From a virus, in IMG/VR virus record IMGVR_UViG_3300032087_000322, positions 1-29,522 of that record: a stretch of DNA of 29,522 nt. One strand, written 5' to 3'. A model generated the notes under the pieces. The model was not told where the DNA came from. It saw only the letters and a list, made by a program, of their open reading frames with translations, and ran no database searches. Of the stretch, positions 1 to 29,522 are shown in pieces (the first letter of the stretch is position 1; every line of letters starts with the position of its first letter). The position numbers and the translations under genes are program-made.

Positions 1-266
1 GTTGCCGCGACAGCCTCCTCGACCTCGACGCCGCTGCCTTTCGATATCGCCGCGTTGAGCAACTCCATCTGCGCCCAGAAGCGGTCCCGCAATTCCGCCT
101 CAACCAGAAGCGGCAATCGGTCCACGCCCCACTTCACCTCCCGCGCCCTCACCTCAGCGTCATACGTCGCAAGCGCAGCACGGCACTTGTCAGCGTCTCG
201 CTCTGACGGATAGAACCGCCAGTCCCTCGATGTTTTGCCCTTCGGCACTCTCTGTCTCTTCGCCAC
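1..266 (-). CDS. Hypothetical protein, 3' end outside window
   Basis: This is an open frame of at least 88 codons running off the left edge. It starts with GTG at 264-266, preceded by a strong GAAGGGAG ribosome binding site. The same purine-rich site precedes several other genes here, which supports the start. The protein opens VAKRQRVPKGKTSRDWRFYP, then a charged, probably helical stretch rich in Arg, Glu and Trp. I see no catalytic motif and do not recognise the family. It lies downstream of the primase/helicase on the same strand, so it probably belongs to the replication block. Confidence 0.6.
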   Translation of the reverse strand, partial: MAKRQRVPKGKTSRDWRFYPSERDADKCRAALATYDAEVRAREVKWGVDRLPLLVEAELRDRFWAQMELLNAAISKGSGVEVEEAVAA

Positions 267-379
267 TTGCTTTCTCCCTTCTTTACCTTCGCTGTAGCCT
301 TCGTCGCTACGTTCCCCTAAGGGAGGAACGTAGCGAACGCAGGAGCTACGTCGACAACGCAGCACCTTCGTTTCTACGT
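267..379. promoter_or_regulatory. Intergenic repeat/hairpin region beside the primase gene
   Basis: No gene fits this 113-nt gap. It contains a perfect 11-bp inverted repeat, CGCTACGTTCC at 305-315 and GGAACGTAGCG at 325-335. It also has a 17-nt direct repeat with 15 identities (298-314 and 365-381, CCTTCGT..CTACGTTC). The core CTACG recurs at 308, 346 and 375 and inverted at 329. No T-tract follows the hairpin on either strand, so it is not a classical terminator. It could be a protein-binding site, an mRNA processing hairpin or part of an origin. Confidence 0.45.
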
Positions 380-2227
380 TCAATCACCAGTTAACTCTTT
401 GTTTTTCCAACATACACCATCAACGCAGATGATCCATTCTTCCCTCATCAACGCATCTCGCGCCGTTTTCCTCGAACTGTCGGCTGCGTCGGGCATCTCC
501 GCCACCATTTTGGCCCCCCAATCACGGTAGGAGACCTTCGGAGAGCCGCGATCAACGCAGAGGTTTTCAAACGCCCTCAGCGCCATTTTCTGATGCCCGG
601 ACGGCCTCCACGCCTTCTTTTTCTTCGGCGCTGGCGCGTCACCGTCTTGGCGCACCAGCACCGCGGACGGATCGGACAGCGTCGCGATTGGTGTCAGCTT
701 CATCACGATGTCACCCATAGGCTCGGCGTCTTTCTGCTTCTCGGTACGCAGCGTGACGTATTCCTCGCTCTTGCCGACCAGCAGTGATGTGTCAACGCCG
801 CCCAGAAGCGCCGTAGAGCCACGCATTCCGCGTGTGGCGTCCTTTCCGGCGTGATGCACGCCCATAACCGCGCCGCCCGTGTGCGCCTTAATTACGTCGC
901 ACGCCTCGACGAACAGCCCCATATCAGTAGCGCTGTTCTCGTCACCGCCCAGCAGCGCTCGCGCCACGGTATCGACAATGACCAGCCCGAACGTGACGCC
1001 CTCATCCTCCGCCACCTTGTCGATGGTGGCGAGCAGCTTGGTCACTTCCTCCTCTTCGCGGAACTTGACCGCCGTATTGATCAGGAACATCGGCGCGTCG
1101 TCGGAGTTGACGTTGTTGTGAGCGTCCCACGCTGCTATGCGCTTGCCGAAGCCGCCAACGCCCTCTGCGGCGATGTAGCACACCGCAGACTGTTTCACCG
1201 GCTGACCCTGCCACGGACGCCCTGTGGCGACGCTGAGCGCCATATCGAGCGCGATGAAGGACTTGCCGCTGGCTGGAGCGCCATACATCACGCTGAACCC
1301 GTACTGCGTCAGCAGCCCGTCCACGACCCACTCGACCGGCGGCATGCGCTTGAGTTCGCCCGGCCGCTGCACCGCGAAGTAATCGCCCTCATCCGCCACC
1401 GCATCATCGCTCACCTCCGGCGCTTCGGTCAGCGTCGGACACTTCTGCACGATCTCGACCAGTTCGCCGAGCGTGTGTTCGCGCAGGAAGTCCACGACGT
1501 CACCCTTGTCCGGCAGCCCCGGCAGGTCGACGCGCTTAATGTGCGCCGCGATGCCCCACAGGGACGCCACCACCTTGTCCGCGTGGCGCAGACCCGCCTC
1601 ATCATTGTCGGGCATGACGATCACGTTACGGCCCTCCAAGTGCTGCGCGTGCGCGTCCAGCCACTTGCCCGCCCCGCCGTGATTTGTCGTGGCGACCAGC
1701 CCAGCCTCAATGAGCGCGTCGGCGCACTGCTCGCCCTCGACGACGAACACCGGCTGGTCCGGGTTCTGCATAATCTTCGGAAGATTGTACGGGAGTGGCT
1801 CGACGCCATCCATCTTGTAGATGTACCCGCCGCGTCCGTCCGGCCTGCGCTGGCGGAACGTCTTCGGGTACATGCGGCACACCTGATACGCCTCGGCGCC
1901 GTCAGCGTCGAAGTACGAATAGATGCGCTGTATGTATTGCTTCGGCTCCAGCGCCTTCTGCGCCTGCTTCTGTATGCCGAACTCGCGCTCCAGCACGTCG
2001 GCCACTGAGCCGGATATGCCGAGCTTGCCGTACTTCTTCACGAGGTCGACGCAGCCCCCGCCCTCTCCGGCCTCGAAGTCGTACCAAGCGCCCTTGATTA
2101 GGTCGAGTTCCTTGCTGCCCTTTGTTCCCCAGCGCAGCGTGCGCCCCTTTATCGACAGCTTCGCGTTCGGCTCGCCCCAGTAGTGCCGGGCAATCCTCTC
2201 CGCGTGAGCCGTTATATTCTGTGTCAT
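380..2227 (-). CDS. Replicative primase/helicase (Toprim plus RecA-like ATPase)
   Basis: This 615-residue protein should make primers and unwind DNA at the phage fork. The N-terminal ~150 residues resemble the DNA-binding part of phage primases (WYDFEAGEGGGCVDLVKKYG, ~48-67) but lack the usual zinc-binding cysteine set. A Toprim domain follows: VVEGEQ near residue 162 supplies the catalytic Glu, and MPDNDEAG near 205 supplies the metal-binding Asp residues. The C-terminal half is a RecA/RepA-type ATPase, with Walker A GAPASGKS at 316-323 and a Walker B-like LVIVDTVAR near 412-420. It then has GVHHAGKD and a basic tail. The start has a good AAGGGAG site. It is the leading candidate for the main replication enzyme because no DNA polymerase is in the window. 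Primer synthesis is inferred from domain order. Confidence 0.9.
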   Translation of the reverse strand: MTQNITAHAERIARHYWGEPNAKLSIKGRTLRWGTKGSKELDLIKGAWYDFEAGEGGGCVDLVKKYGKLGISGSVADVLEREFGIQKQAQKALEPKQYIQRIYSYFDADGAEAYQVCRMYPKTFRQRRPDGRGGYIYKMDGVEPLPYNLPKIMQNPDQPVFVVEGEQCADALIEAGLVATTNHGGAGKWLDAHAQHLEGRNVIVMPDNDEAGLRHADKVVASLWGIAAHIKRVDLPGLPDKGDVVDFLREHTLGELVEIVQKCPTLTEAPEVSDDAVADEGDYFAVQRPGELKRMPPVEWVVDGLLTQYGFSVMYGAPASGKSFIALDMALSVATGRPWQGQPVKQSAVCYIAAEGVGGFGKRIAAWDAHNNVNSDDAPMFLINTAVKFREEEEVTKLLATIDKVAEDEGVTFGLVIVDTVARALLGGDENSATDMGLFVEACDVIKAHTGGAVMGVHHAGKDATRGMRGSTALLGGVDTSLLVGKSEEYVTLRTEKQKDAEPMGDIVMKLTPIATLSDPSAVLVRQDGDAPAPKKKKAWRPSGHQKMALRAFENLCVDRGSPKVSYRDWGAKMVAEMPDAADSSRKTARDALMREEWIICVDGVCWKNKELTGD

Positions 2228-2255
2228 TGAAATTCTCCCTTCCCCCCTTGGTAGA

Positions 2256-2291
2256 CGCTCCCGGCGGCGAAGGGAGAAACACCGCCGGGAG
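2256..2291 (-). other. Intergenic hairpin upstream of the primase/helicase
   Basis: GCTCCCGGCGG (2256-2266) and CCGCCGGGAGC (2281-2291) form a perfect 11-bp stem around a 14-nt loop. It lies between the 208-residue gene and the primase start. There is no T-run after it in the direction of transcription, so it may be a partial terminator, a processing site or a stabiliser of mRNA ends. Confidence 0.5.
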
Positions 2292-2299
2292 CTACCGCG

Positions 2300-2926
2300 C
2301 TAGAACAGGTTTGCACCTGTTGCCTCAGCGGCTGCGGGAGGTTGCGACACCGCCGCTGGCGCGGGTTGCGATGGAGCGGTGGCACCGCCGTCCATCATTG
2401 CGGGCCGATCAATCCACTGGGTGATCGACCAGACCGGAGCCTTGAAGGTAAGCTCTCCATTCGGAGAGTTGACCTTAACGCGATCAGTGCCGGAGATAGT
2501 CACCACCGGCACCTTGCCCGGATTTGCCGGAGCCTCCGCCTCATACTGACTGTAAAGAGTGTCCATCGCGCGCAATACAGTTTTCGCAGAATGTGAAAAT
2601 TCGCGAAGGCCAAGGTCATTTGACGCGATGCGGACGCGGAACGCCTGCTTGTGGTCCGGGCTTGGCTGTGCCGGGAGAGGCTCGCCCGCCTTGACCATTT
2701 GAAAGTCAGGCGCACCTGCGGCGAACGAGAGCCACCCGATTTCGATGCTTCCCAAGTCCATCGCGACCTGTAGGGGAAGCCCCAGTTCCTGCTCATCCTT
2801 CTGCCAAGTCCCGTCTGCCGCCTGATAGCGGTCCTGCTTGATGAAGTCGCCCGCCTTTGCGTCCCACTTCACGATAGGCAGGATGTCCCCGCCGCTTCTA
2901 GTCTCAAGATTAAATCCTAACGCCAT
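2300..2926 (-). CDS. Conserved phage protein, possible ssDNA-binding protein
   Basis: This is a 208-residue protein with an AAGGAG site eight bases before ATG. The N-terminal ~170 residues look like a compact mixed fold (FNLETRSGGDILPIVKWDAKAGDF, then DLGSIEIGWLSF, then HKQAFRVRIAS, and WSITQWIDRP at the end). The last ~35 residues are a disordered Ala/Pro/Gln-rich tail ending in GANLF. A flexible tail with a hydrophobic tip behind a beta-rich core is typical of phage single-stranded DNA-binding proteins, and it sits directly upstream of the primase/helicase. No sequence signature proves this. I recall similar proteins in alphaproteobacterial phages as uncharacterised. Confidence 0.65.
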   Translation of the reverse strand: MALGFNLETRSGGDILPIVKWDAKAGDFIKQDRYQAADGTWQKDEQELGLPLQVAMDLGSIEIGWLSFAAGAPDFQMVKAGEPLPAQPSPDHKQAFRVRIASNDLGLREFSHSAKTVLRAMDTLYSQYEAEAPANPGKVPVVTISGTDRVKVNSPNGELTFKAPVWSITQWIDRPAMMDGGATAPSQPAPAAVSQPPAAAEATGANLF

Positions 2927-2952
2927 AGCTCTATAACTCCTTAACGCTAACG

Positions 2953-3378
2953 TCAGTTGCTGTTTTGGCTGATCACTGTCAGCCGCTCGACCGGGTAGTA
3001 GGCGCAGACGTCGTGATCCTGTGGATCGTTTCGGTCTGACCTGCCGCCCGGATTTACCGTGAAGTCCGACGCAAAGTCCAACTTCGCGAGGGCATCACGG
3101 TAAAGCAGAATGAGGTGACAGGGCAAGCCCGTCGCCTCGCTAAGCATTTTTGCGTGGATCACCTTCGACAGGCTGATCATCACGCTTGGATATGTGTTGA
3201 GGTCGCACTTGCGCGCCTTCACCTCGGCAAAGCCTATTGGCTGACCGTCGCGCCGCAGCAGCCAGTCGAGGCGATACTGCACCGGCAGCTTGTAAACCTC
3301 GACGCCGATGTTCTGCAAGGCGTCGGCGACAAGCCGCTCATTCTTGATGTCGTGATCAGTCTCGTACTTGGGTCGCAT
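2953..3378 (-). CDS. PD-(D/E)XK-type nuclease
   Basis: This 141-residue protein has the core of the PD-(D/E)XK nuclease fold. A helix contains NERLVADAL, Asp38 lies in YRLDWLL, and FAEVKAR carries Glu52 and Lys54. The missing DNA substrate domain and the small size suggest a repair, resolvase or host-DNA-degrading nuclease rather than a sequence-specific restriction enzyme. The ATG overlaps the end of the methyltransferase gene by 23 nt and has GAGG seven bases upstream, so the two genes are translated from one message. A partnership with the methyltransferase, with the nuclease cutting DNA the methylase spares, is possible but unproven. Confidence 0.7.
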   Translation of the reverse strand: MRPKYETDHDIKNERLVADALQNIGVEVYKLPVQYRLDWLLRRDGQPIGFAEVKARKCDLNTYPSVMISLSKVIHAKMLSEATGLPCHLILLYRDALAKLDFASDFTVNPGGRSDRNDPQDHDVCAYYPVERLTVISQNSN

Positions 3379-4300
3379 CGTCTGCCTCTTTGATTGCGTA
3401 CAAGATCCGCGCCGCCACCTGCGGCACGATGCTGTTGCCTAGCTGTTTAAGTCGGTGTACCCGACGGGGTATCCCATTAGCCACTCGACGAATTGCGGGT
3501 TCAGGCTCCCACCAGCTTCCGATGGGAGGTCTTTCGCCTCGCCCTTCAAAGCCCTGCCACTCGGCCCCTTCCAATCCCTCGCGGTTGGTGTCGGCCACGT
3601 CTTCGCCGCCGTCTGCAAATCTATCTCGCGCTTCTGTCCGCTGTCCCTGCGCTGCACCGTCGATTGATTGACTACCAGATCGGCTGACCTCGGCCCTCTG
3701 TTGCTGGCATCCGGCGTGGGCCACATCCGCACTGCGCCGCCTAATGTCGTCCCACGGTTGGTTCCGATTGTCTTGCCTTGGCCTCTGACTTGCGGGTTGT
3801 CCTGCGTCGTTGCCGTTGGCCACAATCCAGCATCGATCTCGTCTGTGCGGGGCATCTGCGGCGACAGCCGGTATAATGTAGCACCGGCAGGAGAAGCCAC
3901 AGCCCGCCAAGTCAGATAGCACCGTGTCGAGGCCCATAGTGATGTGGCCAGCAACATTCTCTCCAATGACCCAGCGGGGCCGGACAGCTTGGATAACTCT
4001 AAGCATTTCAGGCCAGAGATGTCGGTCATCTTGATCGCCTCTGCGCTTCCCGGCTGTCGAGAAGGGCTGGCAGGGATATCCCCCTGTGATGACGTCAACC
4101 ATTCCTCTAAATCTATCTGCGTCATTGGCCAACTCCCTGATGTCCTTGATGATCTCTGTGTCAGGCCAGTGCTTACGCAAGACCTTCTGCGCGTGTTCGT
4201 CATATTCACAGAACGCGACAGTCTCAAAGCCGCCGACCAGCTTCTCCCCGGCATAGCTGAAACCGCCGATCCCAGCGAATAGATCAAGCATCCGCAGCAT
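3356..4300 (-). CDS. C5-cytosine DNA methyltransferase
   Basis: This 314-residue enzyme transfers a methyl group from S-adenosylmethionine to cytosine in DNA. Motif I is DLFAGIGGFSYAG (6-18). Motif IV is GGYPCQPFSTAG, with catalytic Cys77. Motif VI is the ENV at 114-116. Motif VIII is APHRRDRCWIVA at 150-161, and the final motif is LKQLGNSIVPQVAARI. The target-recognition stretch between VIII and the end is short and Gln/Arg/Asp-rich. The start at 4300 has GGGAGG nine bases upstream; an alternative ATG lies at 4291. It overlaps the upstream nuclease gene by 17 nt. The likely role is protection of phage DNA from host restriction. Its 3' two thirds also hold a long second frame (see 3439-4029). 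Confidence 0.95.
   Translation of the reverse strand: MLRMLDLFAGIGGFSYAGEKLVGGFETVAFCEYDEHAQKVLRKHWPDTEIIKDIRELANDADRFRGMVDVITGGYPCQPFSTAGKRRGDQDDRHLWPEMLRVIQAVRPRWVIGENVAGHITMGLDTVLSDLAGCGFSCRCYIIPAVAADAPHRRDRCWIVANGNDAGQPASQRPRQDNRNQPWDDIRRRSADVAHAGCQQQRAEVSRSGSQSIDGAAQGQRTEARDRFADGGEDVADTNREGLEGAEWQGFEGRGERPPIGSWWEPEPAIRRVANGIPRRVHRLKQLGNSIVPQVAARILYAIKEADDATQVRD
3439..4029 (-). CDS. Candidate overprinted gene inside the methyltransferase
   Basis: In the +1 frame relative to the methyltransferase, an open frame gives 196 residues from ATG 4027-4029, with GAGG eight bases upstream. It reads LWASTRCYLTWRAVASPAGA, then PRTDEIDAGLWPTATTQD, WPTPDASNRGP, WPTPTARDWKGP and finally LNPQFVEWLMGYPVGYTDL. 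I remember these signatures from phage proteins found beside, or annotated as, cytosine methyltransferases. They are literal re-readings of methyltransferase motifs: the codons for APHRRDRCWIVA give PRTDEIDAGLWP when shifted. The frame may therefore be a real overprinted protein, or a shadow that looks conserved only because the methyltransferase is conserved. The open frame extends 173 codons upstream of this ATG, but that part has no recognisable motif. Confidence 0.35.
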   Translation of the reverse strand: MTDISGLKCLELSKLSGPAGSLERMLLATSLWASTRCYLTWRAVASPAGATLYRLSPQMPRTDEIDAGLWPTATTQDNPQVRGQGKTIGTNRGTTLGGAVRMWPTPDASNRGPRSADLVVNQSTVQRRDSGQKREIDLQTAAKTWPTPTARDWKGPSGRALKGEAKDLPSEAGGSLNPQFVEWLMGYPVGYTDLNS

Positions 4301-4727
4301 GAGCCAGCACCTCCCGAATGATCGTCATCGCCGTGCGCGTGTCCATCTCGACGGCATAGCCCCAGTCCAGCGTCACGTCCTCGCGCATGCCCATATTGCC
4401 GTGCGGGTGGCCGAGGTCGATCAGCACCTGCGCCGGGATACGCCAGCGCCACTGCTGGTGATTGTACTTGTAAACGAGCAGCGGCTGCTTGTGGCACGCC
4501 TGTGCCGCACTGCACACCTGATCCCACCACGCGGGCTGCGGCGCGCACCCGGACTTGTATCGCTTAACCTCGATGACGAACGGGAACGGCTCGTCGCAGA
4601 TCAGGTCGCCGTGATCCGCTGCCCGGTACTGTTCGAGGTCGCGCTTGAACGTCATGCCCAGTTCGTCGAGCAGGATTTTCGCGATCTCGCGTTCCGCAGC
4701 GGCGCCCTTCTGGCGTCCGTTAACCAT
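4284..4727 (-). CDS. PD-(D/E)XK nuclease, Holliday-junction-resolvase-like
   Basis: This is a 147-residue protein. I chose ATG 4725-4727 because GGGGAG precedes it at a good distance; an in-frame ATG ten codons upstream has no such site. The N-terminus VNGRQKGAAAEREIAKILL matches the Gly/Lys-Gly...Glu helix of Hjc-like resolvases. The metal-binding residues are Asp41 in GDLI and Glu53-Val-Lys55 in VIEVKR. WWDQVCSAA follows, as in resolvases that use a dimer helix. The probable role is resolving branched phage DNA made during replication and recombination. It overlaps the small gene upstream by 8 nt and the methyltransferase downstream by 17 nt. Confidence 0.75.
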   Translation of the reverse strand: MVNGRQKGAAAEREIAKILLDELGMTFKRDLEQYRAADHGDLICDEPFPFVIEVKRYKSGCAPQPAWWDQVCSAAQACHKQPLLVYKYNHQQWRWRIPAQVLIDLGHPHGNMGMREDVTLDWGYAVEMDTRTAMTIIREVLAHAADA

Positions 4728-4899
4728 CGTCACGCTCCCCCGCCCGGAACCGCTCATCGCGCCGCGCCAAGATAGCGCCCTCGATCAACTCATCCGCCAG
4801 CGCCGAGATGCTCCGATGCGGAGAAAGTTCGAGTTCCTCGCGCAGCAACTGCCGGGTCGATGCCCGAAGACGCAGTAATTGTTGTTCGATATCAGACAC
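4720..4899 (-). CDS. Small hypothetical protein, first gene of the leftward block
   Basis: This is a 59-residue frame starting with GTG at 4897-4899, with GAGG upstream, and ending TAA at 4720-4722 inside the start of the resolvase gene. The protein reads VSDIEQQLLRLRASTRQLLR, then a charged helix with ISALADELIEGAILARRDERFRAGE. It looks wholly alpha-helical and could be a coiled-coil dimer. No family is recognised. Its place directly beside the divergent control region would suit a regulator, but there is no clear helix-turn-helix. Confidence 0.6.
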   Translation of the reverse strand: MSDIEQQLLRLRASTRQLLREELELSPHRSISALADELIEGAILARRDERFRAGERDDG

Positions 4900-5007
4900 T
4901 TGCGCCTCGTGAAAATAATTGTCGCCAGATGCGATTTAGTTGTTGATATCACAATCCTATAATGCGATAAATAGGACGTTGATAGAACACATCGAAGGGA
5001 GATACCG
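4900..5007. promoter_or_regulatory. Divergent control region between the left and right gene blocks
   Basis: This is the only divergent gap in the window. On the plus strand TATAAT lies at 4958-4963; TTTAGT at 4935-4940 is a weak -35 at 17 bp spacing. Between them TGATATCA (4944-4951) is a perfect 8-bp palindrome, flanked by TTG and CAA with one extra base. A related element, TTGTTCGATATCAGA, lies at about 4880-4894, inside the start of the leftward gene. Two copies of TTGTT(C)GATATCA 60 bp apart beside divergent starts suggest an operator pair. The region is visibly more A/T-rich than its surroundings. The rightward leader ends in GAAGGGAG before ATG 5008. No good minus-strand promoter is evident. 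Confidence 0.6.
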
Positions 5008-5490
5008 ATGACCTACACAGCTTTTCACCTCGGCGCAAAGATGACCGCCAAGAAAGTCGGCAACCGCTGGATGGTTGGCGGCGACTATGACACCAACGGC
5101 GCGCTGATCCTGATGCCGCACGAAGGTGGCTGGGCTTGGTTCGCTATTTGCGGCGCGGTTCTCAAGTTTCAAGACTGGGCCAGCGACGCGGAGGTCGCTG
5201 AGATGGAGGGGGAAGAAGCTGACCCTATCAAGCAACTCGACACCGCCGACGCTCGCCCGGTTCGCCGCAAGCGCCTGCCGCACGAAAGCCGCACCTATTA
5301 CAAGTACCGTGGTTTTGCAATCCGCAGCCAGATACAGGGCTGTATTAGCAGCAACCCTTACGGTTCGTTTGACGGATGGCTCTGCCACCCCGAGACCGGC
5401 GACGAGATTGCAACGGTCAGCGCCAACACTCTCAAGATGTGCGTCGCGCAAGCCGACCGCTTTTGGGCCAACTACAAGGCGGCGGCCTAA
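5008..5490 (+). CDS. Hypothetical early protein
   Basis: This is a 160-residue protein that opens the rightward operon, with a strong GAAGGGAG site before ATG. It has an acidic patch near residues 60-78 (SDAEVAEMEGEEADPIKQLD). It then has a basic segment (RPVRRKRLPHESRTYYKYRG) and a C-terminal half with conserved-looking aromatic residues (GSFDGWLCHPETGDEIATVSANTLKMC). There is no signal peptide, membrane segment or known motif. As the first gene after a strong -10 box it may be made early and act on the host, but the sequence does not show how. Confidence 0.7.
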   Translation: MTYTAFHLGAKMTAKKVGNRWMVGGDYDTNGALILMPHEGGWAWFAICGAVLKFQDWASDAEVAEMEGEEADPIKQLDTADARPVRRKRLPHESRTYYKYRGFAIRSQIQGCISSNPYGSFDGWLCHPETGDEIATVSANTLKMCVAQADRFWANYKAAA

Positions 5491-5517
5491 CGGCCCCGCC
5501 CCACCGGGAGACACATC

Positions 5518-5661
5518 ATGCGCCGCTACGCAGACGACATCATCGGCGGGATCATCCTGCTGTTCTTTGCCCTTGGCTGGATCGACTGGCTCTGGGTTTT
5601 CGGGATCGAGGCGTCTCGGTCCTACACTTGGTGGGCGCTCATCGTCCACATCGGCAACTAG
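5518..5661 (+). CDS. Small membrane protein
   Basis: This is a 47-residue frame from ATG 5518, with CGGGAG upstream, to TAG 5659-5661. Residues 8-30 (IIGGIILLFFALGWIDWLWVFGI) form one clear transmembrane segment, followed by a Trp-rich tail that may dip into the membrane. The N-terminus MRRYADD is charged. It lies 27 nt after the previous gene and 14 nt before the next, all on one message. No family is recognised; a role at the host inner membrane during early infection is a guess. Confidence 0.65.
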   Translation: MRRYADDIIGGIILLFFALGWIDWLWVFGIEASRSYTWWALIVHIGN

Positions 5662-5675
5662 AAAGGGAGACCGAA

Positions 5676-6158
5676 ATGCCACTTATTATCAAATGCCACG
5701 CCTATGACCTGTATCAAGTCACAGGCGCAGACAGCGACACGCCGATCACAATATGGCGCAACAAGAGGACGGGCCGCTGGAGCCACAGCTTCTGTCCGTC
5801 GCGAGGCCGCAAGGCGTCCTTTCACACCGTCCAAGAGGTCAGGGAGGATGTCGTCAAGGCAATCGTAAAGAACGGCATGCTGCCGAAGGAGGAATACATC
5901 ACCCGGCACAACGGCCCGATTGTTCTGACTGAGGCGGTCGGGGACCTTTACGAACTATTTGTGAAGATGACGCCAAAGCGTCCCCTTGATGCGGAGTTTA
6001 TCAGTGAGCGCCTTCGCTTTGCTAAAAGCAGCGTCACTGACATGATCAACAAGCTGAACCGTCATTATGAGGTGAAGAAGCGTGCGGATGGGCTGATCAG
6101 GCTGCAACGCCCGCCGCGCAAAAGCCTCAAGGCCAAGCGCCTCAAAGCTGCGGCATAG
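5676..6158 (+). CDS. Hypothetical protein with winged-helix-like C-terminus
   Basis: This is a 160-residue protein. I placed the start at ATG 5676 because AAAGGGAG precedes it; the frame stays open 100 codons further upstream, but that part overlaps two other genes. The N-terminal ~75 residues are mixed (ITIWRNKRTGRWSHSFCPSRGRKASF). The C-terminal part, DLYELFVKMTPKRPLDAEFISERLRFAKSSVTDMINKLNRHYEVKKRADGLIRL, has the helix-turn-helix-wing pattern of winged-helix proteins and ends in a basic tail KSLKAKRLKAAA. DNA binding and a regulatory role are inferred from that pattern only. Confidence 0.65.
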   Translation: MPLIIKCHAYDLYQVTGADSDTPITIWRNKRTGRWSHSFCPSRGRKASFHTVQEVREDVVKAIVKNGMLPKEEYITRHNGPIVLTEAVGDLYELFVKMTPKRPLDAEFISERLRFAKSSVTDMINKLNRHYEVKKRADGLIRLQRPPRKSLKAKRLKAAA

Positions 6159-6167
6159 GAGGGTGAG

Positions 6168-6461
6168 ATGGAACTGAGAGACATCATCTTTGATTATTTG
6201 CCGCACTCTGCGGATGGTTTGGACAAGCCCTTCCGGGTTCTTGGCGACCCGCATGTGCGGATCATCGACCGCCGCCTGAGCCATACCAACTCAGGCGATG
6301 TGGAGGAGAGCGCAGAGGGTGAGACCATATATTATTACTATGTGCTGGTCTGCGGCTTTGACGCCTTCGAGCGCGAGATAAGTCTGAATTGGCACCCAGA
6401 GGAAAAGGTCTGGGACGACCTCAATAAGTTTTATGTCCCGCGCCTGTGTGACGACGACTAA
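6168..6461 (+). CDS. Hypothetical acidic protein
   Basis: This is a 97-residue protein starting 9 nt after the previous stop, with GGAGGG immediately upstream of ATG. It is acidic (GDVEESAEGE, then a CDDD end) and rich in aromatic residues, with a YYYYVLVCGFDAFEREISLNW stretch that looks like beta structure. No motif or family is recognised. It lies before an intergenic hairpin in the rightward operon. Confidence 0.65.
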   Translation: MELRDIIFDYLPHSADGLDKPFRVLGDPHVRIIDRRLSHTNSGDVEESAEGETIYYYYVLVCGFDAFEREISLNWHPEEKVWDDLNKFYVPRLCDDD

Positions 6462-6467
6462 CCAAAA

Positions 6468-6492
6468 GCGCCCGGCTGTCGTGGCCGGGCGC
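6468..6492 (+). other. Intergenic hairpin in the early operon
   Basis: GCGCCCGGC (6468-6476) and GCCGGGCGC (6484-6492) form a perfect 9-bp G/C-rich stem with a 7-nt loop. It sits between two genes of the rightward operon. No T-run follows; the next bases lead straight into the ribosome binding site for ATG 6513. It may partly end transcription or mark an mRNA cleavage or stabilising site. Confidence 0.5.
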
Positions 6493-6512
6493 ATCATCGA
6501 AGGGAGATTGAG

Positions 6513-7157
6513 ATGCTAAAGCTGGACATGATACCGGGCCTGCGACCCGATGACGATTGGATGAATTGGCATTACAAGATGCGCGACAAGCATCAGGACA
6601 TGCCTCTCACAAAGGAGTATTACGAGGCGCACCCACCATCCGCAGGCGACACCGTTGTCGTGCTGCACACTTGGGCGGGGAAGATGATGAAGCCGCACGT
6701 CACCACCATCGAGACCATCACCGCGCGCAAGCGCCTTGTCGTAAATCACGACCACGAGGGGTATGCCGGGAAGTCTTTCTGGAGGACAGGCCAAAACTGC
6801 TACGCCCCAACCGGGCAGTGCTGGCTTGTGCCGGGGGAGCTTTACACTGACATTCCCCTGTCGCCGTCTGTGGCGCAGCAACGCGAGCGCGAGAGCCTTA
6901 GACAGATGATGCGTGAAGAACAGCCCACCACGGTGGAGATGGCCAAGTTTTTCGGTAGCGCCGCTCGCCTTGCAAAGGAGCTTCGCCTCGTCACCGAGCA
7001 GACCGGCCTCAATGGGGACGACGCCGTCATGCTTCTCGGTAGAGAGGTCAGATTTGAGAAGACCCGGCCACGCGATTGGTCTGGCCGGAAGATCACGCGG
7101 GACATGATCCGCAGTCACGAACGTACCAAATATAAGGAGCAGAAAAATGGTAGGTAA
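6513..7157 (+). CDS. Hypothetical protein
   Basis: This is a 214-residue protein with GAAGGGAG before ATG. The N-terminal ~110 residues look beta-rich (AGDTVVVLHTWAGKMMKPHVTTIETIT, then KRLVVNHDHEGYAGKSFW), like a small barrel. The rest is helical and charged (QQRERESLRQMMREEQ, then FFGSAARLAKELRLVTEQTGLNGDDAVMLL). Its last 11 nt overlap the start of the exonuclease gene, so the two are probably translated together. A helper role for the exonuclease is possible from position alone. Confidence 0.65.
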   Translation: MLKLDMIPGLRPDDDWMNWHYKMRDKHQDMPLTKEYYEAHPPSAGDTVVVLHTWAGKMMKPHVTTIETITARKRLVVNHDHEGYAGKSFWRTGQNCYAPTGQCWLVPGELYTDIPLSPSVAQQRERESLRQMMREEQPTTVEMAKFFGSAARLAKELRLVTEQTGLNGDDAVMLLGREVRFEKTRPRDWSGRKITRDMIRSHERTKYKEQKNGR

Positions 7158-8106
7158 ACTTACCCCCGACGACATCATGAGCGCGTCGCGCATCCCCGCC
7201 CTGATGGGCCTGTCGCCATACAAGACGCCGAACGAATTGCTGAAGGAGGCAATCGAAGCAGCCGCAGGCAACCCGCCTGAGCGGTTCGCGCAGAACGAGG
7301 CGATGCGCTTCGGCGACCTGCTCGAACCCACGATCCTGCGGGAAGCCGCGTACCGGCTCGACCTTGACGATGTCAACGTCGACATCAACGAGCCGTATTT
7401 CCACCCGGACCTGCCGCTCTCGTGTTCGCTCGACGGACGCGGGCGTGGCAGCGTCCTGTTCGAGCATAACCCGGCGATGGGCATCTACGTCCCGCAGGGC
7501 GGCGTGGTGGACACCAAGGGCCGTCTCGGCTGCCTAGAGGCGAAGAACACCAGTGCCGCCCCGGAAGACGCCCCTGCGCCGCACAGGGGGCCGTGGCAGC
7601 TACAGGCGCAGATGATGGTCACCGACGCGTCGTGGGGCGCCGTGTGCGTCCTCTATCGCGGCTCGGAACTTCGCATCTTCCTGTACCGGCAAGACCCGGA
7701 CATGCAGGCGCAGATCGAGGACGCGGTGCATGAGTTCGAGCGGCGCAAGCGCGACGTCGACTGGTATCCTCCGCTGTCGTCCGACGACGCGAACGTGGCG
7801 TGGGACCGTGTCGATGACGGCGCACCCGCGCTTGACCTGAACGGCGTCGCGGATGCCGACCACTGGGCGAGCATCCTGATCGCGGCGCGTGACCAGAAGC
7901 GCGCAGCCGAGGCTGAGATCGACGAGGCCGAGACGATGCTGAAGGAGATGCTCGGCAACCACGAGGAGGGTCAGGTCCACGTTGACGGCTCGACCTATTA
8001 CGTCAAGTGGCCGATGCGTAACTACAAGGCGCAGCCAGCCAAGACCACCGAGGCCAAGCCTGCCCGGCAGATCCGCGCCAAAACCCTGACCGTGAAGGAG
8101 GCGTGA
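7147..8106 (+). CDS. YqaJ-type phage exonuclease
   Basis: This 319-residue enzyme belongs by motif to the lambda-exonuclease/YqaJ class of PD-(D/E)XK nucleases. Such enzymes chew one strand from double-strand ends to make single-stranded tails for recombination. Visible signatures are SRIPALMGLSPYKTP near residues 14-28, FGDLLEP with Glu60, the metal-binding Asp96 in CSLDGRG, and LEAKN with Glu131 and Lys133. QLQAQMMVT follows at 151-159. The C-terminal ~100 residues are charged and partly coiled (RAAEAEIDEAETMLKEML), ending in a basic tail. GGAG precedes the ATG. The usual annealing partner (RecT/Beta/Erf type) is not visible in this window. Confidence 0.85.
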   Translation: MVGKLTPDDIMSASRIPALMGLSPYKTPNELLKEAIEAAAGNPPERFAQNEAMRFGDLLEPTILREAAYRLDLDDVNVDINEPYFHPDLPLSCSLDGRGRGSVLFEHNPAMGIYVPQGGVVDTKGRLGCLEAKNTSAAPEDAPAPHRGPWQLQAQMMVTDASWGAVCVLYRGSELRIFLYRQDPDMQAQIEDAVHEFERRKRDVDWYPPLSSDDANVAWDRVDDGAPALDLNGVADADHWASILIAARDQKRAAEAEIDEAETMLKEMLGNHEEGQVHVDGSTYYVKWPMRNYKAQPAKTTEAKPARQIRAKTLTVKEA

Positions 8107-8107
8107 C

Positions 8108-8317
8108 GTGAAAGCTCTGACACAGAAGCAGCTCAACGTGCTGGCCTATCTGTCTCGGCACATCCGACGCTATGGTTACGCGCCGAGCATCAAGGAGTTG
8201 GCCGAGGCGACAGGGCGCTCGAAGACTGCGGCGCACTCGATGCTTGTGACGCTTGAGAGACGTGGCGCAATCAAGCGCGACAAGTATACGCACCGCGCGA
8301 TTGAGTTAGTGCGATGA
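8108..8317 (+). CDS. LexA-type winged-helix DNA-binding domain protein
   Basis: This is a 69-residue protein starting with GTG one base after the exonuclease stop. It is a near-complete match to the N-terminal LexA DNA-binding domain: LTQKQLNVLAYLSRHIRRYGYAPSIKELAEATG, then SKTAAHSMLVTLERRGAIKR, then the basic wing end. The autocleavage and Ser/Lys peptidase part of LexA is absent, so it cannot be inactivated by RecA in the normal way. It probably represses or competes at promoters, phage or host SOS. The stop TGA overlaps the next ATG. Confidence 0.8.
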   Translation: MKALTQKQLNVLAYLSRHIRRYGYAPSIKELAEATGRSKTAAHSMLVTLERRGAIKRDKYTHRAIELVR

Positions 8318-8490
8318 CCACCTGCCCTGAGTGCGACGGGAAGGGCGTTGCGTGGTACGAGGTGAAGGTCGCCGCGCCGGGAGACTGGCGCGGTGGCTAC
8401 ATCGACGAGGCAGAGATGGAGTGCCGTCTGTGCGAGGGATCGGGCGAGGTTGACGAGGAGGTCGCCGAGAGTTACGATCCTTTTGACTAA
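8314..8490 (+). CDS. Small CxxC zinc-finger-like protein
   Basis: This is a 58-residue frame with ATG at 8314 overlapping the previous stop (ATGA). Two CxxCxGxG-type knuckles, CPECDGKG (Cys4, Cys7) and CRLCEGSG (Cys37, Cys40), match half of a DnaJ-type zinc centre. The four cysteines can bind one zinc ion. The tail is very acidic. It is the last gene of the rightward operon. Such small proteins are common in phages and their role is not known. Confidence 0.75.
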   Translation: MTTCPECDGKGVAWYEVKVAAPGDWRGGYIDEAEMECRLCEGSGEVDEEVAESYDPFD

Positions 8491-8496
8491 TCGCCT

Positions 8497-8514
8497 GCGG
8501 GAGCGTTATCCCGC
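8497..8514 (+). other. Short hairpin after the last rightward gene
   Basis: GCGGGA (8497-8502) and TCCCGC (8509-8514) form a 6-bp stem with a 6-nt loop just after stop 8490. It lies 17 nt before the main terminator and may reinforce it or protect the 3' end of the mRNA. Confidence 0.4.
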
Positions 8515-8530
8515 GTTCCTCCGAAACTGG

Positions 8531-8566
8531 CCCGGCGGCTTGAAACCGTCGGGTCTTTTTTTATTT
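8531..8566 (+). terminator. Rho-independent terminator of the rightward operon
   Basis: CCCGGCGG (8531-8538) pairs with CCGTCGGG (8546-8553), 8 bp with one G-U, around a 7-nt loop. TCTTTTTTTATTT follows from 8554. This ends the rightward operon in the gap that converges with the leftward lysis genes. The tail overlaps the stop of the holin gene (8561). On the minus strand the stem has no T-tail, so it works mainly for rightward transcripts. Confidence 0.85.
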
Positions 8567-8935
8567 CGTGTCGGTCTTCTTCATCTTGTCGTATGACCGC
8601 ATGCCGGAGATGCCGAGCATCCCGAACATCAGCGGCATCATCACGCTCATGTCCGCCTGCGGGATCACGATACCGAACCCGGCGCAGATAGGGCTGACCA
8701 TATAGTTGATGCCGAGGCTCAGGCCGCAGATCCACCCGATCAGCGGACGCCACGACGCCTGAAACCAGTTGCCCTTCGCGTCGGCCTTCAGCACCTCGAT
8801 CTGCGCCAACACTTGCTCCTGCGCGTGCCGTTCCGCCATCGTCGCAAGGTCGTGCGCCAGCTTTGCCTTCTGGTCCTTGTCCTCGATGAACTTGTCGAGG
8901 ATGCCCGTCACCGGGCCAATCAGTGCCTGTATCAT
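8561..8935 (-). CDS. Holin of the 3TM (gene-transfer-agent type) family
   Basis: This is a 124-residue protein starting at ATG 8933-8935. I prefer this start because GGAGACGAAG precedes it and it overlaps the previous stop as ATGA; the frame is open eight codons further upstream. The N-terminus MIQALIGPVTGILDKFIEDKDQK and a charged helix with AERHAQEQVLAQIEVLKADAKG are followed by FQASWRPLIGWICGLSLGINYMV and further hydrophobic segments. This matches the GTA_holin_3TM family as I know it. It should form inner-membrane holes that release the lysozyme. The C-terminus is basic (KMKKTDTK). Confidence 0.85.
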   Translation of the reverse strand: MIQALIGPVTGILDKFIEDKDQKAKLAHDLATMAERHAQEQVLAQIEVLKADAKGNWFQASWRPLIGWICGLSLGINYMVSPICAGFGIVIPQADMSVMMPLMFGMLGISGMRSYDKMKKTDTK

Positions 8936-9132
8936 TTCTTCGTCTCCGATCCCATCCACACCGCAAACGCGCCAGTCGCCGCGCCAACGATAGTTGAGAC
9001 GAACGCGGTCTGCTGCGTCGTCGCGTCAGCGCCGAGGTTCATGAACCAGTCGCACACGTTCCACGCCATCAGCGTGAACATCAGCATCATGAACCGGGGG
9101 ATTATCTTGTATTCCAGAAGCGCCTTGCTCAC
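8932..9132 (-). CDS. Small membrane protein of the lysis cassette
   Basis: This is a 66-residue protein. GTG 9130-9132 fits best: it overlaps the lysozyme stop as GTGA and has GGAGAG upstream. A GTG two codons earlier is possible. Two hydrophobic segments (FMMLMFTLMAWNVCDWFM and TAFVSTIVGAATGAFAVWMG) predict a hairpin membrane protein. It sits between lysozyme and the 3TM holin with overlaps on both sides, so an antiholin or second holin is the natural guess. No family is firmly recognised. Confidence 0.75.
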   Translation of the reverse strand: MSKALLEYKIIPRFMMLMFTLMAWNVCDWFMNLGADATTQQTAFVSTIVGAATGAFAVWMGSETKK

Positions 9133-9548
9133 ATCCACTCTCCACTAATCATCATCGCCGCCATATCCTCGGCGCGCTTGCCGACTTGCTTTGCCCACTT
9201 GCTATCTAGCATCTGCGCCGCAGCCTCGCCGTAATCACCCGCCTCAATCGCCGCCTGAGCCTTCTTGAAGCCGTCCCAGCGTGGCTTGCCTAGGTTGAAC
9301 AGCATCGAGACCACAACCGCCTGACGCGGCTCTGAGAGGCCAGCAAACCAAGGGTAGGTGTCAGCCTCCGCCTTACACCTCTTGAGGTCATTCGCCAGCA
9401 GGTAGTCGATTTCGTCATCGGACAGCCCGCCGCCTAGCTCTTCGTCGATGAGCCGCCCCACGCCGATGGTCAGATACCCACGGCTGTCCTTGTAGGCGTG
9501 CGGCACCACACCCTCGTGGTGTTTGATCATCTCGATCAGTTTATCCAT
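9129..9548 (-). CDS. Lysozyme (glycoside hydrolase 24, T4-type endolysin)
   Basis: This is a 139-residue enzyme that cuts the glycan chains of peptidoglycan. It has the T4-lysozyme catalytic triad: Glu12 in HHEGVVPHAY, Asp21 in KDSRGYLTIGVGR and Thr27. The later PRQAVVVSMLFNLGKPRWDGF matches the family helix that contains the conserved Asn-Leu-Gly. There is no signal peptide or SAR segment, so it needs a holin to reach the wall, which agrees with the neighbouring membrane genes. It overlaps the nuclease gene upstream by 8 nt and the small membrane gene downstream by 4 nt. Confidence 0.93.
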   Translation of the reverse strand: MDKLIEMIKHHEGVVPHAYKDSRGYLTIGVGRLIDEELGGGLSDDEIDYLLANDLKRCKAEADTYPWFAGLSEPRQAVVVSMLFNLGKPRWDGFKKAQAAIEAGDYGEAAAQMLDSKWAKQVGKRAEDMAAMMISGEWM

Positions 9549-9990
9549 TGCGCGTCTCCATAATTATTTGATACGCCTTTTCCCAGCTATCTAGCTCCAG
9601 ATCGGGCGTCTCGAACCACCCCGGCGGCCTGCGCTGCGAATACTGGTTCACGCAGCACGATGCTTGAAAATGTACCTTCCTCGCGTCGATGGCGCAATGC
9701 GCGAGGATGTCGAACTGCTCCAGCGAGGGCAGCGTCTTCTTCACGCGCCCGGACCCGTTCTGGAACTGGTAGCAGGGGTTGTGGTGCTTCTGCCTCCGCA
9801 GGTGCGCCGATTTCACCTGAACGCGCATGAACACGCCGTCGCCATTCCACGCCACAAGGTCGACGCTGTCCTGCTGCGCCGGCGAGACGCGCCAGCCAAG
9901 CTCCAGTATCGCCGCCGCCGTCAGGTACTCTCCGGCGAGGCCAGTTGTGGTCGCTGATCTAGTCAGGCGTTTTTCTCCAGATACAGCCAC
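9541..9990 (-). CDS. PD-(D/E)XK-like nuclease within the lysis cassette
   Basis: This protein is up to 149 residues. TGLAGEYLTAAAILELGWRVSP, then VDLVAWNGDGVFMRVQVKSA, fits the PDDEXK_5/DUF4365-type nuclease fold: Glu21, Asp44 and a QxK (Gln58, Lys60) in place of ExK, a known variant. The start is uncertain. GTG 9988-9990 lacks a ribosome binding site. CTG 9964-9966, which has GGAGA just upstream and overlaps the previous stop as CTGA, may be the real one and would give 141 residues. Such proteins are thought to act on branched or host DNA. Why it lies between lysozyme and membrane genes is not clear. Confidence 0.7.
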   Translation of the reverse strand: MAVSGEKRLTRSATTTGLAGEYLTAAAILELGWRVSPAQQDSVDLVAWNGDGVFMRVQVKSAHLRRQKHHNPCYQFQNGSGRVKKTLPSLEQFDILAHCAIDARKVHFQASCCVNQYSQRRPPGWFETPDLELDSWEKAYQIIMETRNG

Positions 9991-10439
9991 AGGATGAAAG
10001 CGAAGAACCCAAGCGTCACGACGCTGAACAGGATGATGGCGGAAATCTCGATGAACTTGCGACGCCTCTCGGCTTGCTTGTACAGCGTCTCCTGACGTTG
10101 CTTGCGGATGCGCGCCTCAGTCGCCACGAGGTCGTCCCACGCGCTCTGGCCCATCGTGTACTGGATATATGTGCGGAGTTGGTCGCGCTGCTCGATGGCG
10201 TTGCGCTTTGCGGCCCAGATCGACGCAGCCTCCGCCTCGGCGGACTGACCGGAGAACAGGCGTGTGAATATAGGCGGGTTCTTCGCGAGGCGTTCCGCCT
10301 CGTCGAGATCACTGAGCGCACCCATCCAGCGCGAGATGTCGCCCGCCATCTGCTCGATGTCGCGCCCGACCGAGAACCCGGCCTTAATCACTCGGAAGGC
10401 TGATGCCGCCGTCGCTGCGGCGGTGACTGGATCGACCAC
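9963..10439 (-). CDS. Tail-anchored membrane protein of marine phages, function unknown
   Basis: This is a 158-residue protein starting with GTG at 10437-10439, overlapping the stop of a 25-codon gene by one base. The first ~25 residues are Ala-rich and helical. DIEQMAGDISRWMGALSDLDEAERLAKNPP is characteristic of a family I remember from many marine phages near lysis genes. Residues 105-127 are a strongly basic helix (RIRKQRQETLYKQAERRRK), and 130-153 form one transmembrane segment. It may be an i-spanin-like or holin-associated protein with its bulk in the cytoplasm. This is inference from position and topology. Confidence 0.7.
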   Translation of the reverse strand: MVDPVTAAATAASAFRVIKAGFSVGRDIEQMAGDISRWMGALSDLDEAERLAKNPPIFTRLFSGQSAEAEAASIWAAKRNAIEQRDQLRTYIQYTMGQSAWDDLVATEARIRKQRQETLYKQAERRRKFIEISAIILFSVVTLGFFAFILWLYLEKNA

Positions 10440-10516
10440 TAGCGCCTCGTCACAAGCACTAGGATCGCCAGCAATAGCCCGACCTGTATCAGGTCAATCA
10501 TCGGCATCGCGATCAT
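10439..10516 (-). CDS. 25-residue membrane micropeptide
   Basis: This very short frame has ATG at 10514-10516 overlapping the previous stop (TAATG) and its own stop TAG overlapping the next GTG by one base. The product is MIAMPMIDLIQVGLLLAILV with a TRR end, a single transmembrane segment with positive C-terminus. Exact coupling on both sides argues that it is translated. A small holin-like or regulatory peptide is possible. Confidence 0.5.
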   Translation of the reverse strand: MIAMPMIDLIQVGLLLAILVLVTRR

Positions 10517-10704
10517 TAGTAGACCTTCCTGCTTCCTGCTTCGATAAACTCCGGCAGGCAGTACGTTTTGAACCGCCTTGGAGACTGCTGCTTTATGCGT
10601 CGCGCAAAATAGATGCAGCGGTCGAGGTCATACCAGCAGGCGTCGCGGCTCACCGTCCTGTCGTCGAGGACAACCACCAGACAGAAGACATGCAGCATCC
10701 CCAC
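10516..10704 (-). CDS. Small conserved marine-phage protein
   Basis: This is a 62-residue protein starting with GTG 10702-10704 (ATG two codons later is an alternative). It overlaps neither neighbour by more than one base. The N-terminus LHVFCLVVVLDD is hydrophobic, then RTVSRDACWYDLDRCIYFARR and a YCLP...KVY end. The spacing of Cys, Tyr and the final KVY matches a family I recall from many pelagic phages, of unknown role. Two or three cysteines could form disulphides if it is exported. Confidence 0.65.
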   Translation of the reverse strand: MGMLHVFCLVVVLDDRTVSRDACWYDLDRCIYFARRIKQQSPRRFKTYCLPEFIEAGSRKVY

Positions 10705-10705
10705 A

Positions 10706-10870
10706 TCAGTCGCGCCCGGTCAATCGCTTGACTGTTTCGGTCTCCCAAAGACGCACCAGCACATAGATGCCGGTTATCACCGCCACGATGTCCGGGGCCA
10801 GACCCATCCACGCGGCAGCGGTGCCTGTCCCAGCCGCAACGTCGAGGGCGATTTTCTGTTCTTCTGGCAT
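10706..10870 (-). CDS. Small holin-like membrane protein
   Basis: This is a 54-residue frame with ATG at 10868-10870, GGGGCGAAG just upstream and stop TGA at 10706-10708. It reads MPEEQKIALDVAAGTGTAAA, then WMGLAPDIVAVITGIYVLVRLWETETVKRL. There are one or two hydrophobic helices followed by a charged WETETVKRL tail. I recall this layout in small proteins near marine phage lysis genes. It is the first gene of the lysis group in transcription order. Holin function is inferred. Confidence 0.65.
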   Translation of the reverse strand: MPEEQKIALDVAAGTGTAAAWMGLAPDIVAVITGIYVLVRLWETETVKRLTGRD

Positions 10871-10879
10871 CTTCGCCCC

Positions 10880-11584
10880 CTATGGCGTGGCCGTTCCCGG
10901 CGCGTTAAAAATATCCATATTGATAGCCCCAGACGTTGGGACGTTGGTGTTGAAGTCTCCGGTTACTTGTGGATGCGACCAAGACCACGAATTTGACGAT
11001 TGGTTGTTTGCGGTTTTCACTTCACCATTAGTAAAGCTGCTATCGTTGCCCCACGGCGACGACGTAAGGTTTAGGGTTGAACCCGTATTGTTGGTCAGCG
11101 TCATGTCATATACGCGAGTGAGGCGCGTGTAGCTAAATATGCCAAACCCGTCGCCACCTGACACAAAAACTCGGAAGGTATCACCGTCGCTGAGGGTTGC
11201 AGTGGTGATGGTACTCTCCCCGACGTTGCCGACAGTGGTGCCGTTCACCTCTAGTCCTACTGAGCCTTCATTCTGGCTGTTGCCCCAAGTCAAGGTGGTC
11301 GTCGCGCCTCCGGCAGTGCCGGTATCCATTGTCTGTGTACCCGCGTTGGAATTGCCGCTGATAGTGCTGCTTGTGCTGTCGTTAGCCACAACGACGGCCA
11401 CGTTTCCGCTAGTCGCGCTATTTGTGCCGCTGTCGGAATTGGCCGCGACTATAGCGCTTACGCCCGGCACCTCATCGCCGCCACGATAGTATTCACTAAT
11501 GCTGATCGGGTTCTCCCCACCGTAGTAGGTCTGAACCTCGCTAAACGAAATCGGGTTGCCTGCACCGCCGTCAACCGCCATCAC
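10880..11584 (-). CDS. Virion appendage protein, Ser/Thr/Gly/Asn-rich
   Basis: This is a 234-residue protein; GTG 11582-11584 or ATG 11579-11581 is the start, just past the previous stop. The N-terminus has a doubled motif, NPISFSEVQTYYGG then NPISISEYYRGG. I recall it as an attachment motif in many marine phage tail proteins. The remainder is rich in Ser, Thr, Gly and Asn with alternating hydrophobics and is almost free of charge, typical of beta-rich fibre or adhesin tips. It probably decorates the tail or capsid and may contact the host. Confidence 0.65.
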   Translation of the reverse strand: MMAVDGGAGNPISFSEVQTYYGGENPISISEYYRGGDEVPGVSAIVAANSDSGTNSATSGNVAVVVANDSTSSTISGNSNAGTQTMDTGTAGGATTTLTWGNSQNEGSVGLEVNGTTVGNVGESTITTATLSDGDTFRVFVSGGDGFGIFSYTRLTRVYDMTLTNNTGSTLNLTSSPWGNDSSFTNGEVKTANNQSSNSWSWSHPQVTGDFNTNVPTSGAINMDIFNAPGTATP

Positions 11585-11988
11585 TACGCCCCATCGTAGC
11601 TAGACAAGTCAGCGAACGCGGTGATGTCGTCGATGACCTTCAGGTGGCCTGTCGTCGTCAGCAACATCTTGGCGACCGCATTGTGCCGGAAGACAAGCTC
11701 GTCCGATGACGTGACCACCACCGTCCAGTCAGTGCTTGCGCCGATCTGGATCGCGACGTCCGTGCCGTCGTCAGCCGCGTTGGTGTTGGTGGCCTTGACG
11801 ATGGGCGAGTTAATAACGTCAACCGCCTCGGTGCCGTCCGCGAAGTCCGCGAGGTGGCTCATAAGCTCCCTGAGCGCGTTGTTCAGGTCGCTGGGGACCA
11901 TCACCCCCTCGGACAGGTTAATGCCGCCCAGCGAGGTGTTGCTCGCCGCCGAGTTGTTATATTCGCGTAAGGTATCGCCTGCGCCCAT
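11584..11988 (-). CDS. Tail-fibre-like structural protein
   Basis: This is a 134-residue protein with AAGGA upstream of ATG. The N-terminus GAGDTLREYNNSAASNTSLGGINLSEGVMVPSDLNNALRELMSHLADF is a recognisable phage fibre attachment segment. A beta-rich part follows (DWTVVVTSSDELVFRHNAVAKMLLTTTGHLKVIDDITAF), like the repeat of a fibre shaft. It overlaps the next gene by one base. The role as a short fibre or fibre base is inferred. Confidence 0.65.
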   Translation of the reverse strand: MGAGDTLREYNNSAASNTSLGGINLSEGVMVPSDLNNALRELMSHLADFADGTEAVDVINSPIVKATNTNAADDGTDVAIQIGASTDWTVVVTSSDELVFRHNAVAKMLLTTTGHLKVIDDITAFADLSSYDGA

Positions 11989-12042
11989 TTGTGTGTTCCT
12001 TCGTTGCTGCGCTCAGTTTATCACGGCGCGTGGGTTATGGCA

Positions 12043-14208
12043 CTACGGGGTGACGCGCGTCATGCCGGTTCCGCCGCCAGTAATCGCGTAAGTGATCGGG
12101 CGGCCAAAGCGGTCGCGCCGCGTCTCGTACTGGATGCCCGGCTCAGGGATGCGCGCCTCTCCCACGCCGGGGAGCATGCCTGCCTGAGCTGGTGTCACTG
12201 GCGAAAGCTCTCCACCTATCATGTCCGCCGCCGAGAATAGCAGACCGCGCCCGATTGTTCCGGGCGTCTCCCTGAGCGCGCGGCTCATTAGGCCGGGGGC
12301 AGGTGGCTGCTGAGGCGGCAGAATAGGCGCTGCGGCAGAAGTGCGGCCCGCGCCGCGAGCCTGTTGGACGCGAGTGATCGCAGCGGCACGCTCCGCTGGG
12401 TCGGTAGCAAACAGAAGCCTGCCAAGCTCTCTGTTTGTGCGTGGGCCTACAGCAAGAACCGCGCGCTCCGCTATGGGGCCAAGTCCTCCAGCAACAGCGC
12501 CTGTCACGCCGCCTTGGCGAAGCCCCTCAACCGTGCGCCGCATCATGCTTAAATCTTCTTGCGCGGCGCGACCAGCTTCAGCACTCGTTTGGAATGTTTG
12601 CGACCCTCCCAAGGTGCGTGTCCGCGTTGCGGCCATCTGGCTCTCCTTGCTGAGCGCCTCTTCAATGGGTGCCATCGCCTCTGGCGGGAAAGCCTCTTTC
12701 ATCTGCGTAATCTGCTGTCTGTTCCCCGCTATTCTGCTGGCAAAGTCTGCACCGTCCCTCGCTCTAGCAATATCGTCTCGGATTGTTTGGGCCATACCGA
12801 CGCGGAAATTGTGAAGCTCGTCTTCTCCAAAGTCCTTGATCGCGTCCTCAATTTCCCCCTCACTACGCATTGTCTTAAAGCGTCTCCCAAGCTCAAGAGC
12901 TTCCTGTCGGGCCGACGCGTCCGCGTAGACAGAACGAGCCGTCTTGAAGGCGGGGTTTGCTTCGTCGAGTATCCTGACCATCTCGTCGCGAGTTGCCTTG
13001 ACAGCGCCGCCCATAACTGGGTCATCCGCTTGGCTTGCGGGGTTGAACAGAGACCGCTGCTTCCTCCTCAAGATGCGCTGAACATAGTCAAGGCCGCGCA
13101 TGTCAATGTTCGCAAGAACACCGCCCCTGAAGTTCTCGCCCTTTTCCTTTGCCAAGTTCCGCGCTTCGGCAATGACCCCCTTCATAGAGGGGCGGGAGAA
13201 TAGCGGCTTCAGCTTTGCCCGAAGCTCATTCGTAACCTTAAACGCGTTTGACTTGTCGTAAAGGTCAGACGACCTTGCACCTTTAATGATGTTGATCCCG
13301 GCCTGCGCCTCAAGCGCAGTCTGCCGAGGGATACCGGCTTGAATGAGGTCTTGCTCGATGCGCTTCGCAGCGCCCTCAATAGCCTCGTCGCCAAACTGAC
13401 GCACATTCAGGCTCTCCGCAAGTTCTGCGCCTTTGCCCGGAGACTGCGCCACAAGGCGCGCAAGAGACTGAACACCCTTGCTGCTAATGTCGGCGAGCGC
13501 CATCGGCTTAGGCTCGCGCTTCAGCGCCTCAAGGGCATCGCTGGTCACGCCTGCCTCTTTGAGGCGGCGAGCCACCATCCTCGCTGCTCTGACGCTAGGC
13601 TCCACCACGCCAGCCTCAGCAAGGCGGCCAACAGTCCTGACTGCTGGAGCCGCGATAGCCCCGACCACCGGGAACGTCGCGGCAGCGACTGGCGCTGCCA
13701 ATCCACCAACCACTGCGCCGGTCCCAGCTTGACCTATGCGGCTCTCCAAATCTTCACCGGCACCAGCGCCAGAAACTGCGCCAAGTCCAGCGCCTGCCCC
13801 CACAGTGCGGAGCAACTTGCCACCCATTGTCGCGCCGCGTGCCGCCACACCAAGCGCAGCGCCGGGGGCCAAAATGCCGCCACCTAGCTCCGCCAATGTT
13901 GATGTAACTGGGTATTGCTGGCGAAAGCCGCTTTCCAAAATTCTTTGGCGCGTAAGCTCCCGCCTGTATTCCTCGCCAGCCTCCTCGTCCATAAACCCGC
14001 CAACAAAAGATGCAGGCTCGGAGAGGGCGGCAACAACCTCATCCCTGAAGCTGAACAGCATGCCGGACATAAAGGCTCGGCCTGTCCCGGTAATTGCGTC
14101 CTGTATGACGGCCTGATCGACGAACTCTTGCTGGTCCTTGGGCGACAGCTTGAAAAAATTCTCGTCAACGTCGAGCTTCAGGACGCCATTCACTTCAATT
14201 TTTGCCAT
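12043..14208 (-). CDS. Large internal virion / DNA-ejection protein (putative)
   Basis: This is a 721-residue protein. The N-terminus has EVNGVLKLDVDENFFKLSPKDQQEFVDQAV. Residues ~45-240 hold long Gly/Ala-rich hydrophobic stretches (STLAELGGGILAPGAALGVAARG, then VVGGLAAPVAAATFPVVGAIAAPAVRTV) that could cross a membrane. The middle is a long charged helical region (ARNLAKEKGENFRG, RRKQRSLFNPASQADD, RSVYADASARQEALELGRRFKTM). The C-terminus is Pro/Gly-rich. Large helical proteins with amphipathic glycine-rich segments, encoded beside tail genes, act as internal core or ejection proteins in podoviruses. No lytic transglycosylase motif is seen. Its only neighbour overlap is one base with the 461-residue gene. 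Confidence 0.6.
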   Translation of the reverse strand: MAKIEVNGVLKLDVDENFFKLSPKDQQEFVDQAVIQDAITGTGRAFMSGMLFSFRDEVVAALSEPASFVGGFMDEEAGEEYRRELTRQRILESGFRQQYPVTSTLAELGGGILAPGAALGVAARGATMGGKLLRTVGAGAGLGAVSGAGAGEDLESRIGQAGTGAVVGGLAAPVAAATFPVVGAIAAPAVRTVGRLAEAGVVEPSVRAARMVARRLKEAGVTSDALEALKREPKPMALADISSKGVQSLARLVAQSPGKGAELAESLNVRQFGDEAIEGAAKRIEQDLIQAGIPRQTALEAQAGINIIKGARSSDLYDKSNAFKVTNELRAKLKPLFSRPSMKGVIAEARNLAKEKGENFRGGVLANIDMRGLDYVQRILRRKQRSLFNPASQADDPVMGGAVKATRDEMVRILDEANPAFKTARSVYADASARQEALELGRRFKTMRSEGEIEDAIKDFGEDELHNFRVGMAQTIRDDIARARDGADFASRIAGNRQQITQMKEAFPPEAMAPIEEALSKESQMAATRTRTLGGSQTFQTSAEAGRAAQEDLSMMRRTVEGLRQGGVTGAVAGGLGPIAERAVLAVGPRTNRELGRLLFATDPAERAAAITRVQQARGAGRTSAAAPILPPQQPPAPGLMSRALRETPGTIGRGLLFSAADMIGGELSPVTPAQAGMLPGVGEARIPEPGIQYETRRDRFGRPITYAITGGGTGMTRVTP

Positions 14209-15593
14209 CAGTTAGCCCTCGACCAAGTGTTGCCGGCCGGCGTTGTGTTTGCAGACGAGGGCTTCCCTGCCGCACCCCCGCCCGAACTTCCCATCCTTAT
14301 TCTGCCCTGCTCATCAAGCATTGATTTCCAGTCCAAAACGTCTTCGCCCGTGTACTTTTTGTATCTATTCCCTCTGTGCGAATTAAAGTAGTCAACGCTG
14401 TCAGAATAACCCTCCATAAAATCATTACGGATGCTGTATAAAAGGTTAAGGGCTAGGGTGGGGTCATTAATCTGACCACCGGGGCCGACAAAAACCTGCC
14501 TTGCAAGCTCCGCCTCAGAAGCGGTCAAAACGCCCGGACCGAAAAGGGACAGTCGAGACGCACCGACAAGTGCCGTGAGAGAGCCGTCAGCAATTCGCGC
14601 TGCGATCTGTTCGTCAGTAAGGTCTCCAAATCTGTCTGGGTCTTTTGTTTTAAGGCTTGTGATTATATCACGCTTTATCCTCGCAGCCGCGCCCGGCTCC
14701 AGCTTTACAATTTCGGACGCCAGCTTGTCGATCATTTTGATCGGACGCTCTTCTTCTTTAATAGTCTGACGAGCAGTGCTTCTGTCCTTTACGGTCATCT
14801 CTGAATACACGCTAACAACGTCAAACCCTTCTGGGTCAAGTCTATTCTCCGGCGTCATTTGCGCCCCAGCGGGGTAGAGGTTGTTCTGCGCGTCATACAC
14901 CGTCTCTACCTCTCTGCCCGTTTCCCTTTGCCTGACGCGCGGACCCTCTCCAGCAATCTTTGCGGGTTTAGCGGGTGTATCCCCAGTAATATCTTCATAT
15001 CTGCCATCTGGCATAATCTTGAACAGGCGGTCGCCTACAACTTGAAATTTGGGCTTATTCAGGGCAGCTATTTCACGCGCTTCTTTTCTCGCCGCAGCGG
15101 CACGCTCCATCTTCGCAGCCTGCGCGCTGCCATAAGCCTGCAAGCCAGCCGCGCCCATCCGCGCCAGTATCTGCCCGGTCGAGGTCGGCACGGGCTGAGG
15201 GCCAGCCTGCTCAAGCCCGGTCAGGGCGGCAGACATGATGCCCATACCCGTGGGCGAAGTCAGGGGCTGGCGGAAGGCCGTGCCAAGGCGCTGACCGATA
15301 GTCGGCGCTGCGGGCGCTGCTTGTGTTGCGCGTCCTGCTTGTGCCGCGCGCATACGGTTAGCCGCCTCAAGTCGAGCGGCGGCCTGACGAGCAATCACGT
15401 CACCAAAGCCGGGCGTCGGCGCGGTGCTTGCCGTAATGCCTGACGCCGGAGTGATGCGGCGCATGCCCGCCTCTGGCTGCCTCGGTATAAGCTGACCTTG
15501 CGGGCCAATCGAATAAGCGTCCTTGCCGCGAAGGGTCAGGTCGATGCTGCCCGTCGGCATAAAAGCAATCTGTCCGGGTCTAACTGCTGCCAT
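14208..15593 (-). CDS. Putative internal virion protein
   Basis: This is a 461-residue protein. The N-terminal ~160 residues are low-complexity and Ala/Gly/Pro/Gln-rich. A helical Ala/Lys patch follows (QAYGSAQAAKMERAAAARKEAREIAALNKPK). Then comes a FQVVGDRLFKIMPDGRYEDITGD segment like those of other phage structural proteins. The C-terminal half is helical (DKLASEIVKLEPGAAARIKRDIIT). It ends with FNSHRGNRYKKYTGEDVLDWKSMLDEQG and a Ser/Gly/Ala tail. It is one of three consecutive genes probably coding for core or ejection proteins. It shares one base with the 721-residue gene and lies 1 nt from the 248-residue gene. Confidence 0.6.
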   Translation of the reverse strand: MAAVRPGQIAFMPTGSIDLTLRGKDAYSIGPQGQLIPRQPEAGMRRITPASGITASTAPTPGFGDVIARQAAARLEAANRMRAAQAGRATQAAPAAPTIGQRLGTAFRQPLTSPTGMGIMSAALTGLEQAGPQPVPTSTGQILARMGAAGLQAYGSAQAAKMERAAAARKEAREIAALNKPKFQVVGDRLFKIMPDGRYEDITGDTPAKPAKIAGEGPRVRQRETGREVETVYDAQNNLYPAGAQMTPENRLDPEGFDVVSVYSEMTVKDRSTARQTIKEEERPIKMIDKLASEIVKLEPGAAARIKRDIITSLKTKDPDRFGDLTDEQIAARIADGSLTALVGASRLSLFGPGVLTASEAELARQVFVGPGGQINDPTLALNLLYSIRNDFMEGYSDSVDYFNSHRGNRYKKYTGEDVLDWKSMLDEQGRIRMGSSGGGAAGKPSSANTTPAGNTWSRAN

Positions 15594-15594
15594 C

Positions 15595-16341
15595 TTACGC
15601 TCCTAAAAGCCCAGCGCCGCCGCCAAGTAGCGCGGCTATGAGGGGGTCAATCCCAGCCTGCCCACCAAGTATAGCGCCGCCAAGCGCACCCGACAGGCCG
15701 CTCGCCAGCGGATTGCTGTAGTACGGCGTGATCTGCTGCTGGCCAAGCTGGCCGCCCTGAACCGACGCGAGATAGTTCGCAAGCGCGGCACCCGGTGCCT
15801 GCTGCTCAAACTGGAACTTCTCGATGTCAGCCGAAAGTTCTGCCTGCTCCTGCGCCTCGCGGGCAGCGCCAACACCGGCCAGCGTCTCAAGGTCAGCGAA
15901 GCCGAACTGGCGCGCCATCGGTGCCTGCTGGATTGCAGTCTGCTGCGCCTGATACGCCATCGGCGCAAGTGCTGCGGCCACAGCGCCCTGCTGATAGCCA
16001 GAACCGTAGCGCCCGGCCTTGCCGAACTGCGCCTCGACCTGCTCGACGGCGGGGCGGAACGCGGCAGCCTGAAGCGGGTTCGTTCCCATCAGGTTCTGCA
16101 TCACAACGTCTTGAACTGCGCCGATAAACGGTGAGCCGGTGATAGCTTGCTGGCGAAGGCCAGACAGAGCCATTTCAGTCTCAGGAGAGAAGCCCACAAC
16201 CGTCTGGCCGGGGTAATACTGCATCGGGCCTTCGCCGTAGAGGCGCTTCGCCTCAGCCAGCCCGAACTCCTTGAACGGAGCCGTGGTCGGGTCCGTAATG
16301 GTCTGCGTGACCTGCCTTGTGGTTCCGCCGCCTTTACTCAT
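15595..16341 (-). CDS. Putative internal/ejection protein, Ala/Gln-rich
   Basis: This is a 248-residue protein. The N-terminus KGGGTTRQVTQTITDPTTAPFKEFGLAEAKRLY, then YPGQTVVGFSPETEMAL, is a common start of small phage virion proteins found between the tail and internal-core genes. The middle is helical and rich in Ala and Gln (GYQQGAVAAALAPMAYQAQQTAIQQAP). The end is a Gly/Ala/Leu hydrophobic stretch (SGLSGALGGAILGGQAGIDPLIAALLGGGAGLLGA), which could insert in a membrane. A DNA-ejection role is inferred from this composition and from its neighbours. Confidence 0.6.
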   Translation of the reverse strand: MSKGGGTTRQVTQTITDPTTAPFKEFGLAEAKRLYGEGPMQYYPGQTVVGFSPETEMALSGLRQQAITGSPFIGAVQDVVMQNLMGTNPLQAAAFRPAVEQVEAQFGKAGRYGSGYQQGAVAAALAPMAYQAQQTAIQQAPMARQFGFADLETLAGVGAAREAQEQAELSADIEKFQFEQQAPGAALANYLASVQGGQLGQQQITPYYSNPLASGLSGALGGAILGGQAGIDPLIAALLGGGAGLLGA

Positions 16342-16696
16342 CGCTGAAATCCTTCATCAATACCACCGCCGTCTGCCGGTAGTCTTTAAGTTGTCGAGAC
16401 CAACCCCTGCGCCCGATGATCTCCATCCCGCTGCAACCTAGCGTCTTGGCCCACGCGGCGATTGCAGCTTCCGCTTGCATCAACTCGTCTAGGTCTCCGC
16501 CCGCAAGCCAAATACGGCACATCGCCTTCTGCGGGTAGTCAACCACCTCGGTCACTATAGCAGACTTATCGAGCGGAAAGAACTGGGCCTTGCCTTCGCA
16601 GACGGCGTCCCAAACGTCGTCGATTGTGTGTGACCCGCCCGCATACTCCAGCGCGTCCTCAATGTAGCGCCGACAGCGCTGCCAGTGTTCTTCCAT
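16334..16696 (-). CDS. GNAT-like virion-associated protein
   Basis: This is a 120-residue protein starting at ATG 16694-16696 (MEEHWQRC), eight bases after the previous stop, with GGGTGA upstream. The frame is open 13 codons further, but that would overlap the neighbour without a binding site. IEDALEYAGGSHTIDDVWDAVCEGKAQFFPLDKSAIVTEVVDYP, then CRIWLAGGDLDELMQAEAAIAAWAKTLGCSGMEIIGRRGW, resembles the GNAT-like fold. I recall it for T7 gp13-type internal virion proteins in many podoviruses. The acetyl-CoA-binding loop is not evident, so enzyme activity is doubtful. It overlaps the 248-residue gene by 8 nt. Confidence 0.65.
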   Translation of the reverse strand: MEEHWQRCRRYIEDALEYAGGSHTIDDVWDAVCEGKAQFFPLDKSAIVTEVVDYPQKAMCRIWLAGGDLDELMQAEAAIAAWAKTLGCSGMEIIGRRGWSRQLKDYRQTAVVLMKDFSDE

Positions 16697-16703
16697 ACGG
16701 TCG

Positions 16704-17027
16704 TCACCCGATAATAAGGTAGGCGAATGGTGCATCGTGTCCCTGATTGTCGTGGTTGATCACCATCGTGCCATCGACGCTGGTGCTGTCAATGTACGGA
16801 TTATGATGCCACGGGTCGTGATCCACACCCGTGAAAAACACCAGCGACGACACGGAATAGCGCGGGTCATCGACAGTGGTCTGCGTCGTATTCGCCGGGA
16901 GCGTCACATACCCGACGCTGTTGAGGCCGCCGTTGATTGTGCGGTTCAGAACCTCGGCGATCTCCCGCGTTGTCGCGGTGATTGGGTTCAGGATACGGAA
17001 GTTGGTGGTGCGCTGCTCAGTCGTCAT
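16704..17027 (-). CDS. Small virion structural protein
   Basis: This is a 107-residue protein. RILNPITATTREIAEVLNRTINGGLNSVGYVTLPANTTQTTVDDPRYSVSSLVFF has a helix (residues 15-35), then alternating beta strands, and ends with a strand-forming HDAPFAYLIIG. I remember this pattern, ending in F.YALLG-like strands, as a small tail-associated protein of marine podoviruses. The start overlaps the stop of the beta-rich 484-residue gene by 4 nt. The exact role is not known. Confidence 0.65.
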   Translation of the reverse strand: MTTEQRTTNFRILNPITATTREIAEVLNRTINGGLNSVGYVTLPANTTQTTVDDPRYSVSSLVFFTGVDHDPWHHNPYIDSTSVDGTMVINHDNQGHDAPFAYLIIG

Positions 17028-18478
17028 CGTCTACCGATGTCCCTCGCCTCAACCTCAATGCCGAGCGCCTTGTCCCAGTCGCCGGTAAACTTGACGCGCG
17101 CCCGGTGGTAGCGCCCCTGCGCCCGGAACGGCGAAAACGCCGAGGCATTGACCGCCACGTCGCTGGTAAATGTAGGCACCTGAGACTGCGTCTCGCGAGT
17201 GCCGATGGCGACCGTCACGTCTCCATCTTCATAATAGGGGTAGACGCGCGTGACGATGGAATGCTTGCCGGTAGACAGTGGTGCCTCAGCCGTCTCAATA
17301 GTGCCGGGCAGAACCGAGCCTGTGAAGGTGTAGATTTTATCGCCGTATGCACCGCCGAAGAAATACTGCCCACCCTTGAAGAAGCGGCTGTCTAGCTGAG
17401 TGCTGAGGCCGTCAACCGTGGCGGACAGATTATCGAGACCCTCGACCGTGTAGCCAGCCGAGAACATCGGCGCAAGCAAGTCAGCTTCAACCTCAGCCAC
17501 CGACCACTTGTTCAGCGTGTAATTGTAGATCAGGATTTTGTCGGGCTGGCCTGACGGCGACTGCGTCGATGTGTACGACCACATCGCGACTTCGTTCAGC
17601 GGGTCAACCGCCGCAGACATGCGGTTGTCATAGTTGCTGTCGAAGTCGTCTAGGAAGAATTGATTGACGCGCTCGCTTCCAATTGGCGAGATGCGCTGAC
17701 CGTCGAACGCATAGAAGCCGTCGGATGACAGGAAAAACACAAGGTTTCCAGCGTTGCACACCGAGTTCTTGAAGTTGCACCCGCGCTCGGACACGACCTT
17801 GTCGAACTGCCAAATCAGCGGCGGGCCGGTGTAGGTGGCGCGGAAGATGGCGCGCTCGGTCAGAACCGTCGCGTACTCGCCGCCGACCAAGCCGGTGATT
17901 TCGCCACTGTCAGGCAAGTCTTGGAAGTCGGACTGATCCGTGCCAGCGACCCACCCATCCACATCGTTGAACCCGGACCACTGGCAGCGATACGGTATAC
18001 GCCCCGACCCGCTGTCTACGTTGGCGACCCAGACGAAGTCGCGAACCGCCGCGATGAAGTCGGCCTTCGGCGGGGAACCGGCGAGGTCTGCAAACACAGA
18101 ACTCGTGCCTAGCTGGAAATACTGAAGTTCCTCGCCGATACCGCCTGCGGCGATAACGTAATCGCCGAACTGAATAAACCGCCAGCGCTCTCCGCCGGTC
18201 AGGTCATAGCCGCCGGTCTTCTTGATGTCGTCGAGATTGTTGGTGGAGGTGTTGTGCAGGTAGAGCTTGGCGTCGTCACCGGCAAATAACTTGTTATTTC
18301 CAGCGCTATCCTTTGCCGCAAAGATGCCACGAATGGTTCCGTCCGCCGCATTCGAGTACGGCACGAAGCTGTTCATCGAGTGATAGCCCACGGCGCTAGG
18401 CATGACGTTCGTCGCTACCGTCACGCCGGGGTTTAGGATATCAGCCTGATCAGGCAGGAACTCGCCGAACTGTATCAC
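17024..18478 (-). CDS. Large beta-rich tail/virion protein
   Basis: This is a 484-residue protein. I placed the start at GTG 18476-18478, overlapping the previous stop as GTGA and preceded by GGAGG; a TTG four codons earlier lacks a site. It opens VIQFGEFLPDQADILNPGVTVATNVMPSAVGYHSMNSFVPY. It then alternates short beta strands with Trp- and Asp-containing turns (GERWRFIQFGDYVIAAGG, then FVWVANVDSG, then YRCQWSGFNDVDGW). This rhythm fits a beta-propeller like those of podovirus tail-hub or DNA-stabilising proteins (P22 gp10 type). It probably forms part of the tail machine or the plug. Confidence 0.7.
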   Translation of the reverse strand: MIQFGEFLPDQADILNPGVTVATNVMPSAVGYHSMNSFVPYSNAADGTIRGIFAAKDSAGNNKLFAGDDAKLYLHNTSTNNLDDIKKTGGYDLTGGERWRFIQFGDYVIAAGGIGEELQYFQLGTSSVFADLAGSPPKADFIAAVRDFVWVANVDSGSGRIPYRCQWSGFNDVDGWVAGTDQSDFQDLPDSGEITGLVGGEYATVLTERAIFRATYTGPPLIWQFDKVVSERGCNFKNSVCNAGNLVFFLSSDGFYAFDGQRISPIGSERVNQFFLDDFDSNYDNRMSAAVDPLNEVAMWSYTSTQSPSGQPDKILIYNYTLNKWSVAEVEADLLAPMFSAGYTVEGLDNLSATVDGLSTQLDSRFFKGGQYFFGGAYGDKIYTFTGSVLPGTIETAEAPLSTGKHSIVTRVYPYYEDGDVTVAIGTRETQSQVPTFTSDVAVNASAFSPFRAQGRYHRARVKFTGDWDKALGIEVEARDIGRR

Positions 18479-19608
18479 TGCGGCCTCCAACTTTCTGAGC
18501 CTTCGGATACATTACTCCAAGTCTCGTCTTGTGACGAGACGGTTTGCCACGTCTCTGTGCCGTCTGCCTGCGTCGCCCACGTCTCAGTGCCGTCGGCTAT
18601 GTCCGCCCAAATTTCTGTACCTTCCGCAACCTCAGTCCACGCATCGCCGAGAATGTTCGCAAGGCAAGTCTGATTGAGCGCGAAGCTCACGTCGCCGCTT
18701 GTCACAAAAACGCCGACAGCCTGCCCATCAACGGTCGTGACAACCTCCACGCTGGCGTCCATCCCACGAATGCGGGAGAAGGCGTTTGCGGCGCTCACAG
18801 CCGTGCTTGCTGCGGCGCTAACGAGGCGAATACGATCCGAAGCAGATGTCGTCGTCACAGACAGTGACGCTGCGCCGCTCGCTATCAGCAGCTTGATAGC
18901 AACGGCAGAAGCCGAGAACGCTATGCTCTCGCTTGCGCTAGTGAACTGCAACCGCAGTGGCTGAGCCGAAGTGGATATCGCAGCGGATACAGACGCATCC
19001 AATCCGCGAATAGCAAAAACATCACCAGCCGCAGAAACGCTTGTCGCCGCAGAGCCTAGAACAAACTGCACCCTTAGCGCCGCGCCTGATGTGGTCACAG
19101 CCATTGATGCGCTGCCAACCATTCGGGCGATGAACGCGGCGATTGCAGAGACTGACGCTGCGCCGGTTACACTGGCGCTTGTAAACTGGATGCGCGTGCC
19201 TACGCCCGAAGCAGTGAGCGCTGTCGAAGCCGCCGCATCAACAGAGCGCCTTCTAGTGAAATCGTTTGCCGCAGATATTGCTGTCGCTGCGGTGCCGTCA
19301 ACAGAACGCTTGCGAGTGAAGGCATTCGCAGCGGAAACTGCCGCAGACGCGGAGCCGTCTGCAAGCTTTAGTCTTATCGACGTGCCGTCAGCCGTCACAG
19401 ACAGCGAGGCTGCGCCAGACATCCGCGCGATGATTGCAGCGATTGCAGAAACAGAAGCAGCGCCTGTAACACTGGCATTAAACGCTAAGATATTTGACTG
19501 CGCCGCTGTCGATGTGACCTGTACTGTAACCGACGACGATGCTGTTTTCGTCTGGCCGACAGAGCCGACGGAAAACGGCGCTTCCGAAAATGCGAGGAAG
19601 CCAAACAT
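18475..19608 (-). CDS. Tandem-repeat virion protein with Trp decapeptide tail
   Basis: This is a 377-residue protein from ATG 19606-19608 (GTG one codon earlier possible); residue numbers here count from that GTG. Residues 47-306 are thirteen units of exactly 20 residues, with a looser fourteenth. Most end in a pattern like R(I/V/L)(R/Q)...(G/A), and Ala, Ser and Val fill the rest. Residues 325-375 have Trp at every tenth position (325, 335, 345, 355, 365, 375) in the pattern W..[VIQ][AS][ED]G[TS]E[TS]. The regular spacing suggests a rigid beta-type rod with a Trp-lined tip, hence a fibre shaft or adhesin. The N-terminus MFGFLAFSEAPFSVGSVGQ resembles an anchoring segment seen in phage fibres. 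Confidence 0.75.
   Translation of the reverse strand: MFGFLAFSEAPFSVGSVGQTKTASSSVTVQVTSTAAQSNILAFNASVTGAASVSAIAAIIARMSGAASLSVTADGTSIRLKLADGSASAAVSAANAFTRKRSVDGTAATAISAANDFTRRRSVDAAASTALTASGVGTRIQFTSASVTGAASVSAIAAFIARMVGSASMAVTTSGAALRVQFVLGSAATSVSAAGDVFAIRGLDASVSAAISTSAQPLRLQFTSASESIAFSASAVAIKLLIASGAASLSVTTTSASDRIRLVSAAASTAVSAANAFSRIRGMDASVEVVTTVDGQAVGVFVTSGDVSFALNQTCLANILGDAWTEVAEGTEIWADIADGTETWATQADGTETWQTVSSQDETWSNVSEGSESWRPQ
18487..18639 (-). repeat. Tryptophan decapeptide repeat coding region
   Basis: Five 10-residue units plus a final Trp (EIWADIADGT, ETWATQADGT, ETWQTVSSQD, ETWSNVSEGS in part) are encoded with a 30-bp period. The DNA units share GTCTC-type and GCC-containing stretches, so they probably arose by recent duplication. 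No insertions break the phase. Confidence 0.75.
18694..19473 (-). repeat. Thirteen tandem 20-residue (60-bp) repeats
   Basis: Units begin at residues 47, 67, 87 and so on to 287, without any gap. Two units, 47-66 and 147-166, are nearly identical (SVTGAASVSAIAA[IF]IARM.G), and units 87 and 107 share SAAN.FTR.RSVD. Near-identical copies at different distances point to repeated internal duplication. Confidence 0.8.
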
Positions 19609-20360
19609 CACGCAACACTCAGGTGGAAGGTTGCCGCTTGCTGGTTGTTGCCTTCGTCAGTGTAACTTATGGTCACGTCTGAAAGCGTTGAGTTTTGTAT
19701 TATGTAGCCAACACGGCTAGCGTCGTTTTGAATTAGTAAACCGGTTCCGCTAGTGGATTCGTAAAAGTCAGCATCCCAGCTTACTGTCCCAAAGGTCGCC
19801 GGGCGTGGGTGACCGCCCGCGCCGCCGTGCGTCGTCTTTATGCCGAACACAATCACCGGTGCCGATGCGCCTGACGATGTGACGCTTTGTGTCTGATTGC
19901 TTAACGTCCCCGCAGTTGAGTCGTATGTAAAACCATATGAAGACACGGACGTGATGGCCTGAGACGGCGTAAAAAATAAGATGGTATTCTGTTGAACCTC
20001 AGACTGCCCTGTAGTCACCGACCCGCTGGATATGTCTGAGGCGGTCATTATCTTGTAGCTAAAGTCAAAACGAAACTCATTCGCGGCATTGGTTGGTCCG
20101 GTTCCGATTAATGTCCATCCTGTGTTTAGGTTGGCAGAAGGGACTGTTCTGCTTTCACCATTAATTCGCCTCTCGCATAAAATGGCTAGGTCTCCTGCGG
20201 AACCCGCAGACAGGCTGGTTGTGAGCGTCCTAGTGTCGTCCGGCGGGTCAACGGCACCAGTTGTGTCTTCGTCATAGGTTCGAGCGTTGAAACTCAATGT
20301 CAGCCCAGCCGCCGCTGCAAACTTGTGGCCTGACGCGATGATGCCTAATGCGCTGGTCAT
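19608..20360 (-). CDS. Tail-fibre or receptor-binding protein (putative)
   Basis: This is a 250-residue protein starting with GTG or ATG next to the preceding stop; ATG 20358-20360 overlaps that stop. The N-terminus TSALGIIASGHKFAAAAGLTLSFNARTYDEDTT is followed by a long beta-rich Ser/Thr/Gly domain (GDLAILCERRINGESRTVPSANLNTGWTLIG, then VIVFGIKTTHGGAGG, then YIIQNSTLSDVTISYTDEGNNQQAATFHLS). This domain layout, with GW.LIG and a final strand pair, is one I recall in phage minor tail proteins. It sits between fibre genes and probably contacts the host surface. Confidence 0.65.
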   Translation of the reverse strand: MTSALGIIASGHKFAAAAGLTLSFNARTYDEDTTGAVDPPDDTRTLTTSLSAGSAGDLAILCERRINGESRTVPSANLNTGWTLIGTGPTNAANEFRFDFSYKIMTASDISSGSVTTGQSEVQQNTILFFTPSQAITSVSSYGFTYDSTAGTLSNQTQSVTSSGASAPVIVFGIKTTHGGAGGHPRPATFGTVSWDADFYESTSGTGLLIQNDASRVGYIIQNSTLSDVTISYTDEGNNQQAATFHLSVA

Positions 20361-21505
20361 GACTCAGCCAAGTCCCCGACGAGTTGCCAAGTGTCCGTTC
20401 CAATCTTGATGCACGACGCGGCAGAGTGTTGTGCGCGGAACTTTAGTGTTGGCGTCGAATTGACTGTCACTCCAATGCCACCAGCTACGGTTACTTGCCC
20501 CGCGCCAATCTGAATGAAGTCGATGCGCGTGCCTATGGGGTAGGCGACGGAAGAGTTAGGCGGAATGGTCAGAGTTATTGCAGATGCGTTGCTGAGAGTG
20601 ACGAGTTTACCAGCGTCGGACAAAACTGTTGTGTAGGTTGTGCCGGTTTGGGCGTTAATCTCCTGTGGCGCGGCTGCGCCGCTTGTAAATGACAGGCCAC
20701 CAGACCCGTCTGTGGTCAAGACCTGATTACTCGACCCGTCAGCGATGGCAGATGTCGGTGCAGTGGTGAAAACAGGCAGATGACCAGTCGCATTTGGCAA
20801 GGTAACTGTGTGGTCGGCAGTGGCTGCTGTGGCATCTAGCGTCGTATAGAAGCTTGAGTTTCTAAACTTGAGTTCATACGCACCATTAAGAATTATGTCG
20901 TTATTAAAGAAAGTGGCAGTGGTTGTAAAAGAGACTGCCTCGCTGCCTTCGAGGCCAAATCTAACACCGCCGTTGTTTATTAGATGAATATAGGTTGGAT
21001 TGCTGGCTTTGCTCTGAATGACGACGCCAGTTGTTGTCGCGCTTGTGGTGGCTGTGGTGTTACGAATGAACAGTGTTTCACTAGCAGCACCAACGAAGTC
21101 GATGTAGGCGTCAGTGCCATCGCTGTACACCTCCAAGTCACCGCCTGTTCCTGCGATGAGCTTGTCGTTGTCAGCAAGGTCGATGTCTCCGTCCGCATTC
21201 AGAAACACCGCCTTTTCTGCTGGCTGCGTGATAAAGATGTCTCTCGTCCCAGCGGTCCAGTTGACCGCCGCATCGCTGTTGCTCGACTGGAGGATCGTCG
21301 TGCGCGCAAGCGTAGTTCCACTCGCCGCGTAGGTGCCGATACCAACCTCAAAGTCAGCGCCGTCAGTGCAGACATAGTAAGTGGTGTTGCCGTCGCCTAT
21401 TTCAGAAAACGCCTCAAACCCAGTCACGGCACCCGCAAGGGTGTAGGTGCCAGTGCCTGTCGTTGTCGTCGTTTCTTTAACGCGATCTTTAAGAACGAGA
21501 GCCAT
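20357..21505 (-). CDS. Tail fibre protein
   Basis: This is a 382-residue protein. The N-terminal LKDRVKETTTTTGTGTYTLAGAVTGFEAFSEIGDGNTTYYVCTDGADFEVGIGTYA is a recognisable module at the base of many phage tail fibres. The middle is Thr/Ala/Asn-rich beta structure (LADNDKLIAGTGGDLEVYSDGTDAYIDF, a typical fibre shaft repeat). The end is a compact domain, PIGTRIDFIQIGAGQVTVAGGIGVTVNS...SCIKIGTDTWQLVGDL, common to fibre tips. The predicted role is host recognition. It has a 4-nt overlap with the next gene, and the start lies 11 nt after the previous stop. Confidence 0.8.
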   Translation of the reverse strand: MALVLKDRVKETTTTTGTGTYTLAGAVTGFEAFSEIGDGNTTYYVCTDGADFEVGIGTYAASGTTLARTTILQSSNSDAAVNWTAGTRDIFITQPAEKAVFLNADGDIDLADNDKLIAGTGGDLEVYSDGTDAYIDFVGAASETLFIRNTTATTSATTTGVVIQSKASNPTYIHLINNGGVRFGLEGSEAVSFTTTATFFNNDIILNGAYELKFRNSSFYTTLDATAATADHTVTLPNATGHLPVFTTAPTSAIADGSSNQVLTTDGSGGLSFTSGAAAPQEINAQTGTTYTTVLSDAGKLVTLSNASAITLTIPPNSSVAYPIGTRIDFIQIGAGQVTVAGGIGVTVNSTPTLKFRAQHSAASCIKIGTDTWQLVGDLAES

Positions 21506-21515
21506 ACGTCACGCC

Positions 21516-21902
21516 TTAGTCAGCAGAAATGTCCAAATCGCCAGCGTCGATTTTCAGGACATCGCCCGAAGCAATCGTCTTAGCTGCTGTAAACGCACCG
21601 TGAATGAGCAGGTTGCCGCCACTACTTGCGTCGAACAGACCAAAATGGCTGATACTGCCCCAGCTTCCGGTCGCAGCCGCAAACTCGATTGCGCTGGTGT
21701 TGTCGGCTGTGCCAGAAGCGGCGCTGTCAAAGGTTACAGAAACGCGGCTGTAGTTGTTGCCGGTAAGCTCGGTGCCGCTGTTATCGTCACCGAAGCTGCC
21801 CGTAGACAGGCCGAGATATACAGCGGACGGTGCTGTGAAGGCTGTGGTCGATAATATATGGTCCAAGAGTTTGTTCTCTGCGTAGTCACTAAGCGCGCTC
21901 AT
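21516..21902 (-). CDS. Tail-associated structural protein
   Basis: This is a 128-residue protein from ATG 21900-21902, overlapping the preceding stop. It opens SALSDYAENKLLDHILSTTAFTAPSAVYLGLSTGSFGDD, a common signature of a phage structural protein family (ENKLLDH...TAPS.VYLGL). The rest is beta-rich, ending with KTIASGDVLKIDAGDLDISAD. I recall similar proteins encoded beside tail fibres. Their place in the particle is not settled. Confidence 0.7.
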   Translation of the reverse strand: MSALSDYAENKLLDHILSTTAFTAPSAVYLGLSTGSFGDDNSGTELTGNNYSRVSVTFDSAASGTADNTSAIEFAAATGSWGSISHFGLFDASSGGNLLIHGAFTAAKTIASGDVLKIDAGDLDISAD

Positions 21903-22546
21903 CAATTTGCTCCTGCTGAGTTTTGCCGTTGGTAAATGCTGCTGATCTGGAGTGACGACGTGCCGTAGTTTGCGCGCTCCTCATCCAGCTTGATTTCGTT
22001 GATCGCCATCGTGAAGCGTTGCATGTAGGCGTTGGCGCGCTGCTCGTCGAGCAAGTACGCATACGCCTCGGCAAGGCTGCCATAAAGGTAGGCATCTGGG
22101 TGGCGCGTCAGCACGTTGTTGACTAAGTTGCTGTCGGACAGTGCGGACAGAGAGCCGATGTAGACGATCTCAACCGTGTAGGTGCTGTCAGGCTTGGGCC
22201 GCAGCTTTAACTCCTGACCGACAAGCGAGTAGGCACGCGGCCTGCTATTGCCGCCGGACGAGTAAGAGCTATGCAAGGCGGTCGGCGACATATACTCCAG
22301 AACGATCTCAGGGTCGCCGTTCAGCTTCACCATCCGCAACTCACGCAGATCAGTCGGCAGCGCGGTGTACTCGTCGCCGACAGTCAACGTGGCGGTTGCC
22401 CGCTTCTCTTGGCTGCGCGTCTCTAACTCGCGGCTCATGCGCCCCTCAGCCAGAGAAATGAAATCGGGGATGACGCTGGTGAGGTCGTCACGCGCGAGGA
22501 AGTTGGCTATAGCCGTCTTCAATTCGCTGTAGGTTGTAATAGCCAT
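21902..22546 (-). CDS. Head-tail adaptor/connector protein (putative)
   Basis: This is a 214-residue protein. MAITTYSELKTAIANFLARDDLTSVIPDFISLAEGRMSRELETRSQE is a helical N-terminus seen in phage adaptor proteins that sit under the portal. A beta middle follows (YTALPTDLRELRMVKLNGDPEIVLEYMSP, then LKLRPKPDSTYTVEIVYIG). Then helices (RHPDAYLYGSLAEAYAYLLDEQRANAYMQRF) match that family's helical bundle. Its place between capsid and tail fibre genes fits. It shares one base with each neighbour. Confidence 0.75.
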   Translation of the reverse strand: MAITTYSELKTAIANFLARDDLTSVIPDFISLAEGRMSRELETRSQEKRATATLTVGDEYTALPTDLRELRMVKLNGDPEIVLEYMSPTALHSSYSSGGNSRPRAYSLVGQELKLRPKPDSTYTVEIVYIGSLSALSDSNLVNNVLTRHPDAYLYGSLAEAYAYLLDEQRANAYMQRFTMAINEIKLDEERANYGTSSLQISSIYQRQNSAGAN

Positions 22547-22869
22547 TATAACCTTCCGCCGCCTGTTCTAAATGCCCGGTTTTCGCTGTCGTTCAGCCAC
22601 GCCTTCCACGCCTTCGGGTTTTCGCGCAACGGGCCGAACTTCTCTACCAAGTGAGCATACACTACGTTCGGGATTTCCGCCACATGCTGTAGGTGGCGCT
22701 GCGTGTTACCGCGAAGGGAGCCGGGGCGGTAGTCGTCTGACATCTGCTTGTTGATTTTCAGCAGGTCGCCAAATTCCTGCCGCTGCTCGACGTGGGTTGA
22801 GCCGTCGCTGTTCTGATGCAGGGACACTTCCTTGCGGGTGCGTGGGTCGGTCCAGAGGTATCGTTTCAT
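22546..22869 (-). CDS. Small head protein
   Basis: This is a 107-residue protein. It begins with a beta stretch (KRYLWTDPRTRKEVSLHQNSDGSTHVEQRQEF) and continues helical (SLRGNTQRHLQHVAEIPNVVYAHLVEKFGPLRENPKAWKAWLNDSEN). I recall FGPPR/ENPKAWKKWLND-type endings in phage head proteins next to capsid genes. The gene is just downstream of the capsid gene, behind a terminator-like hairpin, and shares one base with the adaptor gene. Confidence 0.65.
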   Translation of the reverse strand: MKRYLWTDPRTRKEVSLHQNSDGSTHVEQRQEFGDLLKINKQMSDDYRPGSLRGNTQRHLQHVAEIPNVVYAHLVEKFGPLRENPKAWKAWLNDSENRAFRTGGGRL

Positions 22870-22885
22870 TTTGCCCTCATAGAGA

Positions 22886-22909
22886 AGGGGGCGACCGAAG
22901 CCGCCCCCT
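22886..22909 (-). terminator. Terminator-like hairpin after the capsid gene
   Basis: On the minus strand AGGGGGCGGC and GTCGCCCCCT pair (10 bp with one G-U) around a stable TTCG loop. TTCTCTATG follows, a weak U-tract. It lies in the 47-nt gap between capsid stop and the next gene. It probably gives partial termination, so more message covers capsid than the genes after it. Confidence 0.6.
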
Positions 22910-22916
22910 AGCTAGA

Positions 22917-24077
22917 TCAGGAACCGCTGAGGTCGAAGATCGCGGCGTGCGCCTTCGGGGCGGTCGGCTTCAAAGTCCACTCGCAGATGATATGCGAGTC
23001 GGTTGCGTCGCCGGTCTTGGCCAGATCTTCCTCAAGGAAGTTACGACCGTTGAGCGTCGCAATCGACACGAAGTCCGGGTCGATCAGGAAGATGCGGTCG
23101 TTGGAAAGGAATCTGGAGGGACTCGCTTCCACTGTACCGAAATCGCCCAAGAATACGCTAGTGGAACCGACATAGGCCACCTCTTTCGCGGCGGTCATGT
23201 TCACGTCGTTGCTGACGAGGTTACCAGAGGCACTGAGGTCACTGAAATTGGCTTTATTTGCAGCCGATGTGACCATCATGCGTGGATTGCCACCGTCGGT
23301 CCAAGCGTCCTGCTGCGCGTCCTCGATGAGGGCGAGCGTCAGGGCGCGGCTGTCACCGGCAGTGATCGTGTCGGTGCCGTCACCAGTGCCGAAAGCACCA
23401 GCGGTTGCGCCAACCGAGCCGTTTGTCATCCAGCAAGACAGCGAAGCGGACTTGCGAGGGTCAGACGCGGAACGTGCAACGTCAGTGTCGCCGATCATCT
23501 TTTCGATGTCCCGCCTTAGCTCTAAGCCTTTGAGAACCTTTTGGTAATTATGCTCTCGTTCTCGTCCGGCAACGTCTACGGAGTCTAGTGTACCGGAGGT
23601 GGCAAAGACCTTCTTGGAGATCTGCATGTAGTTGCCGATACGGCTGGTCGGAGTGGCCGCAGCAGTCGCAGTGTCGCTTCCCTCATTGTAAAAATTCGAG
23701 GTGCTGGCGGCTGCCAGTTCCTGCACTTGCCACTCAAGGAAGATGCCGTTTCCGGTCTCCTTCTTGACGTTGGAGAAGATCGGTGTTTCAGCAGGGTCGC
23801 ATTTTATCCCAGCCTTTCGGTGGGGGTGGACTATATCATCACTCCGGGTTGGAGTGCCGGACGCTCTAGCCTGTTATTAAGGGGGCTTCACCCCTCAGGT
23901 AGTCTCTGAACCTTCCCCCGGTGTACCGAGGGCTTGGATGCTGATTGCCATAGCTTGCGCCTTAGGGTTCCAGCAGTTCATCCGGTTTAGACCGCACCTA
24001 CCCTATCTAATGCGGTAAATCACATCTGCCAGCTGTTCGCGCTCACCTACGGCGGCGCTAGTCGCGAAAGTCGTCAT
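22917..24077 (-). CDS. Major capsid protein (SU10/DUF5309 type), split by a group I intron
   Basis: The spliced gene is exon 1, 24010-24077, joined to exon 2, 22917-23799: 951 nt and 316 residues. Exon 1 begins MTTFATSAAVGEREQLADVI and ends within the Ile codon. Splicing gives YR-I-DPAETPIFSNVKKET, the expected DUF5309 N-terminus, followed by GNGIFLEWQVQELAAAS. Later parts include REREHNYQKVLKGLELRRDIEKM (family helix), RALTLALIEDAQQDAWTDGGNP, a beta-rich centre, and ENHIICEW-like SHIICEWTLKPTAPKAHA. A reader scanning for unspliced frames would start it at the internal GTG 23724-23726 and lose 47 residues. RBS AAAGGA lies 9 bases before ATG. The gene follows the scaffold, as in SU10-like phages. 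Confidence 0.9.
23800..24009 (-). ncRNA. Group I intron (210 nt) in the major capsid gene
   Basis: This is a self-splicing ribozyme element. The exon 1 end ACCGCAT (24010-24016) pairs with the internal guide GTGCGGT (23991-23997): six Watson-Crick pairs and the terminal U-G pair that marks the 5' splice site. The intron ends in G at 23800 (ATAAAATG). Core elements are visible: GTTCAGAGACTACCTG (23896-23911) and GATATAGTCC (23828-23837) form P7 (GACTA with TAGTC). CCCTAAGG, TATGGCAATCAGC and AAGCCC resemble the P4-P6 region. CACTCCAACCCGGAGTG forms P8. TGCTGG and CCGGCA can form P3. An additional hairpin, AGGGG...CCCCT, lies between P7 and P3', as in subgroup IA. There is no endonuclease frame inside. 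Confidence 0.9.
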
Positions 24078-24102
24078 GACTTTGTCCTTTCAAGTTGCGG
24101 GG

Positions 24103-25110
24103 CTACTTCCGCCCCATAAGATACTCAACAGCGGCATCCACCGTGCCAGCGCTTTCAAAACGCTTGCGGGCTTCTTGCCGAGAACGGTTAGCAACTTCGC
24201 GCTTGGTCTTTGGTCGCCCTGCCTTGGCCATCTTCGGAGCTTGTCGGGTGCGTTTCTTGGCGGAGGGGGCTTTATCCTGAAGCTGGTCCCAGCGCCACGC
24301 CTTATAGAGAAGCTCAATCGCGCGCGCGTCAGATGCGTTTGCGATTTCCTCCTCACTAAACCCGATCCGCTTCTGAGCGTAGGAAATCACTTCCTTGCGC
24401 TCGGCCTCGCGAGTATCCTCATCCTGCCACGCAGGGATGCGGTTGAGCATCTCGCCACGCTGCACCTCAAGGTGCTGGCGCAGGTTCTGCTCCTGCTCAC
24501 GAGCCTGTTCCGCCGCGATGCGCTGACGTTCGGCCTCGACCTGCTTCTGGTATTCCTTCTGCTGGTCGAACTCAGCCTTCGCCAGAAACAAGTCACGCTC
24601 GGACATCGTCTCGGCCAATGCTCTCCAGTCAGGTTCCTGTAGGTTTGCCTGCTGGATTTGGGCAGCCAACTGATCAAGTTGCTGCGCGTAAGCGTCTCGA
24701 AGTTGTCTCGTCTCAGCTTGCTCCGCCTCAAAGGCTTTGCGCTGCTCGGCTAACTCCATCGAGCGCTTAGTGTACGCCTGCTGCCGCGAATAACCGTTCT
24801 GTAGTTCGTCGAGGGTTACCTCTACCTCTTGGCCGTCCACCTTTACGGTGTAGACCTCCGGGGGTTCCTCTTCATACTCCTCGCCGTCATCCGCCTCGTA
24901 GGCGTCTTCGCCCTCATCGTCCTCCGCGTAGTCGTCTTCCGAGGTCGCTTCTGCGGTCTCCTCTTCCGGCTCATACGCCTCGGTCTCAGGCTGTTGAGGC
25001 TCTTGCGCCTCGGTGGTCTCTCCCGCCACGGTGTCCGCTGGGGGCGTGTTCAGAAGAGAAACTGCATCAGTTAAAGAAATGGGGCCGGTTCCTTGCGGAT
25101 TGTCGGACAT
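24103..25110 (-). CDS. Capsid scaffold protein
   Basis: This is a 335-residue protein. The start is ATG 25108-25110 with GGAG upstream. The first ~30 residues are low-complexity, and residues ~35-85 are extremely acidic (Glu/Asp/Tyr/Ala). YTVKVDGQEVEVTLDELQNGYSRQQAYTKRS follows. Long helices rich in Glu, Gln, Ala and Lys run from about 115 to 235 and look like a coiled coil. The C-terminus is strongly basic (SAKKRTRQAPKMAKAGRPKTKREVANRSRQEARKR). An acidic then helical then basic layout is the hallmark of phage scaffold proteins, and the basic tail would dock onto the capsid shell. Its 3' end lies 25 nt before the capsid ATG. Confidence 0.88.
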   Translation of the reverse strand: MSDNPQGTGPISLTDAVSLLNTPPADTVAGETTEAQEPQQPETEAYEPEEETAEATSEDDYAEDDEGEDAYEADDGEEYEEEPPEVYTVKVDGQEVEVTLDELQNGYSRQQAYTKRSMELAEQRKAFEAEQAETRQLRDAYAQQLDQLAAQIQQANLQEPDWRALAETMSERDLFLAKAEFDQQKEYQKQVEAERQRIAAEQAREQEQNLRQHLEVQRGEMLNRIPAWQDEDTREAERKEVISYAQKRIGFSEEEIANASDARAIELLYKAWRWDQLQDKAPSAKKRTRQAPKMAKAGRPKTKREVANRSRQEARKRFESAGTVDAAVEYLMGRK

Positions 25111-25120
25111 CAAAAAGCTC

Positions 25121-25399
25121 CTAGTTTATGCGGCCATAGCGCCTGAACTCGTCAAGCTGGGCCTTTGCCAACTTACCATCCTCGACCACGCTAGAGAAGT
25201 ACCCCTTGACAGCGCCAAGTGCCTGCATGAGGTGGAATAACTTCTCGCGGGCCTCTGCATCATCAATGCCGGAGTTCTTCCAAGCATCAATGAATTGCTC
25301 GTCGAGGTACTCGAACGCCTCGACAAAAAGCTCATTTCGCAGGAGCGCCTCAGCCTTAGCGGCGCGGTCCTGTCTCTCTCTTGCTTTGCCTTCGTTCAT
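25121..25399 (-). CDS. Small helical head protein
   Basis: This is a 92-residue protein. NEGKARERQDRAAKAEALLRNELFVEAFEYLDEQFIDAWKNSGIDDAEAREKLFHLMQALGAVKGYFSSVVEDGKLAKAQLDEFRRYGRIN is wholly helical and charged. I recall similar small proteins next to scaffold genes in marine podophages, where they are called head-associated. The start overlaps the preceding stop by 4 nt (ATGA). The role is unknown. Confidence 0.65.
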   Translation of the reverse strand: MNEGKARERQDRAAKAEALLRNELFVEAFEYLDEQFIDAWKNSGIDDAEAREKLFHLMQALGAVKGYFSSVVEDGKLAKAQLDEFRRYGRIN

Positions 25400-26178
25400 G
25401 TCAGCAGACTGAAATCCATTTGCTGTTGCGGCAGCCCGTAGCGGCGCTGGAACTCCAGCAAGCCGTCAGGTGCTTGATCTAACAGGCTATATGTGCGCGT
25501 TGGCGTGCGCTGTTCAAGGGGCTGCATGACCGGCGCGCTGGTGTCTAAGCGGCAAGCCTGCAAGTCCTCGTCGAAGATGTAGCCCTCCGGGCAGCGCGGC
25601 TGGCCCGTGACATCCGCCACCGGCGCGACAACTTCGGGGTCGCTGCTGGTGTCCTCAAAGCCGGGGATGCCGTACTCCGCCGCGACGTCGGAAGGCAGCG
25701 TGCGCCCGGTGTAAACCTGACCGCCGAACGGGCCAGCGCCGAAACTGCCGTAAAACTCGTCGCCAACAAATACCGGGCGATAGTCGCCGCTTGTGATCTG
25801 CTCGTATCTGGTCGGAGCGCCAAGGAGGCCCATAATCTTCGGCACGATGCCGAAGCTGTAGTCTTGGCCGGGGCCGCGCTGGAGGTATTGGTTCAGGGAC
25901 GCCTGCTGGCCGGGGGTAAGGTTCTGAAACGTGTTAGGGTAGGCGACAGCGCCTAAAGACGCGCCAAAGCCCAAATCTGGGACAGGGATAAAGGTTGCGC
26001 CCTCTTCTGCTGGGGGTATATACGCGCTGCCAGCAGATACACCGCTGTCTCCGCCAATTTGGGTCCCAGCCCCCATTGGTGGATATTGGCCGACTTCTGA
26101 CACAGTTATGACATCGGGGTTGGCCGTGCCGCGCTCACCCTGAATGATGTCATCAATCGAGAAACGGCTCTCAAACAT
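25396..26178 (-). CDS. Structural-region protein of unknown function
   Basis: This is a 260-residue protein placed between portal and scaffold. It is low in charge and rich in Gly, Pro, Ala and Tyr, with no membrane segment. FESRFSIDDIIQGERGTANPDV, then QASLNQYLQRGPGQDYSFGIVPKIMGLLGAPTRYE is the best-ordered region. RCPEGYIFDEDLQACR near residues 195-210 has two cysteines and looks like a small disulphide or metal loop. It overlaps the next gene by 4 nt and is separated from the portal gene by only two bases. No family is recognised; a head or portal-associated role is inferred from place. Confidence 0.6.
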   Translation of the reverse strand: MFESRFSIDDIIQGERGTANPDVITVSEVGQYPPMGAGTQIGGDSGVSAGSAYIPPAEEGATFIPVPDLGFGASLGAVAYPNTFQNLTPGQQASLNQYLQRGPGQDYSFGIVPKIMGLLGAPTRYEQITSGDYRPVFVGDEFYGSFGAGPFGGQVYTGRTLPSDVAAEYGIPGFEDTSSDPEVVAPVADVTGQPRCPEGYIFDEDLQACRLDTSAPVMQPLEQRTPTRTYSLLDQAPDGLLEFQRRYGLPQQQMDFSLLT

Positions 26179-26180
26179 CC

Positions 26181-28220
26181 CTAGTTCCTCGGCAGGTTGG
26201 TTGAAATGTCGGCGTCGGTGACAGCCTTGGCCATACGCAATTCGGCCTCAGCCTGCAACTCCTGTCGGCGCAACTCCATCTGCATCGCCATCTTTTCGCG
26301 CTCAAGCTGCATCTCCGCCTCCATCTTCTCGCGGGCAAGCTGAATGTCAGCCTGCGCCTTGGCGCGATCCATCTCAAGCTCCTGCTGTAGCTTGACCATC
26401 TCCGGATCAGGCTGCGGAGCCTGCTGCTGCGCTTGCTGCATCATCATCTGCTGGCGGATCATCTGCGGCGAATTGAAGAACTGATCGACATCCTTGAAGC
26501 CGCCGATTTCCGCAATCGAGCGCAGCGTGTTCACATACTGCTCCATCGACACAATCGGGTTCTGTGGCCCCATCTGCATCAGGATTTGCTCCTGCTTCGC
26601 CGCGACCTGCGTCAGGAACGCGATCTTCGTCTCGTCGTCCGTGGTGCCAAGCCCGACCTGCACCATCACGTCGAACTGCGACTTCCACTCCGCCGGGTTA
26701 ATAGGCACAAAGTTATTACGCAGGCGGAAGACCTTCGGCTTGTTGTCGTGCTTCAAGACAAGATGCAGGATGCCCTTGAACAAGTCCTTCACGCCGGTCT
26801 CGGCCATTGTCCGGGCGTAGCTTTCCAGCTTCACCTGAGCGCCGCGAACAGTCGCAGCGACCGCGCTGGCGGTCGAAGACTGGAGCGCGTCGGGCGACAA
26901 GCCCTGAGACGCGCGGCTCATGCCGGTGCGGTTCTCCTTCATCCCGTCGATGTAATCCATCAGCGGGCGTATCTCGCCGCCCACCGACGCGCCGGTGATC
27001 TGCTGCACCATACCCGGCTGGCGCGTGCGGATCACTCCGCCAGCGGAGCCGTCCAGCAGGTCGTCGAGGTTCACCTGCCCCTCGACCGCGATCATGCGCG
27101 GCAGCGTGCTGCTGTAGACGCTGTCGAGGTACTGGCGCATCAGCGTGGTCTTGATGACCTGCAAGTCCTCGGTCAGGTCGTAGAGCGAGCGCCCGATCAG
27201 GCGGTGCGGCATCAGGATCGGCGAACACACCGCGAAGGGCATGTGATCCCACGGCTCATTGTGCAGGATGTACGCGCCGTCTCCGCCAATCGCGCAAATC
27301 CGGCGACGCTCTGCGATGCCGTCGCCGTCGAAGTCCACGTTCATGATGCACTCGTGATAAATCACCGAGCGCAGCGTCGGGTCAGCCGGGTCAACCCCGG
27401 TCGCGGCCTCTAAATCCTGAAAACGGTTATTGACCTCGCGGTCGGTGTCCAGTTCGTTCTCGCCCGCGTACTGCTCGATGATGTCGCGGTCGTAACCCAT
27501 CGCCACAAGCTCACTGACGGTCAGCGACGTGCGGTGCGCCACGAAGTGCGCCTCGTCCAGCGAGACCGCGTGGCGCGAGATCAGGAACTCTTCGGGCGGC
27601 ACGTTGATTGCCTTAATTTGGCCCGTTTTGCGCTTCACCCGGACGGACAGGTCGTACATCACGTCAACCGGCACCTCGGTGCCGTCGTCGTCGGTGTAGC
27701 TCGACATGACGGTCTCGCTCTGCTCGACGATCTCGATGTTCGGGTCGTTGAGCAGCATCACCATCTCAGGTTCGCTCAGGCCGTTATATTCTTCCTCGTC
27801 AACCTCTTCGGTCTCTTCCCAGAAATATTTGATGACGCCCATACGGAACAGCAGCGCGTCCTTGAAAAAATTATGCAGCAGCTTGTAGCCGTCGTTCTGG
27901 TTCTGGATGATGTAATTTACATAATCCGACGCCTGCTCTGCGGCCTCGACGTCCTCGCCGGAGCGCGGGGCGAAGCGCACATATTTGTCGTTCGTCGTGA
28001 ACACCCGCATCAGGTTCGGCATGATCGCCTCGACGGTGTCCGAGACGGTGGTGTCGACGACGGCAGACCGACCCTCCACCTCGTTGCCGAGCGGCTCACC
28101 GAGGTAGAAGTCCAGCGCGCGCAGGCGGTCCTGCGTGTATTCGCTGTCGAAGTGGTTCAGCGCGTCAGTGATCTCGCCGCTGACAATCGAACCAAGCTGT
28201 ACGTCGTCCATCTCTGACAT
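26181..28220 (-). CDS. Portal protein (P22/SU10-like)
   Basis: This is a 679-residue subunit of the ring through which DNA enters and leaves the head. Signatures include SEMDDVQLGSIVSGEITDALNHFDSEYTQDRLRALDFYLGEPLGNE. The strongly conserved GRSAVVDTTVSDTVEAIMPNLMRVFTTNDK follows. DAYILHNEPWDHMPFAVCSPILMPHRLIGRSLYDLTEDLQVIKTTLMRQYLDSVYSSTLPR is the family core. The last ~90 residues form a Gln/Met/Glu/Lys-rich coiled coil (MMMQQAQQQAPQPDPEMVKLQQELEMDRAKAQ), typical of a portal barrel. The ATG follows the previous stop directly (TAAATG). The length fits P22-type portals. Confidence 0.93.
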   Translation of the reverse strand: MSEMDDVQLGSIVSGEITDALNHFDSEYTQDRLRALDFYLGEPLGNEVEGRSAVVDTTVSDTVEAIMPNLMRVFTTNDKYVRFAPRSGEDVEAAEQASDYVNYIIQNQNDGYKLLHNFFKDALLFRMGVIKYFWEETEEVDEEEYNGLSEPEMVMLLNDPNIEIVEQSETVMSSYTDDDGTEVPVDVMYDLSVRVKRKTGQIKAINVPPEEFLISRHAVSLDEAHFVAHRTSLTVSELVAMGYDRDIIEQYAGENELDTDREVNNRFQDLEAATGVDPADPTLRSVIYHECIMNVDFDGDGIAERRRICAIGGDGAYILHNEPWDHMPFAVCSPILMPHRLIGRSLYDLTEDLQVIKTTLMRQYLDSVYSSTLPRMIAVEGQVNLDDLLDGSAGGVIRTRQPGMVQQITGASVGGEIRPLMDYIDGMKENRTGMSRASQGLSPDALQSSTASAVAATVRGAQVKLESYARTMAETGVKDLFKGILHLVLKHDNKPKVFRLRNNFVPINPAEWKSQFDVMVQVGLGTTDDETKIAFLTQVAAKQEQILMQMGPQNPIVSMEQYVNTLRSIAEIGGFKDVDQFFNSPQMIRQQMMMQQAQQQAPQPDPEMVKLQQELEMDRAKAQADIQLAREKMEAEMQLEREKMAMQMELRRQELQAEAELRMAKAVTDADISTNLPRN

Positions 28221-28424
28221 TTACTTCGCCTTTTTCTTCGCGGCCTTCTTCGGAGCGGCCTCGACCCTCTTCTCGCCCTTCATCAGGACGTTTCCGCTGG
28301 TCGTGTTGACGTTCTTCACCGCTGGCTCCTTCGGCGCTTCGGGTGCCGGTGGCATCTTGCCCATAATGCAGCGATCCATAGTGGCACAGCGGCGCGGGTG
28401 TCCGCAGTTATTGCAGGTGATCAT
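28221..28424 (-). CDS. Small CxxC protein with basic tail
   Basis: This is a 67-residue protein from ATG 28422-28424. ITCNNCGHPRRCATMDRCIMGK has four cysteines (4, 7, 13, 19), a likely zinc ribbon. A Pro/Ala/Glu linker follows, and the tail is KKAAKKKAK. The stop codon abuts the portal start. It could bind DNA or nucleic acid inside the head. The role is unknown. Confidence 0.7.
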   Translation of the reverse strand: MITCNNCGHPRRCATMDRCIMGKMPPAPEAPKEPAVKNVNTTSGNVLMKGEKRVEAAPKKAAKKKAK

Positions 28425-28678
28425 CTTTTTTTACTCCTAGCGCGCGCAGACTTGTATATATCCTTGTCCGCAGTTCGCGCCTTGTCGCCTCGAATGTAAC
28501 TATTGACGCGGCCCATACTCCAAGCAGCCATTGGCACATTGCGTGAGCCAGAAGATAGGTATGCGCCCTGACCGCGTCGATATACTTTCGCCAACTCGCC
28601 ATAGGTCATGTTCGCCTTTTCTGCCTTCTCGCGGAGCGTCTTCTTGGTCGCCTCGGATAGTGGTTTAGCTTTTGCCAC
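28421..28678 (-). CDS. Small basic protein, DUF5824-like
   Basis: This is an 85-residue protein that starts with GTG 28676-28678. The segment GAYLSSGSRNVPMAAWSMGRVNSYIRGD resembles the DUF5824 signature as I recall it. The rest is helical and Lys-rich. It overlaps the next gene by 4 nt (ATGA) and the preceding gene by 14 nt. The function is not known. Confidence 0.7.
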   Translation of the reverse strand: MAKAKPLSEATKKTLREKAEKANMTYGELAKVYRRGQGAYLSSGSRNVPMAAWSMGRVNSYIRGDKARTADKDIYKSARARSKKR

Positions 28679-28871
28679 GTCTCTTCCTCTTCGACTGCGC
28701 GGCGCGTGACGCGCTCACTTTCTTGACGTCGATCTTGCGTCCCTCTTTGTAGGCTTTGGCGGTGCGCTTAATCTCCGCTGCCTTGCGAGATGGAGAGCGC
28801 GAACCAGCGACGTATTTCTTCGCGAGGCCGGTGCGCTTATCCTTCGGGACACTGGGAAACCGCCGCGCCAT
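28665..28871 (-). CDS. Small basic protein, DUF6321-like
   Basis: This is a 68-residue protein. RTGLAKKYVAGSRSPSRKAAEIKRTAKAYKEGRKI is similar to a small phage protein type I recall as DUF6321 (G.PKKYVSG...R..EIK). It is extremely basic (RKRRGKS end), so it may bind DNA or RNA. The ATG shares one base with the preceding stop. Confidence 0.7.
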   Translation of the reverse strand: MARRFPSVPKDKRTGLAKKYVAGSRSPSRKAAEIKRTAKAYKEGRKIDVKKVSASRAAQSKRKRRGKS

Positions 28872-29047
28872 TAAGCCCTCTTCCTCGCCTTTTTCTTGGC
28901 GGCGTCAGATAGCTGTCCGAAGTGAAACAGCTTCTTGCTCGACGCAGTGTGGCGAGCGCCGCTGTGAAGGGAGCCGTCGGGCATCTTGTGAGAGCCGCCA
29001 CGGTGCCGGGTGCCGTCGCGGAAATAATGTGCGACGCCCTTGGCCAT
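28871..29047 (-). CDS. Small basic conserved phage protein
   Basis: This is a 58-residue frame from ATG 29045-29047, overlapping the preceding stop by one base, to TAA 28871-28873. It reads MAKGVAHYFRDGTRHRGGSH, then KMPDGSLHSGARHTASSKKL, then a basic tail. The Y[FK]DGT..RG..HKMPDG.LHSG..H pattern is one I recall in many marine phages near head genes. Its role is unknown. Confidence 0.7.
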   Translation of the reverse strand: MAKGVAHYFRDGTRHRGGSHKMPDGSLHSGARHTASSKKLFHFGQLSDAAKKKARKRA

Positions 29048-29139
29048 CAGTTTGCGTACTTTCCGAGGACTTGGTTCGATATCTTCTTGCCGCCGCCCTT
29101 CTTGCCGCCCTTCATGCCCTTGCCCTTACCGTATCCCAT
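29047..29139 (-). CDS. 30-residue Gly/Lys-rich microprotein
   Basis: This frame runs from ATG 29137-29139, with GGAAGGA upstream, to TGA 29047-29049. The product is a run of Gly and Lys (MGYGKGKGMKGGKKGGGKKI) ending SNQVLGKYAN. It overlaps the upstream gene by 14 nt and the downstream gene by one base. The strong binding site and coupling support translation. Confidence 0.6.
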   Translation of the reverse strand: MGYGKGKGMKGGKKGGGKKISNQVLGKYAN

Positions 29140-29224
29140 CGTGCTTGTCCTTCCTTGAATAAGAGCCACGCCCCTTGCGCGGCTTCACGATTTGCTGCCT
29201 CAAGCCGCGAAGCGACGCGGCCAT
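29126..29224 (-). CDS. 32-residue ArfA-like microprotein
   Basis: This frame runs from ATG 29222-29224 to TAA 29126-29128. Residues 9-28, RQQIVKPRKGRGSYSRKDKH, share 12 of 20 positions with [20 protein letters not shown] of Escherichia coli ArfA as I remember it. That segment enters the empty mRNA channel of stalled ribosomes. The N-terminal helix that recruits release factor 2 in ArfA is largely missing here. A rescue or ribosome-modulating role is inferred, not shown. The start has only a weak binding site and lies five bases after the previous stop. Confidence 0.6.
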   Translation of the reverse strand: MAASLRGLRQQIVKPRKGRGSYSRKDKHDGIR

Positions 29225-29228
29225 CGGG

Positions 29229-29522
29229 TTACCACTTGGTGCGATCCGCCCAGTACGCGGCTGACATCTTGCCCTTTGCGATGTTCTTCGCATGACGCGC
29301 CTTGAACGATTTGCGCCTCGCGGCGGCTGATCTGCTCTCGCCCTCTCTTCTCGGCGACCCGCTGACGCCCTGCTGGCCGAAGCGGATCAACTTAACCTTG
29401 TCGCCCTCCTTCGCCACAACCACATGCGATGAGCGCGGGTGGTTCGGAGTGCGCTTCGGCTTATTGTAGCCGGAAACACCGGCTCGCGCTAGGCGGGGGT
29501 CTTTAGGGGCGCGTGGGGCCAT
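29229..29522 (-). CDS. Basic conserved phage protein, at window edge
   Basis: This is a 97-residue protein whose ATG is the last three bases of the window, so the start may lie further out. GYNKPKRTPNHPRSSHVVVAKEGDKVKLIRFGQQGV, then ARRKSFKARHAKNIAKGKMSAAYWADRTKW is a well-kept signature I recall from many marine phages near portal and terminase genes. The RRKSF..RHAKNI..GK.SA.YWA pattern is strongly basic and may bind nucleic acid. The function is unknown. Confidence 0.75.
   Translation of the reverse strand: MAPRAPKDPRLARAGVSGYNKPKRTPNHPRSSHVVVAKEGDKVKLIRFGQQGVSGSPRREGESRSAAARRKSFKARHAKNIAKGKMSAAYWADRTKW

Follow-up and report, generated by a model that had tools for sequence, protein, structure and literature searches.

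The major capsid protein (MCP) gene of a marine tailed phage, represented by a 29.5-kb virus record referred to here as the window, lies on the minus strand and raises the question of where the N-terminal part of its product is encoded. In the mechanical ORF list the gene appears as a truncated frame at 22917-23726 (-), which begins with a GTG codon and lacks 46-47 residues. The surroundings are those of an ordinary block of head genes, since a head scaffolding protein gene (24103-25113 (-); phrog_3927, E=1.6e-53) lies just upstream of the MCP gene and an SU10-type portal gene is found further on. Elsewhere in the window, a C-5 cytosine DNA methylase gene occupies 3356-4300 (-).

The original prediction was that a group I intron of 210 nt at 23800-24009 separates a first exon of 68 nt from the rest of the gene; each of these points is borne out, on the minus strand. 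Exon 1 (24010-24077 (-)), delimited by translation and by tblastn to intact homologues, starts with ATG and contains codons 1-22 and two bases of codon 23; read from 24077 to 24010 it codes for MTTFATSAAVGEREQLADVIYR plus two bases. The insertion point thus falls after base 68 of the gene. The insert itself contains stops in the exon-1 frame, including a UAG at 24003-24005 (-), two codons past the last complete exon-1 codon. Exon 2, assigned by PF17236 and phrog_1328, occupies 22917-23799 (-) with its stop codon, and from 23799 to 22917 the frame goes on as DPAETPIFSN... up to that stop. Excision of 24009-23800 gives MTTFATSAAVGEREQLADVIYRI-DPAETP..., with the first stop at codon 317 and an MCP of 316 amino acids. 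The predicted peptide across the 24010/23799 junction is ...DVIYRIDPAETP..., in which YRI is joined to DPAETP; the restored frame YR-I-DPAETP had been predicted in this form, and intron-free alleles possess the same junction. Comparison of the spliced and unspliced translations with DUF5309 capsids had been proposed as a check. The family match holds, although the Pfam name is now SU10_MCP (PF17236), and it is complete only for the spliced protein, which scores 243.8 bits over profile positions 7-291 of 292. For the continuous frame the match begins only at position 49 (202.5 bits), confirming that this frame lacks the N-terminal part of the capsid protein. Similarly, the spliced MCP gives a full match to phrog_1328 and the unspliced frame a truncated one.

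The only RNA-family match in the window is to the Rfam group I model (Intron_gpI, RF00028), another check named in the prediction. The match is full-length (1-253) and reaches 73.5 bits, well above the gathering score of 50, with E=4.4e-17, so that a chance origin can be dismissed. The intron possesses no ORF and ends in a G at position 23800 (-), the 3' splice site. Among the best 80 relatives found in IMG/VR with the spliced protein, 9 contain the 210-base insert and in most the MCP is uninterrupted. The insert-bearing alleles all have it at the identical base and all at 210 nt. The joined, intron-free sequence occurs in wild relatives whose MCPs are 88-91% identical; in three of these (L004, L007 and L008, 91% identical) the sequence reads ...ATTTACCGCAT CGACCCTGCTGAAACACC..., which is the predicted junction base for base, with ACCGCAT followed directly by CGACCCTGCTGAAACACC. 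ACCGCAT stands at the end of exon 1 in 19/19 intron-bearing haplotypes vs 16/61 empty ones, and CGACCCTG at the start of exon 2 in 19/19 vs 15/61, the two being kept together across all 19. The Fisher values for this exon-flank constraint (about 1e-9) are not literal, because relatedness and co-conversion add to the pattern.

A fold of 66 base pairs was written out, comprising P1, P3-P9 with P7.1/P7.2, and P10, and all of its pairs are standard in the window sequence. P1 is formed between the end of exon 1, ACCGCAU, and the internal guide sequence GUGCGGU (23991-23997 (-)), with a U.G closing pair at the splice site; the exon side is invariant in the 19/19 intron-bearing haplotypes. This pairing, the U.G pair and the terminal G had all been predicted and all are present. 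The adjoining P10 strand GGGUAG (23998-24003 (-)) pairs with the start of exon 2, CGACCC, at five of six positions, the single mismatch being exon G+2 vs intron A11. P3 consists of CCGGAUG (23979-23985 (-)), in which three pairs show double changes, and CGUCCGG (23857-23863 (-)). The P7 strands had been cited as the core signature; they are present, but the helix proper is a 5-bp one inside the quoted strings, GACUA (23900-23904 (-)) with UAGUC (23829-23833 (-)). Between P7 and P3 lies a paired P7.1/P7.2 extension (23870-23899 (-)), a trait of group I subgroup IA, to which the intron may belong, and model and alignment further place a P8 hairpin at 23840-23856 (-) and a P9 hairpin with a GAAA loop at 23808-23824 (-).

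The structure alignment contains nine introns, seven from the MCP site and two from cyanophage psbA genes. In this alignment 97.9% of cells are paired vs 29-44% when the partners are shifted by 1-3 bases; the paired percentage is favoured by construction, since the window sequence was the template of the model. Compensatory changes, which are less affected by this, also back the fold: 17 pairs show double-sided changes, a number reached in 0/500 shuffles. Compensation is seen within the MCP-site introns alone at three pairs of positions: 80/93 is C-G, G-C or U-A, 117/128 is G-C or A-U, and 157/167 is U-A or C-G. Across the conserved core P3, P4, P6, P7 and P8 are paired, P7 is invariant in all nine introns, and the compensatory changes lie in P3, P6 and P8. 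The original prediction was right in essentially every detail, and its interpretation is supported; the mobility and polymorphism of the intron could not be seen from the sequence alone.

Guanosine-initiated two-step splicing is the established biochemistry of group I introns, and the 210-nt element very probably splices itself out of the MCP transcript in this way. The late transcript would fold into P1-P10, exogenous guanosine would attack after the exon-1 U that is paired to the guide sequence, and exon 1 would then attack after the terminal G to yield the mRNA for the 316-aa MCP. Unspliced RNA would be translated only as far as the UAG just inside the intron, which may prevent ribosomes from entering the ribozyme core. 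Late expression of a capsid protein would imply efficient splicing, as had been predicted. Taken as a whole, we consider it very probable that this SU10-type MCP gene carries an ORF-less group I intron that is removed from the transcript and has spread horizontally at the DNA level, presumably by homing or gene conversion assisted in trans.

The distribution of the intron points to such spread. An exact search of IMG/VR for the core word gave 24 further contigs, all with the intron at the MCP site. On an MCP tree built from codon 60 onwards, with the flanks excluded, intron state is somewhat clustered and changes 12 times, at least 9 of these by well-supported branches. The intron-bearing L085 and the empty L011 show 51 differences over about 4,475 aligned bases, and 19 of them fall within the 82 nt from -48 to +33 around the site (binomial p about 3e-20 for evenly spread differences). 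The empty alleles among which L085 is nested (L009, L011 and L012) have L011-type flanks, so that a joint arrival of the intron with its flanks is most likely. Difference is also raised around the site, to about +45, in the pairs L124/L053, L125/L058, L127/L050 and L119/L054. As a control, the bin at -60, within which the insertion site lies, contains the densest 94-base window of difference in 17/31 close intron/empty pairs vs 4/55 empty/empty pairs. Identical flanks in L094 and L008 leave that pair uninformative on co-conversion; such identity would be expected if flanks of the donor type are native to the clade of the window itself. Judged from these alignments, the intron is polymorphic and moves horizontally between phages at the DNA level, with short stretches of flanking exon; at a single site the alleles combine presence/absence polymorphism and co-converted flanks, the pattern by which a mobile intron is recognised.

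Which agent might move the intron was sought among the genes of these phages. HNH, HNH_3, GIY-YIG, LAGLIDADG_3 and NUMOD4 domains are found in none of the intron-bearing genomes of this phage group, a weak absence as many of these are fragments, and GIY-YIG genes occur in three empty genomes only. F-CphI and the endonucleases of S-SRM01 have no significant relative in these phage genomes. When five intron-bearing and eight empty near-complete genomes were compared gene by gene, no gene was shared by all five and absent from all eight, and the nearest to tracking the intron was a mechanical ORF overlapping the intron itself. A gene resembling PD-(D/E)XK_5 lies at 9541-9990 (-) beside a phage lysozyme gene and scores 22.7 vs 26.1 bits, below the Pfam cut-off. 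It is found in 5/5 near-complete intron-bearing genomes but also in 7/8 empty ones, hence shows no association with the intron and is a weak candidate for a nuclease acting in trans. Since the intron lacks an ORF, and its distribution is followed by no endonuclease gene, help in trans is proposed, whether for homing or for gene conversion mediated by a phage recombinase.

The same absence of a tracking endonuclease also fits a rival account, in which the intron splices as described and was spread by ordinary homologous recombination through a YqaJ/RecE-type recombinase, with no endonuclease involved. A YqaJ-type recombinase gene, at 7147-8103 of the window, could be the agent of conversion. 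Conversion-like tracts also occur between empty alleles: L067 differs from L072-L075, all of them empty, in a sharp tract from -27 to +50 of the capsid site, so this part of the MCP gene also undergoes recombination where the intron is absent, and some of the flank exchange may be of that ordinary kind. The short, site-centred tracts in several pairs are those expected from a local cut, and their excess in intron/empty comparisons (the 17/31 vs 4/55 above) speaks against this account, which nevertheless keeps a considerable, if less than even, chance of being correct.

Vertical inheritance of an old intron with repeated loss, in which high identity would reflect only strong constraint on the ribozyme, is unlikely. 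Group I cores are indeed conserved, and the clustering of intron state on the capsid tree fits this view. However, identity to the window copy is 90-99.5% for the intron but only 65-86% for distal exon 2 (and down to 63% for exon 1), psbA introns that share its core have diverged as far as 73-78% identity, and L085 sits among empty sisters with its foreign 82-nt tract around the intron. Still less probable is movement by reverse splicing into capsid transcripts that were then reverse-transcribed and recombined; an RNA target would need only a short guide match, yet such a route should leave the flanks untouched, and the donor-type flanks carried along indicate DNA-level transfer. Finally, an inactive insert, with the MCP translated from the GTG-start frame at 22917-23726, can hardly be maintained even though that frame is open and listed, as it lacks conserved N-terminal residues of the empty alleles and the insert keeps its splice-site pairing in 19/19 haplotypes and a fold with compensatory changes.

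Group I introns also occupy two other sites in the same capsid gene of relatives. A second MCP site, within KKV/FATS, is occupied by a 266-nt intron in L106 and L132-L136. The MCP gene of L106 contains two group I introns, at 5886-6095 and 6288-6553, and excision of both gives a full 316-aa MCP. A third site near residue 105 is occupied in Phage C72C1 (251 nt), L137 and L141-L143, and L138, whose SU10_MCP is only about 30% identical, has an intron at the corresponding place. The group I intron of Phage C72C1 (L082, OQ984150.1), at 3323-3573, was missed in the public annotation, where the MCP is given as two 'major head protein' CDSs flanking the intron with small ORFs between them; a literature search found no paper on this phage. 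The introns of the window, L106 and C72C1 all have AATG at their 3' end. Through the same core word, introns were also reached in other capsid families: the P22-type coat protein gene (PF11651) of L139 contains three group I introns (2300-2519, 3181-3400 and 3565-3808 (-)), and the Phage_capsid_3 gene of L140, a 96-kb contig, contains one at 739-986 (-), with a weaker second match about 600 bases away. The genome contigs database gave no match to the intron core, and annotated phages gave none to the locus by megablast. The idea that this intron lineage is confined to capsid genes was rejected, as a related core word leads, besides the P22-type coat gene, to introns beside translations that by eye resemble psbA, ribonucleotide reductase, a helicase and others.

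It is tentatively suggested, as a possibility we rate as rather doubtful, that the ORF-less capsid intron homes in wild phages through cuts made in trans by an unrecognised nuclease, with the MCP gene as an intron harbour of three sites. If this is true, the capsid gene of small marine phages would be a repeatedly colonised harbour, entered at three separate positions. The capsid gene, often used as a marker, ranks with the most strongly expressed genes of a phage, and relatives carry up to two introns per SU10-type MCP gene and three in the P22-type coat gene. Such introns break the MCP in automatic annotation; the prediction that gene callers easily miss them is true of Phage C72C1, though at another site. 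Near-identical phages with and without the intron, together with visible conversion tracts, form a natural experiment, which makes the movement of ORF-less introns directly testable.

Group I introns in capsid genes, compact phage introns and ORF-less introns probably moved in trans are kinds already known; the population evidence is unusually clear here. LittleE, a mycobacteriophage of cluster J, likewise has an intron within its major capsid gene (gp13) that is missing from close relatives, and its splicing was confirmed by RT-PCR and by sequencing the virion protein from its N-terminus (PMC3706429). Unlike the window intron it is 819 bp long, contains an endonuclease ORF, belongs to another capsid family and host, and is 'likely' group I according to its authors. 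The same paper cites a group I intron in the capsid subunit gene of lactococcal phage Tuc2009, a likeness known here through that citation. The group I introns of Jug phages have a mean of about 206 nt, are many per genome, and in some cases have splicing backed by metatranscriptome reads (PMC12363816); these are, however, huge gut phages, with terL, nrdD and DNA polymerase genes highlighted rather than the SU10-type capsid family. The window intron core is nearest to those of cyanophage psbA introns. The S-PM2 psbA intron, for which a 'collaborative homing' model with the free-standing endonuclease F-CphI has been published (PMC6083498), is also compact and ORF-less, and its core is 73% identical over about 163 nt. 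It differs in that it interrupts psbA in a T4-like cyanophage and has the endonuclease gene as its neighbour, whereas the present intron has the MCP as its host gene and no F-CphI relative was found in these phage genomes. The best match among annotated phages is the psbA intron of S-SRM01 (MW015081), 77.8% identical over 168 nt, which differs in its psbA-region setting, close to endonuclease genes and another group I intron. In S-SRM01 (L107), a freshwater cyanophage, the two group I intron matches of this region are located at 2432-2685 and 2895-3139.
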